From: Chitinophagaceae bacterium
Lineage (GTDB): Bacteria; Bacteroidota; Bacteroidia; Chitinophagales; Chitinophagaceae
Assembly (NCBI GenBank): GCA_019638595.1
Contig: JAHBTJ010000008.1
Location: 186,001 to 250,000, forward strand
Direction of reading: 5' to 3'
DNA length: 64,000 nt
Part shown: positions 1 through 64,000 of the stretch, piece after piece
How the letters are laid out: each line of letters begins with the position of its first letter
Numbering within the stretch: position 1 is the stretch's first letter
The notes under the pieces: model-generated
Seen by the model: the letters and a program-made list of their open reading frames with translations, nothing else
The model's database searches: none
Told to the model about the DNA's origin: nothing
Translations under genes and position numbers: made by a program

Positions 1-808
1 CAATGTATATGTTGATTTCAGCTATACTCAAAATGGCGAAGCAAAGTCCTTTAGTACAGTATTCTCCTCCAACCTTGCAACAGATCGAAGATTCATTAAC
101 GACTTATATCTCAGTCCGAGCGAACCGGTTAGTGTGAAGGTGAGGGTTGAAGATACTTATGGTAATGTTACGCCTGATATTGATAAGGGAAAGATAAATT
201 TATACGAGGATTCTAAAATATCTAAAGCGAACTGGATATTACCCAACCCCAATGATAGTATTGCAGGCGTACCGATGTGCTTTGGTGATGGACTGGAAGG
301 AAGGAACAGGTATGTTATAGACGACATTATTGACAGGGGAGATAACCTGAACTTTATGCATACCAACAGCCGCGGTCGCACAGGTAAAAACGCAGATGGT
401 AATATGCCCTGGAATTTTATAATTGACCTGGGCGATTATTACGACCTGAGCCGGATTGTAACGATTCAGCGACACTCCGGAGGCATTGCCAACATTTCAA
501 GAGGTCAATATTACCGTTCCGAAAATGTGGGTATCTATAGAATTTATATTTTAAATGAAGCCACGAATGAATGGGAACAGATCACTGAACACAAAATTGA
601 GGTTCCTGTTGGTTTAAGTGAACTGGAATTTGTGAAATACGGCGAAGCGGGGGATATGGCTTATATGTACCCCGATGATCCGAAGTACACCAAAAAAACC
701 CGTTGGTTCAGGTTTGAAGCTATAAAAGGATTTTCAGGCAACTATACTCTTGATGATGCTAACTGCTTATCTGAAATCACGTTGTATGGTAAAAAAAGTA
801 ATCCTTAA
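1..808 (+). CDS. DUF5000/discoidin-like glycan-locus protein, 5' truncated
   Basis: The reading frame is open from the first bases of the window (frame of base 2), so the true start lies upstream. The first ATG inside, at 134, is internal. About 268 residues are visible. The N-terminal visible part resembles the DUF4959/DUF5126 Ig-like region. The C-terminal ~150 residues look like a galactose-binding, discoidin-like DUF5000 domain: a jelly-roll pattern with 'FIIDLGDYYDLSRI' followed by an 'ITLYGK' end strand. Such proteins are surface lipoproteins of SusC/SusD polysaccharide-utilisation loci and are thought to bind glycans (family knowledge). The next gene starts 26 bases downstream on the same strand and belongs to the same locus type. 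The lipoprotein signal is outside the window. Confidence 0.7.
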   Translation, partial: NVYVDFSYTQNGEAKSFSTVFSSNLATDRRFINDLYLSPSEPVSVKVRVEDTYGNVTPDIDKGKINLYEDSKISKANWILPNPNDSIAGVPMCFGDGLEGRNRYVIDDIIDRGDNLNFMHTNSRGRTGKNADGNMPWNFIIDLGDYYDLSRIVTIQRHSGGIANISRGQYYRSENVGIYRIYILNEATNEWEQITEHKIEVPVGLSELEFVKYGEAGDMAYMYPDDPKYTKKTRWFRFEAIKGFSGNYTLDDANCLSEITLYGKKSNP

Positions 809-834
809 ACAAGAATTTAAAGCGCAATTTCAAT

Positions 835-2496
835 ATGCAAAATAAATTAATTCCCCTCTTTGCTTTTATCGCACTTGCCATAAGCTCCTGCAGCAAAATG
901 TACGATAATATACAGCAATATGCAGACGAGCAGGTTTACCCGGCTAAATATGATACCATTATTGGGTTTATTGGCTATGAGCGTGTAGAAATTGAACTGA
1001 TGAAAGCCGGCCGCATTTCATCTTCCCAAATAAAACTCGGTAAAGCAAAAAAAACAATTATTGAATATGATGATCAGAAGATAATCATTGACTCACTGGT
1101 ATCATGGGTAAATATTACAGGGCTTACCCAGCCAAAGTTGTACCGGATCCAGATATATACTATTGATGAGTTTGATAATAAGTCGGTGCCCCAGGAAATA
1201 GCCCTGATACCTTATACGCAAACAGATTTTCAGTCACTGGCTGTTTCTTCTCCTAAAATTATGGCATCTCCCACTGCCGCGGTTATTGAATGGCCGAACG
1301 GACTATCTTCCACATTACTTGACTATACGGGCCTTTCTTATGAGTATACTGATAAGGATAATGAAGTAAGGAAAGGAACAAGGGAGGAGAGCCCCCGGTT
1401 TGTGATCGCGAATCTTACTCCATCACAGGAAGTTACTGTAAACGTAACTTATAAAGTAATTCCCAAAATCAATAGCAGTCCTATAATTGATACGCTTGAT
1501 CTAACAGTTCCGATTACGCTTGTGATGCCTACGGAAACAACGCCCTTCTCTCCTGCAGAACGGGCAATATTAGAGGCGAATGGTGTAACCGAATTTACAT
1601 CAGCGGGCGTATCAGGTATTACAAAGCTTACATATCCCGTACATGCAAACTCACTTCAGGATATATTTTATTTTGCCAATCTTAAGGAACTTGATTTAAC
1701 CGGCGGCACACTCTTTACCTTACCCACATTAACTTACGACAGAAACGGAGCACAGAGTACTGTTGGTGGAGGCAGCTATGCTCCCTATCTGGCAAAAGTG
1801 AGTGATATAGCGTCATCCGACATGCAGGCGCTGAAAGATCTGCTTGAGCTTGGCTTATTAGATAAGGTAAAATATACACCCAACTCTATGGGATTGGATG
1901 AAATACTTGCACCTTACGTGCAGAACGGGGTGGTAGAACTGGTGGAAACACCTGATGAAGCGCTTATAGACCCGGTTAGGTTTTCGGTGAACGGGCTTGT
2001 GCAGGACGGGCAATGGAAAACAGATATTACCTATCCCGCCGCGGATGCTCCTTCTTCGTCCGGGCTTCAAAACATAATAAAAGCAGTAGTTGCAGCCAAA
2101 AATGCCACTATGGTATTTGCGTTACCTAAAGAATACAGGTTTAACGTAAAGGAATATAAATATGTAAAATTTAAGGTGTACGCCCCGGCCAAATCAACTT
2201 TTACCAGTCCTTACGAGCCTTACCAGCGCTTATGGCCAAGAATCATGAACTACATGTGGTCTTTTAGCGGCAACTCAGATTTCGGTCAGGAATACTGGGA
2301 TTACAGTGCAGATAACTTTAAAATAGCCGATGCTGATCTGCAAAAGTGGACTGATGTTACTATTGACTTATCACCCGCAGATGGTAAACATAACAGGGTA
2401 ATTTTATTAAACATCGGTGGTGAGCCAAATATTACTTTCGATGCAGGCTCAAATATTACATACTATTTTTCAGATTTCAGATTCTCCAAAGAATAG
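835..2496 (+). CDS. DUF4998 lipoprotein of a polysaccharide-utilisation locus
   Basis: A 553-residue protein with a lipoprotein signal (hydrophobic residues 5-16, Cys19 in 'AISSCSK'). Residues ~35-130 match my memory of DUF4998, including the stretch 'IGYERVEIELMKAGR' and 'SQIKLGKAKKTIIEYD'. A fibronectin-like region follows, then a C-terminal beta-rich region (~370-553) that could be a carbohydrate-binding module. DUF4998 proteins occur beside SusC/SusD pairs and glycoside hydrolases in Bacteroidota and probably bind glycan at the cell surface; no reaction is known. It is the last gene of the locus: a strong terminator follows and the next gene is convergent. The substrate cannot be told from this end of the locus. 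Confidence 0.75.
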   Translation: MQNKLIPLFAFIALAISSCSKMYDNIQQYADEQVYPAKYDTIIGFIGYERVEIELMKAGRISSSQIKLGKAKKTIIEYDDQKIIIDSLVSWVNITGLTQPKLYRIQIYTIDEFDNKSVPQEIALIPYTQTDFQSLAVSSPKIMASPTAAVIEWPNGLSSTLLDYTGLSYEYTDKDNEVRKGTREESPRFVIANLTPSQEVTVNVTYKVIPKINSSPIIDTLDLTVPITLVMPTETTPFSPAERAILEANGVTEFTSAGVSGITKLTYPVHANSLQDIFYFANLKELDLTGGTLFTLPTLTYDRNGAQSTVGGGSYAPYLAKVSDIASSDMQALKDLLELGLLDKVKYTPNSMGLDEILAPYVQNGVVELVETPDEALIDPVRFSVNGLVQDGQWKTDITYPAADAPSSSGLQNIIKAVVAAKNATMVFALPKEYRFNVKEYKYVKFKVYAPAKSTFTSPYEPYQRLWPRIMNYMWSFSGNSDFGQEYWDYSADNFKIADADLQKWTDVTIDLSPADGKHNRVILLNIGGEPNITFDAGSNITYYFSDFRFSKE

Positions 2497-2548
2497 GAGA
2501 AAAGCGAATAACCTATAAAAAGCACCTGTTTCCTGCAGATAGCCGATG

Positions 2549-2580
2549 AAAAAGCCAGGGCATTTTGTCCTGGCTTTTAT
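2549..2580. terminator. bidirectional rho-independent terminator
   Basis: A ten-base arm AAAAGCCAGG (2550-2559) pairs perfectly with CCTGGCTTTT (2569-2578), flanked by A-rich sequence on the left and T-rich on the right. It lies between the convergent DUF4998 gene and the RND pump gene, so it can serve both. Confidence 0.85.
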
Positions 2581-2599
2581 TATTTTGGTTTGTACGATG

Positions 2600-5500
2600 T
2601 CAGCTTCTTTCAACCACGGTTTTATCTATTTCCGCTTCTCTTGCTGTTTGTTCCTGGAGGCGTTTCAGTTTTTTGCCATATGCTACCCGGGTGATCAACG
2701 CAAATAATACCGGCACCACAAATATGGCTAAAGTAGTAGCAGCCACCATACCTCCGAATACCGTCCAGCCAATGGTTTTACGGCTTTCCGCCGCGGCGCC
2801 TTCGGCAAATGCCAGAGGCAGCACTCCCAGTATGAACGCCAGTGAGGTCATAACGATGGGGCGTAAGCGCAAACGCACCGCCTGCAGGGTGGCATGTGTA
2901 ATATCTATACCCAGGTCTACCCTTTCCTTGGCAAATTCCACGATCAGGATAGCATTTTTGGCGGCCAGCCCTATCAGTGTTATTAATCCAATCTGCGCAT
3001 AAATATTATTAGACAACGCAGGCAGGAATGTAAGTGTAAGAATGGAACCGAATGCGCCGATAGGCACCGCGAACAATACGGAGAACGGTATGGACCAGCT
3101 TTCGTACAAGGCTGCCAAAAACAAGAACACAAATACAATTGAAATAGCGAAGATGACGGACTGCTGATTGCCCGCTGCGATCTCCTCGCGGCTCATGCCG
3201 GAAAATTCATACCCATATCCTGCAGGTAATGTTTGCGCTACTTCACGCAAAGCCTGTATCGCCTGCCCGCTGCTGTAGCCCGGCGCCGGTGAGCCGTTTA
3301 CTTCAATAGAGCGATAGATATTATAATGTGGTATTACAGCAGGTGCTTCTATTACCTTAGTTGTGATCAGCGAACCCAGCGGCACCATATTACCCTGGCT
3401 GTTGCGCACATAAAACTTTTCAATGCCATTTAATGAGCTCCTGTAACTGCTGTCTGCCTGCGACATTACGCGGAAGTTCCTCCCGTACAGGTTAAAATCA
3501 TTTACATAGCTACTACCTAAAAAAGTAGAGAGCGTTGTATATACTTCTGATACGGATACGCCTAATTTTTTAGCCTGCTCTTTGTCCACATCTACCTGGT
3601 AGCTGGGCGAACGGGAGCTAAAGAAGGTATAGGCCGCTCCAATTTCGGGGCGCTGATTTACTTTACCAATAAATGCCTGCGCTACTTTTTCAAACTGCTT
3701 TATATCATCGGTGCTGCCGGTTTGCTGCAGCTCAAAGGTAAATCCTGCCGTGGCGCCCAGTCCGGGGATGGCCGGGGGTGCTATAACCAGTATGCGCGCT
3801 TCCTTAATATCGGCCAAAGCTCCCCGTATTTTGTTCATCACATCCTGCGCATGCTGCCCTTTCGCTTTCCGGTCGTCCCACGATTGCAGGTTCACGAACA
3901 CAGTGCCCGAGTTGGAACGGTTAGATCCGCTCACGATGTTCAGTCCCGACAAACCGCCTACCACCCGTACTTCAGGAATTTTGCCTACGCGATCAATCAT
4001 GTCTTTCAGCAATGCCAGGTTCCTGGAAGTAGAGCTTGCTTCCGGCATTTCATAGGTAACCAGGGCTCTTCCTTCATCTTCGGTAGGTATAAAACCGGAG
4101 GGCTTGTTCTTGAAAAGAAAAAACAAACCTACAAACAGTACTACCATCATTACCAGCACGTACGGCGTTGCCCTGATCCATTTTGCCACGCCCCTGGTAT
4201 AGCCATTGGTTAACCTGCCAAACCAATGATTAAAGCCCGCGAAGAATTTTTCCAATACATTCTTCTTCGCGTTCTCATCTTTGGAAGGCTTCAACATAAT
4301 GGTGCACAAGGCGGGCGTGAGAGACAAAGCCACGAAAGCCGAGATCAAAACCGACACCGCGATAGTAATTGCGAACTGCTGGTATAACCTGCCCACAATA
4401 CCTGGTATAAAACCTACCGGAACAAATACGGCAGCCAGGATCAGCGCGATAGCGATTACCGGTCCCGATATATCTTTCATCGCCTTTCGCGTAGCTTCCT
4501 TCGGCGACATTTTTTCATGATCTATATTATGCTGTACCGCTTCCACCACCACAATGGCATCATCTACCACTATACCAATAGCCAGCACAAACGCAAATAA
4601 GGTAAGCGTATTAATAGTAAAGCCCAGCGGACCAAAAAGAATAAACGTACCAATCAACGATACGGGAATTGCCAGTACCGGGATCAGCGTTGCCCTCCAG
4701 TTCTGTAAAAACAGGAACACCACCAACACCACCAACGCTAATGCCTCCAGCAGCGTATGGATTACCTCATTGATCGAGGCATTAACTACCGATACTGTTT
4801 CCAGCGGTATCATGAAGTCAATGTCTTTCGGAAAGGTTTTCCGTAGCTCATCCATTGCCTTCATCACACCTTTATATGTTTCAAGCGCATTGGCGCCGGG
4901 AGTTTGATAAATAAGCAGGAAGGAAGCCGGTCTGCCGCCGTTCACGAACGCATTGATGCCGTAGTCAAATCTACCCAGTTCTACTCTTGCCACATCTTTC
5001 AGGTATACAATATTTCCATCCGCAGGACGGGTGCGCACCACTATGTTTTCAAAATCTTCCTGGCGGTTGATACGGCTGTTGGTCAATACGCTGTATTCAA
5101 ATACCTGCTGACCCGGTTGGGGATTACCCCCTACCGTACCCGCTGCTATCTGGAGGTTCTGCTCCTGCAGAGCCGCGTTCACTTCTGCCGGTGTTATAGA
5201 AAGCGCCGCCATTTTCTCAGGATTCAGCCACACGCGCATACTAAAATCATCGGAACGCGACAATACATCACCCACTCCTTTTACGCGAAGAATGGCATCT
5301 TTCACATACATGTTCACATAGTTACCTATAAACAATGCATCGTGTGTGCCATTGGGCGAATAAAAGCCAAATACCGCCATTACGCTGGGATTACGCTTAC
5401 GAACGGTTAAGCCTAAACGCTTTACAGCATCCGGCAGGGTAGGTTCAGCCACACTTACGCGGTTCTGCACATCCAGTGTTGCTATATTGATGTCGGTGCC

Positions 5501-5791
5501 TACCTCAAAGTTTATGGTAATATTACTCTGCCCGCTGCTGGCGCTGTTGCTGCTCATATAGGTCATGCCGGGCGTACCGTTTACCTGTGTTTCAATGGCA
5601 GTAGTAGTGGTTTGTTCCACTGTTTGGGCATCAGCGCCGGTAAAGTTTCCGGAAATGTTTACTGTAGGCGGGGAAATTTCGGGGTATTGCGCTACCGGCA
5701 AGGTGATCAACGAAATAATACCTACCAATACGATTACAATTGATATAACAATTGCCGTTACCGGTCTTTTTATAAAAGTTTCTGCTATCAT
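2600..5791 (-). CDS. RND efflux pump inner-membrane subunit (HAE1, AcrB/MexB-like)
   Basis: A 1063-residue proton-driven multidrug exporter of the hydrophobe/amphiphile efflux family. It starts with the classic 'FIKRPVTAIVISI' membrane segment, has two large periplasmic loops and twelve expected helices, and keeps the Asp-Asp pair of the proton relay in 'GIVVDDAIVVVE' (~408). I choose ATG at 5791 rather than 5833: the upstream codons translate a repeat array (5797-5824) and family members begin with this MIAETF-like sequence. It is the last gene of a minus-strand operon after the TolC-like protein and the adaptor. The pump should form a tripartite complex spanning both membranes. Substrates are not predictable. 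Length is normal and no key residue is missing. Confidence 0.95.
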   Translation of the reverse strand: MIAETFIKRPVTAIVISIVIVLVGIISLITLPVAQYPEISPPTVNISGNFTGADAQTVEQTTTTAIETQVNGTPGMTYMSSNSASSGQSNITINFEVGTDINIATLDVQNRVSVAEPTLPDAVKRLGLTVRKRNPSVMAVFGFYSPNGTHDALFIGNYVNMYVKDAILRVKGVGDVLSRSDDFSMRVWLNPEKMAALSITPAEVNAALQEQNLQIAAGTVGGNPQPGQQVFEYSVLTNSRINRQEDFENIVVRTRPADGNIVYLKDVARVELGRFDYGINAFVNGGRPASFLLIYQTPGANALETYKGVMKAMDELRKTFPKDIDFMIPLETVSVVNASINEVIHTLLEALALVVLVVFLFLQNWRATLIPVLAIPVSLIGTFILFGPLGFTINTLTLFAFVLAIGIVVDDAIVVVEAVQHNIDHEKMSPKEATRKAMKDISGPVIAIALILAAVFVPVGFIPGIVGRLYQQFAITIAVSVLISAFVALSLTPALCTIMLKPSKDENAKKNVLEKFFAGFNHWFGRLTNGYTRGVAKWIRATPYVLVMMVVLFVGLFFLFKNKPSGFIPTEDEGRALVTYEMPEASSTSRNLALLKDMIDRVGKIPEVRVVGGLSGLNIVSGSNRSNSGTVFVNLQSWDDRKAKGQHAQDVMNKIRGALADIKEARILVIAPPAIPGLGATAGFTFELQQTGSTDDIKQFEKVAQAFIGKVNQRPEIGAAYTFFSSRSPSYQVDVDKEQAKKLGVSVSEVYTTLSTFLGSSYVNDFNLYGRNFRVMSQADSSYRSSLNGIEKFYVRNSQGNMVPLGSLITTKVIEAPAVIPHYNIYRSIEVNGSPAPGYSSGQAIQALREVAQTLPAGYGYEFSGMSREEIAAGNQQSVIFAISIVFVFLFLAALYESWSIPFSVLFAVPIGAFGSILTLTFLPALSNNIYAQIGLITLIGLAAKNAILIVEFAKERVDLGIDITHATLQAVRLRLRPIVMTSLAFILGVLPLAFAEGAAAESRKTIGWTVFGGMVAATTLAIFVVPVLFALITRVAYGKKLKRLQEQTAREAEIDKTVVERS

Positions 5792-5796
5792 AATGT

Positions 5797-5824
5797 GTGA
5801 AATAGTGAGTGGTGAATGGTGAAT
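5797..5824. repeat. heptanucleotide array, GGTGAAT type
   Basis: Four 7-base units in exact phase, ending in two identical GGTGAAT copies; the first two are diverged (GTGAAAT, AGTGAGT). On the transcribed strand of the operon the unit reads ATTCACC. It lies in the 66-base gap between the adaptor and pump genes, five bases from the pump start codon. Confidence 0.7.
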
Positions 5825-5857
5825 ACGATTCACTCATAGCATCACACGCGATGTTTG

Positions 5858-7000
5858 TTATTTTTTAGAAGCGCCTGCGGCGGCCGGTTGCGGCTGACCG
5901 GTAGTTATTACAGCGCCTTCCCTTAAATTTTGTACTCCTTCCACTACAATGGTTTCTTTTGCCTGCAAACCTTCCTTCACAATTATACCCGGTCCAATCT
6001 GCCGCGCCGGTTGTATCTTTCTTTGTGTAACCTTACTGCTATCGCCCACCACATACACAAAAAACTCTCCTAACTGCTCGGTAACGGCTTTGTACGGAAT
6101 AATCACCGATTGAGTGCCGGCGGTATTCAATACCCTTACCGTGGTGCTCATCCCCGCCTTTAATAAATGCTTATCGTTGGGAAAATTCAGCCTTGCTTTA
6201 ATAGTACCAGTCTGCGGGTCAACGGCCCGGTCAATTACGCTTAATGTACCTGCATAGGGATATACATCTTTTCCAAACGCTATGCTGAAAGTAGAATCCT
6301 TAGAATCTTTTTTTGCCTGTTGCAACTGCGAGAATCTGTAAATTTCTTTTTGATCTACCGTAAAATCTACCGCTATGGGGTTATCGGTTGATACAATATT
6401 GAGGATGGTTTGACCTGCCACAACAGAAGTACCCATCCTTACCTGTGAAATACCTATTGTACCATCGAAGGGCGCTATTATAGAAGCAAATTTTACATTG
6501 GAACGTACCGCGTTCACATTTGCCCTTGCCGCTTCTACCTGCTTTTTAGCCGCTTCCAGCGTGGCATCCGCATAATCTACCTGCTGCTTTGCAATAGCAT
6601 CCTGCCTGTCCAGCTCATGATAGCGGTCGGCGTCTTTCTGAGCCTTCAGCAAATTGGTTTCCTGCACCTGCAGGTTAGCGATGGCTTGTTGCTCGTTGGC
6701 GCTGTATACCTGTTGGTCTATAGCATACAACCGTTGCCCTTTACGCACCTTATCGCCATCTTTAAAATAAATACCGGTAATATAACCTGTAACCTGCGGC
6801 CTCAGCTCTACCTGGTTAATAGCAGTCAGCGTACCCGGATATTCATCATAATAAACAGCATCCGTCAACGACACTTCCTGAACGGTTACGGATATCGCCG
6901 GCGGAGGCCCCTGCTGCTGTTGCTGCTGCTTCGCGCCACAGGCGGCCAGCATCAATACCGATCCGTACAGCAAAAGCGTTTTGATTGTTGTATGTAGCAT
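5858..7000 (-). CDS. RND periplasmic adaptor subunit (membrane fusion protein)
   Basis: A 380-residue lipoprotein: hydrophobic leader, lipobox 'LAAC' with Cys21, then a short Gln-rich linker (KQQQQQQGPPP) coded by a CAG/CAA tract. Next come a barrel-sandwich lipoyl-like half, an alpha-helical hairpin (~90-160), the second lipoyl half with 'IIAPFDGTIGISQVRMG', and the beta-barrel and membrane-proximal domains. This is the HlyD/AcrA plan. It bridges the inner-membrane pump to the outer-membrane channel. It is the middle gene of the efflux operon, 143 bases after the TolC-like gene and 66 bases before the pump start. The poly-Gln linker is length-variable by nature and I give it no function. Confidence 0.93.
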   Translation of the reverse strand: MLHTTIKTLLLYGSVLMLAACGAKQQQQQQGPPPAISVTVQEVSLTDAVYYDEYPGTLTAINQVELRPQVTGYITGIYFKDGDKVRKGQRLYAIDQQVYSANEQQAIANLQVQETNLLKAQKDADRYHELDRQDAIAKQQVDYADATLEAAKKQVEAARANVNAVRSNVKFASIIAPFDGTIGISQVRMGTSVVAGQTILNIVSTDNPIAVDFTVDQKEIYRFSQLQQAKKDSKDSTFSIAFGKDVYPYAGTLSVIDRAVDPQTGTIKARLNFPNDKHLLKAGMSTTVRVLNTAGTQSVIIPYKAVTEQLGEFFVYVVGDSSKVTQRKIQPARQIGPGIIVKEGLQAKETIVVEGVQNLREGAVITTGQPQPAAAGASKK

Positions 7001-7026
7001 ATATAGTTATTGATATTTTTTGTTTA

Positions 7027-7133
7027 GCTGTGAGCTATCGGCTATGGGCAATGAGCCTTGAGCTATCAGCCATTTATGGTTTTTTGTTTGTAGCTGATAA
7101 CCACAAACTATACACTCAAAATCACAAACCTGT
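7027..7133. repeat. heptanucleotide array, GCTATCA type, with AT-rich tail
   Basis: Seven consecutive 7-base units fill 7027-7075 in strict phase; all begin GC and most resemble GCTATCA or GCTATGG. An AT-rich tail follows with GTTTGT and ACAAAC inverted, then AAACCTGTAACC, which matches the other heptad type of this window. It occupies the 143-base intercistronic gap between the TolC-like and adaptor genes. Confidence 0.75.
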
Positions 7134-7143
7134 AACCCTGCTC

Positions 7144-8463
7144 TTACCACTTTATTTCCCCCAGCGAACGCTGCACATCTATTTTGCTGGAAAGCAGGGC
7201 ATACAACGCATCGTAATAATTGATCTGGGCAGTGCGCAAATCTGTTTCAGATGTTATTACTTCAAGATAGGTTTTTACACCCGACCGGTACTGCAATTGT
7301 ATCACATCATACACCTCCTTAGCCAGTACCAGGTTTTCTTTAAGCGCCAGGAACTCTGCCAGGTTGCTTTTGTATGCCGCCAGCGACGCATTGTATTCTG
7401 CATTCACCGCGTTTTTCAGGTTAGCAATATCGAGATTTGTTCTGCGCAATTGCCACCGGGCCTGATCAATAAGGTATTTACGTTTCCCCCCCTGGAAAAT
7501 AGGCAATGCCAGTGTTACGCCGGCATACGATGCAGGATACGACTGGTTGTATAATTTGCTGAATTGGTTATTCAGGTAATTGAGGTTATAAGCGCCGTTG
7601 GCGGATAGCGAGGGCAGGAAGCTCCATTTATTATAACTCACGTTCGCCTCCAGCAGCCGCATTTGTGTTTGCAACAACTGGTATTCTATCCTGCGGCTAT
7701 AATCCGCCACCTGCAAGGTATCCAGTATAATTTCGTTCTCCATAGAGGAGGTATCATATACAATATCGAGCTCCGCGTTTACAGGATAATTCATTTTGGC
7801 TTTCAGGCTTTCTATCCGCGCCTTCAGCAATACCTCAAAGCTTTTTTTAGACGCTTTGGTATTATTTAAAGCAATCGCCGCCCTTTTATAGTCCGTTTTA
7901 TCGGTAATGCCAGCCTGGTATTGGTTGTAGGCATCTTTATAGCTGCGCTCAAGACGTAGTATGTTTTCTTCCGATACGCGTATTTGCTGCTCGGTGGCCA
8001 ATACATCATAAAATGCTTTCGACACTTCTGCCGCTACATCTATTTTACTGCTTTCCGTGCTTTGCTTTGCCTGTTTGCGGATATCGGTACGTGTACGGCT
8101 GGCCAACAGCACATCCCTGTTGAATATGGTTTGGCTGGCAGAAAATAAAAGCCCGGAAGTATTATCCACACCCAGCTTTACCGGGTTCCCTCCTATTATA
8201 TTGGTTTGCACCTGAAAGTTATGCTGGAAAGTATAATTGAAATTCACCTGCGGAAACCACTCCGCCAGTTTACTCTTAATGGTTGTTTCCGCTATTTCTT
8301 CGTCAATTTGCGATTGCTGCACAATAGGTTGCCTGTTGATGGCATATTGTATACAGTTTTGTAAAGTAGCAGATTGCAAAACAGAATCATTCACCTGCTG
8401 AGCATTTACATAAGAAGTTGCTATGAGTAGTATCACTCCAAAAAACAATAAATGCTTTTTCAT
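7144..8463 (-). CDS. TolC-family outer-membrane efflux channel
   Basis: A 439-residue outer-membrane factor with a cleavable signal peptide (MKKHLLFFGVILLIATSYVNAQ). Two repeated long-helix plus beta-strand halves give the TolC/OprM fold. The second half shows 'VTLALPIFQGGKRKYLIDQA', typical of the family, and the C-terminus keeps 'YYDALYALLSSKIDVQRSLG'. It is the first gene of the efflux operon with adaptor and pump downstream, and should be the trimeric exit duct. A candidate promoter and palindromic operator lie at 8580-8618. No regulator gene is adjacent; the neighbour on the other side is a divergent hexosaminidase. Confidence 0.93.
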   Translation of the reverse strand: MKKHLLFFGVILLIATSYVNAQQVNDSVLQSATLQNCIQYAINRQPIVQQSQIDEEIAETTIKSKLAEWFPQVNFNYTFQHNFQVQTNIIGGNPVKLGVDNTSGLLFSASQTIFNRDVLLASRTRTDIRKQAKQSTESSKIDVAAEVSKAFYDVLATEQQIRVSEENILRLERSYKDAYNQYQAGITDKTDYKRAAIALNNTKASKKSFEVLLKARIESLKAKMNYPVNAELDIVYDTSSMENEIILDTLQVADYSRRIEYQLLQTQMRLLEANVSYNKWSFLPSLSANGAYNLNYLNNQFSKLYNQSYPASYAGVTLALPIFQGGKRKYLIDQARWQLRRTNLDIANLKNAVNAEYNASLAAYKSNLAEFLALKENLVLAKEVYDVIQLQYRSGVKTYLEVITSETDLRTAQINYYDALYALLSSKIDVQRSLGEIKW

Positions 8464-8579
8464 AAAGTGTGTATGTGTACGCTGCCTGCATATGCCGCCT
8501 CCTTAACCTATAGACGGGTTATTACACAGGTAAAACAGTCATCTTTTTTATTGAACAATCCAGGCTGGAATCGGGGAGG

Positions 8580-8618
8580 CAAAGGTATTGATTCTGAATG
8601 TAATAAATCAAACGTTTG
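8580..8618 (-). promoter_or_regulatory. candidate promoter with overlapping palindromic operator of the efflux operon
   Basis: On the minus strand TACCTTTG (8587 to 8580) matches the Bacteroidota -7 consensus TAnnTTTG. Twenty-one bases upstream is TTTG (-33 type), which is part of the perfect 10-base palindrome CAAACGTTTG (8609-8618). A dimeric repressor, for example TetR/AcrR type, on the palindrome would block the -33 element. The match is seen in the sequence; the regulator is inferred. The predicted leader is roughly 110 bases. Confidence 0.5.
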
Positions 8619-8714
8619 TTTAATTTTTTTGTTAACGAATTATTAATGCGACTATACTCTAATTTAGTCCTTACATACAAGTATATATTTATTACTCATA
8701 GTAAATAAAGAGCC

Positions 8715-10352
8715 ATGCGTAAGCTTCTTCCCAGCTTTTTTATCCTGGCATCGTTGTCTGCCTATAGCCAGCACTCTTTGCCCATCATTCCCGCGCCCGT
8801 AAAAGCCCAGGTACGAACCGGCTACTTTACCATTAGCCCGCAAACGGTTATAGTAGACCGTAACGGAGGGGAAAAAGCAACGGTTGAATTTTTTAACGCC
8901 TATCTCGAAAAATATTACGGGTTTACATTACCGGTACAAAAAAAGGCCGATAAAAATTATATCAGCTTTTCTACCAAAACTTTTGTCAAAGCTCCCGGTA
9001 ACCGCGAACGTTATACGCTTACTGTAACTCCGGCCAACATACATATTACGGGCGATGGTCATGCCGGCACTTTTTACGGGCTACAAACATTACTCCAGTT
9101 GCTTCCTGTTCAAAAAACAACTTCTCCCGATATTCCGGCTGTTGCCATTGATGATTATCCAAGGTTTGCCTACCGCGGCGCCATGCTGGATGTGAGCAGG
9201 CATTTTTTTGACGCGGCATATGTAAAAAAATTCATTGACCTGCTGGCGCTGCATAAGATCAATACCTTTCACTGGCATCTTACCGACGACCAGGGCTGGC
9301 GCATAGAAATAAAAAAATATCCCGGGCTAACGGAGGTGGGTAGCTGCAGGAATGGCAGCATTACCGGAAGATATCCCGGCACCGGTAACGATGGGCAGGA
9401 GCATTGCGGCTATTATACGCAGGAACAGGTAAAGGAAATAGTGCAATATGCAAGCGACCGCTTTATCACTGTTATTCCCGAAATTGAATTACCGGGGCAT
9501 TCCTCAGCCGCTATAGCTGCCTATCCGCAACTGAGCTGCTTTCCGGATGAACCGACACGCCCGGCCCCGGGAACAGCCTGGCATGGCGATACCACCCGTA
9601 AAAATGTACAGCAGGCCTGGGGAGTGTTTGAAGATGTATACTGCCCCAGCGAATACACTTTTAATTTTTTACAGGATGTGCTGGATGAAGTGATCACTTT
9701 GTTCCCATCGAAATATATACATATCGGCGGAGATGAATGTCCTAAAGATGCCTGGAAGAGATCGGCTTTTTGTCAAAAGCTCATCAAAGAAAACAACCTG
9801 AAAGATGAGCATGAGTTGCAGAGCTATTTTATACAGCGCATTGAAAAGTACCTGAACGGCAAAGGCAGGGCCATTATAGGTTGGGATGAGATACTGGAAG
9901 GGGGGCTGGCAGCTAACGCAACGGTAATGAGCTGGCGTGGAGAAAAGGGCGGCATTGAAGCCGCCAAGCAGAAGCACGATGTAATAATGGCTCCTAATTC
10001 CTATGTTTACCTCGACTATTCGCAACGCAAAAACGACGACTCCGTTACCATAGGCGGTTATCTTCCCCTGCAGAAAGTATATAGCTTTAATCCTATACCT
10101 AAAGAGCTGAGCGCTGATGAACAGCATTACATATTGGGAGCGCAGGCCAATCTTTGGTCGGAGTATATACTCTATCCCTCCAAGGTTGAATACATGATCT
10201 TTCCACGGCTGACAGCTTTGAGCGAAGTATTCTGGAGCCCGTTGAAGCATAAGAACTGGGAAAGCTTCAAAAAACGTATCCCGGTTCAGTTTAAAAGATA
10301 TGAGCTATGGGGTGTGCATTATTATCCGGGATTGAATGAACCAATGAAGTAG
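8715..10352 (+). CDS. beta-N-acetylhexosaminidase, GH20
   Basis: A 545-residue secreted enzyme with a signal peptide (cleavage near 'LSAYSQHS'). An N-terminal GH20b-type alpha/beta domain spans ~20-145 and the GH20 TIM barrel ~150-500. The barrel shows 'NTFHWHLTDDQGWRIE' and the catalytic Asp-Glu pair in 'HIGGDECPKDAW' (near residue 340), where Asp orients the substrate acetamido group and Glu is the general acid. It removes terminal N-acetylglucosamine or N-acetylgalactosamine from chito-oligosaccharides, glycans or peptidoglycan fragments. It stands alone, divergent from the efflux operon and convergent with the PQQ dehydrogenase gene. The stop is followed by a heptad repeat array rather than a plain terminator. 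Confidence 0.95.
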   Translation: MRKLLPSFFILASLSAYSQHSLPIIPAPVKAQVRTGYFTISPQTVIVDRNGGEKATVEFFNAYLEKYYGFTLPVQKKADKNYISFSTKTFVKAPGNRERYTLTVTPANIHITGDGHAGTFYGLQTLLQLLPVQKTTSPDIPAVAIDDYPRFAYRGAMLDVSRHFFDAAYVKKFIDLLALHKINTFHWHLTDDQGWRIEIKKYPGLTEVGSCRNGSITGRYPGTGNDGQEHCGYYTQEQVKEIVQYASDRFITVIPEIELPGHSSAAIAAYPQLSCFPDEPTRPAPGTAWHGDTTRKNVQQAWGVFEDVYCPSEYTFNFLQDVLDEVITLFPSKYIHIGGDECPKDAWKRSAFCQKLIKENNLKDEHELQSYFIQRIEKYLNGKGRAIIGWDEILEGGLAANATVMSWRGEKGGIEAAKQKHDVIMAPNSYVYLDYSQRKNDDSVTIGGYLPLQKVYSFNPIPKELSADEQHYILGAQANLWSEYILYPSKVEYMIFPRLTALSEVFWSPLKHKNWESFKKRIPVQFKRYELWGVHYYPGLNEPMK

Positions 10353-10422
10353 CAAGTGGCTATGAGCTATCAGCCGTCAGTCTATATGAGCCACAAACCT
10401 GAAACTTGTAACCTGTAACAGG
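10352..10422. repeat. composite heptanucleotide array (GCTATCA type then AACCTGT type)
   Basis: 10352-10379 holds four phased units (GCAAGTG, GCTATGA and two more). After a 15-base spacer, 10395-10422 holds four phased units of a second type (AAACCTG, AAACTTG and two more). The second part can fold AACCTG against CAGGTT. It lies between the convergent hexosaminidase and PQQ dehydrogenase genes, and its first unit begins three bases after the hexosaminidase stop triplet starts. Confidence 0.7.
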
Positions 10423-10478
10423 TTCCGGCTATCCGGGTATCAGCTGTCACGATGAGTATTTTTGCTTCGGGCAACGGT

Positions 10479-12662
10479 CTATTTCGCTTCAGGCAGTGCA
10501 AACGCCATATACGTATCGCCTGACTTTGTACCCAGTTTACCGCCACCACAGGCAATCACAATAAACTGCCTGCCATCCGCTTCGTATACCGCCGGCGATG
10601 CAAACCCCGGAAAAGGCAAAGTGGTTTCCCACAATAATTTTCCTGATGCTTTATTAAATACCCTGAACTTACTGTCGCGCGTAGCCGCAATAAACAATAA
10701 CCCGTTTTTTGTAACTACGGGACCACCATAATTCTCAGTTCCTGTTGGCGGAATGCCTTTTTCCGTCAGTTCCGGGAATTCACCCAATGCGGTTTTCCAT
10801 AAAAGCTTACCACTGTTCAGGTCAATGGCGTTCAATGTGCCCCAGGGCGGCTTTACCGCAGGATACCCCTCTTTTGTAAGGAACTTATGGTAACCGGTAG
10901 AGTTATAAGGCAGCATAATATTAGAATCAACTTTTACGGCAGGCATTGCCGTTATTTTAGTTTGCTGAAGCTTTTTGTCTTCCAGTACAAAAGCGGTCAG
11001 CACCGTTACCTGCTCCTGTGATAATTGTTTGAAAGAAGGCATCATTCTGCGGCCCGTAGATAATAACCGGGCAAACTGCTGTGCGGTATACTTTTGTTTG
11101 GCATTAACAATAGAAGGAAAATTACCACTCCCCTTCCTGTCGGTACCATGACAGCTCATGCAGTGCTGCTGGTAGAGCTGTGTACCCGCCTGCAGATAAG
11201 TTTCGCCTGCGGCGGCGGAATGATCAATCTCAACCATCGTCAATATCCAGGGCATTTCGTTGGCATTTACATACAGTATGCCCGTTTCAGGATCAGCCGC
11301 GGGTCCGCCCCACTCCGCTGCGCCATCAAAACCCGGGAAAATAAGCGTTCCCTGCTTCGACGGTGGATTGTACATATTTCCTGTACGATACGATAAAAAT
11401 CTCTTTTTGATATCCTGGTAAGACGAATCGGGAACCAGGTCGTTAAGATCATCTACCGTAAAATCTTTGAACGCCTGCCGGGCAAACGGTTCGGGCAGTT
11501 CAGGAGCCGGCTGCGTAGGCCAGGGTTTTTCGCCCCGCAGGTCGCTGTCTGCAGGAACCGGTATTTCCTTAACAGGGAACAAGGGTGTACCTGTTTCACG
11601 GTCCAGCACATACACATAGCCTGCTTTGGTTGGTTGTGCTACGGCATCCACTTTTTTTCCGTTACGCGTTACCGTTACCAGCGCAGGCGGAGTAGGCAGG
11701 TCCCTGTCCCACAAGTCGTGATGAATGGTTTGAAAGTGCCAGATATACTTTCCTGTGGCGGCATCCAGCGCCAGCAGGCAATTGGCATACAGGTTAGCGC
11801 CTTTGCGGTTTCCGCCATAAAAATCAAACGATGCGGAGCCCAGCGGGGCATATACAATACCTCTCTGCTGGTCGAGCGAAAAGCCGGCCCAGCAGTTAAC
11901 ACCACCGATAAACTTATACGCTTCGGGATCTTCCCAGGTTTCGTAGCCAGGCTCGCCCGGGTGGGGAATGGTGTGGAACATCCAGCGCTGTTTGCCGGTA
12001 CGCACATCAAAAGCCCTGATATGCCCCGGCGCGGCAGGTAATCCTTCCGACAGCCGCGCGCCCATGATCAGCAAATCTTTATAAATAATACCGGGCGAGT
12101 TGGCAGATAACTCATAATTCGCCACATCCCTGCCCAACCCTTCACGCAGGTTCACCACACCATGAGCGCCAAAGGAAGCAATAAGCTTACCGTTGGTGGC
12201 ATCTACACAAAACAACCAGGAGCCGGCTGTATAAAAAATTCTTTGATCCGTTCCCTCCTGCCAGTGCACAACGCCCCGGTTCAACGCGCCACTGAACGGC
12301 GTGCTCACTTTATTATTGGAGGAATCTTTCGGGTCGAATATCCATTTTTCTTTCCCCGTAGCGGCATCCAGGGCAAATAATTTCAATGCCGGGGAAGTAG
12401 CGTACAATATGCCATTCACCATTATGGGATTACACTGTATCTGCGAACGGTTGCCGGTGTCGGCATCGCCGGTGCTATACGTCCATGCCACCTGCAGTTG
12501 CTGCACATTGGTACTGTCTATTTGCGACAGGGAAGTATACTTATTGGAGCTGGTATTGCCGTTTACCATGCGCCACTCCTTCCAGGCATCGGGTTCGGTA
12601 CTGTTACATGAAAAAATGAGCAAACAAAGGGCGTAAAACGCGTTGGCAAGTTTATTGACCAT
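10479..12662 (-). CDS. PQQ-dependent dehydrogenase with embedded cytochrome c domain, lipoprotein
   Basis: A 727-residue quinoprotein of the alcohol/glucose dehydrogenase class. The N-terminus has a lipoprotein-like signal with Cys19 (LLIFSCNS). Propeller blades carry repeated 'W' docking motifs such as 'ALDAATGKEKW', 'AFDVRTGKQRW' and 'LDAATGKYIWHFQ'. Near residue 500 lies a cytochrome c motif CMSCH, with a distal Met in 'RRMMPSF'. Propeller blades resume afterwards ('AIDLNSGKLLWKT', 'VFNKASGKLLWET'), so the heme domain is inserted rather than appended. It should oxidise an alcohol or aldose outside the cytoplasm and pass electrons via heme c to the respiratory chain. No PQQ synthesis genes are in this window. 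Substrate unknown. Confidence 0.88.
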   Translation of the reverse strand: MVNKLANAFYALCLLIFSCNSTEPDAWKEWRMVNGNTSSNKYTSLSQIDSTNVQQLQVAWTYSTGDADTGNRSQIQCNPIMVNGILYATSPALKLFALDAATGKEKWIFDPKDSSNNKVSTPFSGALNRGVVHWQEGTDQRIFYTAGSWLFCVDATNGKLIASFGAHGVVNLREGLGRDVANYELSANSPGIIYKDLLIMGARLSEGLPAAPGHIRAFDVRTGKQRWMFHTIPHPGEPGYETWEDPEAYKFIGGVNCWAGFSLDQQRGIVYAPLGSASFDFYGGNRKGANLYANCLLALDAATGKYIWHFQTIHHDLWDRDLPTPPALVTVTRNGKKVDAVAQPTKAGYVYVLDRETGTPLFPVKEIPVPADSDLRGEKPWPTQPAPELPEPFARQAFKDFTVDDLNDLVPDSSYQDIKKRFLSYRTGNMYNPPSKQGTLIFPGFDGAAEWGGPAADPETGILYVNANEMPWILTMVEIDHSAAAGETYLQAGTQLYQQHCMSCHGTDRKGSGNFPSIVNAKQKYTAQQFARLLSTGRRMMPSFKQLSQEQVTVLTAFVLEDKKLQQTKITAMPAVKVDSNIMLPYNSTGYHKFLTKEGYPAVKPPWGTLNAIDLNSGKLLWKTALGEFPELTEKGIPPTGTENYGGPVVTKNGLLFIAATRDSKFRVFNKASGKLLWETTLPFPGFASPAVYEADGRQFIVIACGGGKLGTKSGDTYMAFALPEAK

Positions 12663-12769
12663 ACAAAATACAGTGCTGTAATTAAAAGAAAGGGAAATTA
12701 CAGGTAATCTACGAGAAATACCGCCCGGCGATTTTAAGAATTATGTTTTTTTAAAAAGGAAAATAAGGC

Positions 12770-12777
12770 TAAATTTG
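12770..12777 (+). promoter_or_regulatory. -7 promoter element of tRNA-Gln
   Basis: TAAATTTG exactly fits the Bacteroidota -7 consensus TAnnTTTG and ends ten bases before the mature tRNA 5' end. A T-run at about 12745-12752 sits where a -33 element would be expected. Confidence 0.6.
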
Positions 12778-12786
12778 CCACCCCAT

Positions 12787-12860
12787 TGCCCGATCGTATA
12801 GTGGTAGTACATCAGATTCTGGCTCTGATAGCCTTGGTTCGAATCCAGGTCGGGTAACCA
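12787..12860 (+). tRNA. tRNA-Gln (anticodon CTG), CCA encoded
   Basis: A full cloverleaf can be drawn. The acceptor TGCCCGA pairs with TCGGGTA (U1-A72 as in glutamine tRNAs, one G-U). The D stem is GTA/TAC. The anticodon stem is TCAGA/TCTGA with loop TTCTGGC, so the anticodon is CTG, reading CAG. The T arm has the TTCGAAT loop. Discriminator A and CCA are encoded at 12857-12860. It has its own promoter and is not part of a cluster. Confidence 0.93.
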
Positions 12861-12885
12861 ATTTTTTTATATTTTATTGATTTAT

Positions 12886-12914
12886 AAAGCCGTTTTTACG
12901 GCTTTTATTTTTTG
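12886..12914 (+). terminator. terminator after tRNA-Gln
   Basis: AAAGCCG (12886-12892) pairs with CGGCTTT (12899-12905) over a six-base loop, followed by a T-rich stretch. It lies about 25 bases beyond the tRNA 3' end. Confidence 0.75.
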
Positions 12915-12969
12915 CGGTCGGTTTCACGGTCGTCTAGCACATTTTTATATTCTCGTTCTTGTTTTTTAA

Positions 12970-13107
12970 CTATGCTGTGTAAAGCGCAACGTCTTTCAAT
13001 TCTTTCGCTATCTGTTTTATAGCTGCTGTTATCTTCAACGCTTGTTGTGCAGAAGGATGTTTAACCCCACCGCTGTATTGTCTCATTAAACCGGAGTTAA
13101 TGCTGGC
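12970..13107 (-). pseudogene. relic of hicB-like antitoxin, C-terminal part only
   Basis: The minus-strand frame from 13107 to a TAG at 12970 encodes about 45 residues, including 'INSGLMRQYSGGVKHPS' followed by 'ITAAIKQIAKELKDVAL'. This closely resembles the C-terminal helix-turn-helix region of Bacteroidota HicB antitoxins as I remember them. The frame has a stop just upstream (13108-13110) and no start codon or N-terminal HicB fold, so only the DNA-binding end remains. It lies 46 bases downstream of a HicA-like fragment on the same strand, which is the normal hicA-hicB order. Together they form a dead toxin-antitoxin locus beside a tRNA gene. Confidence 0.6.
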
Positions 13108-13152
13108 TTACTTTTTTTAAGGATTGCATATATTTTTAGGCTTAAACCAGGT

Positions 13153-13269
13153 CTATCTTATTTCTGCTAATCTTAATATTTTGTTATCTGTGCCGGTCGG
13201 CACTTCTTTAGTACCATGCTTTTCAATTGGTATTTTTCCAGGTTTGATCGGATGCACGTAGATATGGCC
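13153..13269 (-). pseudogene. relic of hicA-like mRNA interferase toxin, C-terminal part
   Basis: The last ~38 codons of a minus-strand frame ending at 13153 read GHIYVHPIKPGK, then an 'HGTKEVPTGTDNKILRLA' end. This matches the C-terminal half of the HicA double-stranded-RNA-binding-like fold, where family members have a Gly-Ser-His-x-x-x-x-His-Pro core, 'V..H..KEL..GT...IL..A'. The first position after Gly has lost the Ser, and upstream sequence no longer looks like HicA. No ATG begins the frame. With the hicB-like piece downstream it marks a degraded hicAB pair. The rest of 12915-13620 holds no gene I can recognise. Confidence 0.55.
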
Positions 13270-13623
13270 CCGTTGTTCGTTCAATGCTATGAAAATTTTT
13301 ATCTGATTGTACGCCGTTGTTGGGTGTTCGTGGGCGAGCACTGTGTGCAGGCATCACCAACAACAAGGGAGATAGTTCAGCACAACCATTGTTGGTGAAG
13401 CCGGCACACAGATCTGCGAACAACATCAACAAACCGTAATTAATAACTAAAATTACCATAATTATATTAAATGTATCCCGGGCGCCGATAAGGCAACATG
13501 AAATACCTTGAGAGCCTTTGCAAAGTTGCAATGCATAAGAGTAATATTCAGGAATGAAGCCTCGGAAATTCACTTACGGGTAATGAAGGCATTTGAGTTC
13601 AATACTAAGAAGTGAAAGGTGCT

Positions 13624-14529
13624 TTACCTTTCACTTCCCACATCCACGCTATCTATCCACAAATCTTTATACTCCGGCTTATAAGGACGTTTCCATCTGC
13701 GATGGCTCCAGAGCCAGTTTTCAGGCTGCTTTTGTATATTTTGTTCAAGAAACCTGGCGTACATACGCGTTAGCTCACCTTCAGCCAATTGCACAGGGCA
13801 TTCTGAAGCAATGTGCAGATGGGCATGGTAATATCCCCTTCGTATTTTATTAACAGAGGCAAAAAGCACCGGTATATCCAAACGGCGTGCCCCACGTTCG
13901 GGTCCGGGTATAAATCCGGTGGGTTGATTAAGAAAGTTCAGCCAGAATGCCTGGTGCGGTTTGCCCGGGCTTTGATCTGCAACAAGCCCTAAAAGGTATT
14001 GTGTCTGGCTGTAGCCGTCTATAGCGGCCTTCATGTTTGATGCAGGTATAAACCGGCTGCCAAACCGTGTCCGTATCTTTAACAGCAGTCTTTCAAAGAT
14101 CTTACTGCTTAAAGGTCCGTATACAACCAGCACCTGGAAACCTGTATTCATCTGTAACACATGATGCCCCCATTCCCAGTTAAAAGTATGCCCTAAATGA
14201 AGCTGGCATTTTTTGCCACTTTGCTGCAACCGCTCAAGTACATGCCAGTTGGCAGTAACCCTGCGCTGCAAAAAGCGTGGAGAGGCGCTCAATAATTTAA
14301 ATGTTTCTACAAATGCATCTATCATGTTGTGGAAAAACTGCTTCTCAATGGCAAGGCGTTCCGCAGGTGTTTTTTCAGGGAAGGCGCACTGCAGGTTAGC
14401 TGCCACCACTTTCCGGCGGTAACCTATGAGCCGATATACGATCACAAACATAATATCGGAAAAAAAATACAGCAGCCGAAGAGGCAGTAAAGACACGAGG
14501 TAAAATACAGCATACAGCAGGTAGTACAT
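13624..14529 (-). CDS. lipid A biosynthesis acyltransferase family (LpxL/HtrB-like)
   Basis: A 301-residue inner-membrane acyltransferase. It has an N-terminal hydrophobic stretch (~1-35) and then the LpxL-type catalytic box 'LGHTFNWEWG', where His and Glu four residues apart replace the usual HX4D/E. Later it shows 'VADQSPGKPHQAFWLNFL' and 'PGPERGARRLDIPV', which match the family's substrate-binding blocks. The expected reaction is transfer of a secondary acyl chain to a lipid A precursor, or to an ornithine/amino lipid, on the cytoplasmic face. It is last in a minus-strand run after a desaturase gene, 56 bases downstream, which suggests shared control of membrane acyl chains. Confidence 0.85.
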   Translation of the reverse strand: MYYLLYAVFYLVSLLPLRLLYFFSDIMFVIVYRLIGYRRKVVAANLQCAFPEKTPAERLAIEKQFFHNMIDAFVETFKLLSASPRFLQRRVTANWHVLERLQQSGKKCQLHLGHTFNWEWGHHVLQMNTGFQVLVVYGPLSSKIFERLLLKIRTRFGSRFIPASNMKAAIDGYSQTQYLLGLVADQSPGKPHQAFWLNFLNQPTGFIPGPERGARRLDIPVLFASVNKIRRGYYHAHLHIASECPVQLAEGELTRMYARFLEQNIQKQPENWLWSHRRWKRPYKPEYKDLWIDSVDVGSER

Positions 14530-14585
14530 TAGGGAATTTTAAGGTTGATAATAACATAAGGAGCCGCGGTCTGTCGCCGCTTATC

Positions 14586-15659
14586 TTATAAAGGCTTTCG
14601 CCCCAGCGTTCTTATAAAGCGAAAATGAGAATTAACGGCCGACATGAATGTGGGAAGGCTGTTATAGGGAAGCTGGAAGGCAATGCATTGCTCCTGCACT
14701 ATCCTGCTTAAAGCAGGGTAGTGAATATGACTGATGCGCGGAAAGAGATGATGCTCTATCTGGTAATTTAGTCCTCCGGCAAACCACGAAACCAGTTTGC
14801 TTCCGGGAGAAAAATTGGAAGTGGTTTTAACCTGATGCACTGCCCATTCATTTTCTATTTGTTTGTCGTCATTACCAATATACGTGAACTCCGTTTCTTC
14901 CACCACATGCGCCAACTGGAACACAATAGATAAGGTTAAACCCAACCCCATATGCATGCATACAAAATAGAGAAGCGCCAGTGGCCAGCCAAGCAATGTT
15001 ACAGGGATAACAATATAAAACAGCAGGTACAGCATCTTGCTCATCCAAAAAATAAAATGATCAGCCGCCGACATTTTACTAAGTGGCGTATCCACTATTT
15101 TTCTTCTGAAATATTTTTCAAAATCCTGGAACAATATCCATATCATGGAGCTGAAAGCATACAACACCGGTGTATACAAATGCTGTACCCTATGGGCGGG
15201 CACCCAGCGTTGCGTACTGCACATGCGTATAAAAGGGCTTTTGGCAATATCATCATCCATGCCGTCAATATTGGTATAGGTATGATGGATAATATTATGC
15301 TTTTGTTTCCATATAAAGCTGTTTCCTCCCAGTGCATTTAATGTAAGCCCCAGGGTTTTATTAACCCATTTGCGGGAGGAATAACTGCCGTGATTGGCAT
15401 CGTGCATCACATTAAAGCCAATGCATGCCAGTACAAACCCCAACAGGATGCTGCTGAAAATACCTGCAATAACCGGCATTTGAGCAAACAGCAACATTGT
15501 ATACAGGCATACCGCCGCGGCAATAAAAACTACCGATTTGGCGTACAAATGGATATTACCTGTTTTTCTTTTTTTGTGCCGGGCAAAATAGGTATCCACG
15601 GATTTTTTGAGCGAGATAAAAAATACGGCATTCTTGTTATTGTAGGTAATCTTTTTCAT
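14586..15659 (-). CDS. membrane fatty acid desaturase, front-end type
   Basis: A 357-residue integral membrane di-iron desaturase. All three histidine boxes are present: 'HDANHGSY' (HX4H), 'HNIIHHTY' (HX3HH) and 'QIEHHLFP' (QX2HH). The Gln in the third box is typical of front-end (delta-5/delta-6) acyl-lipid or acyl-CoA desaturases, but no cytochrome b5 domain is fused, so an external electron donor is needed. Four membrane segments are visible around the boxes. I prefer ATG at 15659 (MKKITYNNKN) over 15698, as family members start near this point; either is possible. Its neighbours are a 91-residue unknown upstream and an LpxL-like gene downstream. Confidence 0.87.
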   Translation of the reverse strand: MKKITYNNKNAVFFISLKKSVDTYFARHKKRKTGNIHLYAKSVVFIAAAVCLYTMLLFAQMPVIAGIFSSILLGFVLACIGFNVMHDANHGSYSSRKWVNKTLGLTLNALGGNSFIWKQKHNIIHHTYTNIDGMDDDIAKSPFIRMCSTQRWVPAHRVQHLYTPVLYAFSSMIWILFQDFEKYFRRKIVDTPLSKMSAADHFIFWMSKMLYLLFYIVIPVTLLGWPLALLYFVCMHMGLGLTLSIVFQLAHVVEETEFTYIGNDDKQIENEWAVHQVKTTSNFSPGSKLVSWFAGGLNYQIEHHLFPRISHIHYPALSRIVQEQCIAFQLPYNSLPTFMSAVNSHFRFIRTLGRKPL

Positions 15660-15706
15660 TGTAGACCAGACCTTTGGTTTAGGGATATTTTTTAACAAAC
15701 CGGGAG

Positions 15707-15982
15707 CTATTCATTCCAGGCATTCTTCAGCCAGTAGCATACAGACTTTTCGCTAAGCAACCCCGAAGGCAGCTTTTCAGAAAGTAATATCTCCAGCTTA
15801 ACAATATCTTTTCTTTGAAACATAGGATGCTCAGCGGCATACCAGTTAGCCACCCATAAAATGTGAGTGCCGTTGTTCCTGTTAAAGGTATTACGGGTAG
15901 GATTTATATCCTGCCGGTCATCTGCCCCCTGATCGTACCAGGTATAATGATTAAATACCAGGTCTTCTTTTTTTATCTTCAT
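15707..15982 (-). CDS. small protein of unknown function
   Basis: Ninety-one residues, soluble, no signal peptide. It begins MKIKKEDLVFNHYTW and is rich in Asn, Asp and Trp; the C-terminal half ('QRKDIVKLEILLSEKLPSG') predicts a helix. I do not recognise the family. It ends 47 bases before the preferred desaturase start and is probably co-transcribed with it, but nothing in the protein itself points to lipid work. The ATG at 15982 is the first in frame. It could be a Bacteroidota-specific conserved protein or a weak gene call. Confidence 0.55.
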   Translation of the reverse strand: MKIKKEDLVFNHYTWYDQGADDRQDINPTRNTFNRNNGTHILWVANWYAAEHPMFQRKDIVKLEILLSEKLPSGLLSEKSVCYWLKNAWNE

Positions 15983-16246
15983 AACAGCAATATCTGTTTT
16001 AAGTGAAAGATATAGGGTAAGAGACGAGAGCTGTAGCCGGGCTGTGTTTTTGAAATATTACAACGGTATATCCTTTGGCTCCTTTTTGATCAAAATTTTC
16101 TATCTGTCAGCAATGCAAGGAAGCGTCATTGAATATTCCAGCTATATTAATTATCATGGGCTGCCAACCAGTTTTGCACCTGCAACATATGCACTATGCG
16201 CCGGAAACTTTTTGATTTCAGATCTCCATAATCCTTTTACACAAAT

Positions 16247-16276
16247 AAAAAGACCGGTCACTGGTGACCGGCCTTT
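16247..16276 (-). terminator. terminator downstream of the RRM gene
   Basis: CCGGTCAC (16254-16261) and GTGACCGG (16264-16271) form a GC-rich inverted repeat. On the minus strand it is followed by TCTTTTTATTT, a good U tail. It lies ~130 bases past the RRM stop. Apart from it, 15983-16404 shows no gene. Confidence 0.7.
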
Positions 16277-16404
16277 AAAATGAGTGTCAATAACGGTATT
16301 GTTATGAATGCCGGGTTTTATAAAACTTTCTACCTTTTCTTTATTCATGATCAGCATATAAAGCAGCGTAAAATAATTAAATCTAAAACCAGGCAACACA
16401 TCCA

Positions 16405-16689
16405 TTACCAACGCTTATTAAAGCTATTGCTGCGACTGCGATTTTCTTCCCTTGGCCTTGCTTCCGACACTTTCACAGAACGTCCGTCAATCATTTTACC
16501 GTCGAGTTCCCTGATAGCGGTTTCTGCGGCCTGCTTATCGGGCATTTCCACAAAAGCAAAACCTTTGCTCCTGTTGGTAAACTTGTCGGTAATTACCTTT
16601 GCGGAAGAAACATCGCCATATTCTCCGAAAAGCTGGCTCAAATCATTATCCTGGAAACTGTAGCCCAGGTTCGATACATAAATGTTCAT
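16405..16689 (-). CDS. RRM-type RNA-binding protein
   Basis: A 94-residue single RNA-recognition-motif protein. RNP2 is 'NIYVSNL' (residues 2-8) and RNP1 is 'RSKGFAFVEM' (~41-50), with the aromatic residues that stack on RNA bases present. A basic Arg/Ser-rich tail ('PREENRSRSNSFNKRW') follows the domain. Such small RRM proteins in Bacteroidota and cyanobacteria bind single-stranded RNA and are often cold- or stress-responsive (family knowledge). It is monocistronic with a terminator downstream. The ~350-base gap upstream to the divergent KAS III gene leaves room for a long 5' leader; a small CGGGTT/AACCCG hairpin at 16837-16855 is the only structure I noted there. Confidence 0.92.
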   Translation of the reverse strand: MNIYVSNLGYSFQDNDLSQLFGEYGDVSSAKVITDKFTNRSKGFAFVEMPDKQAAETAIRELDGKMIDGRSVKVSEARPREENRSRSNSFNKRW

Positions 16690-17038
16690 AAAAAATACAA
16701 TAATTCAATAAAAAATATCTGAGAAAGACAGCAGATGTAAAAAATGCAGAGAGAAAGAATTGTTTACAAGAGCGATATCACTCAAATTGTCTTTACGAAG
16801 ATAAGTAAATATTGCCATAGACGGGCGTTTATTTTTCGGGTTTAACAATAACCCGTAACAGGCTCTATAGGTATGGCAAAACAGCATTGCGATTAAATAA
16901 TCGCCTTATACGCGGCTGACAAACATTGACCGCGATGCCCGCTATATACCTATAAGGAAAGATGATTTGCATTATAAAATAGATTACATTTAATTTTCTT
17001 CAATTAAGAGTTGATTGTTTCCCGTCAAATTAAAAAAC

Positions 17039-18106
17039 ATGTTTCGATCCCTCATCTCAGGCACTGGTTCCTATATCCCGACCCATATACAAAGTAACCT
17101 TGATTTTTTGCAGCAGGCTTTTTATGCTAACGGGCAACTATTGTCATCTTCGCCAAAGGAGATCATAGATAAGTTCAGGCAAATAACAGGCATTGAAGAA
17201 CGAAGATATGTATCCGGCGGGCTCACCGCTGCCGACATTGGCAGCATAGCCGCCCGGCATGCGCTGGAAGACAGTGGTGTGGATCCTGAAGACATAGACC
17301 AGTTGATCGTTGGTCATAACTTTGGAATTGTTTTGCCTGGTACTATTCAATCAATTGCAGTTCCTTCCCTTGCCAGCCTGATCAAACATCAGTTAGGTAT
17401 CCGCAACCCCGCCTGTATAGCGTATGATCTCGTGTTCGGATGCCCCGGATGGCTGCAGGGCATTATTCAGGCAGATGCTTTTTTTAAAGCGGGTATCGCT
17501 CAAAAAGCGCTGGTGATCGGTACGGAAACGCTCTCACGAGTTGTTGATCCATACGACCGGGATAGTATGATCTTTAGCGACGGCGCAGGTGCGATGCTGC
17601 TTGAATACAGGGATGCATCTGTTAACGGCCGGGGTATATTATCCGCCAGTATGCAAACCCATGCGCTGGAAGAGGTTAATTACATAGGCATGGAACCATC
17701 AGGACATCCCAACAGCGATCCACAGGTACGGTATATGAAAATGAAAGGCCGCAAAGTATATGAATTTGCTTTATCCCATGTACCTGCCGCCATGAAAGAG
17801 TGCCTGGATAAAAGTGGCGTACCGGTCGGCGAGCTGAAAAAAATATTCCTGCACCAGGCGAATGAAAAGATGGATGATGCCATTGTGAAACGTTTCTACG
17901 AACTATATGATCTTCAGGCGCCGGAAAATGTGATGCCCATGAGCATTCAATGGTTGGGCAACAGTTCCGTAGCCACTATTCCTACCCTGTTCGACCTGGT
18001 AAGAAAAAATCAATTACCGCCTCATAACATACAGCCGGGCGATGTAGTGATGTTCGCTTCGGTAGGAGCCGGCATGAACATTAATGCTGTTTGCTACCGG
18101 TGTTAG
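17039..18106 (+). CDS. 3-oxoacyl-ACP synthase III family (KAS III-like)
   Basis: A 355-residue thiolase-fold condensing enzyme. The catalytic triad is visible: Cys in 'FGCPGW' (~134), His in 'FLHQANEKM' (~271) and Asn in 'GNSSVATIP' (~306). The usual FabH ends, 'SGTGSYIPT' at the N-terminus and 'FASVGAGMNINAV' at the C-terminus, are present. It condenses an acyl-CoA starter with malonyl-ACP. Because it sits away from fatty-acid synthase genes and is somewhat long, it may be a specialised starter enzyme (for branched or secondary lipids) rather than the housekeeping FabH. ATG at 17039 is chosen; an upstream TTG at 17015 is unlikely. Lipid genes lie 1.4 kb away on the other strand. Confidence 0.88.
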   Translation: MFRSLISGTGSYIPTHIQSNLDFLQQAFYANGQLLSSSPKEIIDKFRQITGIEERRYVSGGLTAADIGSIAARHALEDSGVDPEDIDQLIVGHNFGIVLPGTIQSIAVPSLASLIKHQLGIRNPACIAYDLVFGCPGWLQGIIQADAFFKAGIAQKALVIGTETLSRVVDPYDRDSMIFSDGAGAMLLEYRDASVNGRGILSASMQTHALEEVNYIGMEPSGHPNSDPQVRYMKMKGRKVYEFALSHVPAAMKECLDKSGVPVGELKKIFLHQANEKMDDAIVKRFYELYDLQAPENVMPMSIQWLGNSSVATIPTLFDLVRKNQLPPHNIQPGDVVMFASVGAGMNINAVCYRC

Positions 18107-18189
18107 GGCTTGCAATTGATCGTCTGCTCTTCAGGATAACTGAACCTGTTTTTCACCACTATTCTTTTCCTGCTGCTGGCTGGGCCGGT

Positions 18190-19329
18190 TTAATTTTTTT
18201 GTGGATCGCCGGGAATACGGGCCACAGTAATAGTTCTTTTGATCAGCTTTTGTATCTCGGCCAATAAAGGTTTTTCTTCGTGGCTGCAAATAGATATAGC
18301 TGTGCCTGCTGAACCTGCCCTGCCTGTTCTGCCAATCCGGTGAACATAGGTTTCTGCTGTCTGGGGCAGATCATAATTGATCACATGGCCGAGTTTGTCA
18401 ACATCAATGCCACGGGCCGCAATATCGGTTGCTACCAATACACGCGTTCTCCGGCGCTTGAACCGCTCCAGCGCTGTTTGTCTTTGCAACTGTGATTTAT
18501 TTCCGTGAATGGCGTCTGCGCTAATACCCTCCTTATTTAAAAACCGGCTTATCTTATCGGCCATATGTTTCATTTTAGTGAATACGATCACCGTTTCGAA
18601 TGCCTCGTTACCAAGCAGGTTGAGCAGCAACGAAGCCTTTTGTTGCTTTTCAGAGAAATATACGTATTGCGTTACCTGTTCAGCAGCAGTGGCAACAGGT
18701 GTAACTTCTACCTTAACCGGGTTACGCAGCAATGTATGTGTCAGCTTCAGTATCTCCGGCGGCATAGTGGCGGAGAAGAAAAGGGTTTGCCGGTCAGCCG
18801 GTATATACCGGATGATCTGCTTAATGTCCTGGATAAATCCCATATCCAGCATACGGTCTGCTTCATCAAGCACCAGGTATTTTACCTGTTTTAAAGAAAC
18901 CAGGCCCTGGTTCATCAGGTCTTTTAACCTGCCCGGTGTGGCAATGAGTATATCCACTCCCGCCCTCAGCTTATTGACCTGCGGCTGTTGGGAAACTCCA
19001 CCAAACAGCACGGCATGTTTGATAGTTGTATGTGCGCTCAATGCTTGTGCGTTTTCCGCTATTTGCAAAGCCAGCTCCCTGGTGGGCGCCAGTACCAGCG
19101 CTTTTATATAGGGATGACGTTGCACGCTTCCTTCCTCCAGCAGCATTTGCAATATAGGTACTAAAAATGCAGCCGTTTTGCCGGTGCCGGTTTGCGCGCA
19201 ACCCAGCACATCTCTTTTTGCCAGAACAACAGGTATAGCCTGTTGCTGAATAGGTGTAGCTTTTGAATAACCCTGTTCTGTTAATGCTTTGGATACAGAA
19301 GGGTGTAATGCGATATTTATAAATGACAT
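18190..19329 (-). CDS. DEAD-box ATP-dependent RNA helicase (RhlE-like)
   Basis: A 379-residue helicase with every motif in order: Q motif 'GYSKATPIQQQAIPV', Walker A 'AQTGTGKTAAF', 'PTRELA', 'DEAD' (in VLDEADRMLDMGF), 'SAT', then in the second RecA domain 'ATDIAARGIDV' and 'HRIGRTGRAG'. It unwinds short RNA duplexes in ribosome assembly or mRNA decay. It ends soon after the core, without the long basic C-terminal tail of many RhlE/CshA proteins, so partners may supply RNA specificity. It is monocistronic. A ~520-base gap lies upstream and could hold a structured leader, as for cold-induced helicases, but I see no clear element there. Confidence 0.94.
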   Translation of the reverse strand: MSFINIALHPSVSKALTEQGYSKATPIQQQAIPVVLAKRDVLGCAQTGTGKTAAFLVPILQMLLEEGSVQRHPYIKALVLAPTRELALQIAENAQALSAHTTIKHAVLFGGVSQQPQVNKLRAGVDILIATPGRLKDLMNQGLVSLKQVKYLVLDEADRMLDMGFIQDIKQIIRYIPADRQTLFFSATMPPEILKLTHTLLRNPVKVEVTPVATAAEQVTQYVYFSEKQQKASLLLNLLGNEAFETVIVFTKMKHMADKISRFLNKEGISADAIHGNKSQLQRQTALERFKRRRTRVLVATDIAARGIDVDKLGHVINYDLPQTAETYVHRIGRTGRAGSAGTAISICSHEEKPLLAEIQKLIKRTITVARIPGDPQKN

Positions 19330-19769
19330 GAAATTGTTTTGTAAGTTAAATAGCAGCAGGCTGTGCTACTGCTTAATGATGGAATTAATACTAAGTTGTG
19401 AAAAAAAACTTTGGGAGAAAACCCCTGTCATGCTAAAAAATTAAATGATTAAAAAAGTGGCAAAAGGACTACAGCAAGCGTAAAGAGGAGGAGAAATTGT
19501 TACCACCCGAAGTGTAAGAATTAAAACTGATCAAGACTAAATGATGAAGAACTCATGTTCACAATGCAAAGATAGGCAATTAATACCAGGTTTCAGAATA
19601 AATTATAACAACGACCGCAATCCCGTGCTGTACTGCCATGCATAGCTATTGTATTCCACGTGATTATGTTGACAAACCTATCAACCCATAAGCAGCAGGG
19701 TTTATTGCATTTTCTATCATTTTTCAACAAACCCTGCCGGTGGCAGTACCACAACCATTTTCTTAAAAA

Positions 19770-19833
19770 TTCCCGATTGCGGCTATTTTTTCCCGATTGG
19801 GTAAATCATCCCTGCAAGCGACGGATAATTTCG
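19770..19833 (+). promoter_or_regulatory. direct repeat and promoter-like site upstream of a TonB receptor
   Basis: TTCCCGATTG occurs at 19770-19779 and again at 19790-19799, exactly 20 bases apart (about two helical turns). A -7-like TAATTTCG (one mismatch to TAnnTTTG) follows at 19826-19833, 20 bases before the start codon. The arrangement looks like a tandem activator site upstream of the -33 region. The rest of 19330-19770 shows nothing definable. Confidence 0.4.
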
Positions 19834-19852
19834 CAAAAAATTTAAACCCTGT

Positions 19853-22258
19853 ATGTTCGTCAAACAAATTCTACCCTTGTTGCTGTATTTTTTTGTTCCT
19901 GCATTGCTCCATGCACAATCAGGACTGGTAAAAGGTAACATTACCACGGCAGACGGAGCACCTGCGCAGAATATTACCATTACTCTTGAAGGATCAAGAT
20001 ATGCCGCCGTTAGTAATGCAGAAGGATATTATGAAATAAAGAATGTTAAAGCGGGTACCTGGAACCTAATAGTATCATCTGTTAATACCGAAACACAAAA
20101 GCAGGAGATCACAATAACCGGCGGAGAAACGCTTACGCTGGATTTTATTATTTCCGAAACCGCCAAAGAACTGGCTGAAGTGCTCATCAATTCTAAAAAA
20201 AGTACGGAGCACGCTTCGGTAAGCCTGCGCTTAAAAACACCGCTACTGGAAGTTCCGCAGAATATACAGGTGGTTGATGACAATGCGCTGAAAGCGCAGC
20301 AGGTTATCAGTATGAGCGATGGGCTTATACGCAATGTAAGTGGCGCTACCAGGCTGGAGCATTGGGGCGACCTCTATACCAATATTACTGCACGTGGTTC
20401 ACAAATACAGGCTTTCCGTAACGGATTCAATGTAGTGGCTTCTTACTGGGGGCCGTTAACTGAAGATATGAGCTTTGTAGACAGGATCGAATTTGTAAAA
20501 GGCCCTGCCGGTTTCATGTTATCGAACGGAGACCCGAGCGGTTTGTATAATGTTGTTACCAAAAAGCCTACCGGTGTTACCAAAGGCGAAGTAGGCATTA
20601 CACTTGGCAGCTTTGGCTTGTATCGCGGCAATATTGATCTTGACGGATCGCTCACCAAAAACAAACGTTTATTATACCGCCTGAATGTAGCTGCTCAAAA
20701 CAGGGGCTCGCACCGCGATTATGAATATAACAACCGCTATGTGGTTGCTCCCGTACTGTCGTACCAGTTGGATGACAAAAGCAAAATAACATTAGAGTAT
20801 AATGGACAGTTCGCCAGCATGACTGAGGTAGGGTCTTATTATATTTTTTCAAATTCCGGGTATGCCACTTATCCGCGCAATCTTACGCTCACCAATCCCG
20901 GGCTGCCACCCACCAAAATAAACGATAACAGCGCTTACCTCACCTTTGAGCATTCCTTCAACCCGGACTGGAAGCTTACCGCACAGGTATCTCATTTCAA
21001 TTACAAACAAATAGGCATGAGTTCATGGCCATCTGCCGTGGACCCTGCAACCGGTCATATAGTAAGAAATGTAGGCATTTGGGATGCTAAAAGTACTATG
21101 ACGCTGGGGCAGGCTTTTTTGAACGGTGAGTTTTATACCGGTACACTCAGGCACCGTGTGCTTGCAGGAGTAGATGCTGCCAACAAACAATATTATGCCG
21201 ACTGGGGACAATCGCACGACCTGGATACGGAAGACGAAATGTTCGACCCTGAAAATCCAACATACGGAATACCTGCGAATGGCTTCCCTGTGTTTGACCG
21301 CAGCACTCCTATAGAAGAAAGAGCCGCCATCGGCTGGGGCGTAATAACACAACGTTATTCCAGCTTATATGTGCAGGATGAGATCGCATTTTTTGACGAT
21401 AGATTAAAGCTTACGCTGGCAGGAAGATATACAGATGTGAAACAGGTATATGGCGTGGATGTGCCTTACGAAACAGCCAAACACGTAACACCCAGAGCCG
21501 GCTTGAGCTATTCTGTAGATAAAACATTATCCGTATACGGCTTATACGACCAGGCTTTCATTCCCCAAACCGGTGTTTTAACCGGCGGCGGTAAGATCAA
21601 ACCTATTACCGGAAGTAATCTTGAATTCGGTATTAAGAAAAACTGGTTCAATAGTAAATGGTATACTACCTTATCGGTTTACCGCATACTGAAACAAAAT
21701 GAATTGACTGCCGACCCGGCTTCCAACCCCAATGCACCTACCAGTATTGTGTTGGGTGAAAAAAGAGCACAGGGAATTGAGCTGGATGTAAGGGGAACTG
21801 TTGTTCCCGGCTTTACCGTAATGGCCAACTACGCGTTAACGGAATCAAAAATTACAGAGGTTGCCCATGGCGTAACAGCTTACAGCAATGGTGATATTGT
21901 GCCGGGATATGCCAAGCATACCTCCAATGCATGGCTTTCGTACGAGCTGCAGGATGGCGCCTTAAAAGGATTGGGTATTTCCGGTGGCTTTACCTGGCTT
22001 AAAGACAGGTATACCGCCTGGGACATGACGGGGCAGCCAATGTCTGATTATTTTAAAATGGATGGTGGCATTTTTTATGCAAAAGATAAATACCGGGTAA
22101 CGTTGAATGTGTTCAATATACTCGATGAATATTTATACAGTGGTTCGTATTACGAGATGCCGTCAACACCAGGCGATTGGGATTCTGTAAAACCTGCCTA
22201 CTACTATCAAACCGAGCCGCCACGTAATGTAAGACTGAGTATCAGCTACAGGTTTTAA
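19853..22258 (+). CDS. TonB-dependent siderophore receptor
   Basis: An 801-residue outer-membrane receptor. Residues 1-21 are a signal peptide (ending 'ALLHAQSG'), ~23-95 a carboxypeptidase-regulatory-like domain, ~115-230 the plug, and ~250-801 the 22-strand barrel ending in the aromatic 'LSISYRF'. The plug carries 'ITARGSQIQAFRNGFN' and 'VDRIEFVKGPAGFMLSNGDPSG', typical of FpvA/FhuE-type ferric siderophore receptors. It should import a ferric siderophore using TonB/ExbBD energy. It is monocistronic with a strong terminator, and no siderophore synthesis gene is near. A direct repeat upstream may be its control site. I see no clear Fur box. Ligand specificity is not readable. Confidence 0.9.
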   Translation: MFVKQILPLLLYFFVPALLHAQSGLVKGNITTADGAPAQNITITLEGSRYAAVSNAEGYYEIKNVKAGTWNLIVSSVNTETQKQEITITGGETLTLDFIISETAKELAEVLINSKKSTEHASVSLRLKTPLLEVPQNIQVVDDNALKAQQVISMSDGLIRNVSGATRLEHWGDLYTNITARGSQIQAFRNGFNVVASYWGPLTEDMSFVDRIEFVKGPAGFMLSNGDPSGLYNVVTKKPTGVTKGEVGITLGSFGLYRGNIDLDGSLTKNKRLLYRLNVAAQNRGSHRDYEYNNRYVVAPVLSYQLDDKSKITLEYNGQFASMTEVGSYYIFSNSGYATYPRNLTLTNPGLPPTKINDNSAYLTFEHSFNPDWKLTAQVSHFNYKQIGMSSWPSAVDPATGHIVRNVGIWDAKSTMTLGQAFLNGEFYTGTLRHRVLAGVDAANKQYYADWGQSHDLDTEDEMFDPENPTYGIPANGFPVFDRSTPIEERAAIGWGVITQRYSSLYVQDEIAFFDDRLKLTLAGRYTDVKQVYGVDVPYETAKHVTPRAGLSYSVDKTLSVYGLYDQAFIPQTGVLTGGGKIKPITGSNLEFGIKKNWFNSKWYTTLSVYRILKQNELTADPASNPNAPTSIVLGEKRAQGIELDVRGTVVPGFTVMANYALTESKITEVAHGVTAYSNGDIVPGYAKHTSNAWLSYELQDGALKGLGISGGFTWLKDRYTAWDMTGQPMSDYFKMDGGIFYAKDKYRVTLNVFNILDEYLYSGSYYEMPSTPGDWDSVKPAYYYQTEPPRNVRLSISYRF

Positions 22259-22301
22259 AAATCCTGTATTGATCATTACCAGATAATAAACAACCATTTT
22301 T

Positions 22302-22350
22302 AATACTTATTGACAGAGGCTGTTTGTCCTTCCGTCAATAAGTATTTTTT
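22302..22350 (+). terminator. terminator after the siderophore receptor
   Basis: A perfect 13-base stem, AATACTTATTGAC (22302-22314) with GTCAATAAGTATT (22334-22346), runs straight into a T run. The loop is 19 bases. Confidence 0.85.
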
Positions 22351-22444
22351 ATACATAATTACCTGCTATCCTGTAATAGTTTATTAAGACTATTCGTGTG
22401 TTTGTTTGTGGCAATCTTGTACCAGTTTTTCTCACCATAGCAAA

Positions 22445-22915
22445 TTAGCGGGGCGTTGTTTTTGTTAACCCCGCAAAACCTACAATAGCCAGCACAATAA
22501 GAAATAACAACCGTACAAGGCTTAAAGCCTCCCACAATTTTGCCCGCTTTGCCAAAAAAACATCAATTTTTTGCGAAAAGGCTGTGCCCGTGACAGCGAT
22601 CAACTCCGGAACAAAGAATGCAAAGGTGATGATCAATACCACTACATAACCAATAGAGGTGATCAGTAAATATGGTCTGCTGCCGGTTTTCCAAAATAGT
22701 ATCATAGTGGCTGTCAATAGCAGCAGGGTTACAGGATGTATGGCTTTCCAGAATGGGGTAGGATTCAATCCATATTTTCCCTGGAACATGCTCAGTGAAG
22801 CAGGCGGAGCCGAGCTCCATCGGGGAACTACAGCAACGTGTTCATAAACGGCGCCGCCAATAACAATAGCAAAAGAAAGGCAAGCGAATGCGTATACAAT
22901 GTTTTTGAAATCCAT
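22445..22915 (-). CDS. four-helix membrane protein, DUF1772-like
   Basis: A 156-residue integral membrane protein with four hydrophobic segments (~7-27, 58-76, 82-105, 130-150) and few other features. A Gly-rich first helix followed by 'YEHVAVVPRW' and the layout recall DUF1772/anthrone-oxygenase-like small membrane proteins, but I am not certain of the family. No catalytic residues can be named. It is monocistronic, convergent with the TonB receptor and adjacent to a broken cupin gene on the same strand. Alternatives are any small four-helix family of unknown role. Confidence 0.65.
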   Translation of the reverse strand: MDFKNIVYAFACLSFAIVIGGAVYEHVAVVPRWSSAPPASLSMFQGKYGLNPTPFWKAIHPVTLLLLTATMILFWKTGSRPYLLITSIGYVVVLIITFAFFVPELIAVTGTAFSQKIDVFLAKRAKLWEALSLVRLLFLIVLAIVGFAGLTKTTPR

Positions 22916-22979
22916 AATAAAAAATGCTTGATTGTTTTAATAATAGTTTAGAAGTATTTGGCTGGTGGCTGTTGAACCC

Positions 22980-23347
22980 TTATTTTTTTTCAATTACAAA
23001 CGGGTCGTATTGTTTATAATAGCTTTTGTATCCCGGGAGGCGCGACAATGGAGCAATTACAACCCCCAGGGCGTATTGTAAGGTTTGTGCGGTATGCCTT
23101 TGGGGATATGTAAAACCTCTCCGGGAACCAGCTTTCTAATTTCGCCATTCACCCACACTGTTAGTTCACCATTTTCTACCTGGAAGGTTTCGTCAAAATC
23201 TGTATGGATATGTTTGGCGGACCAGCGGCGTAAGGCTCTATTTTTTTGAAAGCTTTTATTAACATAAGAAATGCCTGTGTTGATGTGACTGAATGATTTC
23301 GGGTGCAAATTAGGCTGGGCGATGCCGGAGCGCAATAACAGATGCAA
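22980..23347 (-). pseudogene. cupin-domain protein, broken by deletion/frameshift
   Basis: The 5' part (23347 to ~23090) encodes a cupin core: 'HIHTDFDETFQVENGELTV' supplies the metal-ligand His-X-His...Glu motif and 'PGEVLHIPKGIPHKPYN' the second motif. Then the frame shifts and stops at 23057. In another minus frame, from ~23097 to a TAA at 22980, a family-like tail continues (QYALGVVIAPLSRLPGYK, ending VIEKK). The family is usually ~150-170 residues, so the middle segment between 'PHKPYN' and this tail seems deleted. The first part also has no ATG; only a TTG at 23347 is available. It is probably non-functional. A sequencing error would explain a frameshift but not the missing middle. Confidence 0.6.
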
Positions 23348-23659
23348 TGAAACGTAGAAATGGCAGTGCGAAATTTAGATTGTTGCGGATGATGCATATT
23401 TTATATCAGCCAGATGACGTACATCACATAAAACAGGTATTCCCGGGAATATACTTTGTGTTATCATAAAAGAAAACCATGCACAATCAAAAACGATTTT
23501 ATAGCCACTTCTGCATCATTGCCCCGGCCCAGGAATCATTATTATAATTATAAAGTGCCCGCTATAGTTGCTTCATACACCATCTTCTCCGTTTGGTAAC
23601 AACTGCTATTCTTTTTGCTTTCGGGCGTTTTCATATTTGCAACCGAAAAGCAAAAGAAC

Positions 23660-24937
23660 ATGAACAAGAAAATTTTTATACTCCTGTTAACAGCCTGCCC
23701 GGTAATGGTAAATGCCCAGGCAGATGGCTGGCTGAATACACTCAACTATAAGATCAAAAACAAAGCAACCGCCCGGGCCGAAAGTAGAGTTGACCAGGCC
23801 ATCAACAACACAGCCGATATAGCCGAAGGAAAAAATAAACCTGTGCAAAACGGATCTGCTCAGGAAAAAGCAGATACTTCGGTTACCGGTAAAAAACTGT
23901 ATGCGAAGTATGATTTTATTCCCGGTGAGCAGGTCATTTACAGCAATGATTTTGCAACAGACAACATGGGCGAGCTACCCACCGGCTGGAACAGCAATGG
24001 CAATGCCGCGGTAGTTACATTGGATGTATTAAAAGGCAACTGGGTACAGCTTTATCAAAATACCACCTGTCTTACCGACAACGATTCATCATTCTCTGAA
24101 AACTTTACCGTTGAGTTTGACCTGGTGTTGCGCCGCACAAATGAAAAGGCGCCATTCCCGGAGTTTGTATGGGGTGTATTATCGTCGGGAAACTTAACAT
24201 CAACGCATAATAACCTGCTGAAAGATCATACAGCGCATTTTGCCACCGAGATGAGCATACAGCCGTCTGATCACATCAGGTCGTCCATGCAGGTGCAAAC
24301 TTTCGCCGGCAGGGCAAGCTATTTTAAAACTGATATTCAAAAGCCCGGTGCATTGCTGCAACAGTTCAATAAAGTGATACATGTGGCTATGCAGGTGCAA
24401 AAAGAAAGACTGCGCATTTGGTTTAATGAAGAAAAATTGTACGACCTGCCTAAAGCCATATCACCGGCAGTTACCATCAACCAGCTCTATTTTATAGTGA
24501 AAAGATATGGAGGACCTGAACAGGAAGTAGGGTATGCTGTCGGCAATATAAAAATCGCGAAAGGCTTACCCGACACCAGGCATAAGCTTTTAAACGAAGG
24601 CAGGCTTTCTACAACAGGAATACTATTTAACATCAACTCGCATACCCTGTTGCCACAGAGCAATGCTGTATTGAACGAAATAGCCGGCGTTCTTGCAAAG
24701 CACTCCGAGCTGAGCATCAGGATCATCGGGCATACCGATAGTGATGGCGACGAAGCTGCCAACCAGGAGTTGTCGGAGAAGAGAGCGGCTTCGGTAAAGC
24801 AATTTTTGGTAAGACACTTTAATATAGACGCTTCAAGAATAGAAAGCGAGGGCGCCGGCGAATCTCAACCTATCGGCGATAATCATACAAGAGAAGGCAA
24901 AGCCAATAATCGTCGCGTTGAATTCGTAAGGCGTTGA
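23660..24937 (+). CDS. OmpA-family outer-membrane/periplasmic protein
   Basis: A 425-residue protein with a signal peptide (MNKKIFILLL...VMVNAQ). The N-terminal region is helical. A central beta-rich domain (~90-300) resembles a concanavalin-like/jelly-roll fold ('YSNDFATDNMGELPTGW', 'FTVEFDLVLRR'). The C-terminal OmpA domain (~315-425) carries the peptidoglycan-binding pattern: 'ELSIRIIGHTDSDGDEAANQELSEKRA' in pieces, and 'NNRRVEF'. It should anchor the outer membrane to peptidoglycan. ATG at 23660 is preferred because the signal peptide starts there; an upstream codon at 23615 would add an odd 15-residue prefix. It is monocistronic, with a weak GC hairpin and T run near 24999-25018 that may terminate it. 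Confidence 0.87.
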   Translation: MNKKIFILLLTACPVMVNAQADGWLNTLNYKIKNKATARAESRVDQAINNTADIAEGKNKPVQNGSAQEKADTSVTGKKLYAKYDFIPGEQVIYSNDFATDNMGELPTGWNSNGNAAVVTLDVLKGNWVQLYQNTTCLTDNDSSFSENFTVEFDLVLRRTNEKAPFPEFVWGVLSSGNLTSTHNNLLKDHTAHFATEMSIQPSDHIRSSMQVQTFAGRASYFKTDIQKPGALLQQFNKVIHVAMQVQKERLRIWFNEEKLYDLPKAISPAVTINQLYFIVKRYGGPEQEVGYAVGNIKIAKGLPDTRHKLLNEGRLSTTGILFNINSHTLLPQSNAVLNEIAGVLAKHSELSIRIIGHTDSDGDEAANQELSEKRAASVKQFLVRHFNIDASRIESEGAGESQPIGDNHTREGKANNRRVEFVRR

Positions 24938-25098
24938 CAGGCTCAACACATAACTCATCTATGCAGCAGAAAGAATGAAAAAAAATTTATGCTGTTCGCA
25001 CCCCCGGTGGTGTTTTTTACGGCAGTTGTGTGGCTGTGATGAATCTTTTCAAATAAACACCAATAAACATTTTACAATCATTTTAAAACAATTCTTTT

Positions 25099-25944
25099 AT
25101 GAAACAAAGAGCACAACGACCGGTTTCTTTCATTAAAATTTTTACCACAGTAATACCAGCCGGTTTTCTCTCCCTGGCACTGGTTTCATTCACCATTCAT
25201 AAAAAAATGGCAGATGATTTCCTGAAGCAATTAGGTATTAGCAAAGTAGATGCAGATAGCAAAATTAGCCGCAGCCTGATTGAAGGATACCTGGATGGAT
25301 ATGGTGTAAAAAACATAAAAAATATTGCTGTGGGGAATAGAACAACCATTACAAAAAACCTGCTGGCATATACAAAGCAATATGTGGGCAGCACCGCATT
25401 CATTAAAGAGTATAATACCCTCCGGGAGCAAAAAAAACCGGCAATGTACGTTGTAAAAACTCCCGAAGAAATGCAGCAGGAAATTATTGAAAGTGCCAGA
25501 AAGAGTATTGCAGACCTGGAACAAAAGCTGAAGAAAGCCGATGCCTCAACAAAAGCGATATTTGAGAAAACACTGGAATCAGTCCGCCAGCAATTACAGC
25601 AGGCAGAAGACCCTAATAACAAATCCATTGCCGGTTACAGGAAAGGTTACCCGGTATTGATAAAAAACAGGGATGATACTTATGCAAAAGAAATGGCCGC
25701 CTGGGAAGCAAAATATCCCGCGCAGCAGCAGCAGTTTATAAAGCAGCGCTTGTTGCAGTTCATGGATGAGACGAAAGATATTGATTTCGGCGCTGAGCTG
25801 TATGAAAAAAAGGGTATAAAATATTTCACCGACAAAAATCATGAAGGCAAAAGCATCTACTGGAAAATGGCTTTCCGCGCCGGCAAAGAGGTGGCGGAGC
25901 CGGCAAGGGCCTTTGTTCAGGAATGGATACGGTCCATACAATAA
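25099..25944 (+). CDS. secreted or membrane-anchored coiled-coil protein of unknown function
   Basis: A 281-residue protein. A hydrophobic segment (~15-33) ends in 'LALVSFTIHK' and may be a signal peptide or anchor. A long charged helical region, ~115-175 (from 'TPEEMQQEIIESARKS' through 'SVRQQLQQAED'), predicts coiled coil. The C-terminal ~90 residues are mixed and end in 'AFVQEWIRSIQ'. I do not recognise a family. A LytS-like kinase starts ~100 bases downstream on the same strand, so the three genes may form one unit, with this protein possibly a target or accessory factor. That link is inference from position only. The first in-frame ATG fits the hydrophobic leader. Confidence 0.6.
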   Translation: MKQRAQRPVSFIKIFTTVIPAGFLSLALVSFTIHKKMADDFLKQLGISKVDADSKISRSLIEGYLDGYGVKNIKNIAVGNRTTITKNLLAYTKQYVGSTAFIKEYNTLREQKKPAMYVVKTPEEMQQEIIESARKSIADLEQKLKKADASTKAIFEKTLESVRQQLQQAEDPNNKSIAGYRKGYPVLIKNRDDTYAKEMAAWEAKYPAQQQQFIKQRLLQFMDETKDIDFGAELYEKKGIKYFTDKNHEGKSIYWKMAFRAGKEVAEPARAFVQEWIRSIQ

Positions 25945-26046
25945 TGGAACCGGGTCCATACAGCCATTTCTGCGTTTCATGTCAGGATTAAGCAGCTTAA
26001 TACCCGTGACCATCCGTAAAAGTATATTTTCTGCGATATTTGGATC

Positions 26047-27084
26047 ATGCAACCCGATTCTCAAAACAAAACAGCCTTATTGCTGATGGCAGTTTTACTT
26101 CCGCCAACCCTGGTGGTAACTACTTATTTCATTTTGGGGGAGGTCTATTTTGCCAGCCTGAGAAGCTTTGGCACAGCTTCCGTCGTTGCATTTCTTATAC
26201 TGTTTGGTACCTGGATCTTGCAGGGCAGGCTGGGATGGAAACTGGTGGCGGTTTATCCCTCACACCGGGATACATTAAAAAGGGTACTGCTTTTCTCCCT
26301 GCTTAACCAGGTGATCGTAGCGATGGCTGTTACATTGATATGCCTGGCATTTGACCGGCTCCATATACTGAATTATCAGTTCACCGCTAAAAGCTGCTTA
26401 GGCGGCATTATAGCAGGAGTTATCTGCACCATTATTAACCAGGCCGTATATGAAACTGATGCTTCTTACCGGCGGATCAAAATTTCGCAACTGGAGGCTG
26501 AGCGGCTGAAAAAAGAGCAGTTGCAAACCCAGTTTAATTCGCTGAAAGAGCAGGTGAACCCGCATTTTTTGTTCAACAGCTTAAATTCATTATCCTCCCT
26601 GATTGCAACCAATCCTGATAAGGCAGAAGCGTTCGTGGAAGAAATGAGCAGGGTATACCGTTACCTGCTGCGCAGCAATGAAGAGCAGTTAACAATCCTT
26701 CAAAAAGAAATAGATTTTATCGAATCTTACAACATGCTGCTGAAAACCCGCTTCGGCAGCGGCTTTCAGCCGGTAATACATATAGAGGAAAAGATGAAAG
26801 AATGGCTGCTGCCGCCCATGACATTGCAATTGCTGATAGAAAATGCAGTAAAGCATAATATTGTTGACCCTGACACCCCGCTGGTAGTGCAGCTATATAC
26901 ACAGCATGAGAAACTTGTGGTGAGCAATAACCTGCAAAAGAAAAATAAAACGGTAGCTTCAAACAAAGTAGGATTGAGCAATATTATATCAAAATATAAA
27001 TTGCTGAACTACCCGGATGTGGAAATTAAGGAAACCAACGATGAGTTTATAGTAGTATTGCCATTGATTAAAAACATACAATAA
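26047..27084 (+). CDS. sensor histidine kinase, LytS/YehU type
   Basis: A 345-residue membrane kinase. About four hydrophobic segments occupy residues 12-140. A short coiled linker follows ('SQLEAERLKKEQLQ'), then the His_kinase domain (PF06580 type) with the phosphoacceptor in 'LKEQVNPHFLFNSLNSL'. The ATPase part has the N box 'LLIENAVKHN' and a degenerate G region near 'SNKVGLSNI'. It should sense an envelope or small-molecule cue and phosphorylate the LytTR regulator, which starts 4 bases after its stop. No extracellular sensor domain is present, so sensing is likely within the membrane. It is co-transcribed with its regulator. Confidence 0.93.
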   Translation: MQPDSQNKTALLLMAVLLPPTLVVTTYFILGEVYFASLRSFGTASVVAFLILFGTWILQGRLGWKLVAVYPSHRDTLKRVLLFSLLNQVIVAMAVTLICLAFDRLHILNYQFTAKSCLGGIIAGVICTIINQAVYETDASYRRIKISQLEAERLKKEQLQTQFNSLKEQVNPHFLFNSLNSLSSLIATNPDKAEAFVEEMSRVYRYLLRSNEEQLTILQKEIDFIESYNMLLKTRFGSGFQPVIHIEEKMKEWLLPPMTLQLLIENAVKHNIVDPDTPLVVQLYTQHEKLVVSNNLQKKNKTVASNKVGLSNIISKYKLLNYPDVEIKETNDEFIVVLPLIKNIQ

Positions 27085-27088
27085 TGTT

Positions 27089-27850
27089 ATGAAGATATTA
27101 ATCATTGAAGATGAGCAATTAGGCGCTGAAAAACTTAGCCGCCTGCTTGCTTCTATTGACAGCTCCATTGAAATTGCAGGTAATACCCGCAGCATTAAAT
27201 CTTCGGTAGAATGGCTGTTGCAGCATAAGCACCCCGATATTATTTTAATGGATATTGAACTGACAGACGGGCAGAGCTTTGAAATATTTAATCATGTTGC
27301 CATAAAAAGCATGGTCATCTTTACCACTTCTTATGATGAATATGCCTTGCAGGCTTTTAAGGTAAACAGCGTTGATTACCTCTTAAAACCCATTAAAAGG
27401 GAAGAGCTAAAAAACGCGCTTGATAAATACCAGCAGTGGCAGCAAAAGTTCTCCGCTTCTACCCTGAATGTTGAGCAGCTCATTCATGAATTGAAACAGC
27501 AGCCTAAAACATGGCGTTCCCGTTTTTTAGTAAAGCAGGGGCAAAAGCTGCTTTCTGTTGAAACCCGCGACATAGCTTATTTTTATGCTGACGGGCGGTT
27601 GAGTTATTTTATAACCTGGAACAAACAGAAGCATATCGTAGATTATACCATTGAAGACTTAGAGCAGATGCTGGATCCTCAACAATTTTACCGTGTCAAC
27701 CGAGCCTTCCTCATACATATAAAAGCAGTTGCTCAAATACACAGTTATTTTAATAGCAAACTTAAACTGGAGCTTACGCCTGCTATTGATAAAGAAGTTT
27801 TGATCAGTCGTGAAAAAGCATCGGAGTTTAAAGAATGGATGGGAAAGTAA
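27089..27850 (+). CDS. LytTR-family response regulator
   Basis: A 253-residue response regulator. The receiver domain (~1-120) has acidic 'EDEQ', phosphoacceptor Asp in 'DIILMDIELTDG' (~53), Thr in 'IFTTSYDEYALQAF' and Lys in 'VDYLLKPIKREEL'. The LytTR DNA-binding domain (~145-250) shows 'ETRDIAYFYADGRLSYF' and 'FYRVNRAFLIHI'. It binds direct-repeat promoters in other bacteria. It forms an operon with the kinase just upstream. The targets are unknown; the upstream coiled-coil gene and the convergent prolyl oligopeptidase are only positional neighbours. Confidence 0.94.
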   Translation: MKILIIEDEQLGAEKLSRLLASIDSSIEIAGNTRSIKSSVEWLLQHKHPDIILMDIELTDGQSFEIFNHVAIKSMVIFTTSYDEYALQAFKVNSVDYLLKPIKREELKNALDKYQQWQQKFSASTLNVEQLIHELKQQPKTWRSRFLVKQGQKLLSVETRDIAYFYADGRLSYFITWNKQKHIVDYTIEDLEQMLDPQQFYRVNRAFLIHIKAVAQIHSYFNSKLKLELTPAIDKEVLISREKASEFKEWMGK

Positions 27851-27908
27851 ATGAAACGCCTGTTACTTCCATCATTACAGCACTTTCATTAAGCTATACA
27901 AGTTTCAT

Positions 27909-29993
27909 CTACCGCAATTTCATCAGCAGGTAAGCGTATCGCATGGCGTTTTCCTGCGCCCGCTGTTCGTTGGTGGAAGCTCCGGCATGTCCTCCTTCCG
28001 TGTTTTCATAATACAATACCGGGTATCCCATATCCGTCATCTTAGCGGCCATTTTCCGTGCATGCCCGGGATGAACGCGATCGTCCCTGGTAGATGTATA
28101 AAAGAACACCTCCGGGTAACGAACATCTTTTCTGAGATTGTGATAGGGCGAATATTTTTGGATGTAAGCCCAATCGGCTGGTATATCCGGGTCACCGTAT
28201 TCACCCATCCAACTGGCGCCGGCAAGCAGCTTATTGTAACGCTGCATATCCAGCAGGGGTACGGCGCAAACAACTGCATTATATAAATCAGGGCGTTGGG
28301 TAAACGCAACACCTACCAGCAGCCCTCCATTACTGCCGCCAAATATTCCCAGGTGTTTGGGTGATGTTATCTTCTTTTCAATCAGCGCACCGGCAACCGT
28401 ATGAAAATCGTCGTAAACATGCTGTCTTTTTTCTTTCAATCCCTGCTGATGCCACAGCGGACCAAACTCACCACCACCCCTGATATTCGCCAGCACAAAT
28501 ACTCCGCCATTATTTAACCAGGCATTTCCTGTTATACCAGAGTAATAAGGTTGTTCCGGCACACCAAATCCGCCATAGGCGGTTAACAAAGTTGGATTTT
28601 TACCATTGTATTGAAACTCCTTTGAGCTTACCACAAAATAAGGTACCATCACGCCATCTTTAGACCTGGCTTTGTATTGCTCCACTTTGTATTTAGCAGC
28701 ATCAAAATAAGCAGGCAATGATTGCAGCGATCGCGTAGTGGCATTTAGCGCATTGCCGCTGAATAAGGTGGTGGGTGACAGGAAATTTTCAAAGCTGAAA
28801 AAATAGTCATCAGAAGAAAAGTTTGCAAATTCAAGTGTGATCGTCCCAAAATCCGGCGCGTTTATTTTCTGTTTCTCCCATTTGCCACCCTGCAAAGAAA
28901 AAGCATACAGCCCGCTTTTTACATTCGACAGCACATTTACCAGCAGCCTGCTTTGCGTAGTAGCTATTCCTGAAATGCTTGTAAAAGCATCCGGCTGTAA
29001 AATAAGGCTTACTTCTTTCTTTCCTTTTATCAGCTCCTGTAAATTCAAGCTCACAAGCGAGCCTTGTTTGTACGTTTTTTCGTTTACCGTCCAGTCCGAT
29101 TCCAGCCTGATGATCAACTGGTTGTTAAGCAGGGATAAATCAATATTTATGAGCGTCCTGTCATCCGGAATATCCAGCTTTATGAGCTGGTTGTTCAGCC
29201 ATACAAATGTGTTGGAAGTAGTTGTGGTAAGGGCGCGTGTAACAAAAAGGTATTGGTTGTTTCGCTCCCGCAACACTTCACAAAAACCCGTAAGATCAGT
29301 TGAATCTGATTCGTATATAAGCTTTGCCTGTGAAACAGGTGTGCCCCGTTCCCATAGCCTTACCTGCCGGGGATAGCCCGAAGTAGTCATTGAATTTGGG
29401 CCAAAGTCTGAACCAACAACTACTGTATGCTCATCAACATAAGCAATATCCGATTTTGCTTCATCCAGGATAAAGCCATCCTTCTTAAAGCTTTTGCTGC
29501 TCACATCAAATTCTCTCACCACAACGGCATCTCCACCCCCTTTTGAGAGTGAAACCAGGAATAGGTTATACTGCGGATATAAGCCAACAGCATTTTTAAA
29601 CACCCATTTCACATTGTCTTCCGCAGACATTTTGTCTAAGTCAATCAATGTTTCCCAGGCAGGTTTTCCCATCATGTAATTTTGCTTTGATGAGCGGCGC
29701 CAGATGCCGCGTACATGCGCCTTATCCTGCCAGAAATTATATACAAATTCACCCCAAACTTTCGGATAAGCTATTTTATCGGTAGAATTATTGATCTCAA
29801 GACTCTTATTATATATAGCCTCATACTCTTTTACCTGTTGAAGCTTTTGAAGGGTGGTTTTATTGTGAGCGTTTACAAACTCCAAAGATCTTTTACCTTC
29901 AATTTCTTCGAGCCACTGGTAAGGATCGTCCTGCGCCTGCAGTGTAAAACAATACATACAAACAGTTAGTAAAGGCAAGATGTGCTTTTTCAT
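27909..29993 (-). CDS. prolyl oligopeptidase family serine peptidase (S9A)
   Basis: A 694-residue secreted peptidase with a signal peptide (MKKHILPLLT...LQAQD). Residues ~25-430 are the seven-bladed propeller cap and ~440-694 the alpha/beta-hydrolase. The catalytic Ser lies in 'GGSNGGLLVG' (~556), Asp in 'TSTRDDRVHPGHARKM' and His in 'ENTEGGHAGAS'. The S9A mark 'GGGEFGPLWHQQG' precedes the nucleophile. It cleaves short peptides after proline in the periplasm or outside. The cap is intact and the length is normal. The gene is convergent with the LytTR regulator and divergent from the MocA-like oxidoreductase. Nothing indicates a role in signalling with the kinase pair. Confidence 0.93.
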   Translation of the reverse strand: MKKHILPLLTVCMYCFTLQAQDDPYQWLEEIEGKRSLEFVNAHNKTTLQKLQQVKEYEAIYNKSLEINNSTDKIAYPKVWGEFVYNFWQDKAHVRGIWRRSSKQNYMMGKPAWETLIDLDKMSAEDNVKWVFKNAVGLYPQYNLFLVSLSKGGGDAVVVREFDVSSKSFKKDGFILDEAKSDIAYVDEHTVVVGSDFGPNSMTTSGYPRQVRLWERGTPVSQAKLIYESDSTDLTGFCEVLRERNNQYLFVTRALTTTTSNTFVWLNNQLIKLDIPDDRTLINIDLSLLNNQLIIRLESDWTVNEKTYKQGSLVSLNLQELIKGKKEVSLILQPDAFTSISGIATTQSRLLVNVLSNVKSGLYAFSLQGGKWEKQKINAPDFGTITLEFANFSSDDYFFSFENFLSPTTLFSGNALNATTRSLQSLPAYFDAAKYKVEQYKARSKDGVMVPYFVVSSKEFQYNGKNPTLLTAYGGFGVPEQPYYSGITGNAWLNNGGVFVLANIRGGGEFGPLWHQQGLKEKRQHVYDDFHTVAGALIEKKITSPKHLGIFGGSNGGLLVGVAFTQRPDLYNAVVCAVPLLDMQRYNKLLAGASWMGEYGDPDIPADWAYIQKYSPYHNLRKDVRYPEVFFYTSTRDDRVHPGHARKMAAKMTDMGYPVLYYENTEGGHAGASTNEQRAQENAMRYAYLLMKLR

Positions 29994-30180
29994 TTTTATT
30001 GATATTTAGTTATACAGAATACGGTTGCACATTTTTAAATTGACCCCTTGCAAGTGTTACCGAACTTACGTTATTTTTAAGATATTGAAAATACCTCAAT
30101 GTGGGGCTCCTGTTCTTATTCTCCGGGAGTTCGCTCTTTCATTTTTTAAAAAGGTTTACATTTATACAAAAAGGATTGCT

Positions 30181-31458
30181 ATGCACAGAAAGGATTTTAT
30201 CAAATCGGCAGTAATGGGCGCGGCCGCTTTTACTATTGTACCCCGCCATGTGCTGGGAGGAAATAATTACCTGGCGCCCAGCGACAGGATCAACCTGGGA
30301 TTTATCGGTAATGGCAAAATGGGGCTGGGGCTTCTTGGCTCACTTTCCAAACTCAACGAAACCATAGTAGTGGCTACTTCGGATGTTGATAAAAAAAAGC
30401 TGGACAGGTTTATTGAAAAAGCCAATGAAGCCAACAGTAAAAAAGTAAACACCAATGTGGCCGGTTACGGCCATTACCGTGAGCTGCTGGAAAGAAAAGA
30501 TATTGACGCGGTTGTAGTAGCCACTCCCGACCACTGGCACGCACAAATAGCAATAGACGCGGCTAAAGCAGGAAAAGATATTTATTGCGAAAAGCCACTG
30601 GCTTTAACCATTGCGGAAGGCAGGGCCATGGTGAGCGCCGTTAGAAAATATAAGCGTGTACTGCAAACCGGTAGTATGCAGCGATCATCTTACAACTTCA
30701 GGCAGGCCGCAGAACTGGTGTTGAACGGGTATATAGGAGACATTAAAGAAATAAACGTATCAGTTGGCGAACCGGTGAGAGAATGCGATTTACCGGCACT
30801 GCCTGCTCCCGATTACCTGGATTGGGATATGTGGATCGGTCCATCGCTATACAGGGGATATAATCCAACTTTATCGCCCCCTATTGAAGACAATTCGTGG
30901 GCATGGTGGCGCGGCTATAAAGGTTTTGGCGGAGGATTGATAACCGACTGGGGCGCTCACATGTTTGATATTGTACAATGGGCTTTAGACATGGACAAAT
31001 CCGGCCCGGTAAGCTTTACGCCGCCCGACCAGCCGGGCGCACAAAGCGGGCTGTTCTACACGTATAAAAATGGTATTACCGTACATCATAAAAAATGGGG
31101 AGAAGACAATGCCATCCAGTTCATCGGTACCGAAGGCACTATTGAAGTATCAAGGTCATTTATCCGCTCTAATCCCGCCCCTATAGCCACACTGAAAATC
31201 AAACCCACCGATAAACGGGTATATTTCAGCGACAACCATCAACAGGACTGGATAGACGCCATTAAAAAAAGATCGAAGCCTATCGCGGACGTAGAGACAG
31301 GTCATCGTACCGCTACCATATGTAATGCCGTTAACATCGCTTACGAATTGCGTCGCCCGCTTAAATGGAATCCGCATAAGGAAAAGTTCGATAATGAATT
31401 TGCCAATATGATGATATCCCGTCCGTACAGGGCGCCGTGGAATTTTATGGATTTTTAA
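30181..31458 (+). CDS. Gfo/Idh/MocA-family oxidoreductase, exported type
   Basis: A 425-residue NAD(P)-dependent sugar or inositol oxidoreductase. The Rossmann part has 'LGFIGNGKMGLGLLG' for dinucleotide binding, 'VVVATPDHWHAQIAI' and the family mark 'YCEKPLALT'. The C-terminal half is the large beta-sheet substrate domain with 'LITDWGAHMFDIVQWAL'. The N-terminus 'MHRKDFIKSAVMGAAAF' looks like the twin-arginine-type leader common in Bacteroidota MocA proteins, though with His-Arg-Lys rather than two Arg. ATG at 30181 is chosen because this leader begins there; an upstream ATG at 30025 adds 52 unlikely residues. Likely substrates are glycan-derived sugars. It is monocistronic. Confidence 0.9.
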   Translation: MHRKDFIKSAVMGAAAFTIVPRHVLGGNNYLAPSDRINLGFIGNGKMGLGLLGSLSKLNETIVVATSDVDKKKLDRFIEKANEANSKKVNTNVAGYGHYRELLERKDIDAVVVATPDHWHAQIAIDAAKAGKDIYCEKPLALTIAEGRAMVSAVRKYKRVLQTGSMQRSSYNFRQAAELVLNGYIGDIKEINVSVGEPVRECDLPALPAPDYLDWDMWIGPSLYRGYNPTLSPPIEDNSWAWWRGYKGFGGGLITDWGAHMFDIVQWALDMDKSGPVSFTPPDQPGAQSGLFYTYKNGITVHHKKWGEDNAIQFIGTEGTIEVSRSFIRSNPAPIATLKIKPTDKRVYFSDNHQQDWIDAIKKRSKPIADVETGHRTATICNAVNIAYELRRPLKWNPHKEKFDNEFANMMISRPYRAPWNFMDF

Positions 31459-31472
31459 TTGAGCTATACAGG

Positions 31473-31508
31473 AAGGTTATGTGCAGGCATTTGTTTGTGC
31501 ATGACCTT
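31473..31508. terminator. possible bidirectional terminator hairpin
   Basis: AAGGT plus ATGTGCA (31473-31485) pair with TGTGCAT plus ACCTT (31496-31508), using two wobble pairs. It sits between convergent genes just after the oxidoreductase stop. The T tail is interrupted, so support is moderate. Confidence 0.4.
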
Positions 31509-31585
31509 TCGTATTGTATTTTGTCCATCAGTTAGTCCCGGTCATTCAGTTGCCCCGGTCAATAATTCTATCGCCACGCACGGTA

Positions 31586-32392
31586 TCAGCTCATCGTATC
31601 CAGCAATTCACCCAAAACCTTTAACACGCCGTCATCATCGTTAGACGCTGTAACAAAGCGCGCGGTTTCTTTAATTTCAGGATGCGCGTTCTCCATTGCG
31701 TAGCTGAAATATCCCTCCTTCATCATTTCAAGATCATTCAGGTAATCGCCAAAAACCATTGTTTCATTATAGTTGATATTAAACTCCTGCTGCAACACCT
31801 TTATAGCCCTTCCCTTATTAGCCAACCGGTGCGAAAGGTCGAGCCACAGCGTGCCCGACACTTTTACCTGCAATTCGTTTTCGAGATGTTTAAACCAGGT
31901 ATAGCTGTTTTGTTCCGATCCCCTGAAGTCGCATATTGCAATTTTCAGGAACTGGTCATGTTCTACTTCCAGCAAATCGCTTACAACCTTTTGCCTGTCG
32001 TAATACATATTTACATGTTCCATAAAACGGGCATCGGTCTTTTCAATATAGGCTTGCTGCTTACCGCATAAAATTATATAGGTGTCAGGAATATTACGGG
32101 CTATATGAACCAGGCTGTGAACAACTTCTTTATCTAAAGCCTGCACCAGCAGATCCTTATTTTTATATACTATATAGCTTCCGTTCTCCGCAATAAATAT
32201 CACATCGTTTTTAACGGCACTCAATTCATTTTGCAGGTTATAGAACTGCCGCCCGCTGGCCGCCGCGAACAAAACACGCTTTGCTTTGAGCTTATCAAAT
32301 ATGTTAAAGAAAACGGGATTCAATTCTTTTTTTGAATTCAGCAGGGTACCGTCCATATCGGTCGCTATCAACTTAACATCTGCCAGGTTCAT
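31586..32392 (-). CDS. Cof-type HAD-IIB phosphatase
   Basis: A 268-residue cytoplasmic haloacid-dehalogenase-like hydrolase. Motif I is 'ATDMDGTLLNSKKEL' with both Asp residues, motif II 'FAAASGRQF', the motif III Lys lies in 'NKGRAIKVLQQ', and motif IV is 'FGDYLNDLEMM'. A type IIB cap sits between motifs II and III. It hydrolyses sugar phosphates, flavin mononucleotide, pyridoxal phosphate or similar small phosphates; the exact substrate cannot be read. It is monocistronic and convergent with the oxidoreductase. Upstream lies a ~610-base gap with a repeat array. Confidence 0.92.
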   Translation of the reverse strand: MNLADVKLIATDMDGTLLNSKKELNPVFFNIFDKLKAKRVLFAAASGRQFYNLQNELSAVKNDVIFIAENGSYIVYKNKDLLVQALDKEVVHSLVHIARNIPDTYIILCGKQQAYIEKTDARFMEHVNMYYDRQKVVSDLLEVEHDQFLKIAICDFRGSEQNSYTWFKHLENELQVKVSGTLWLDLSHRLANKGRAIKVLQQEFNINYNETMVFGDYLNDLEMMKEGYFSYAMENAHPEIKETARFVTASNDDDGVLKVLGELLDTMS

Positions 32393-32432
32393 GTATACTC
32401 AAATTTCCGGCGAAAGTAATTCTTTTGAACAA

Positions 32433-32570
32433 GCTATGAGCGGTCAGCAGTCAGCTATGGGCTATCAGCGATCAGCCGTCAGCAATTTATAGTTTTTTGT
32501 TTATAGTTAAGAAACCACAAATAGTGTGCGTGCCCAAATCCGAAACTTCAAACCATAAACTATAAACAAA
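32433..32570. repeat. heptanucleotide array, GCTATCA type, with flanking inverted repeat
   Basis: Eight 7-base units in strict phase cover 32433-32488. All begin GC; examples are GCTATGA and GCGATCA. An AT-rich segment follows in which TTTGTTTATAGTT (32496-32508) is a perfect inverted copy of AACTATAAACAAA (32558-32570). It lies upstream of both flanking divergent genes (HAD phosphatase and cytochrome lipoprotein). The rest of the gap, 32571-33006, shows no gene. Confidence 0.75.
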
Positions 32571-33006
32571 TTGCACCGACTATCCCGTTCCGTCCTGCTG
32601 CATGCTAAAGAAAGATGGCATGGTTACGGCTGAAGAAAAAAGCAATATATCGCTTTACCACTTTCTCCTGGATCATCCAAATCCTTTACCATAAAGCATT
32701 ACACCTGTTTTAACCAGCATTCTTCCTGTAGCAGTCAGCACCGGCAAAGGTTAATGATTGTTAAGAAAAAAAGGTTGCTGAAAAATAGTAGCGGCAGCGT
32801 TAAAATAATCCCGCTATCAAACTGATACTATAATTTTTATATAGTATTTTACCGCCTAAATCGGTTTATACGTAACAACAGGTGTTGAATAATAAGCTGA
32901 TTACAGGTACAAAGGATGATAAGATTGCCATGCCATTTCGATCATGTGGATTCTCCGGTACCGGTTTAATGTAGAAAATTGTTTTTTGTAATATTAATTT
33001 TCCACT

Positions 33007-35709
33007 ATGTATCGAAACTTCCCTTCTGTAAAGTTGGTTTTAGCCCTCTTTATGCTTGGCTGTATTGCCATTTCGTGTAACAATGAAGAAAAGCAGGATG
33101 AAAAATCTGCCGGGCCTGTTGATCCAAAAGTTGAAAAGCTGAAGCTGCCCTCCGGCTTTAAAGCAGACAGGTTGTACGGACCTTCGGAAAACAAAGAAGG
33201 CTCATGGGTGTCGATGGCTTTTGACGATAAGGGCCGGCTGATCGCGTCGGACCAGTATGGTGCACTTTACAGGCTTGCACTTCCCTCCATTGGCGACACC
33301 AGCACAAAAACAAGTATTGAAAAGCTGAATATTACTACCGACCAGGTGGTAGCTGCAGATACCAGCGGTAAAAAAGTAAGCATCGGTTATGCGCACGGCC
33401 TGTTGTATGCTTTCAATAGCCTGTATGTAATTGTAAGCCATACCAGCGATGACCGTATGAATAAAAGCAGCGGCTTATACCGCCTGCAGGATACAGACGG
33501 AGATGACCAGTTTGATAAAGTAACCCTGCTGAAATCACTAAAGGGCGAAGGAGAGCATGGCCCGCACAGCGTAGTGCTGGCTCCCGATGGAAAATCAATA
33601 TATGTAGTGGCAGGTAACCATACCGATATACCGGAAATGAACGCTTATCGCCTGCCTTCCAACTGGCAGCAAGACAATCTTTTTCCTTTATTTACCGACC
33701 CTAACGGTCATGCGGTTGACCGCAGGGCTCCCGGCGGGTGGATTGCCCATATTGACTCAACCGGCAGTAATTGGGAATTGGTAAGCGCAGGTTACCGTAA
33801 CGAATTTGATATAGCTTTTAATGACCTGGGCGATATGTTTACCTATGATTCAGATATGGAATGGGACTTCGGTACACCCTGGTATCGCCCTACCCGTATT
33901 TGCCATGCCACAAGCGGCAGCGAATTTGGCTGGCGTACGGGTAACAGCAAATGGTCGCCCACCTATCCCGATAACCTGCCCGCTATAGCGAACGTAGGCC
34001 AGGGATCTCCTACCAACGTTGTGTATGGAGGAAAAGCTAAGTTCCCTGAAAAATACCGTAAGGCAATATTCGCTTTCGACTGGAGCTTTGGCATTATTTA
34101 CGCCATACTGATAGAACCCGACGGAGCTTCTTATAAAGCAACCGGCGAAGAATTTGTATCAGGTTCTCCTTTGCCCTTAACGGATGGGGTGATAGGTCCC
34201 GATGGTGCTATGTATTTCCTTACAGGCGGGCGCAGGCTCGAGTCTGATCTGTATCGTGTGTATTATACCGGGAAGCTGGATGAAAAAGACCAGAAAACCA
34301 CAGAAGAAACACCTGAAAGAAAAATACGTATTCAGCTAGAGGCTTATCATGGTGCGCCTAAAGCGGGCGCTGTAGATTTTGCATGGCCTTATCTTAAGCA
34401 CAGCGACAGGTTTATACGTTATGCAGCCAGGATAGCGGTTGAACACCAACCCGTGGCAGAATGGAAAGATAAAGTACTGGCAGAAAAAGACCCGGTTACT
34501 TTAATGCAGTCAGGATTGTCTCTTGCAAGACAGGGAGACGCTTCACTGAAAGGACAATTGTTGCATACACTGGCAGGTATTGATTTCAGCAAGCTTTCCG
34601 AATCGCAGCAAATAGACCTTGCACGTACGTTTGAGGTAGTTATTGCCAGGATGGGCGTGCCCGACGCCGCAGGTAAAGCGGAAGTGATCAATTACCTCAA
34701 TGCACAGTTCCCGGCAAAAAACAATGAAATCAACAGGATATTAGCCAAAACACTGTTATATCTTGATGCGCCTGAAGCGGTCAATAAAACCATGGCGCTT
34801 TTGGCAAACGCTAAAGACGACAATTCATCGGGCCAGAAAACACTGATGGAATCGTCCGATCTTATTATGCGTAACCCTCAGTACGGTATGGACATCGCAA
34901 GCATGCTTTCCAGTGTTCCGCCAGCCCAGCAAACATACTATGCGGTTGCGCTCAGTAAAGCAAAAAATGGCTGGACTCCTGAGCTGCGTGAACAATACTT
35001 CAAATGGTTTTACAAAGCTTTCAGCTATAAAGGAGGTCACAGCTTCAGGGGCTTTATCAACAACGCAAGAAAAGCGGCGTTGGAAAATGTACCAAAAGCC
35101 GAGTTCGCGCTGTACAATACCATGTCCGGCGATTCTATTGTAAACCGCCCCAGCAACGCCTGGGCAGACAATGCGCCGCAGCCTAAAGGCCCCGGCAGGA
35201 ACTGGAAAATGGAAGAAGCTAGTTCTATTGTTATAGACAGCCTTACACTTACTCCCAGGAACTTTGAGAACGGTAAAGCCATGTTCGCGGCATCTTTATG
35301 CATTTCCTGCCACAATATGAAGGGCGAAGGCGGCACTTCCGGCCCCGACCTTACACAACTGGGTACGCGCTTTTCTGCCAAAGACATACTGGAGGCAATT
35401 ATTGATCCAAGCAAAACCATTTCCGACCAATATGGCGCAACGGTTTTTTACCTGAAGGACGGAGGATCGGTTGTAGGCAGGATCGTAAGCCAGGATGACC
35501 AGAAATACTCTATCTCCCAAAACCCGTTCGCTCCGCAAATATTAAGAGACGTTCCCAAGAAAGATGTAACCAGGACAAGAGTCTCGGAAATTTCGCCTAT
35601 GTTGCCGGGCATGGTAAACAGGTTAAATCCCGAAGAGCTGAGAGATCTTACCGCTTACCTGATATCCGGCGGTAATAAGGATCATGAAATATACAAAGGC
35701 AAAAAGTAA
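33007..35709 (+). CDS. PVC-type heme-binding c-type cytochrome lipoprotein
   Basis: A 900-residue lipoprotein (Cys24 in 'CIAISCNN'). Residues ~45-420 form an L-sorbosone/glucose-dehydrogenase-like propeller ('GEHGPHSVVLAPDGK', 'NEFDIAFNDLGDMFTYDSDMEWD' in pieces). A helical HEAT-like region covers ~440-720. The C-terminal cytochrome c part carries 'CISCH' (~765) and the typical 'GPDLTQLGTRF', 'ILEAIIDPSKTI' and 'LKDGGSVVGRIV' block. This is the architecture of PVC-type heme-binding proteins, abundant in planctomycetes and some Bacteroidota. It probably oxidises a sugar or polyol outside the inner membrane and hands electrons to the respiratory chain; substrate unknown. It is monocistronic with a strong terminator. 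Confidence 0.88.
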   Translation: MYRNFPSVKLVLALFMLGCIAISCNNEEKQDEKSAGPVDPKVEKLKLPSGFKADRLYGPSENKEGSWVSMAFDDKGRLIASDQYGALYRLALPSIGDTSTKTSIEKLNITTDQVVAADTSGKKVSIGYAHGLLYAFNSLYVIVSHTSDDRMNKSSGLYRLQDTDGDDQFDKVTLLKSLKGEGEHGPHSVVLAPDGKSIYVVAGNHTDIPEMNAYRLPSNWQQDNLFPLFTDPNGHAVDRRAPGGWIAHIDSTGSNWELVSAGYRNEFDIAFNDLGDMFTYDSDMEWDFGTPWYRPTRICHATSGSEFGWRTGNSKWSPTYPDNLPAIANVGQGSPTNVVYGGKAKFPEKYRKAIFAFDWSFGIIYAILIEPDGASYKATGEEFVSGSPLPLTDGVIGPDGAMYFLTGGRRLESDLYRVYYTGKLDEKDQKTTEETPERKIRIQLEAYHGAPKAGAVDFAWPYLKHSDRFIRYAARIAVEHQPVAEWKDKVLAEKDPVTLMQSGLSLARQGDASLKGQLLHTLAGIDFSKLSESQQIDLARTFEVVIARMGVPDAAGKAEVINYLNAQFPAKNNEINRILAKTLLYLDAPEAVNKTMALLANAKDDNSSGQKTLMESSDLIMRNPQYGMDIASMLSSVPPAQQTYYAVALSKAKNGWTPELREQYFKWFYKAFSYKGGHSFRGFINNARKAALENVPKAEFALYNTMSGDSIVNRPSNAWADNAPQPKGPGRNWKMEEASSIVIDSLTLTPRNFENGKAMFAASLCISCHNMKGEGGTSGPDLTQLGTRFSAKDILEAIIDPSKTISDQYGATVFYLKDGGSVVGRIVSQDDQKYSISQNPFAPQILRDVPKKDVTRTRVSEISPMLPGMVNRLNPEELRDLTAYLISGGNKDHEIYKGKK

Positions 35710-35732
35710 GTAATAACCTGTTTAAGTACTTC

Positions 35733-35765
35733 AAAAACTCCACCGTTAGCTGTGGAGTTTTTTTT
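35733..35765 (+). terminator. terminator after the cytochrome lipoprotein
   Basis: AAAAACTCCAC (35733-35743) pairs with GTGGAGTTTTT (35752-35762) over an eight-base loop and continues into a T run. Twenty-three bases past the stop codon. Confidence 0.92.
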
Positions 35766-35933
35766 ATGCCTTAAAGGCTAACAGGAACGTGCTTGTCGAA
35801 AAATTTACCGTTCTTACTATATATATTATTTTTTTAAAATTTATTTTATACTTTTACCCGTTGGTGGTACAGCCCTTTATCATTGCAGGAGTAGTATTAC
35901 GAACATCCACACCACAGAAAACTAATTTATCCG

Positions 35934-37385
35934 ATGCTGTTCAACTCGATCGAATTTGCACTATTCCTGCCGATAGTATTTGCATTATATTGGTTTGCTA
36001 CTAACAAATCTCTTAAGCTTCAGAACATACTCCTTTTAATAGCCAGTTATTTCTTTTATGCCTGCTGGGACTGGAGGTTTTTATTTCTCCTCATGTTTTC
36101 TACTTTACTGGATTATTTCACCGGTTTAAAACTAGACCAGGTAACCAATCGCAGGAACAAAAAAATATGGCTCTGGATCAGTATTACCATTAACCTTGGG
36201 TTTTTGGTTTTTTTTAAATACTACAATTTCTTTATAGACTCTTTCGCGCAAATGTTCTCTGCCGCAGGGCTGCATTTCAGTCCCATTACCCTAAACATCA
36301 TCCTGCCGGTTGGCATTTCGTTTTATACATTTCACGGGCTGTCGTATGTAATTGACATATACAACGGGAAAATAAAGTCGGAAAAAAGCTTTGTTGACTA
36401 TGCCGTTTTTGTAAGCTTCTTTCCTTTGCTGGTAGCGGGTCCTATTGAAAGAGCTTCTCATTTATTGCCACAGATAAAAAAGGAAAGAACGTTTGACTAC
36501 GGCCGTGCCGTGGATGGGCTGCGACAGATATTATGGGGACTTTTCAAAAAAATAGTAATTGCAGACCAATGCGCCACCTATGCCAACCTCATATTCAATA
36601 GTCCCGAAGATTTTACCGGAAGTACCCTGATAATAGGGGCTTTGTTTTTTACTTTCCAGATTTACGGAGACTTTTCGGGTTATTCGGATATTGCGCTGGG
36701 TACAGCCCGCCTGTTCGGGATAGAATTACTGCGCAATTTTGCCTTCCCCTATTTTTCGCGCGATATAGCGGAGTTCTGGAGACGATGGCATATCTCCCTT
36801 TCCAGTTGGTTCAGAGACTATTTGTATATACCGCTGGGCGGAAGCAAGGGTGGCACATGGATGAAGGTGAGAAACATATTTATCATTTTTCTGGTAAGCG
36901 GGTTCTGGCATGGAGCTAACTGGACCTTTATTCTTTGGGGGGCATTGAATGCCCTGTATTTTTTACCATTGCTGCTTAGCAACCGGAACAGGGTAAATCT
37001 TGAAATTGTAGCCGCCGGAAAAACATTTCCAACGTTCAGGGAAGCATTCAATATAGCCATAACCTTTACGCTTACTGTTTTTGCATGGATATTTTTCAGG
37101 GCTGAAGATATAGGGCACGCGTTCGGTTATATATCGCGGATATTCACCGCGCCATTTTTTCCTGTAACGGTTTTTGAAGGCATTTACCAGGCATTGGGCG
37201 CCGCCGTTGTTATTGTATTTTTCATGTTAATTGAATGGAAAGGAAGAGAACAGCAATACGCAATCGCAAAACTGGGCTTTACATGGAGCAGACCCTGGAG
37301 ATGGGCATTCTATTCCTTTATTATATTCCTGATCGGTATGTTTATGGAAACCAATGAAATGCCGTTTATTTATTTCCAATTTTAA
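35934..37385 (+). CDS. MBOAT-family O-acyltransferase (AlgI/DltB-like)
   Basis: A 483-residue polytopic membrane protein with about eleven helices. The MBOAT core shows 'FWRRWHISLSSWFRDYLYIPLGG' in pieces and the invariant catalytic His in 'SGFWHGANWTFILWG'. 'AGPIERASHLLPQ' and 'GDFSGYSDIALG' are also family marks. It carries acetyl groups from the cytoplasm across the inner membrane for transfer to an exported polymer. The next gene, 11 bases downstream, encodes an SGNH-like partner, as in alginate or teichoic-acid O-acetylation modules. No polysaccharide synthesis genes are adjacent, so the acceptor is unknown. Confidence 0.93.
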   Translation: MLFNSIEFALFLPIVFALYWFATNKSLKLQNILLLIASYFFYACWDWRFLFLLMFSTLLDYFTGLKLDQVTNRRNKKIWLWISITINLGFLVFFKYYNFFIDSFAQMFSAAGLHFSPITLNIILPVGISFYTFHGLSYVIDIYNGKIKSEKSFVDYAVFVSFFPLLVAGPIERASHLLPQIKKERTFDYGRAVDGLRQILWGLFKKIVIADQCATYANLIFNSPEDFTGSTLIIGALFFTFQIYGDFSGYSDIALGTARLFGIELLRNFAFPYFSRDIAEFWRRWHISLSSWFRDYLYIPLGGSKGGTWMKVRNIFIIFLVSGFWHGANWTFILWGALNALYFLPLLLSNRNRVNLEIVAAGKTFPTFREAFNIAITFTLTVFAWIFFRAEDIGHAFGYISRIFTAPFFPVTVFEGIYQALGAAVVIVFFMLIEWKGREQQYAIAKLGFTWSRPWRWAFYSFIIFLIGMFMETNEMPFIYFQF

Positions 37386-37396
37386 AAACATAAGTG

Positions 37397-38332
37397 ATGC
37401 CTGAAGTTCGCAAGTTCATAAAATCGGTTGGTATATTCCTGCTGTTCACGACAATAATGTATTTCGCCTATCTTTTTATGTGGGCCGATTTTATGCCCAG
37501 GTTCCTGCAAAAGAATATATTTTACCGTATCGGCTCTACGGGGTATACGTTTACCAGGCTGCAGGAAGTAAAAACAACCCAAAATGTAGATGTCCTTTTT
37601 CTTGGCTCCTCACACACTTACCGGGGCTTTGATCCACGCATATTTGCAAAGCATGGCATGAAGTCTTTTAACCTGGGATCAAGCTTTCAATGCCCCACTC
37701 AAACAGAAATTTTATTAAAAAGATACCTGCACACACTTAATCCCAAAACAATCGTTTACGAAGTTTATTATCCAACCCTGGCCAGCGATGGCATAGAATC
37801 ATCCGTGGATATCATTTCAAATGATAAAAACGATATGGAGTCTTTGAAAATGGCATGGAAGCTTAAGCACATTGGCACGGCAAATACGCTCCTATATGCC
37901 TATTGCAATGAGCTGATAGGAGCAACGGACGGGTTTAAGGAAAAGCTGGTTAAGGAAAGCGATGCATACATACCCGGAGGCTACGTAGAAAAAAAAGCGG
38001 AAGCCCCCAAGAGCGCGGTGCTCAAGCAGTCGCCCTGGCGATACGATTTAAATCCCCTGCAGGTGCAGGCTTTCGAAAATATCATCGCCTCAATTAAAAA
38101 AAACAATATAAGACTTATATTGCTGCAGGCTCCCATTACTAAAAAGCTGTATCAGTCTTTTAATAAAAAAGAAGAGTTTGATAAAAAAATGCGCGGTTAC
38201 GGCGAATACTACAATTTTAATGAAATACTCAACCTGGATGATTCGCTCCATTTTTATGACTCGGACCATTTAAGCCAGGCAGGAGTGGAGGTATTTAACA
38301 AGAAGCTCATTGAGCTGGCGTTCAAAAAATAA
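37397..38332 (+). CDS. SGNH-like partner of MBOAT acyltransferase
   Basis: A 311-residue protein with one N-terminal membrane segment (~10-30) and a periplasmic domain. Two blocks recall SGNH/AlgJ-AlgX-type O-acetyltransferases: 'VDVLFLGSSHTYRGFDPR' with the nucleophile Ser near residue 65, and 'DSLHFYDSDHLSQAG' near the C-terminus supplying Asp and His. Overall similarity beyond these blocks is low. ATG at 37397 is chosen; a GTG lies directly before it. It should take the acyl group moved by the upstream MBOAT protein and place it on a glycan in the periplasm (inference from motifs and pairing). Confidence 0.75.
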   Translation: MPEVRKFIKSVGIFLLFTTIMYFAYLFMWADFMPRFLQKNIFYRIGSTGYTFTRLQEVKTTQNVDVLFLGSSHTYRGFDPRIFAKHGMKSFNLGSSFQCPTQTEILLKRYLHTLNPKTIVYEVYYPTLASDGIESSVDIISNDKNDMESLKMAWKLKHIGTANTLLYAYCNELIGATDGFKEKLVKESDAYIPGGYVEKKAEAPKSAVLKQSPWRYDLNPLQVQAFENIIASIKKNNIRLILLQAPITKKLYQSFNKKEEFDKKMRGYGEYYNFNEILNLDDSLHFYDSDHLSQAGVEVFNKKLIELAFKK

Positions 38333-38426
38333 CCGGTAGCCATTGGGGCGTATTCACTCAGGTTAAGCCAGGCGCCCATGTTCCCAACTGAACACAATAA
38401 AGACTGTTTCGTATCAGGCGCCGTCC

Positions 38427-38495
38427 GTCCCGGAGGGATGGAAGGTCTGTAGCCAGATATACAGCAAAAATGTGTATGCGTCCTGTAGGAACGCC
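38427..38495. repeat. paired palindromic intergenic repeat (GTCC...GGA type)
   Basis: Two short palindromes lie about 45 bases apart. CCGTCCC with GGGATGG (loop GGA) is at 38430-38446, and GCGTCC with GGAACGC (loop TGTA, one bulge) is at 38479-38495. They are joined by a segment with GGTCTGTAGCCAG. From memory, similar GTCCCGTAGGGAC palindromes followed by a GGTxxGTAG element recur between genes in many Bacteroidota; I cannot check copy number here. The gap 38333-38955 has no gene. Confidence 0.45.
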
Positions 38496-38750
38496 AGGTG
38501 ATCACCGGGAAATGCAAGATGAATGTATAGTTGCATGAATAAGGGATTTCGAACCTTACAGAACAGGTTGCACAATATGTACGCCGGTGCACCAGGTTCG
38601 CCCCCTTTGCTATAAGGTAGATTTTTGAAAAGGAACCATGTTTTACAACACCAGGCATCCCGATGAGATGCATTGCTGCGGCCAGCCAAACGGATTTACC
38701 TTCGGTGAGAAAGTGACCTCTCGCAAAAAGTGATTTAACTATGTGTATAT

Positions 38751-38783
38751 AGGGTTCCGAACTTTTGGAAGGTTCGGAACCCT
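38751..38783. repeat. perfect 12-base inverted repeat
   Basis: AGGGTTCCGAAC (38751-38762) is exactly complementary to GTTCGGAACCCT (38772-38783), with a nine-base loop. No T run follows on either strand, so it is not a normal terminator. It lies ~170 bases upstream of the esterase gene. Confidence 0.6.
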
Positions 38784-38922
38784 GCTTTGAACTTGTTTTA
38801 ATGCTGATTGCAAAACCAAATACATCATTGGCATGGCACTGCAGGTTATTTGAATGAACGAGCTGTTGCATGCCTGAGTTAATTTGAAATACATCCTAGA
38901 CGCTATTTATCGTTCCTGCCAT

Positions 38923-38930
38923 TAATTTTG
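38923..38930 (+). promoter_or_regulatory. -7 promoter element of the esterase gene
   Basis: TAATTTTG fits TAnnTTTG and ends 25 bases before the esterase start codon. No convincing -33 element is seen. Confidence 0.4.
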
Positions 38931-38955
38931 TGCTGTTCATCATAAAACTCCAGGA

Positions 38956-39825
38956 ATGCGTTGTATAATAGTTATATGCTTATGCGTTTTGCTTTCTATT
39001 TCCCTCAAAGCACAGCTTGCCGATTCTGTAAAGATTGAAGGTCATTACAGAACATTTCATTTTAATCAGCCGGAAGTACAGCCCAATGCCGCGCTTGTAT
39101 TTGTACTGCATGGATCGGGCGGCGATGGAAAAGGCATAATGCGAACAACCTCAAAGCTGGAAGCAATAGCCAAACGGGAAAATATAGTGATCGTTTATCC
39201 CGATGGGTATAAACGCTTCTGGAACGAATGCCGTAAAATGGCGGATACTCCTCCCAACAGGGAAAATATTAATGAAGAAGCTTTTTTCAGCGCAATGATT
39301 GATTATTTCACAACGAAATACAAAACAGACCGCAGGAAAGTTTTTGTGGCAGGTACTTCGGGCGGCGGGCATATGGCATACAAGCTTGCCATGAACATCC
39401 CCCTCAAAATAAGGGCTATTACTGCTATTATTGCCAACCTGCCGGATAACGCTAACATGGATTGCGCTCCTTCCGGGAAACCGGTTCCTGTAATGATCGT
39501 GAACGGAACAGATGACACTGTAAATCCTTATGCAGGCGGGCTGATCCGGTCGGCCGGCATGAGCCTCGGCACCGTTCGCTCTACCGAACAAACTTTCGCG
39601 TATTGGTCGGGCATTGCAGGTTACAAAGGAGAGCCCGTAAAAAAAGCATACCCCGATACAAACCCTGCCGATGGAAAAATTATTGAAGGATATACCTATA
39701 AAAAGCCGGGTAAACCGGAAGTGACCTTATTGAAGGTTATTGGCGGCAGGCACGATTATCCCGGCGATATAGATGTTTACCTGGAAGCATGGGACTTTTT
39801 TAAACGGCAATTAAGCGCCCGTTAG
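38956..39825 (+). CDS. PHB-depolymerase/feruloyl-esterase-like secreted hydrolase
   Basis: A 289-residue alpha/beta-hydrolase of the LpqC / PHB depolymerase esterase family. It has a signal peptide (residues 1-19, 'LCVLLSISLKAQLA'). The oxyanion region is 'FVLHGSGGDG', the nucleophile Ser lies in 'VAGTSGGGHMAYK' (GXSXG), Asp in 'VNGTDDTVNPY' and His in 'GGRHDYPG'. In this family members cleave feruloyl or acetyl esters on plant glycans or short hydroxyalkanoate esters; the choice cannot be made from sequence by eye. It is followed on the same strand by a YdcF-like gene 58 bases downstream. It has its own -7 element. Confidence 0.88.
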   Translation: MRCIIVICLCVLLSISLKAQLADSVKIEGHYRTFHFNQPEVQPNAALVFVLHGSGGDGKGIMRTTSKLEAIAKRENIVIVYPDGYKRFWNECRKMADTPPNRENINEEAFFSAMIDYFTTKYKTDRRKVFVAGTSGGGHMAYKLAMNIPLKIRAITAIIANLPDNANMDCAPSGKPVPVMIVNGTDDTVNPYAGGLIRSAGMSLGTVRSTEQTFAYWSGIAGYKGEPVKKAYPDTNPADGKIIEGYTYKKPGKPEVTLLKVIGGRHDYPGDIDVYLEAWDFFKRQLSAR

Positions 39826-39883
39826 TTACCGCTTGTTTGTTCAGATTTTGTTTTTGATATTTACTTTTTGATTTTATATTCCC

Positions 39884-40648
39884 ATGTTCATTATCGGCAA
39901 GCTGTTTATCATATTGTTAAATCCTGTATTATGGATCGTGCTGATATTTTTATGGGGACTGCTCACCAAAAAAGAAAGAAGAAAGAAGCTTTGTTTTGTT
40001 GCCGGCATTGTGATGCTTCTATTTTTCAGCAATCCTTTTATTATACAACAATTAACCCTGGCATACCAGGCAAAAAAATATTCTTTACATAAAGAGGAAG
40101 CATACAGCGCCGGCATTTTGCTGGGCGGGTTTGCAGGAATGAACGATAGCGACCGGCAGGTATACTATGGAGAAGCCGCCGACAGGTTTATACAAACGGC
40201 GGAACTATACAAAACAGGGCATATCCATAAAATCATCATTGCTGCCGGCAGCGGATCCGTATTTGAGAAGCAATCTTTCCGGGAAGCAGATTTTGCAAAA
40301 GAGCAGTTGATCAATCTTTGTATTCCGGCAGACGATGTGTTTGCAGACCGCGATTCAAAAAACACGGCTGAAAATGCCATCAATGCGAAAAGGATCATTG
40401 ATTCCCTTGAGCTAAAGCCACCTTACCTGCTTATTACTTCCGCCATGCATATGCCCCGTGCAGTACGTACTTTTACAAAAGCAGGGGTAGCTGTTAAACC
40501 CTTTCCGGCCGCTTTTACAGTATTTCCCCGCAGTGGCTTTAACCTGGAAGATTATATTATTCCCTCATCCACGGCTTTTAAAAACTGGAACGTTTTCCTG
40601 AAAGAAATTGTTGGTACAATAGCATATAAAATTACAGGCAGAGGATAG
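39884..40648 (+). CDS. YdcF family protein (DUF218)
   Basis: A 254-residue protein with two N-terminal membrane segments (~3-25 and ~33-52) and a DUF218 domain (~65-245). Marks include 'AGILLGGFAG', 'IHKIIIAAGSGSV', 'DSKNTAENAINAKRI' and 'LLITSAMHMPRAVRTF'. Related ElyC/SanA proteins affect envelope precursor or vancomycin-barrier functions; the fold is nucleotide-binding-like but the activity is not settled. It lies between an esterase and a TonB receptor, all on the plus strand, though each of those has its own promoter-like element. Confidence 0.88.
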   Translation: MFIIGKLFIILLNPVLWIVLIFLWGLLTKKERRKKLCFVAGIVMLLFFSNPFIIQQLTLAYQAKKYSLHKEEAYSAGILLGGFAGMNDSDRQVYYGEAADRFIQTAELYKTGHIHKIIIAAGSGSVFEKQSFREADFAKEQLINLCIPADDVFADRDSKNTAENAINAKRIIDSLELKPPYLLITSAMHMPRAVRTFTKAGVAVKPFPAAFTVFPRSGFNLEDYIIPSSTAFKNWNVFLKEIVGTIAYKITGRG

Positions 40649-40687
40649 CCCGGTATTCAGGCTAACAACCGTTTTCACCAAGTTCCT

Positions 40688-40695
40688 TACATTTG
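40688..40695 (+). promoter_or_regulatory. -7 promoter element of TonB receptor gene
   Basis: TACATTTG exactly fits TAnnTTTG and ends eight bases before the start codon, so the leader would be very short. No room is left for a cobalamin riboswitch. Confidence 0.45.
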
Positions 40696-40703
40696 CCCGC
40701 GTT

Positions 40704-42638
40704 ATGAACACAACTACCAGGATACTAATTGCAATGGTTAGCTTTACTGCGGCTGTAAGGGCCAGCGCCCAGGAAATAGAATTAGACCCCGTTACGGTTA
40801 CCGCATCCCTGAGCCAGAAAAGAGCTTCCGAAACCGGCCGGAATATTACCATTATAAAAGGAGAACGCTTTAAAAACCTGCCTGTTCATTCGGTAGATGA
40901 ATTACTACGGTATGTACCGGGCGTAGAGATACAGGCCCGCGGACCCATGGGCTCGCAAAGTGACATTGTACTACGGGGCGGAACTTTTCAGCAGGTGCTG
41001 GTAATACTGGACGGCATGCGGCTGAACGATCCCAATACCGGGCATTTCAACAGCTACATTCCCATTGCTCCTTCAGAAATTGAACGCATTGAAGTGTTGA
41101 AAGGGGCTTCTTCGGCCATACATGGCGCCGATGCAGTAGGCGGAGTGGTTTATATTATCACCAAAGCGTTTGCGGCCAAACAAAACGATGATGTAGCCCG
41201 GGTAAATGCGGGTATAAGCGCAGGTGAGTATGGCTTTTTAAATGCTGATGCCGGCTTTTTGTACAGTAAGAAAAATATCAGTGTAGGTGGTGGTGTGCTT
41301 ACCAATAATGCAGATGGTGTACAGCAAAGAGGCGCCAAAGGTTTTTTTCATAATACTACCGCGTCTGTTTCCGCTAATTATCACCTGAGCAGCAAATGGA
41401 ATATAGCCTACCGGTACGCGTACGACACGAGAGATTTTGCAGCGCAGAATTTTTACACCACGTTCCTTTCCGATACGGCAAGTGAAACAGTTATTTCCCG
41501 CTGGCACCAGGTAAGGGCAGCCTACCATGCTGAGAAGCAGTCTTTTTCAATAGACGCAGGAATTAAAAATGTAAGTGACCGGTATAGTTATAATACAATA
41601 TCGGCCCCTAACAGCAGCTCCTCAAAATTGTTACAGGCTTTACTGGTTTACCAAAAACAGCTCAGTCAGTCAACCGTATTGGTAAGCGGGTTCAATTACC
41701 AGCAAAAAAACATTGAATCGAACGACCGGGGAGAACATACATTATTCCTCGCCTCTCCTTTTATCAATATATCGCAGCAAATAGGAAAACATTTTACCAT
41801 CCGCCCTTCCGCGCAATGGGTATTCTTTAAAAATATCTCTTCCGAATTTGTACCGCAACTGGATCTTTCGTTTAAAACCAACGGTATACAGTTACGCGGA
41901 AGTGTGGGAAAAACCATTCGCGACGCTGATTTTACAGAGCGTTATAACAACTATAATAAAACGTTGGTTACAAGCGGCAGGATAGGAAACCCTATGTTAA
42001 AAGCTGAGAGGTCGTTAAGCTATGAAGCAGGTGCAGACTGGTTCCTGCAAAACAAATTAAAAGTGTCGGCTACTTTTTTTCAACGCTTTCATGAACGTTT
42101 AATTGACTACAGCAACACAGATTATGCCGATATGCCCAGGAAAGATAACCTTTCGCCTACCGGTACCTACGCACTGGCTAAAAACATTGCCGAGGTAAAT
42201 ACCAAAGGCTTTGAAACAGATATTCAATATACACATGAACTGCAGAACCAGCAGTTTGTTACCGCGAGCATTGGATTGGTATGGCTGAGCAGTAACAGCA
42301 GCGATGCGGCTCCATCGTTCTATATCTCTTCGCATGCAAAGTTTCTCAGTAATTTTTCTATTATTTACCAATGCCACAATCTTACATTAAGCGTAAACGG
42401 CTTGTACAAAAAAAGGCAGGAACAAGCTGCCGATATCATCAATGCAAAAATTACACCCGACTATTTTATACTGAACGCCAAAGCGGAATATGGTTTTTTG
42501 AAGAAATCGCTCTCTATATTTGTACAAACAGACAATATATTTAATAAACAATACAGCGACCTGCTGGGATCGGTTATGCCGGGCAGATGGATGATGGGCG
42601 GCATAAAATACCAGTTTGTAAAGAAAGGGAAGCAGTAG
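40704..42638 (+). CDS. TonB-dependent receptor, BtuB-like layout
   Basis: A 644-residue outer-membrane receptor: signal peptide (ending 'VRASAQEIE'), TonB box region, plug (~30-150) with 'LLRYVPGVEIQARGPMG' and 'IERIEVLKGASSAIHGADAVGG', and a barrel ending near 'WMMGGIKYQF'. There is no carboxypeptidase-regulatory domain, and the length is close to BtuB or small vitamin/metal receptors. Ligand unknown. The leader is too short for a riboswitch, which argues weakly against vitamin B12 control. Its stop codon ends three bases from that of the convergent deoxynucleoside kinase gene, so the two 3' ends must overlap in transcript. Confidence 0.88.
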   Translation: MNTTTRILIAMVSFTAAVRASAQEIELDPVTVTASLSQKRASETGRNITIIKGERFKNLPVHSVDELLRYVPGVEIQARGPMGSQSDIVLRGGTFQQVLVILDGMRLNDPNTGHFNSYIPIAPSEIERIEVLKGASSAIHGADAVGGVVYIITKAFAAKQNDDVARVNAGISAGEYGFLNADAGFLYSKKNISVGGGVLTNNADGVQQRGAKGFFHNTTASVSANYHLSSKWNIAYRYAYDTRDFAAQNFYTTFLSDTASETVISRWHQVRAAYHAEKQSFSIDAGIKNVSDRYSYNTISAPNSSSSKLLQALLVYQKQLSQSTVLVSGFNYQQKNIESNDRGEHTLFLASPFINISQQIGKHFTIRPSAQWVFFKNISSEFVPQLDLSFKTNGIQLRGSVGKTIRDADFTERYNNYNKTLVTSGRIGNPMLKAERSLSYEAGADWFLQNKLKVSATFFQRFHERLIDYSNTDYADMPRKDNLSPTGTYALAKNIAEVNTKGFETDIQYTHELQNQQFVTASIGLVWLSSNSSDAAPSFYISSHAKFLSNFSIIYQCHNLTLSVNGLYKKRQEQAADIINAKITPDYFILNAKAEYGFLKKSLSIFVQTDNIFNKQYSDLLGSVMPGRWMMGGIKYQFVKKGKQ

Positions 42639-42641
42639 CTA

Positions 42642-43277
42642 TCAGAACAGTCCGTATAACTGGCTGTCTATTTTACTGATGATCTCCCCTAAATGTTCTT
42701 CGTTTTCCGCGAATTTGTTTTTATCTATGTTAATAACAAGCAGGGCGCCCTCTTTATAGCTGTCAATCCATTTATTGTAATATTCATTCAAACGCTTCAG
42801 GTAGTCGAGCCGGATGTTCTCTTCATATTCCCTTCCCCGTTTTTGTATCTGCCCTACCAGTGTGGGCACCGACCCCTGCAGGTAGATCAGCAGATCGGGA
42901 GGGTTTACCATTTGCTTGAGCGTTTCAAAAAAACGGAAGTAATTATCAAAATCACGCTTGCTCATTAAACCCATTTCGTGCAGGTTGGGAGCAAAAATAT
43001 GGGCGTCTTCGTAAATGGTCCTGTCCTGGATAACAGTTTCAGCACCCTTCTGTATTTCTAATAAGTGGTTAAGCCTGTTGTTTAAAAAATATATCTGCAG
43101 GTTAAAGCTCCAACGGGGCATATCTTCATAAAAATCATACAGGTAAGGGTTATGTTCCACATCTTCAAACTGCGGTATCCAGCGATAGTGTTTGCTTAGC
43201 ATTTCAGTGAGGGTAGTTTTACCTGCTCCTATATTCCCGGCAATAGCAATATGCTTGGGTTTTTTAGTTTTCGCCAT
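42642..43277 (-). CDS. deoxynucleoside kinase
   Basis: A 211-residue cytoplasmic kinase of the dCK/dGK family. The P-loop is 'IAGNIGAGKTTL' (~14-22). 'FEDVEHNPYLYDFYED' and 'QDRTIYEDAHIFA' hold substrate-site residues including the DR(T/S) motif, and the Arg-rich lid 'QIQKRGREYEENI' follows. It phosphorylates salvage deoxynucleosides, in this group often deoxyadenosine or deoxyguanosine, at the 5' position. It is tail-to-tail with a TonB receptor gene and ~100 bases downstream of trpS on the same strand, so it may be co-transcribed with trpS. Confidence 0.93.
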   Translation of the reverse strand: MAKTKKPKHIAIAGNIGAGKTTLTEMLSKHYRWIPQFEDVEHNPYLYDFYEDMPRWSFNLQIYFLNNRLNHLLEIQKGAETVIQDRTIYEDAHIFAPNLHEMGLMSKRDFDNYFRFFETLKQMVNPPDLLIYLQGSVPTLVGQIQKRGREYEENIRLDYLKRLNEYYNKWIDSYKEGALLVINIDKNKFAENEEHLGEIISKIDSQLYGLF

Positions 43278-43379
43278 TACAAATGAAGGTTCAAGATTTT
43301 TTAAAAGACAGATGCCCGGTAAAGACGACTATCAAGATAAAGCATTTTAGCTGCTTTATACGGTTACATTACAATTTTA

Positions 43380-44387
43380 TTAAAAATATTTTATTCCTAT
43401 AGACTGTCTTACAAGCTGCATGGTTGCTTCGGCGCTCCGACGTGCTTTAAAAGCTCCTTTTTCAAGCACTTCCGCCAGGTATTTTTCGTCGTTGCGAATA
43501 GCTTCAGCTTTTTCACGGATCGGCGCCATGAACCGGATCATCTCTTCGGCTAATTGCTTTTTCATATCACCATAACGGATATTACAATTGGAATAATCAG
43601 CTTCAAACTTATTATATACATCTTCAGCGCCCGTAAGCCTTACCAGTTGAAAAAGGTTTTCAATATAATCCGGCTTGGGAGTACCGGGCGCTTTAGGGCC
43701 TTCATCTGTTTTAGCCTTCATGATCTTTTTGCGGATCAGCTCATCACTGTCGGAAAGATATAAAGTGGCATTCTGATTTTCACTTTTGCTCATTTTACCG
43801 GTACCATCCAGGCTGGGTACTTTTACCAGCTCCTGTCCAAAATTAAAAGCCACCGGCTCGGGGAATACTTCAGCATACCTGTGGTTGAACCGGGCCGCAA
43901 AATTCCTGGCCATTTCAAGGTGCTGCTCCTGGTCTTTACCTACCGGCACATACAGCGCGCGATGCAATAAAATATCCGCCGTCATCAACACCGGGTAAGT
44001 AAGCAACGCCGCGTTGATATTTTGCGGTTGCAGCCTTGCCTTGTCTTTAAAAGTAGTTGTTTTTTCAAGCTCGCCTTTATAGGCCAGTGTATTAAGATAG
44101 AAATAAAGCTCTGAGGTTTGATAAATGCTGCTCTGGCAGTATAAAGCCACTTTTTCCGGATCAAGGCCGCATGCAAGATATTCAGATATTACATGCAGCA
44201 CATTCTTTCTCAACTCGTTTGTATCGGGATGTGTAGTGAGCGAATGCAGGTCGGCGATCATAAAATAGCACTCATATTCATCCTGCATGCGCAAATAGTT
44301 TTTGAGCGCTCCAAAATAATTGCCCAGGTGTAAAATACCCGTGGGGCGAATACCGCTCATTACAATCTGTTTACCACTTTTTTCCAT
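43380..44387 (-). CDS. trpS: tryptophan--tRNA ligase
   Basis: A 335-residue class I synthetase of normal length. The HIGH-type motif is 'RPTGILHLGNYFGAL' and the KMSKS loop 'DGTGKMSKSENQNATLYLSD'. 'VPVGKDQEQHLEMARNFA' is the tryptophan/ATP pocket segment typical of TrpS rather than TyrS. It charges tRNA-Trp. ATG at 44387 is preferred: the 16 residues ahead of it (from 44435) are not family-like. Upstream lie ~290 bases before the divergent aldehyde dehydrogenase gene, holding a heptad array. No T-box is expected in this phylum and none is seen. Confidence 0.95.
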   Translation of the reverse strand: MEKSGKQIVMSGIRPTGILHLGNYFGALKNYLRMQDEYECYFMIADLHSLTTHPDTNELRKNVLHVISEYLACGLDPEKVALYCQSSIYQTSELYFYLNTLAYKGELEKTTTFKDKARLQPQNINAALLTYPVLMTADILLHRALYVPVGKDQEQHLEMARNFAARFNHRYAEVFPEPVAFNFGQELVKVPSLDGTGKMSKSENQNATLYLSDSDELIRKKIMKAKTDEGPKAPGTPKPDYIENLFQLVRLTGAEDVYNKFEADYSNCNIRYGDMKKQLAEEMIRFMAPIREKAEAIRNDEKYLAEVLEKGAFKARRSAEATMQLVRQSIGIKYF

Positions 44388-44540
44388 AGGGCGCGAAGAT
44401 ACATTAATTACCGTAGTGCCGGAATGAGGTTTCATCCATTTTATATCATTATACTCCTTATGTATGGTATGGCATTCGTTTTGCGATCAATTTGTAATCA
44501 TTGGCATACCTCACTTACTCCCTGCGCCGCAGGCGCGGCC

Positions 44541-44582
44541 CTGTACACCTTGTACCCTGCAACCTGAACCTTGTAACCTGAG
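44541..44582. repeat. heptanucleotide array, AACCTGT type
   Basis: Six phased 7-base units, for example CTTGTAC, CCTGCAA, CTTGTAA. The same unit type appears at 10395-10422. A small GC palindrome (CCTGCG/CGCAGG-like) precedes it at 44519-44532. It lies between the divergent trpS and aldehyde dehydrogenase genes. Confidence 0.7.
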
Positions 44583-44617
44583 TGTGTCCTATCGTCTCAA
44601 AACCATTATAAATAGGG

Positions 44618-44625
44618 TATTTTTG
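44618..44625 (+). promoter_or_regulatory. -7 promoter element of aldehyde dehydrogenase gene
   Basis: TATTTTTG fits TAnnTTTG, 53 bases before the start codon and 35 bases after the heptad array. Confidence 0.4.
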
Positions 44626-44678
44626 CAATTAAAACGTACACTGTATAATATAACTATTCATTGTAAACTTATTGCAAC

Positions 44679-46166
44679 ATGGCATCGTTTAAAGATCTTA
44701 CCAAAGAAGAAGTGAACAGTATTATAGAAAGATCATGGAAGGCTTTTGAAGCATACCGGAAATACCCGTTACAAAAAAGAGCGGCATTCATGAGGGCTAT
44801 AGCCGCTGAATTAGAAAAAGGAGCCAAAGAAGTACTGCCCGTTGCCATGAAGGAAACGCATTTGCCGGAGCCCAGGTTACAAACAGAATTTACCCGCACA
44901 TTGTTCCAGCTAAACAGCTATGCAGAGGCATGTGAACAAGGCTCCTGGCTGGAAGCGAGGATAGATACGGCTATGCCTGACCGTAATCCATCCAAACCAG
45001 ACATCAGGAAAACAATGATACCATTAGGCCCCGTGGCTGTGTTCGGTGCAAGTAATTTTCCCTTTGCTTATTCCACAGCAGGCGGCGATACGGCCTGCGC
45101 GCTGGCTGCAGGTTGCCCGGTAGTTGTAAAAGCGCATCCTGCCCACGCAGAAACATCTGAATGGGTTGCTAATACAGTGTGGAAAGCTGCTAAACAACTG
45201 GATATACCGGAGGGGATTTTCGGGCATATACATGGAGCCGGCTTTGAAACAGGCAAAGCGCTGGTAACACATCCACACATAAAAGCGGTGGGTTTTACAG
45301 GTTCGTATGCTGGAGGAAAAGCGCTGTTTGACTGGGCCAACCAACGTAAAGACCCCATACCCGTATTTGCCGAAATGGGCAGCATCAATCCCGTATACCT
45401 GCTTCCGCAAAAGCTACGGGAAGCGGCAGCCGAAACCGCGAAAATGTATGCAGCTTCCATAACATTGAGCATGGGCCAGTTCTGTACCAACCCCGGATTG
45501 ATCATTGGTATTGAAAGCGCTGAGCTTGATCGGTTTATTTCTGTATTGGGTGATGAAATAAAACAAGTGGCGCCGGCTCACATGCTTCATACGGGCATTG
45601 CCAAAGCTTTTGCCGCCAACAGGGCAAAGGCTTTAATGCAGGAACAGGTAACTACGGTAGCCGTTTCCGTTACCCCGGCAAAAGAGGAACAGGGCATTCC
45701 TACTATCGCTTCTGCTTCTGCTAAAACCTTCCTGAACAACCCGGTGCTGCACCAGGAAGTATTCGGGCCATATTCATTGGTAATACAATGTAAAAATATG
45801 GAAGAGATGCTACAGGTGGCAATGGACATGGAAGGACAAATTACCTCTACCTTAATGGCTACCGTAAACGATATGCTCCGTTACGAAGCGCTGGTTGATA
45901 TTGTTAAGCAAAGCTGCGGAAGAATGATCGTGAACGGTGTGCCTACGGGAGTGGAAGTTTGCCTGGGCATGCAGCATGGCGGACCTTTCCCTGCAACTAC
46001 CGATGCCAGGTTTACTTCGGTAGGCGCCGATGGCATTAAACGATTCGCCCGGCCCATCAGCCTTCAAAACTGGCCGGATGAGCTTTTGCCCGATGAGCTG
46101 AAAAATAATAATCCGCTGATGATATGGAGAACAGTCAACAATAAGCTTACACAGGAACCTTTGTAG
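44679..46166 (+). CDS. aldehyde dehydrogenase, 2-oxoglutarate-semialdehyde type
   Basis: A 495-residue NAD(P)-dependent dehydrogenase. Glu in 'VFAEMGSINPVYLLP' (~232) and the nucleophile Cys in 'MGQFCTNPGL' (~269) form the active site. 'GAGFETGKALVTHP' and 'KAVGFTGSYAGGKALFD' are cofactor-binding segments. The 'GDTACALAAGCPVVVKAHPAH' block (in pieces) is typical of the subgroup that oxidises 2,5-dioxopentanoate (2-oxoglutarate semialdehyde) in pentose, glucarate or hydroxyproline breakdown. An SMP-30-like gene follows 80 bases downstream, which fits sugar-acid metabolism, but that gene has its own promoter-like element. Confidence 0.9.
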   Translation: MASFKDLTKEEVNSIIERSWKAFEAYRKYPLQKRAAFMRAIAAELEKGAKEVLPVAMKETHLPEPRLQTEFTRTLFQLNSYAEACEQGSWLEARIDTAMPDRNPSKPDIRKTMIPLGPVAVFGASNFPFAYSTAGGDTACALAAGCPVVVKAHPAHAETSEWVANTVWKAAKQLDIPEGIFGHIHGAGFETGKALVTHPHIKAVGFTGSYAGGKALFDWANQRKDPIPVFAEMGSINPVYLLPQKLREAAAETAKMYAASITLSMGQFCTNPGLIIGIESAELDRFISVLGDEIKQVAPAHMLHTGIAKAFAANRAKALMQEQVTTVAVSVTPAKEEQGIPTIASASAKTFLNNPVLHQEVFGPYSLVIQCKNMEEMLQVAMDMEGQITSTLMATVNDMLRYEALVDIVKQSCGRMIVNGVPTGVEVCLGMQHGGPFPATTDARFTSVGADGIKRFARPISLQNWPDELLPDELKNNNPLMIWRTVNNKLTQEPL

Positions 46167-46186
46167 TTGTAACCGCTATTATTTTT

Positions 46187-46194
46187 TATATTTG
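46187..46194 (+). promoter_or_regulatory. -7 promoter element of SMP-30-like gene
   Basis: TATATTTG fits TAnnTTTG and lies 52 bases ahead of the start codon, with TTG 17 bases upstream as a possible -33 part. Confidence 0.4.
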
Positions 46195-46246
46195 AAATCT
46201 TTTTAAAAATACCAGGTAATATTTTCCAAACCATAAAATCATCATC

Positions 46247-47083
46247 ATGAAACCAGCCTTAATTTGCATAGCGCTTTTCAGCTTTGTTCTTGTATTCAGC
46301 ACCGCTCAATCGCAGGAGCGCAAACTGGTAAAACAATGGGAGACCGATACTATTTTAAAAGTTCCTGAATCGGTTTTATTTGACGGAAAAAACAAAGTGT
46401 TGTATGTAGCTAACATTGACGGGGGCCCGTGGGAAAAAGACGGGAAAGGCTCTATTGGAAAAGTGGGTTTGGACGGGAAGATAATAGCTACGGAATGGGT
46501 TACCGGCTTAAACGCGCCTAAGGGGATGGGCATACATGCCGGCAAGCTATACGTTGCAGATGTGGATGCCATTGCGGTAATTGACATAGCGCAGGGAAAG
46601 ATAGCAGACAGGATTGTTATAGACGGGGCAAAGGGCTTGAACGACATCAGCATTGATGCGAAGGGTGTGGTATACGTTTCTGACTCTCACAACAAAACGA
46701 TATTAAAAGTGGAGAACGGCAAAGTTTCTACCGTGCTGGAAAACCTGAAAGGCCCCAACGGTGTGCTGGTGGTAGGAAAGGACTTATACATTACGGACGC
46801 GGGTACGCTTAACAAAGTAGAAGCGAATGGTTCATTAAAGCAACTGGCAGATGGCATGGAAGGTGGCACCGACGGTATTGAACATGCAGGCAAAGGCGAC
46901 TTCATCGTATCATGCTGGGCCGGTTCTGTTTGGTATATACACGCCAACGGTAAAAAAGATCACCTGCTGGATACAAGAGAGCAAAAAATCAATTCAGCCG
47001 ATATTGGGTTCGATCCTGTAAAAAAGATACTGTATGTACCCACTTTTTTTAAGAACAGCGTAGTGGCATATGCCGTTCAATAG
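46247..47083 (+). CDS. secreted SMP-30/gluconolactonase-like propeller protein
   Basis: A 278-residue protein with a signal peptide (residues 1-22, ending 'FSTAQSQE'). The mature part is a six-bladed propeller with repeated 'LYVADVDAIAVID', 'GVVYVSDSHNKTILKVENG' and 'LYITDAGTLNKVEANG' blades. The pattern fits SMP-30/strictosidine-synthase-like proteins, some of which are lactonases. The metal-binding Glu/Asn/Asp set cannot be assigned surely by eye. It acts in the periplasm or on the surface. It follows the aldehyde dehydrogenase gene; a joint role in sugar lactone/acid use is possible but unproven. A terminator follows. Confidence 0.8.
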   Translation: MKPALICIALFSFVLVFSTAQSQERKLVKQWETDTILKVPESVLFDGKNKVLYVANIDGGPWEKDGKGSIGKVGLDGKIIATEWVTGLNAPKGMGIHAGKLYVADVDAIAVIDIAQGKIADRIVIDGAKGLNDISIDAKGVVYVSDSHNKTILKVENGKVSTVLENLKGPNGVLVVGKDLYITDAGTLNKVEANGSLKQLADGMEGGTDGIEHAGKGDFIVSCWAGSVWYIHANGKKDHLLDTREQKINSADIGFDPVKKILYVPTFFKNSVVAYAVQ

Positions 47084-47311
47084 TCAAATATTTTAATCGT
47101 ACAATTATTGCCGAAAAACGAATAAAAGCAACCTGTTGTCGAATAAAGTTTAAATGTACCGGCTTAATCAGCATCTTTACACCGACAACAACAGTAGTCA
47201 AAAACAGATAGGAATTTAAATCCGGTATCCGAACAGGAACCAGGGCTGTGTATCCTTCCGGCCAATTGTTTTAAAAAGAAAATTAAACCGATCCAAATAA
47301 TACTGAAGGAT

Positions 47312-47341
47312 AAGCCGGGCTATAACAACCCGGTTTTTTTA
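47312..47341. terminator. terminator between convergent genes
   Basis: AAGCCGGG (47312-47319) pairs with CCCGGTTT (47329-47336) with one wobble, loop of nine bases, then a T run. It serves the SMP-30-like gene, ~230 bases past its stop; the L,D-transpeptidase stop codon abuts it on the other side. Confidence 0.75.
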
Positions 47342-47343
47342 TT

Positions 47344-48957
47344 TCAGTTTGTAAACATTTTCTTTTCTGTTCTCGCGTCATGCCCATAAATATCATCCCT
47401 GAAATTCAGGTCGCCTTTAGCATCTACCCAGGCGGTAAAATAACCAATATATACCGGTATGGCATCGCGAAGCGTAACATACTTTTCTTTACCGCTGTTC
47501 ATTGCCTTATCTATAGCTGCCGATGTCCAGGTGCTGTCGTTGCGTAAAAGAAATTCCGCCAGTTTTTTAGGTTCGCCCAGGCGTATGCAACCATGACTGA
47601 AAGCCCGCCTGCTTTCTCCGAACAAGCTTTTTGCAGGTGTATCGTGCATATAAATACTATAGTTGTTAGGGAACAGGAATTTTACCTTGCCCAGCGAATT
47701 ATTGGAACCGGGCTTTTGCCGTATATTAGGTAAATCACCGGTATACCCGGTAATTTCCATATTGTGCTTAGCCAGGTAGTTCTTATCTTTTTTCATTCCC
47801 GGCAACACTTCATTTTTTAAAATCCCCGATGGCACATTCCAGTAAGGACTAAAAACAATGTATTTAAGATCGCCATAAAAAATCACCGTATTGTTCTGGT
47901 TGGTGCCCACTACCACATTCATGGCATAAACGGGTTGACTGTTTTCAAAAATATGCAGCTTAAAATCCGGGATGTTTACCAGCAGGTAATCTCCCTCCAC
48001 TTTAGCCGGCACCCAGCGCATTCTTTCGAGGTTGATAAGCATTTGCCGTATGCGCTTTTCTATCGGCGTATTTAGCTCCCGCAGCATTGCCGGACCAATA
48101 ATACCATCTTCTTTTACCCCATACCTGTGCTGGAACCTTTGCACGGCGGCGGCCAGCGAATCGGTAAACAAAGCGGAGCTGTCCGTTAAATCAAAATCCC
48201 CGGTAAGCCTCAGCCTGTTTTTTATTGCCGTAATTACTTCGCCGGTATCGCCCTGCTGTAATTTTTTTTGCCCCGTAATTACCGGCTTCCACCCACCGGC
48301 TTTCTCTATTTCGTAATAGCGCAGCAAGCTTTGCTTTAATCGCTGGTAATAAATATTAAGAGGCTCATAAGCTACCGGCTTTTCGCCTTTATGCGCGATC
48401 AGCGAATCCAGGGTAGCTACCAGGTCTATTTTCTTGCGGGGAATAAACCATTTAAGATCCGTACTGTTCAACCGGCTGTTTCCCTGGTACGCGTTTTCCG
48501 CGTAATGAAAGAACTGGCGGGTAAGCAACAACTCGGCCTTTAACCGGTTGCTGTCATTGACCGGCACTACCTGTCCGCCACTTTCAAGCTTATCGAATAT
48601 CTGCCTCAGCACAGGATTGTTAAGACTTGTATCGCCACTGTATTTCATATATTCCGCCTGCTGGTTAAGAAAGTTAAATGCCTGCTCAGCAAGGCCATCC
48701 TTAAAAAACCAGGCATACTGGTAATTACGGGCATTGTAAAAATCACGGAACTGTTTGGCTTCCACCTCGTCCGGCACCTGCGTGGTTATATAGCTTTCCA
48801 GTGTAGTGCTGTCAAAGAAAAGCTCTGTAAAAGCATTTTGAACGGTAATGCTGGTATCCCTCTCCTCCGCCGGCAAAACAGCATCCAGGTTCTTTTTTTT
48901 ATGTGTGCAGGCATATATGCCACACAGTAATACGGCTACTGAAAATAAATATCGCAT
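47344..48957 (-). CDS. L,D-transpeptidase (YcbB/LdtD-like), lipoprotein
   Basis: A 537-residue lipoprotein (Cys17 in 'CGIYACTHKK'). An N-terminal helical scaffold is followed by a peptidoglycan-binding domain ('QQGDTGEVITAIKNRL', 'VQRFQHRYGVKEDGIIG') and a YkuD catalytic domain with the active-site motif 'FSHGCIRLGEPKKLAEF' (Cys near residue 460) and an upstream His in 'YMHDTP'. It forms 3-3 cross-links in peptidoglycan or attaches proteins, in the periplasm. The size and order match the LdtD group. ATG at 48957 is chosen; the GTG three codons earlier is less likely. It is monocistronic. The 400 bases upstream (48958-49340) show no gene. Confidence 0.93.
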   Translation of the reverse strand: MRYLFSVAVLLCGIYACTHKKKNLDAVLPAEERDTSITVQNAFTELFFDSTTLESYITTQVPDEVEAKQFRDFYNARNYQYAWFFKDGLAEQAFNFLNQQAEYMKYSGDTSLNNPVLRQIFDKLESGGQVVPVNDSNRLKAELLLTRQFFHYAENAYQGNSRLNSTDLKWFIPRKKIDLVATLDSLIAHKGEKPVAYEPLNIYYQRLKQSLLRYYEIEKAGGWKPVITGQKKLQQGDTGEVITAIKNRLRLTGDFDLTDSSALFTDSLAAAVQRFQHRYGVKEDGIIGPAMLRELNTPIEKRIRQMLINLERMRWVPAKVEGDYLLVNIPDFKLHIFENSQPVYAMNVVVGTNQNNTVIFYGDLKYIVFSPYWNVPSGILKNEVLPGMKKDKNYLAKHNMEITGYTGDLPNIRQKPGSNNSLGKVKFLFPNNYSIYMHDTPAKSLFGESRRAFSHGCIRLGEPKKLAEFLLRNDSTWTSAAIDKAMNSGKEKYVTLRDAIPVYIGYFTAWVDAKGDLNFRDDIYGHDARTEKKMFTN

Positions 48958-49340
48958 GAAACTCACATTAAAGGTAAAGGTTGATAATCAATGTAATTTA
49001 ACTTATATACCTTAAACGATAGCGCCTGCCCGGCCGTATTTCAGCCGGTCCTTTTTTTTAGAATACGCGCAACCGGGAGTTTTTTTCCCCGATGTGATTG
49101 TGAGTATAAAACAGACATTCCTGTCTTATATATATTTGTAGTATATAACTACTATCCCCCGGTCCCCCTAAATCGTCCGGATCCATGAAAAAATCACCTG
49201 CCCATCCTGAAAGAAAGATATAATACTAAGATCACACCTGTTAAACCCTGTATTGAGAAAGAGAGAAATCTGTATCAGCAGCTTATTTGCAAAAGCAATC
49301 ATTAAGCACATAGGATTACCGCCTCTGAACGATTTCGCAT

Positions 49341-49373
49341 GTAAGCCGGGTTCACCCGGGAACCTGGCTTTAC
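49341..49373 (-). terminator. hairpin just after the beta-helix protein gene
   Basis: GTAAGCC...GGTTC (49341-49353) pairs with GGAACC...GGCTTTAC (49359-49373), GC-rich with a single wobble and a bulge. It starts two bases past the stop codon. It lacks a T tail, so it may be a processing or stability hairpin rather than a true terminator. Confidence 0.45.
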
Positions 49374-49374
49374 A

Positions 49375-51372
49375 TTATCTTTTCCGTTCAAAGAGTGCTT
49401 CCTCCGAAGCCACCTTCACCCAGTACTTTCCACTATCTGTTACAGGATCCTGCACCTGTGCCCCTCCCACTATTGCTTTGTAAATATTATTATCGGAGCC
49501 TTTTACATAATCGTTGAGGATGTAAGTGCCCGAAGCGCTCCAGCTTCCCGAATGAAGCGCTCCGCCCTGCTTACAAATCATTCCATGGCGGCTTCCGGAG
49601 CCTGATACATGTACCATATCTCCTATATGCCATATTCCCCACTGCGGCATTTTATCCGCCCAAAGCATGTTTTCGCCTTCCTTTGCCCCGGGGAACGATT
49701 TGGCCCCCACGGCATTCACTATAATGGGCTTGCCCGACCGGGTAATATTTTGCCTGCCGGCCATATAGGAAACATTTAAAGCTTTCACAGGCTTATCGGC
49801 ATCCGAAACGGTATTGCTGTCTATAACATACATTCCCTCTCCATACCTGGCCGGTATGGTAGAATACACATATATGCCTGAAAGCTTTTTATCGGCAAGC
49901 GTTATTGTATTACCGACCGCCCGGCCATTTCCCGCATTGGTAAACTCAATGGCGTTAACGCCCGATTGAATGGTATTGTTAACAACGCTTACACCGCCTA
50001 CCTGGGTTACTTTAACCGCTAATTTGCCATCTCCGTCCTTAATATCATTGTCGCTTATATAAATATCTTTCATGTTCCTGAAGCCTTTTCTTTTACCCAC
50101 CGATGTTATAAATACGCCCCGGTTCAATACATTGTTTTTTATAGTTCCCGGCCCGGTGGGCGATACCTGTAGCCTGCCGTTCAAAACGGTGCGGGTAATA
50201 TAAAAATCGCTTACATTGTTGCATTTGTTATCAACGGCGGAAGTAGTGGTAACGCTGTCTATCAACAAGCCCTGGATGCCGGAAGCAGAAAAATCGCTGA
50301 TGCGGCAATGGCGGTAACTGATATTTTTTACGGTAGCCGCAGGTTCGGTATGGATAGAAGTACCACCTTTTATCACGCCGCTTTCAAAGGGCAGGTCGTA
50401 TATATGCTTTACGGTAATGCTGTCAACCCCGCCGCTGCCGCCAATGCTGATCCCCTGCCGCAGGTAATCGCGCTGGTATATTCTTTCTATCGTAATATTT
50501 TTACTGTTTTTGGATATGCCTATAATATCGCCGCTTACATCGTGAATAAATAAATCATGAAAATAGGCGTTGCGCACCACGTTGGATCCGCTATAGCAGA
50601 ATATGCCCGCCGATTGCGCATCTTTTCCGAAAGAAGGGGGTGGAGGATACGTTTTAAAAGGATTGCTCATATCTATACCCAGGTGAGAAATTTCAACATT
50701 CGTAACATCGGCGGAGCTGTCTCCCAGCGCAAACACCCGCCTGAAATTTCCCATATCGCCTGGCGACAATTTTACCGAGCTTACATACATCCCCTCTCCT
50801 GTTACCCTGGTGTTGGAGTATACGGATATGATCCTGTAAGGAGGATCTTTCTGCCTGCTGACCATATAGGTACCTTTGGGAAAGAGAATATTTCCCCCTT
50901 TTTTCTGGCGCACCATTTCAAATGTTGCCCTCAAAGATTCTGTATCATCCGTAACAGCATCTCCTTTTGCACCATACCATTTTACGCTAAACTGCGAGCT
51001 GGTATCATCCAATAATACGGTTAGCCGCTTATCAAATATCCATGCGTGCTTATCAGCCTGCACGCTGCCGCCCTTTATAAGGCCGGCGCCCACTATACGC
51101 GCGTTATTTTCAAAACGGATCATTTTTCCCTGCGGAATATTCACTACCCCGTTTACTACTATTTTTTCACCCGGCTTGCTGAAAACAAGTTCATTTACCC
51201 CCGGCTGTGCAAATACCCGGCTGAGCTTCCCCGACATGTCTTCTCCATTACCTGATATACCCCAGGCTGCAGCGTTATATACTCCGGCAGCAGGGATATT
51301 TGCTTCTGCGGCATTTTCACTTCCCAAAAAGAAATGCAAAAAGCTTATAAAACTTACATATAATAAGAACAT
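49375..51372 (-). CDS. secreted right-handed beta-helix protein (pectate-lyase-3 type)
   Basis: A 665-residue secreted protein. Signal peptide MFLLYVSFISFLHFF...; then 'SVKWYGAKGDAVTDDTESL' near residue 130, the classic start of a Pectate_lyase_3 / glycosyl hydrolase 28-like beta-helix, followed by many short beta turns with 'N' ladders ('NNTIQSGVNAIEFTNAG', 'GRAVGNTITLAD'). The C-terminal ~60 residues ('WSASGTYILNDYVKGSDN') resemble a carbohydrate-binding CBM5/12-like module. It likely binds or cleaves an acidic polysaccharide; no catalytic residues can be fixed by eye. ATG at 51372 is chosen because the upstream start would be TTG. No PUL genes are adjacent. Confidence 0.82.
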   Translation of the reverse strand: MFLLYVSFISFLHFFLGSENAAEANIPAAGVYNAAAWGISGNGEDMSGKLSRVFAQPGVNELVFSKPGEKIVVNGVVNIPQGKMIRFENNARIVGAGLIKGGSVQADKHAWIFDKRLTVLLDDTSSQFSVKWYGAKGDAVTDDTESLRATFEMVRQKKGGNILFPKGTYMVSRQKDPPYRIISVYSNTRVTGEGMYVSSVKLSPGDMGNFRRVFALGDSSADVTNVEISHLGIDMSNPFKTYPPPPSFGKDAQSAGIFCYSGSNVVRNAYFHDLFIHDVSGDIIGISKNSKNITIERIYQRDYLRQGISIGGSGGVDSITVKHIYDLPFESGVIKGGTSIHTEPAATVKNISYRHCRISDFSASGIQGLLIDSVTTTSAVDNKCNNVSDFYITRTVLNGRLQVSPTGPGTIKNNVLNRGVFITSVGKRKGFRNMKDIYISDNDIKDGDGKLAVKVTQVGGVSVVNNTIQSGVNAIEFTNAGNGRAVGNTITLADKKLSGIYVYSTIPARYGEGMYVIDSNTVSDADKPVKALNVSYMAGRQNITRSGKPIIVNAVGAKSFPGAKEGENMLWADKMPQWGIWHIGDMVHVSGSGSRHGMICKQGGALHSGSWSASGTYILNDYVKGSDNNIYKAIVGGAQVQDPVTDSGKYWVKVASEEALFERKR

Positions 51373-51460
51373 TTTAATTCCGGTTATGGAGAACAAGTTC
51401 TATTTTTTAATTCCCGCGGGCAAACATCCCGCTCTTAATTAACCAATTCTTATGAATCGT

Positions 51461-52135
51461 TTAATCTGCAATGTCAGGCCTTCTTTCTTCGGTGCGTTTT
51501 ACCGACATCTCGTGCCTCCAGTCGGCTATTTTTTTAGGATCGCCGCTTAACAGCACATCCGGTACTTTCCAGCCCCTGTATTCGGCAGGTCTTGTGTATA
51601 CGGGCGGCGCCAGTAAATTATCCTGGAAGGAATCGAACAGCGCGGAAGTTTCATCATTCAGCACTCCGGGTAATATACGTCCCACCGCATCTACCAGTAT
51701 AGCCGCCGGCAATTCACCGCCGCTTAATACATAATCGCCAATAGATATTTCCCTGGTAACAAAATGTTCCCGCACTCTTTCATCTATTCCTTTGTAATGA
51801 CCGCATATCAGCAACAGGTTTTCTTTCAGCGACAGATAATTCGCTGTTTTTTGGTTGAATGTTTCGCCATCGGGTGTAAGATAAATGATCTCATCATAGC
51901 TGCGTTTGGCCGACAGCTCTTCTATAGCGTTCACCAAAGGTTCACACATCATAACCATTCCTGCCCCGCCTCCGTATTGATAATCATCTACCTGCCCATA
52001 TGCATTTACCGCCCATTTACGCAAATGATGTACTTCTACGCTTAATATTCCTTTTTCCCTAGCACGTTTCATAATAGAATGCGCGAAAGGGCTTTCAAGC
52101 AGCTCCGGCAAAACGCTTACAATATCTATATGCAT
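51461..52135 (-). CDS. trmD: tRNA (guanine-37-N1)-methyltransferase
   Basis: A 224-residue SPOUT methyltransferase. '[16 protein letters not shown]' opens the protein, '[14 protein letters not shown]' is a family mark, and the knot region has '[13 protein letters not shown]', '[20 protein letters not shown]' and '[20 protein letters not shown]', including the catalytic Asp in the family's conserved segment. It methylates G37 of tRNAs to prevent frameshifting. ATG at 52135 fits the normal N-terminus; the frame continues upstream without family similarity. It is not beside rpsP/rimM/rplS here, unlike the layout in many bacteria. The gap to the upstream S4 gene (~310 bases) holds nothing recognisable. 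Confidence 0.95.
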
Positions 52136-52448
52136 AACCGCAAAGATAATCAGCGTATTTACAAGATGTTGCCCGGATATGGCTTTGAGTGAAAACAAGA
52201 AATGCAACAGGCCAACACAATAGTGCACAACGCCAGGGATCCGGGACGGGTTATGCGCCGTGCGTTTAAAGGTTGGCCTGTATGCAAAGGCTGAGACTGT
52301 AATAAACAGGGATTAAAAAGCGGGGCAGGGCTTTCATAAAAACGGTTAGCCTCCTCATAATGCGTCATTCAATCTCATTAAACACTATTAAGGACGATAG
52401 AAGAAATAGAAAAGATGTACGGGCAACTAAAAAAATGAAAATTAGCGG

Positions 52449-52841
52449 CTATTCTTCTCCCAGAAAATCATCCATATCCCGGCGCTCTTTTTTGGTAGGC
52501 CTGCCTATCTTACTCAGGCGTTTGCCGGTATGAAAGCTGGCTGCCTGGTATTGCAGCCTTTCCATTTCATCTGCAGGCGTTATATCTACATAATACTTAA
52601 CGGCTTCTGTATATTGTACCCGGTTATGCAAAAGCCCCGCTACTTTTATACGCCAGCGGCGGGCTTCGGTTTTAATTTCGTATTCATCGCCCACATGCAC
52701 GTTTTTAGACGCTTTTGCCTGGTCGCCGTTATATTTCACTTTCCCCTTGTCGCAGGCTTCTGCCGCCAGTGAGCGCGTTTTAAAGATCCGGATAGCCCAT
52801 AAATATTTGTCCAGCCGGAGCTTTTCTTTTACATCCGCCAT
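52449..52841 (-). CDS. S4-domain RNA-binding protein (Hsp15-like)
   Basis: A 130-residue protein. The S4 RNA-binding fold occupies residues 5-65 ('KLRLDKYLWAIRIFKTRSLA', 'ACDKGKVKYNGDQAKASK'), followed by a basic tail ending 'KERRDMDDFLGEE'. Hsp15-like proteins bind stalled 50S subunits with nascent peptidyl-tRNA and help recycle them (known for E. coli HslR). It is a single gene, divergent from the DPP IV gene with ~135 bases between starts. Confidence 0.88.
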   Translation of the reverse strand: MADVKEKLRLDKYLWAIRIFKTRSLAAEACDKGKVKYNGDQAKASKNVHVGDEYEIKTEARRWRIKVAGLLHNRVQYTEAVKYYVDITPADEMERLQYQAASFHTGKRLSKIGRPTKKERRDMDDFLGEE

Positions 52842-52977
52842 ACCCTTACTAATTAATTTGTATGCAATTTACTTACACCCTGCAAAAAAACAGTGTAATT
52901 CCCTTCCTGCAACCATTTATCAAAACCTTCTGTTATGTAACGGTTTGTCATTTAAATTTACCTCCAAAACACTTTAC

Positions 52978-55182
52978 ATGCCAGTTATTTACTTCCGGCG
53001 CCGCATGGCCCTGCTACTTTTTCTCGCTATCTATGCTATGAACGCCGCAGGGCAGTTCAAGCCCCGTGAAATTACCTGGACCAGCGATGGTACCGGCTTT
53101 TACCAGGTTGATAATAACAGCCTCTTAAAGATCAGCCCCCTTGCTCCCCAACCGGTTGAAACGGTGGCCACAGCCAAACAGCTTACCCCCCACAACAATG
53201 ATCAGCCATTAGAGATAGCTGATTTTGAATTGAGCGCTAATAATAACCTGCTCCTGCTGTTTACCAATACAAGCCGTGTTTGGCGCTATAATACCAGGGG
53301 AGATTACTGGTTGCTGAACCGTGCCACCGGTCAGCTCAGGCAGGTAGGAAAAGATCGTACCGCCCAGTCGCTGATGTATGCGAAGCTCTCGCCCGATGGT
53401 CAAAAAGTTGCTTATGTAAGCAACAGGAATCTTTTTGTGGAAGATATAGCTACCGGCAAAGCCACCCCGCTCACTACCGATGGCAACAGGCAGTTGATCA
53501 ACGGCACTTTCGACTGGGTATATGAAGAAGAATTTGGATGCAGGGACGGATTTAGATGGAGCGCCGACAGCAAACACATTGCTTACTGGCAGGTGGATGC
53601 AGGAAAAACACGCGATTACCTGATGCTGAACACAACCGACTCCATCTACTCTTTCGTAATACCTGTTGAATATCCAAAAGTAGGTGAACCTCCTTCTGCC
53701 GTGCGTATAGGCGTAGTAAAAGCCACGGGGGGCAAAACCACCTGGATGAATATTCCCGGCGATGCGCAACAGCGCTACCTGCCACGGATGGAATGGGCAT
53801 TGGATAATACTACACTGCTTGTGCAGCAACTGAACAGGAAACAGAATGAAAGCAACATTTACAGTTGCAACATAACTAACGGTAACGCACATACTATATA
53901 TACCGAAACCGACAAAGCATGGATTGATATAAAATCGAGGTGGAACGATGACGACCCTAAAGGCTGGGATTGGATAAACAATGGCAATGCCTTTTTATGG
54001 GTGAGCGAAAAAGATGGCTGGCGACATATTTACAGCATTACAAAAGACGGCAAAAAAGAAACCTTACTTACCAAAGGTGATTATGATATTGAAAAGATAA
54101 GCGCTGTGGACGAAAAGAATAATTATATTTATTTCATAGCCTCGCCCGAAAGCCCGGTACAGCGGTATTTATACCGGGCCAGGCTGGATGGAAGCGGCAA
54201 AGCGGAATTGGTATCTCCTGCCAGCCTGAAAGGTACACATGGGTATGAAATATCTCCCGGCGCCCAACTTGCGCTACACACATTTACCAACCGTACTACG
54301 CCTGCGGCATACGAATTTCTGCGGCTGCCGGAACATGCTCCTTTAAAACCCGAAGAAAGTATAGCCCGTTCCATCAAATCCAACCCTTCCAGGAATATTG
54401 AGTTCTTCCAGGTTACCACCGAAGATGGAATAACCATGGATGGCTGGATCACAAAGCCCGAAAATTTTGATGCCACAAAAAAATACCCGGTATTATTGTA
54501 CGTGTATGGCGAACCTGCCACCACAACCGTTGAAGACAGCTATTATACGGGGCAAAACCGTTTGTTCAACGGTGATATGGCGCAAAGCGGATACTTTTAC
54601 GTTTCATTCAATAACAGGGGAACGCCTACACTTAAGGGAGCCGCATGGAGAAAATCAATTTACAGGAATATAGGCGTTATTAATATACGCGACCAGGCAA
54701 TGGGTATGAAGCAACTATTGCAGGAGCGGCCTTATCTTGATACTTCCCGCGTTGCTTGCTGGGGATGGAGCGGCGGCGGATCTTCCACCCTGAACCTGTT
54801 GTTTCAGTACCCGGATATTTTTAAAACGGGTATAGCGGTAGCCGCAGTGGGCAACCAGCTTACTTACGATAATATTTACCAGGAAAGATATATGGGATTG
54901 CCCCGGGAAAATAAAGAAGACTTTATAAAAGGTTCGCCGGTTACCCACGCTAAAAACCTGCGCGGAAATTTATTGTATATACACGGTACAGGCGATGATA
55001 ATGTACACTATCAAAACGCGGAAATGCTGCTGAACGAATTAATCAGGTACAATAAACAATTCCGGTTTATGGCATATCCCAATCGTACGCACGGCATACA
55101 CGAAGGAGAAGGCACAACACAACATTTAAAAACATTGTATACTAATTTCCTGCTGGAACATTGCCCGCCCGGAGCAAGATAG
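52978..55182 (+). CDS. dipeptidyl peptidase IV (S9B)
   Basis: A 734-residue exported serine peptidase. The N-terminal eight-bladed propeller includes the substrate-anchoring Glu-Glu motif in 'DWVYEEEFGCRDGF'. The C-terminal alpha/beta-hydrolase shows the Ser in 'GWSGGGSSTLNLL' (~600), Asp in 'HGTGDDNVHYQN' and His in 'NRTHGIHEGE'. It removes Xaa-Pro or Xaa-Ala dipeptides from peptides in the periplasm or at the surface. ATG at 52978 opens a plausible signal ('RRMALLLFLAIYAMNAAGQ'); the frame continues 77 codons upstream without meaning. It is monocistronic with a shared terminator. Confidence 0.93.
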   Translation: MPVIYFRRRMALLLFLAIYAMNAAGQFKPREITWTSDGTGFYQVDNNSLLKISPLAPQPVETVATAKQLTPHNNDQPLEIADFELSANNNLLLLFTNTSRVWRYNTRGDYWLLNRATGQLRQVGKDRTAQSLMYAKLSPDGQKVAYVSNRNLFVEDIATGKATPLTTDGNRQLINGTFDWVYEEEFGCRDGFRWSADSKHIAYWQVDAGKTRDYLMLNTTDSIYSFVIPVEYPKVGEPPSAVRIGVVKATGGKTTWMNIPGDAQQRYLPRMEWALDNTTLLVQQLNRKQNESNIYSCNITNGNAHTIYTETDKAWIDIKSRWNDDDPKGWDWINNGNAFLWVSEKDGWRHIYSITKDGKKETLLTKGDYDIEKISAVDEKNNYIYFIASPESPVQRYLYRARLDGSGKAELVSPASLKGTHGYEISPGAQLALHTFTNRTTPAAYEFLRLPEHAPLKPEESIARSIKSNPSRNIEFFQVTTEDGITMDGWITKPENFDATKKYPVLLYVYGEPATTTVEDSYYTGQNRLFNGDMAQSGYFYVSFNNRGTPTLKGAAWRKSIYRNIGVINIRDQAMGMKQLLQERPYLDTSRVACWGWSGGGSSTLNLLFQYPDIFKTGIAVAAVGNQLTYDNIYQERYMGLPRENKEDFIKGSPVTHAKNLRGNLLYIHGTGDDNVHYQNAEMLLNELIRYNKQFRFMAYPNRTHGIHEGEGTTQHLKTLYTNFLLEHCPPGAR

Positions 55183-55223
55183 AACGCAGTGCATCTGAAC
55201 ACCGGCATACCCTAAAAAGATGA

Positions 55224-55262
55224 AATAAGAAAAGGGCTCCATTACGGAACCCTTTTCTTATT
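55224..55262. terminator. bidirectional terminator
   Basis: AATAAGAAAAGGG (55224-55236) pairs perfectly with CCCTTTTCTTATT (55250-55262), a 13-base stem with A and T ends on the two sides. It serves both the DPP IV gene and the convergent T9SS protein gene. Confidence 0.9.
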
Positions 55263-55281
55263 TGGCTTGGGAGTAATAAAT

Positions 55282-57330
55282 TTATTGTTTAATAAAACGA
55301 ATGGCTTTTTGAATTTTGCCATTCATTTCAACCTGTAAAATATATGCGCCCGCAGGCAAGCCGGCAGCAGGTATTGTTATAACCGGGTGGGCTGCCGGTT
55401 GTTTTACAAAGCTGCTATGCTTTACCAGCCTGCCCTGCAGATCGTACACTTTTATTAAACCGCTACCTGTCGCGTTGCCTTCTATGTAAATACGTACCGC
55501 TGTTATTACAGGATTAGGCCATACCGATAACTGAATATCATTACCATTTACGCTTGTTGCAGGAATAGCAGCAACCATGTTATTTTCATTATCCGCGGGC
55601 GCTACTCTTGCAGAAGGTTTCGTGTCTACAACAGTTATGATAACTGTATCTTTAGACCGGTTCCGTTTTTCATCGCCTATTGTAAGCTGGTATACATACA
55701 CACCGGCAACTTTTGTGGCAGTACCTGTAACCAGGTTGGTAGAAGGGTACATTACCGCTGCATGGGCGCCGGGACCTGAAATCCTGGACCAGCCGCAGGA
55801 CATACGCGCGCCGGCCGGTGCTGTAGAATTGCTTCCGTCTAATATCATGGATTTAGCCTGTGCAATGGTGAGCACGGTATCCCTGCCCGCGTTTGCCCGC
55901 AAACTCCCTGCTTTATAATGCACGGTAACATTCACAGTATCCTGCATGGTTTTACCATTATTATCAGTAATGGTAAGCTGGTATGCATACTCGCCGGGAA
56001 TTAAACTGAGCAACGGCGTTATAGCGTTGGCCGGTTTGCTTACATTGCCGCTATTCTTCGGGCCCGATAATCTTGTCCACAAATAAGAAGCAATGCTTTG
56101 CCCGGTGCCTGCAAAGGACCCCGTGGCATTGAGCGATACATTATCGGCCGGCATAGTTAGCACCTGGTCTGCGCCCGCGCTGGCGGTAAGCGGCACAGGA
56201 GCAGGTTTCACCGTAATGGTTACACTGCCTGAAGCGCTGTTACCATTTGAATCGGTTGCTTTTAATGTGAACACATATGTGCCTTGCAGCAGCTTTTTTA
56301 CAGCAGTGCTTTTTTGAGAAGAACTTACAATAACCGGAGCCGCAGGCCCGCTCGTATACAGCCATTCATAGGTTTTAATGCCGGCGCCATTGGTAGCGGA
56401 AGCATTTCCCTGCAGCACAACACTATCCTCCGGAAGAGTAATTATCTTGTTTCCTCCCGCATCTACCACCGGTGGAACCGCCACCACAACAGGAGCCGGT
56501 GTACCTGTTCTTTTATTGGTATACGTTAACATCCATTCATAAACATTCATTCCGTTTTCCTTAAAACCGGTACTATATGTTTTGGACCATGCATCGTGCC
56601 CTGTTTTATTGAAGATGGTGATCTTTGCCCTGGGGGCAGGATTGTTGGCATTGATCATATCCACCGTTTTAATGGCATTGGCGATCTTAGCAAGATTATC
56701 CTGGTCGTTATTGGTAAGCCATACCGGCAGATTTGAAGAAGCGATATTGCCGGCACGTCCTTCGATGGAATTCGCATTGGGGCAAACAAATAAAGCGGCG
56801 GCGATCTTATCTGCTGCGGCCTTTTTTGAACCTACATAATTGTAGCTCATCAATCCCCCAAGACTCAATCCTGTTATATAGATCCTTTCTTCATCAACAC
56901 GGTACGTTTTTAAGCAGTGACTGATCAAAGCAGCTATAGCAGCATTGCTACCTGAAGAGCCGGTTACCTGCGGCGCAACCACTATAAATGAAAACTCTTT
57001 TCCACCCACCTTAAATTTATCAGGGAACTTTCTCTCATTGATCAACTTAAACGGGCCGTTTCTTAAAAGTTTCGACAGGTCTGCCGGGGAGCCGTCTCCT
57101 CTTTCACCGGAGCCATGCAAAAAAATAAGCAACGGGTATCTTTTTGTCGGATTCTTCTCATAGTCCACAGGCAACGACTCCTGGTAGCCGCCAAGAGTGG
57201 TATACAATCGCTGATAGACCGGCCTGGAGGATTGTGTTTGTGCAAAGCCGGGAAAAGAAGATAGTGTTAATAAAAATACAGCCAGCAGTATAACAAGGGC
57301 AATACGTGGCAAGGGTACAATGTTTTTCAT
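55282..57330 (-). CDS. T9SS-exported esterase with three PKD-like domains
   Basis: A 682-residue modular protein. A signal peptide (MKNIVPLPRI...SFPGFAQT) is followed by an alpha/beta-hydrolase, ~45-270: oxyanion 'LLIFLHGSGERG', nucleophile Ser in 'YITGLSLGGLMSY', His in 'FNKTGHDAWSKTY'. Three PKD/K319-like Ig domains follow (~295-590), each beginning like 'ADQVLTMPADNVSLNAT'. The C-terminal ~75 residues are a type A type IX sorting domain ('SVWPNPVITAVRIYIEG', 'KVYDLQGRLVKH', ending 'KAIRFIKQ'). It should be secreted or surface-attached and hydrolyse polymer-linked esters. ATG at 57330 is chosen for the signal peptide. The acid residue of the triad is not obvious. It is monocistronic. Confidence 0.88.
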   Translation of the reverse strand: MKNIVPLPRIALVILLAVFLLTLSSFPGFAQTQSSRPVYQRLYTTLGGYQESLPVDYEKNPTKRYPLLIFLHGSGERGDGSPADLSKLLRNGPFKLINERKFPDKFKVGGKEFSFIVVAPQVTGSSGSNAAIAALISHCLKTYRVDEERIYITGLSLGGLMSYNYVGSKKAAADKIAAALFVCPNANSIEGRAGNIASSNLPVWLTNNDQDNLAKIANAIKTVDMINANNPAPRAKITIFNKTGHDAWSKTYSTGFKENGMNVYEWMLTYTNKRTGTPAPVVVAVPPVVDAGGNKIITLPEDSVVLQGNASATNGAGIKTYEWLYTSGPAAPVIVSSSQKSTAVKKLLQGTYVFTLKATDSNGNSASGSVTITVKPAPVPLTASAGADQVLTMPADNVSLNATGSFAGTGQSIASYLWTRLSGPKNSGNVSKPANAITPLLSLIPGEYAYQLTITDNNGKTMQDTVNVTVHYKAGSLRANAGRDTVLTIAQAKSMILDGSNSTAPAGARMSCGWSRISGPGAHAAVMYPSTNLVTGTATKVAGVYVYQLTIGDEKRNRSKDTVIITVVDTKPSARVAPADNENNMVAAIPATSVNGNDIQLSVWPNPVITAVRIYIEGNATGSGLIKVYDLQGRLVKHSSFVKQPAAHPVITIPAAGLPAGAYILQVEMNGKIQKAIRFIKQ

Positions 57331-57696
57331 GCAATTGGAATTATTGGATTTTGAATTATTAATTACCGTGCAAAGGAAATACAGGGATAGAAAAAAAGAA
57401 ATAGTACTTGCAATGATAAATGGGACGAACAATCTTATCTAACATGTAGACATGCATCTACCCGTTGTAGTAATTACAATACAAAGCGAAGCATTACTAA
57501 AAGAAAACAGTAAACGACAAATAGGTATAACTGCTTAAAAAAGGAAAGCAACCGGTGATAAAACATCCGCGGTAACGCCGTTGATATATGATAATAAAAA
57601 CAGGGTACAGGGCATTTACATGCTGCTGAAGAAGGTGCTGAAAAAAAACGTATAACTACCCTTTACAAAAGGGAATAAAGATCATGCTGCATAAAA

Positions 57697-57725
57697 ATGG
57701 ACTGATCTTTTCCAGACCAGTCCAT
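57697..57725 (-). terminator. terminator of the AhpD/TonB/MFS operon
   Basis: ATGGACTG (57697-57704) pairs with CAGTCCAT (57718-57725); on the minus strand the stem is followed by TTTTTAT. It lies 24 bases past the last gene of the operon. The rest of 57331-57696 shows nothing recognisable. Confidence 0.8.
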
Positions 57726-57748
57726 GAAGTTTCTTTAACAAAGCGCTC

Positions 57749-58300
57749 CTATTTGCCATTTGCATCAGGCAGCGCATATCCTTTCTCTACCATTCTCTTC
57801 CCCATTTCCTTATATGCTTCCGGATCGGTAGGTGTTAAGGTAGCCAATCCATCTACGTAACGGTTAAACATACAAAACGCAGCGGCTATCAGCACGGTAT
57901 CATGTATTTCGCGATCTGTAGCGCCAAGCCTTTTTACCTCCTCCATATCCTGCGCCGTTACCGATTTACCGCTTATCTGCACTTTACCCGCAACTACAAG
58001 CAAGGCTTTCAGCTTTTCGCTTATACCCGAGCGTTGCATGTCTGTCAGCACATCATCTACTATGGCAGACTCATCGCCGTATAAGCATCTTGCCGCCGCT
58101 GCATGACTGCTCATGCAAAACATGCAATTGTTCCTATGCGATACATAGGCTGCAATAAGTTCACGCTCAGCGGAAGACAGCGGAGAGTCATCCCTTAACA
58201 ATACATGCGCCAACTGGTACAAATGCTTTCCCGTTTCAGGGCGATACATTACCAGGCTCCGTATGCCCGGTACAGCTTCAGGTACTTTTATATGTGCCAT
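57749..58300 (-). CDS. AhpD-like carboxymuconolactone-decarboxylase-family protein (copy A)
   Basis: A 183-residue soluble protein of the AhpD/CMD fold. The peroxidase-reductase site is complete: Glu in 'SSAERELIAAYVSHRNN', then 'CMFCMSSH'. Spacing is Glu-12-Cys-3-Cys-4-His, the same as Glu118/Cys130/Cys133/His137 of mycobacterial AhpD. It could therefore be a thiol-dependent peroxide reductase or disulfide carrier rather than a decarboxylase. It is the last gene of the operon, 9 bases after the MFS gene, and is a paralogue of the first AhpD-like gene (62365-62937); shared blocks include 'ATDREIHDTVLIAA' versus 'ATDLEIHDTVLIAA' and 'NRYVDGL'. No signal peptide, so it is cytoplasmic. Confidence 0.88.
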   Translation of the reverse strand: MAHIKVPEAVPGIRSLVMYRPETGKHLYQLAHVLLRDDSPLSSAERELIAAYVSHRNNCMFCMSSHAAAARCLYGDESAIVDDVLTDMQRSGISEKLKALLVVAGKVQISGKSVTAQDMEEVKRLGATDREIHDTVLIAAAFCMFNRYVDGLATLTPTDPEAYKEMGKRMVEKGYALPDANGK

Positions 58301-58309
58301 GGTTTTATT

Positions 58310-59569
58310 TTAAGAACGTTGAACAATTTCTTTCCGCTCAACATTTTTTATTAAAAAAATAATTATCAGTCCAATAATAAATACCAGTGAAAATATATAA
58401 ATGGCATTGCCGTACCCGCCCAGGGAGGTTACAAGCATACCTACAAACAAAACCGCCGTGCCGGTAAACAGCCGGCCTATATTAAAGCAAAAGCCGGTTG
58501 CCGACGCACGTATACCGGTTGAGAACAATTGCGGAATATAAGAGGAAAGCACCCCCTGGCTAATACCAAAAAAGAAGGCCAATATGCCTATTTCAACATA
58601 AATGAGCGGGCTGAATACGCCGTTGGTTTTAAATAGTATGAACGACAGAACCGAACACACCGCAAAACACAGCAGCATGGACCTGCGTAAACCGATCGCG
58701 TTGAGCAGCCACCCTGAAAAAAAGCCGCCCGCCAGTCCTCCCATACCCAGCAGCATCATACTCAGTCCACGCTCTTTTTGTCCGTCGGTGGTAGTAATTA
58801 AACTTTGCACCCAGGTAGGCAGCCATGAAAAAATAGCCCACAAGCCTATTAACATGGAACCGAAAATTAAAGATCCCTTTAATAGCTCCCTGCCCTGGCC
58901 GGCAGAAAACAACGATTCCCGCTTTTGAAATCCCTGCCGGAAAGTATCGCGGTTGCTTAGCCATGTTTCTGACTCCCGCACCTGCCATACACCTGCAAAG
59001 GATATAGCCAGCGGCACCAGGCCCACTGCCACAAATGCCTGTCGCCAGCCCGGTACAGTATATGTAATAAGCCCGGCGGAAAATATGCCTACAGGGAAAG
59101 CGATAGACAGTATACCGATAAAGATAGCCCGGCTCCGTTGCGGCCACACTTCACTAATGAGTGTAAGCCCGCTTACCAGCACGCCCCCTACTCCAAAACC
59201 GCTGAAAAAGCGGCATGCTACTATTCCCCACCACAACTGCATGAGCCCGGTAAGCACCGTAAATATTCCATAGCAGGCAACAGAAAGCAATACAGCTTTT
59301 TTACGGCCGATACGGTCGCCTACAACGCCCCAGCTAAAGCCTCCCAGCGCCCACCCGAAAATGAACACAGCATTGATATAAGCGCTGATACTGGAATGCA
59401 GCGCGGGATCTGCGGCAACCTGCATGTCTTTTATAACTACAGGAAGATATACAGACATGAGCGTTGACACGGTTCCGCCTAACGCTCCGCTTACAAAACA
59501 AATAAAAAACAACAGCCAAAAATATCCCGGCAGGTTCTTTTTTTCAGCTTGTGCCAATGTTATACTCAT
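58310..59569 (-). CDS. MFS transporter
   Basis: A 419-residue membrane protein with twelve hydrophobic segments. The cytoplasmic loop 2-3 motif A is 'GVVGDRIGRKKAVLL', and helix 5 has 'GIFSAGLITYTVPGW'. The layout recalls the metabolite:H+ symporter branch (aromatic acid, sugar acid or 4-hydroxybenzoate transporters), but the substrate is not readable. It should move across the inner membrane the compound brought in by the TonB receptor encoded just upstream (8-base gap). It is followed after 9 bases by the second AhpD-like gene. The first two helices carry many small residues, normal for the family. Confidence 0.9.
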   Translation of the reverse strand: MSITLAQAEKKNLPGYFWLLFFICFVSGALGGTVSTLMSVYLPVVIKDMQVAADPALHSSISAYINAVFIFGWALGGFSWGVVGDRIGRKKAVLLSVACYGIFTVLTGLMQLWWGIVACRFFSGFGVGGVLVSGLTLISEVWPQRSRAIFIGILSIAFPVGIFSAGLITYTVPGWRQAFVAVGLVPLAISFAGVWQVRESETWLSNRDTFRQGFQKRESLFSAGQGRELLKGSLIFGSMLIGLWAIFSWLPTWVQSLITTTDGQKERGLSMMLLGMGGLAGGFFSGWLLNAIGLRRSMLLCFAVCSVLSFILFKTNGVFSPLIYVEIGILAFFFGISQGVLSSYIPQLFSTGIRASATGFCFNIGRLFTGTAVLFVGMLVTSLGGYGNAIYIFSLVFIIGLIIIFLIKNVERKEIVQRS

Positions 59570-59577
59570 AGCTTTTA

Positions 59578-62349
59578 TTATTTTAGTAATCCGTCAAACA
59601 CAAACGATACATAATACAAAGCCCCGATGTATGGCGAACCAAACGACTGGTATACCCTGTTATTGAACACATTGCTGCCGCCGAGTTTGATAGTGGAATG
59701 AACAGCAGGCAGTTTTTTGTTGATCTGCAAATCCACCAGGGAATAAGCGCCTACACGCCCCGGGCGGTTGCCATTAAAGGTTCCGTACCAGTCGAACGCG
59801 TCCTGCCATCTCCACGCAACATTAAACCCGAAGTTTTTATATACATTGCTGTTACCAAACGTGAGGTTGGTAGTATACTTTGGAGTATTGAACGCCGGAA
59901 TGTTGTTAGGGTTAGCATCCAGCAAATTAAATTCGGCCCAGGTAGCATTCCCCGATACGGTATATCCTTTGGATAGCATGTAAGTTAGCCCCAATGAAAT
60001 TCCCTGTGCTGATACCTTATCGGCGGCATTGGTATATAGCTGAAATGCCTGCACGTTACCATTCGGTATATCCATGGCAGCCTGGGAGTTGATCGTTCCA
60101 TCGCCGGCCAATACAGCATGTTCCGGGCGGATCACCACCGTATTGATGATGAAATTATTATACGAGCTGTAATAATAATTAAGATCTATCAAAAGCTGGT
60201 TCCGGATCAACCCTTTATATCCTACTTCAAACGCTTTTTGCTTTTCGGGTTTGATATACGATACATTTGATTTTTGCAGCAATCCTTTATTATCTTCTAT
60301 TGCCTGCGGGAAAGGAGTGCCGTTTGCCATAGCAGCGCCAAAGGCGGCGCCAAACGCACCTACAGAAGAGGCGGTGAATGAATTTTCGTACACATTCATT
60401 CCTTTGCTGTTACCAGGCGCGCCGCCAAGTATGGTAATAGGTCCTACATTCAGGTGAATGTACAGGTCTACCGGCGTAGGATTTCTGAAACCTGTTTGGT
60501 AAGAGGCCCTGAAATTATGGTTCCTGGCTACAGTATATACGCCTGAAAAGCGGGGCGTAAAGCTCCCTGAAAAATTATTGTTCTTATCGTACCTCACAGA
60601 CGCGGTAAGCTTTAGCCTGTCATCGAGCAATTTTTTGGCTACCTGCGCGAACGCCCCGTATTCTTTGATAGTTATTTTCTGGTCTTTATCGTCGAACAAT
60701 GAGCCATTGGTGAACATATCGTAATAGCGGAAGCTGCCGCCGGCGAGCAGCTCGAATATTTTTATGCTGCTCGAAAAATCATATTGCCCCTCCGCATGAT
60801 AAAACTTGCTGTTGCTGAATACACCGGCTCCGCTCAATCCGTAATTATGAATAAGATTGTCTTTTGCCTGTTCGTAAGCCGCGCTTCCGGGCAACAGTCT
60901 TCCTTCATCGGCAAAAGCGCGGGCCGCCGAATGATTAGCAGCGTTCACGCCATTGATATCTCCATTATATGCCGCGGTATACCTGTTAAACCACATATCA
61001 TCGGCATCGCCGGGAGATACCGTATTACCGTTCAAATCCTTTACCCACTCCCGGTTCAGGAACTGCGCCAGCGATCTTGTATTGTACGAGTCGTGCGAGT
61101 TTTCAATTACAGTATACCCGCGCAAAAAATAATTGCTGCCTTTTAGCTCTGCACGATGCTGCTGCAGTACAAAATTGTTCAAATCAAAACGGCTGCTGCC
61201 CGTATAGCTGGCCGTACCCTTACCATAATTGTATTGATACGACAGTTCCATATTATCAGATATCCGGTAATGCAATGCCCCGCTTAATTTCAGGCTGTAT
61301 ACATTATAGTTCATTAAATTTTTTTCTTCATATCCCGTACGCGAGATACGACCAATTCCTTCAATGGTTTTTACCACTTCATCACCATAAATATTTACAG
61401 CGTCACGGCCGGGATTGTTAGGCCCACGAAGGTTTTCAGGCGTTTGAGCGTCTATATCGGTGTAATTATCCCCGTACCAGTCCAGGCCTGTTAAATACGA
61501 GGCATTGATCTTAAACGCAAACTTGTTATTAAAGGCTTTGGCATACCGCAGGGCAAAATCATACAGACCATGCGGTTTTACATCATTTTCACCAATATGA
61601 TTAATGCCGGCTTTAGCCTGTACCGTAAGCCCCTGGTACTGGAAAGGATCTTTTGTGTGCATCATTAATACCCCGTTGAACGCGATAGGCCCGTATAATG
61701 CCGACGCAGCCCCCGGGATAAGCTCCACACTTTCAATATCAATATCTGATGTGCCGAATTGATTGCCCACCGAAAAATTTAAGCCCGGCGTTTGGTTATC
61801 AACGCCATCTACCAATTGTAAAAATCTTTGATTTCCCGTACTGTTGAACCCTCGTGTATTGATTTGCTTATACGTCAGGCTGCTTGTAACAGCCTCTACT
61901 CCTTTCATATTAGCCAGTCCATCATAAAAGGAAAGTGAAGGATTTTCACGGATTGACTTTTGATTCATTTTTTCGATGCTCACCGGCGAACGCAAAATGC
62001 TTTCGTTTACCCGCGAGGCAGCGAATACCACTTCATTCAGTACTCCCTGTTTTTGTTTCAGTTGCACGCTTATGCTTTGCTGCGCGCCTGAAACAACGAT
62101 CTCTTCATTGCCGAAGCCTGTTCCCGACACAATAATGGTTACAGGCAGCTTTATCCTGTTAAGCGGCAGGCTGAAATTCCCTTTGGCATCGGTAATGGTT
62201 CCGGTTAGCTTATCCTTTACCGTTATGCTCGCTCCGGCAATAGGTTCTCCGGTAACCGCATCGGTTACATTACCGCTGATTTTCGTTTCCTGCGCGTACA
62301 GCGCCATGGAAAAAAATAAAAAAAATATACAAGAAAATAATTGTTTCAT
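59578..62349 (-). CDS. TonB-dependent receptor with carboxypeptidase-regulatory domain
   Basis: A 923-residue outer-membrane receptor: signal peptide (ending 'MALYAQETK'), a CarboxypepD_reg-like domain (~22-105), a plug (~115-240) with 'RSPVSIEKMNQKSIRE' and 'ESVELIPGAASALYG', and a large barrel. There is no SusD gene beside it, so it is not a classic glycan SusC. The 'IEKM...SFYDGL' plug region resembles receptors grouped with peptide, quinone or small-molecule uptake in Bacteroidota, but I cannot name the ligand. It is the second gene of the tight operon: 15 bases after the first AhpD-like gene and 8 before the MFS gene. This coupling of outer and inner membrane transport is the main clue to function. 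Confidence 0.9.
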   Translation of the reverse strand: MKQLFSCIFFLFFSMALYAQETKISGNVTDAVTGEPIAGASITVKDKLTGTITDAKGNFSLPLNRIKLPVTIIVSGTGFGNEEIVVSGAQQSISVQLKQKQGVLNEVVFAASRVNESILRSPVSIEKMNQKSIRENPSLSFYDGLANMKGVEAVTSSLTYKQINTRGFNSTGNQRFLQLVDGVDNQTPGLNFSVGNQFGTSDIDIESVELIPGAASALYGPIAFNGVLMMHTKDPFQYQGLTVQAKAGINHIGENDVKPHGLYDFALRYAKAFNNKFAFKINASYLTGLDWYGDNYTDIDAQTPENLRGPNNPGRDAVNIYGDEVVKTIEGIGRISRTGYEEKNLMNYNVYSLKLSGALHYRISDNMELSYQYNYGKGTASYTGSSRFDLNNFVLQQHRAELKGSNYFLRGYTVIENSHDSYNTRSLAQFLNREWVKDLNGNTVSPGDADDMWFNRYTAAYNGDINGVNAANHSAARAFADEGRLLPGSAAYEQAKDNLIHNYGLSGAGVFSNSKFYHAEGQYDFSSSIKIFELLAGGSFRYYDMFTNGSLFDDKDQKITIKEYGAFAQVAKKLLDDRLKLTASVRYDKNNNFSGSFTPRFSGVYTVARNHNFRASYQTGFRNPTPVDLYIHLNVGPITILGGAPGNSKGMNVYENSFTASSVGAFGAAFGAAMANGTPFPQAIEDNKGLLQKSNVSYIKPEKQKAFEVGYKGLIRNQLLIDLNYYYSSYNNFIINTVVIRPEHAVLAGDGTINSQAAMDIPNGNVQAFQLYTNAADKVSAQGISLGLTYMLSKGYTVSGNATWAEFNLLDANPNNIPAFNTPKYTTNLTFGNSNVYKNFGFNVAWRWQDAFDWYGTFNGNRPGRVGAYSLVDLQINKKLPAVHSTIKLGGSNVFNNRVYQSFGSPYIGALYYVSFVFDGLLK

Positions 62350-62364
62350 TACAGTAGAATTGGT

Positions 62365-62937
62365 TTATTGAACAGGGTTATTTTTTAGATGATCGTAACC
62401 GCCGGGCAACCTTGTATAGCCATGGTGCACAATACGATCGGCAAGTGTTTTATAATATTCCGGGTCGCCGGGAGTAAAAGCGTTCAGCCCATCTACATAC
62501 CGGTTATACAGGCAAAAAAGCGCCGCGATCAATACGGTATCATGTATTTCAAGATCAGTAGCGCCCGCGTTTTTAGCTGTTTGTACCGCTTCTTCCGTTA
62601 CCTGCTTCCCGCTTTTTTGAACCAGCGAAGCTATGTGCAGCAATGCCTTCATCTTTTCAGATACCGGCGCGGTATTAATATCGTTCAGCACACTTGCAGT
62701 AGTGGTAGTTTCTCCTAACAAAAGATTGGCCGCAGCAGTATGAGCGGTTGTACAAAACCTGCATTCATTACCATAGCAAACAATACTGGCTATCAGCTCC
62801 CTTTCACCTTCTGTTAATGAAGACGGACCTCGTAATAATATTTGAGTGAGCTCCCGGATAGGCGCCGCGCTATCTTTACGATATTCAAGCAAACCTGTAA
62901 TACCCGGCAGGTGAGATTCAATCTCTATATGAGGCAT
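62365..62937 (-). CDS. AhpD-like carboxymuconolactone-decarboxylase-family protein (copy B)
   Basis: A 190-residue paralogue of the last gene in the operon, with the same core. Glu in 'LTEGERELIASIV' lies twelve residues before 'CRFCTTAH', so Glu, both Cys and His keep AhpD spacing. An additional Cys ('IVCYG') lies four residues before that motif's 'CRFC' segment begins its Asn-Glu lead, unlike copy A. The C-terminal half holds 'DTVLIAALFCLYNRYVDGL'. ATG at 62937 is chosen because both paralogues then begin 'M-x-HI'; the frame runs to 63030 without similarity. It starts the tight four-gene run; the TonB receptor follows 15 bases later. Cytoplasmic. Confidence 0.88.
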   Translation of the reverse strand: MPHIEIESHLPGITGLLEYRKDSAAPIRELTQILLRGPSSLTEGERELIASIVCYGNECRFCTTAHTAAANLLLGETTTTASVLNDINTAPVSEKMKALLHIASLVQKSGKQVTEEAVQTAKNAGATDLEIHDTVLIAALFCLYNRYVDGLNAFTPGDPEYYKTLADRIVHHGYTRLPGGYDHLKNNPVQ

Positions 62938-63077
62938 ACAATAATAATTATTAATGAAACGAATAAATGTTGCTGCACACTTTGTTATATGGTTGCATGC
63001 AGCATCGTACGCACAAGTTCCCCGGATCATCTATTGATAACAGGAACTGTCCGTTGATTTTATCCTTGGTGAGGAAA

Positions 63078-63656
63078 TTATATCGCAGCAGTGTCCGGAG
63101 GTTGAATAATGCAGTCTGAAAAGGTATGTATAAGAGAAGTTGAGACGTCGTAATATTTACTGCGGGCTGTTATTTCCGGCTCCTGCAGGTTATACATATC
63201 GCGCGACTGGATATAATCAGTGGAAGAAACCGTTATTTTTACAACGATTTCCTTTCCTTTTTGTGATGAGGAGGAAAGATCATTCATTTTGCCGGCATAG
63301 CGGTTATGCGCGTTGGTAAGGCGCGTACGCTCTATATCCGGCAGGCAAAGCAGGTAAAGTGTATCATTCAAAACTTTACGCTTTACATAATTATAATGTA
63401 CGCCTCCCCATTCAATCTCCCCATCATACCGTTCATATTCATTCCAGTTGGTAGCATACGGTAATAATACCGGAACTTTTACCAGTATCAGCTCATCATC
63501 AGTATAATACCCTTTTTCAATTATTTGTAACGTTCGCCTGGAGTTTTGCTGGTGCAGATAACGAAACATAACAGTATACCCAACCAAATTAAAGAGGTGT
63601 ACAGAAAATAACAATATGGCGAAAACCTGTTTCAAGCAGCAGTTATAGTTTCGCAA
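63078..63656 (-). CDS. membrane-anchored protein of unknown function
   Basis: A 192-residue protein. One hydrophobic segment (~9-30) suggests an anchor with the rest outside the cytoplasm. Central segment 'LPYATNWNEYERYDGEIEWG' followed by 'YNYVKRKVLNDTLYLLCLP' looks like a conserved block; I have a memory of similar Bacteroidota proteins near TonB receptors but cannot confirm it. Only TTG (63656) can start it, as a stop lies four codons upstream and the first internal ATG (residue 30) would remove the anchor. It lies 140 bases upstream of the AhpD-like operon on the same strand and may be its first gene. No function can be given. Confidence 0.6.
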   Translation of the reverse strand: MRNYNCCLKQVFAILLFSVHLFNLVGYTVMFRYLHQQNSRRTLQIIEKGYYTDDELILVKVPVLLPYATNWNEYERYDGEIEWGGVHYNYVKRKVLNDTLYLLCLPDIERTRLTNAHNRYAGKMNDLSSSSQKGKEIVVKITVSSTDYIQSRDMYNLQEPEITARSKYYDVSTSLIHTFSDCIIQPPDTAAI

Positions 63657-63731
63657 TATAAATATTTAATGAAAAAAAATACAATATTATTTCCGGCTGC
63701 CCGGTGATACGATCCAAACAGGTAATAATGA

Positions 63732-63758
63732 AAAGGGGCGTCATTGCTGCGCCCCTTT
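63732..63758 (-). terminator. terminator of greA
   Basis: AAAGGGGCG (63732-63740) pairs perfectly with CGCCCCTTT (63750-63758). It lies 22 bases beyond the greA stop codon, separating it from the next operon on the same strand. Confidence 0.8.
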
Positions 63759-63780
63759 ATAAATGCTTTTAGCTTTGCCG

Positions 63781-64000
63781 TTAAATGGCAATGTCCTCAA
63801 TTTTAAATTTCAAAAGCCCTACAGGCGCTTTCACTTCCGCTACTTCGCCTACCTGCTTTCCTAATATTCCCTGGCCTATGGGAGACGTTACAGATATTTT
63901 GCCCGATTTCAGATCTGCCTCTTTTTCAGAAACAACCTGGTACGTCACCTTCTTTTTAGTATTTAAATTGGTAAGGGTTACCTTGGTAAGGATGCTTACC
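63781..64000 (-). CDS. greA: transcription elongation factor GreA, 3' end
   Basis: The last ~73 codons of a minus-strand gene that continues past the window end. The translated end includes 'VSEKEADLKSGKISVTSPIG', 'GILGKQVGEVAEVKAPVG' and the final 'FKIEDIAI'. This is the C-terminal FKBP-like domain of GreA/GreB, with the family block 'D...G.IS..SP.G..LLG...GD...V..P.G'. The factor rescues backtracked RNA polymerase by stimulating transcript cleavage. The N-terminal coiled coil lies outside, so GreA versus GreB rests on the C-terminal sequence alone. Confidence 0.88.
   Translation of the reverse strand, partial: VSILTKVTLTNLNTKKKVTYQVVSEKEADLKSGKISVTSPIGQGILGKQVGEVAEVKAPVGLLKFKIEDIAI

Follow-up and report, generated by a model that had tools for sequence, protein, structure and literature searches.

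Polar, degenerate heptad arrays in the intergenic DNA of a Bacteroidota genome: candidate modules of dispersed multi-class elements

Arrays of degenerate units with a strict period of seven bases are abundant in the intergenic DNA of the genome studied here, where they show polarity and are shared with G004, the nearest relative among the genomes that we compared. The pattern is real and strong, and our best reading is that it represents a richer relative of the cyanobacterial and Xanthomonas heptamer repeats, which are themselves unexplained. Specifically, we judge it evenly balanced whether the arrays belong as modules to dispersed intergenic heptad elements, polar and non-coding, that spread and then undergo turnover in 7-base steps under constraint. 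A first-pass annotation had pointed out single arrays in the window, by which we mean the whole stretch of 64,000 nucleotides analyzed; it missed that they often stand in a longer, polar, multi-class arrangement, and that the inverted repeat it had noted belongs to the classes of this arrangement.

Reading whole intergenic regions by eye, we distinguished GC-start arrays of GCNNTSR units (class A), NNNGTTT heptads (TTTATAGTTTATGGTTTTTTGTTT; class B), AAACNNN heptads (class b), AACCTGN heptads (class C), and YYAAATY heptads (class D), the last following a joint, CAACAGYCATC. The heptads of the window and the genes beside the two longest class A arrays are given below.

5801..5824, plus strand: intergenic heptads of another class (AATAGTGAGTGGTGAATGGTGAAT), nearly unchanged in G004
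5858-7000, minus strand: HlyD-family gene, one flank of the 7027 array (Pfam)
7027..7075, plus strand: class A array of seven heptads, all seven different (read directly; orthologous array in G004)
7076..7096, plus strand: class B heptads ATGGTTT TTTGTTT GTAGCTG, in phase with the 7027 A array
7102..7140, plus strand: class b/C stretch (CACAAACTATACACTCAAAATCACAAACCTGTAACCCTG) (read directly)
7144-8463, minus strand: outer membrane efflux protein gene, other flank of the 7027 array (Pfam)
10352..10379, plus strand: short class A array with three good units (read directly; Pfam of the adjoining gene)
10389..10423, plus strand: class C heptads (AAACCTG AAACTTG TAACCTG TAACAGG) (read directly)
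31586-32392, minus strand: HAD-type hydrolase gene, one flank of the 32433 array (Pfam)
32433..32488, plus strand: class A array of eight GCNNTSR heptads (read directly; grammar statistics; orthologous array in G004)
32489..32509, plus strand: class B heptads ATAGTTT TTTGTTT ATAGTTA, in the same 7-base phase as the 32433 A array
32496..32508, plus strand: left arm of a perfect 13-base inverted repeat, within class B (read directly)
32543..32570, plus strand: class b heptads AAACTTC AAACCAT AAACTAT AAACAAA, in kind the reverse complement of class B
33007-35709, plus strand: cytochrome-c-domain gene, other flank of the 32433 array (Pfam)
44547..44580, plus strand: intergenic class C-like heptads (ACCTTGTACCCTGCAACCTGAACCTTGTAACCTG) (lag-7 signal and reading of the sequence)

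The eight GC-start units that the first-pass annotation had reported at 32433-32488 are present and all differ (GCTATGA, GCGGTCA, GCAGTCA, GCTATGG, GCTATCA, GCGATCA, GCCGTCA, and GCAATTT); the spellings it quoted exist, although GCGATCA, which it had placed second, is really sixth. The last unit, GCAATTT, forms the handover to class B, and lag-7 segments were computed both across the A array with its class B heptads (32432-32512) and over the class b heptads (32533-32569). Direct reading also bore out the perfect 13-base inverted repeat described at 32496-32508 and 32558-32570, the arms of which proved to be the heptads themselves (TTTGTTT ATAGTT and its complement), with the right arm sitting inside the class b heptads. 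The seven units stated for 7027-7075 are there, and all of them differ, while of the four units claimed at 10352-10379 the 7-base steps stand but only three are good units, since the first, GCAAGTG, breaks the GCNNTSR grammar and begins on the final base of the stop codon that closes the 8715-10352 gene (a glycosyl hydrolase 20 by Pfam). A class A scan of the window gave no A array at 44547..44580.

Our own genome (G000; 7.06 Mb in 52 contigs) was searched with three class A units plus GC (GCNNTSR x3 + GC), and gave 539 overlapping matches (302 forward and 237 reverse), while the same three-unit pattern read backwards gave 0 + 0. In 400 kb of contig C1, the 31 listed pattern matches made up 18 arrays of at least three units plus GC, compared to one in six shuffles together, and an estimate scaled from this contig is about 300 arrays of at least three units in the genome. 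The window itself held two such arrays and each of 20 dinucleotide shuffles held none, so that neither the shuffled sequences nor the genome-wide count, by which the loci are not unique, spoke against the first-pass annotation. Self-matching at a lag of 7 gave 71 segments in 324 intergenic regions (82.8 kb from stretches of our own genome), with 57, 32, and 11 segments at lags 14, 21, and 28, and 0-7 at the lags between 4 and 27 that are not multiples of 7; enrichment in intergenic DNA is confined to lag 7 and its multiples. Coding DNA (408 kb) had nine segments at lag 7, inside the range of 2-23 seen at other lags from 4 to 15, and 100 kb of E. coli showed no lag-7 signal. Consistent with the earlier statement that all copies are non-coding, just 4 of 74 A arrays (in about 1.0 Mb) lay inside predicted genes, as called with our own simple gene finder, in a set that required at least two units plus GC and a gene on both sides and left out contig C6. 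At the beginning of that contig (G000:C6:1-20000, locus L174), tandem genes that look Rhs-like by eye are accompanied by six A arrays of nearly the same sequence (GCTGTCR GCTATCA GCTATGA GCYATCG ...). An identical terminator-like hairpin comes after each array, and the pieces of the repeated gene to which the arrays are joined are cut in different ways.

By eye, the candidate elements are roughly 100-250 bases long. Their modules tend to follow one another as A (GCNNTSR)n - B (NNNGTTT)n - spacer - b/C (AAACNNN, AACCTGN)n - D (YYAAATY)n, and many loci have some of the modules only. Class C preceded D in 220 anchor pairings and D preceded C in 23, counts to which one array contributes several anchors and which include loci fetched by similarity. 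With such loci likewise included, b-C, C-D, C-joint, and joint-D pairings kept the 7-base phase in 74-96% of cases; the phase was partly kept from A to B (40%) and was not fixed from A to C. Among the 74 A arrays, a set not chosen by similarity, a strict B core followed 22 and preceded four, and there was none within 130 bases of the remaining 48; given this and the loose A-to-C phase, the elements are not of a single rigid type.

The arrangement is polar with respect to the flanking genes. In our own genome, A was closer to the 5′-side gene in 51 of 58 regions (medians 27.5 vs 155 bases), D was closer to the 3′-side gene in all 28, and C was closer to the 5′-side gene in 6 of 26, and the side rules for A and D hold whatever the directions of the genes. 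The same sides recurred in G004, where A was nearer the 5′-side gene in 11 of 13 regions and D in 2 of 12; the corresponding counts for stretches of G002 and G005-G010 were 23 of 27 for A and 1 of 7 for D. Class A is indifferent to gene direction, showing no strand preference relative to tandem genes (17 arrays on their strand and 27 on the other, p 0.17), and D leans weakly to the tandem-gene strand (14 vs 5, p 0.064). Counted by regions, gene orientation made no difference, with lag-7 segments in 51 of 384 tandem gaps, in 12 of 83 convergent ones, and in 12 of 90 divergent ones, though heptads covered 9.4% of the bases in convergent gaps, compared to 5.4 and 4.7% in the others. Stop triplets numbered 369 in A arrays and 238 (sd 10.6) in dinucleotide shuffles, an excess that can come from unit composition alone, and the stop-codon idea was dropped.

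Since B is in kind the reverse complement of b, and A/G exchanges separate A (GAGCTAT) from b (AAACTAT), classes A, B, and b look like relatives of one another. An RNA reading can also be put forward, in which B forms a hairpin either with A (including G-U pairs) or with b, the two hairpins excluding each other and acting on the transcript. Folds of the plus strands of three elements did beat shuffles (z -2.18, -2.87, and -2.50), whereas the minus strands gave z of -0.92, -1.41, and -2.00. Moreover, A arrays have no set orientation with respect to transcription, related classes present in both orientations (GAGCTAT / AAACTAT / ATAGTTT) pair anyway, and the single Rfam match at gathering scores in the whole window was a tRNA elsewhere in it; we thus consider the RNA reading very improbable.

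The unit grammar was tested on 255 seven-base windows that lie between two good units and are not themselves required to fit, some of which are chance coding matches. Positions 1, 2, and 5 were G, C, and T in 88-92% of these windows, and position 6 was C in 126, G in 105, A in 10, and T in 14. Such C/G exchange with few transitions at position 6 is unlike the outcome expected of plain neutral drift.

Plain replication slippage, in which arrays grow on site by duplication of 7-base units and then drift by point mutation, is the first alternative on which the units themselves bear. With arrays of identical unit lists counted once, the similarity of class A neighbors was that of within-array shuffles (0.507 vs 0.506), in agreement with the first-pass view that the period is kept while units differ, and not by simple slippage. 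Identical neighbors made up 3.7% of A in our own genome (5.0 shuffled), 3.6% of b/C (4.0), and 8.0% of D (20.6), and in G004 the corresponding values were 2.9 (4.3), 3.6 (3.9), and 23.5% (32.2). The fraction was therefore below the shuffle mean in all six class-by-genome tests, though significantly so only for D in our own genome, where 1 of 1000 shuffles was as low (for A, 188 of 1000, not significant). This scarcity is an argument against units having recently been duplicated on site, at least in A and D, and a single genome-wide grammar with fixed polarity is not what independent local growth would give. On the other hand, neighbors in the mixed b/C class were more alike than shuffled (0.478 vs 0.439; 0 of 1000), for which local duplication could be the source; in C alone, neighbors were less alike than shuffled (0.469 vs 0.516), and the order of sub-classes is thus the likely cause. 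A 7-base polymerase contact length, which would suit slippage, has already been proposed in print, as quoted in PMC4692102. Weighing these points with those from the genome comparisons below, we see slippage as unlikely, if still worth serious consideration.

Unit strings were shared between loci beyond shuffled expectation in b/C (44 vs 7.9; 0 of 1000) and D (20 vs 10.8; 11 of 1000), part of which a conserved order of sub-classes may explain. For A, arrays at different loci shared three 3-unit strings compared to 1.8 when shuffled (263 of 1000, not significant), in a test that left out C6 and loci fetched by similarity and had less power, with 55 instead of 77 arrays; an earlier excess depended on the similarity-fetched loci and is not relied on.

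We next turn to G004, in which two proteins matched at 85% and 82%, with a median of 91% over 71 reciprocal pairs. From 49 orthologous intergenic pairs, the 38 that were long enough and under 1200 bases were compared; heptads were in both genomes in five, in one genome in one, and in neither in 32, so that they are shared at five of six informative sites. The 7027 site has the same number of units in G004, five of the seven being different, and the 32433 site has six units instead of eight. Over 13 paired units at these two loci, degenerate positions differed in 18 of 52 cases and fixed positions in 1 of 39 (Fisher p 1.5e-4). The 7027 site alone gave 12 of 28 compared to 0 of 21 (p 4e-4), and the 32433 site, beside the HAD-type gene and with two of its eight G000 units unpaired, gave 6 of 24 compared to 1 of 18 (p 0.21, not significant). 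At 10353, the alignment has 87 identical columns and, next to them, two insertions of 7 bases and a deletion of 3 bases. Taken together, the two orthologous arrays thus change at degenerate positions and keep the fixed ones, and a third site shows 7-base insertions. The insertions at 10353 and the six versus eight units at 32433 are in keeping with slippage, whereas the fixed positions kept at 7027 count against it.

The same comparison bears on a selective explanation, namely that the arrays are binding sites in which every 7-base step is recognized by a protein or RNA and purifying selection keeps grammar and spacing, three steps being close to two helical turns, for example in nucleoid organization or at gene boundaries. 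In accord with it are the contrast between fixed and degenerate positions at orthologous units, the use of C or G but few A or T at position 6, and the presence of heptads in both species at five of six informative sites. However, the region numbers reveal no preferred type of gene boundary, A has no strand preference, and the near absence of class A from four relatives (G001, G011, G007, and G010) would make the function dispensable. We regard selected binding arrays as doubtful.

Other features of the G004 comparison stand apart from these tests. Segments 10389-10478 and 5792-5857 were nearly unchanged between the two genomes (the 87 identical columns in the former and 99% of paired columns in the latter), and the proteins beside 10389-10478 were only 84% and 89% identical; this likeness may reflect unusual conservation or recent exchange. 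In addition, a G-rich A array with eight counted units at G000:C45:318527-318667 corresponds in G004 to a 30-base gap whose heptads are of another class (GGACAAT-like).

Across the genus, the class A pattern had 0 to 347 matches in the 11 other members and at least one match in 10 of these, with near absence in G001, G011, G007, and G010 (0, 1, 3, and 7 matches). At the gene pair of the 7027 array, G003, G005, G007, and G008 have a short gap without such an array. Forward and reverse A arrays face each other within a few bases at G008:C3:344004-344061 and G008:C6:199527-199591, where long hairpins are possible, and one facing case was listed in our own genome (C4:192624-192684). Outside the genus, 8 of 46 genomes matched, of which three had 15-38 matches and five had 1-3; the backward-pattern control was not clean there (for example, G054 21+27, G030 9+11, G035 8+0), and small class A counts in distant genomes consequently mean little. 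The frequent reversed-pattern matches in those three genomes (48, 20, and 8) are perhaps other heptad classes. A phylum sample of 819 kb, composed of the best 80 loci matching a 483-residue protein of the window and nearly all from Bacteroidota, showed no overall rise at lag 7 (25 segments vs 7-28 at other lags from 4 to 13). Individual Bacteroidota loci carried different heptad classes (CTTAATT, TCTTGTC, ATAGACT, TTTTTAC; L113:454-1230, L065:4891-4933, L079:4248-4301), several of them side by side in L113.

With respect to how the arrays multiply, a 146-base core from B to D had 57 matching pieces in our own genome, itself included, from a search in which 40 of 309 first-look candidates were scored. 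Two copies were 89% alike over 138 bases and 86% alike over 126, with flanks that look unrelated by eye, which is evidence for copying of whole elements. No clean empty site or target duplication was present among the 38 orthologous pairs, and insertion as a unit is thus not proven. Over the 12 genus genomes, array counts did not follow those of Y1_Tnp or RVT_1 (Spearman -0.17 and 0.24), and we rejected the Y1 transposase and RVT_1 as drivers. Array counts did track genome size (Spearman 0.88, 12 genus genomes), so that passive accumulation fits too, and slippage is likewise in keeping with this relationship. A further proposal, that a telomerase-like reverse transcriptase adds templated heptads at broken ends, would suit a strict 7-base step with free letters. 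Nevertheless, RVT_1, the reverse transcriptase family that this test covered, gave no match in G002, G008, G006, and G009 despite 71, 168, 72, and 52 pattern matches, and each of the many classes would need its own template; we find templated addition scarcely credible.

Under the reading that we prefer, polar heptad elements would reach new gene boundaries as whole units, as the 86-89% alike copies suggest. After arrival, they would gain and lose seven bases at a time and change fast within the tolerated letters. The grammar, in turn, would be kept either by selection, with each 7-base step being read by a protein or RNA, or through renewed copying from sister elements. With 539 matches in one genome and 0 to 347 in 11 relatives of the same genus, along with several classes and a marked polarity, growth, spread, and constraint are measurable.

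Several known repeats resemble these arrays in part. REP and REPIN elements, with their RAYT transposases, are short, dispersed, intergenic, and non-coding; here the count of Y1_Tnp does not go with that of the arrays (the Spearman of -0.17 over 12 genomes). MITEs have terminal inverted repeats and target-site duplications; here the B/b complementarity is internal, and the 38 orthologous pairs included no clean empty site. The STRR heptamers of heterocystous cyanobacteria are intergenic 7-base arrays, and the kinship in kind that the first-pass annotation had proposed is borne out by a 300-kb control from a Trichormus variabilis plasmid, with 16 lag-7 segments compared to 1-8 at lags 4-13. Lag-7 density is higher here: at the same threshold, 664 kb that had not been selected for arrays gave 55 intergenic segments. 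Like STRR, the present units are exactly seven bases, head to tail, and occupy many intergenic loci per genome. Unlike the many Trichormus plasmid arrays listed as near-perfect, class A is strongly degenerate (3.7% identical neighbors), making it a degenerate variant and not a classic STRR.

The first-pass annotation knew of no description for this phylum, a view that does not hold: MacGregor 2015 (PMC4679880) describes TAACTGA heptamer repeats not only in Beggiatoaceae and Cyanobacteria but also in five Bacteroidetes, some of which have further heptamers next to TAACTGA. Between two Cyanothece strains, most of the indels come in steps of 7 nt. These repeats are also intergenic heptamers; they have one fixed unit and, in the Beggiatoaceae genome, lie mostly just upstream of start codons, whereas the units here are others and A has neither a start-codon position nor a strand preference. 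It was the only paper on heptamers in Bacteroidetes found in a literature search that had most subscription journals outside its coverage, and the same search, with that coverage, found no ordered, multi-class, polar heptamer arrangement. Degenerate 7-base units in two classes (TDNGATT / NNTGAGT), with motif insertions of 14 nt, also occur in the P6b region of the Nostoc tRNA-Leu intron, according to the excerpt of PMC4476775, though inside one structured RNA and not dispersed.

The closest likeness is to the Xanthomonas GGGAATC / (GGGANTN)n and Nostoc GGGGA(C/T)T repeats, which the available portion of PMC4692102 describes as degenerate intergenic heptamers with fixed and free positions, numbering 186 and 183 in two species and 89-93% intergenic. 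The same paper also quotes work on heptamer over-representation across many bacterial genomes. The Xanthomonas and Nostoc repeats differ in their G-tracts, which can form G-quadruplexes, and one class per species is described in the available portion, with no ordered multi-class arrangement; here a G-tract per unit is lacking, with 64 of 357 A units ending in GG and so making GGG with the next GC. Heptamer repeats are known from unrelated bacteria without a settled mechanism, in so far as the excerpts of PMC4692102 and PMC4679880 show. It is a speculative, rather improbable extension that a single kind of polar, dispersed element written in heptads lies behind the arrays of Bacteroidota, Cyanobacteria, Xanthomonas, and Beggiatoaceae, all of which would be its visible heads; this would be a class unrecognized as a whole, with its own 7-base copying process that would keep the step and a loose grammar but not the sequence. 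The position relative to genes is shared most directly: the PMC4692102 excerpt puts the 5′-side ORF at an average distance of 28 nt and the ORF on the other side at 160 nt, whatever the ORF direction, compared to our medians of 27.5 and 155 for A, whose 5′-side position is also independent of gene direction (51 of 58 regions) and recurs in the other genomes. This matching geometry suggests that the Xanthomonas arrays may head longer polar elements too.
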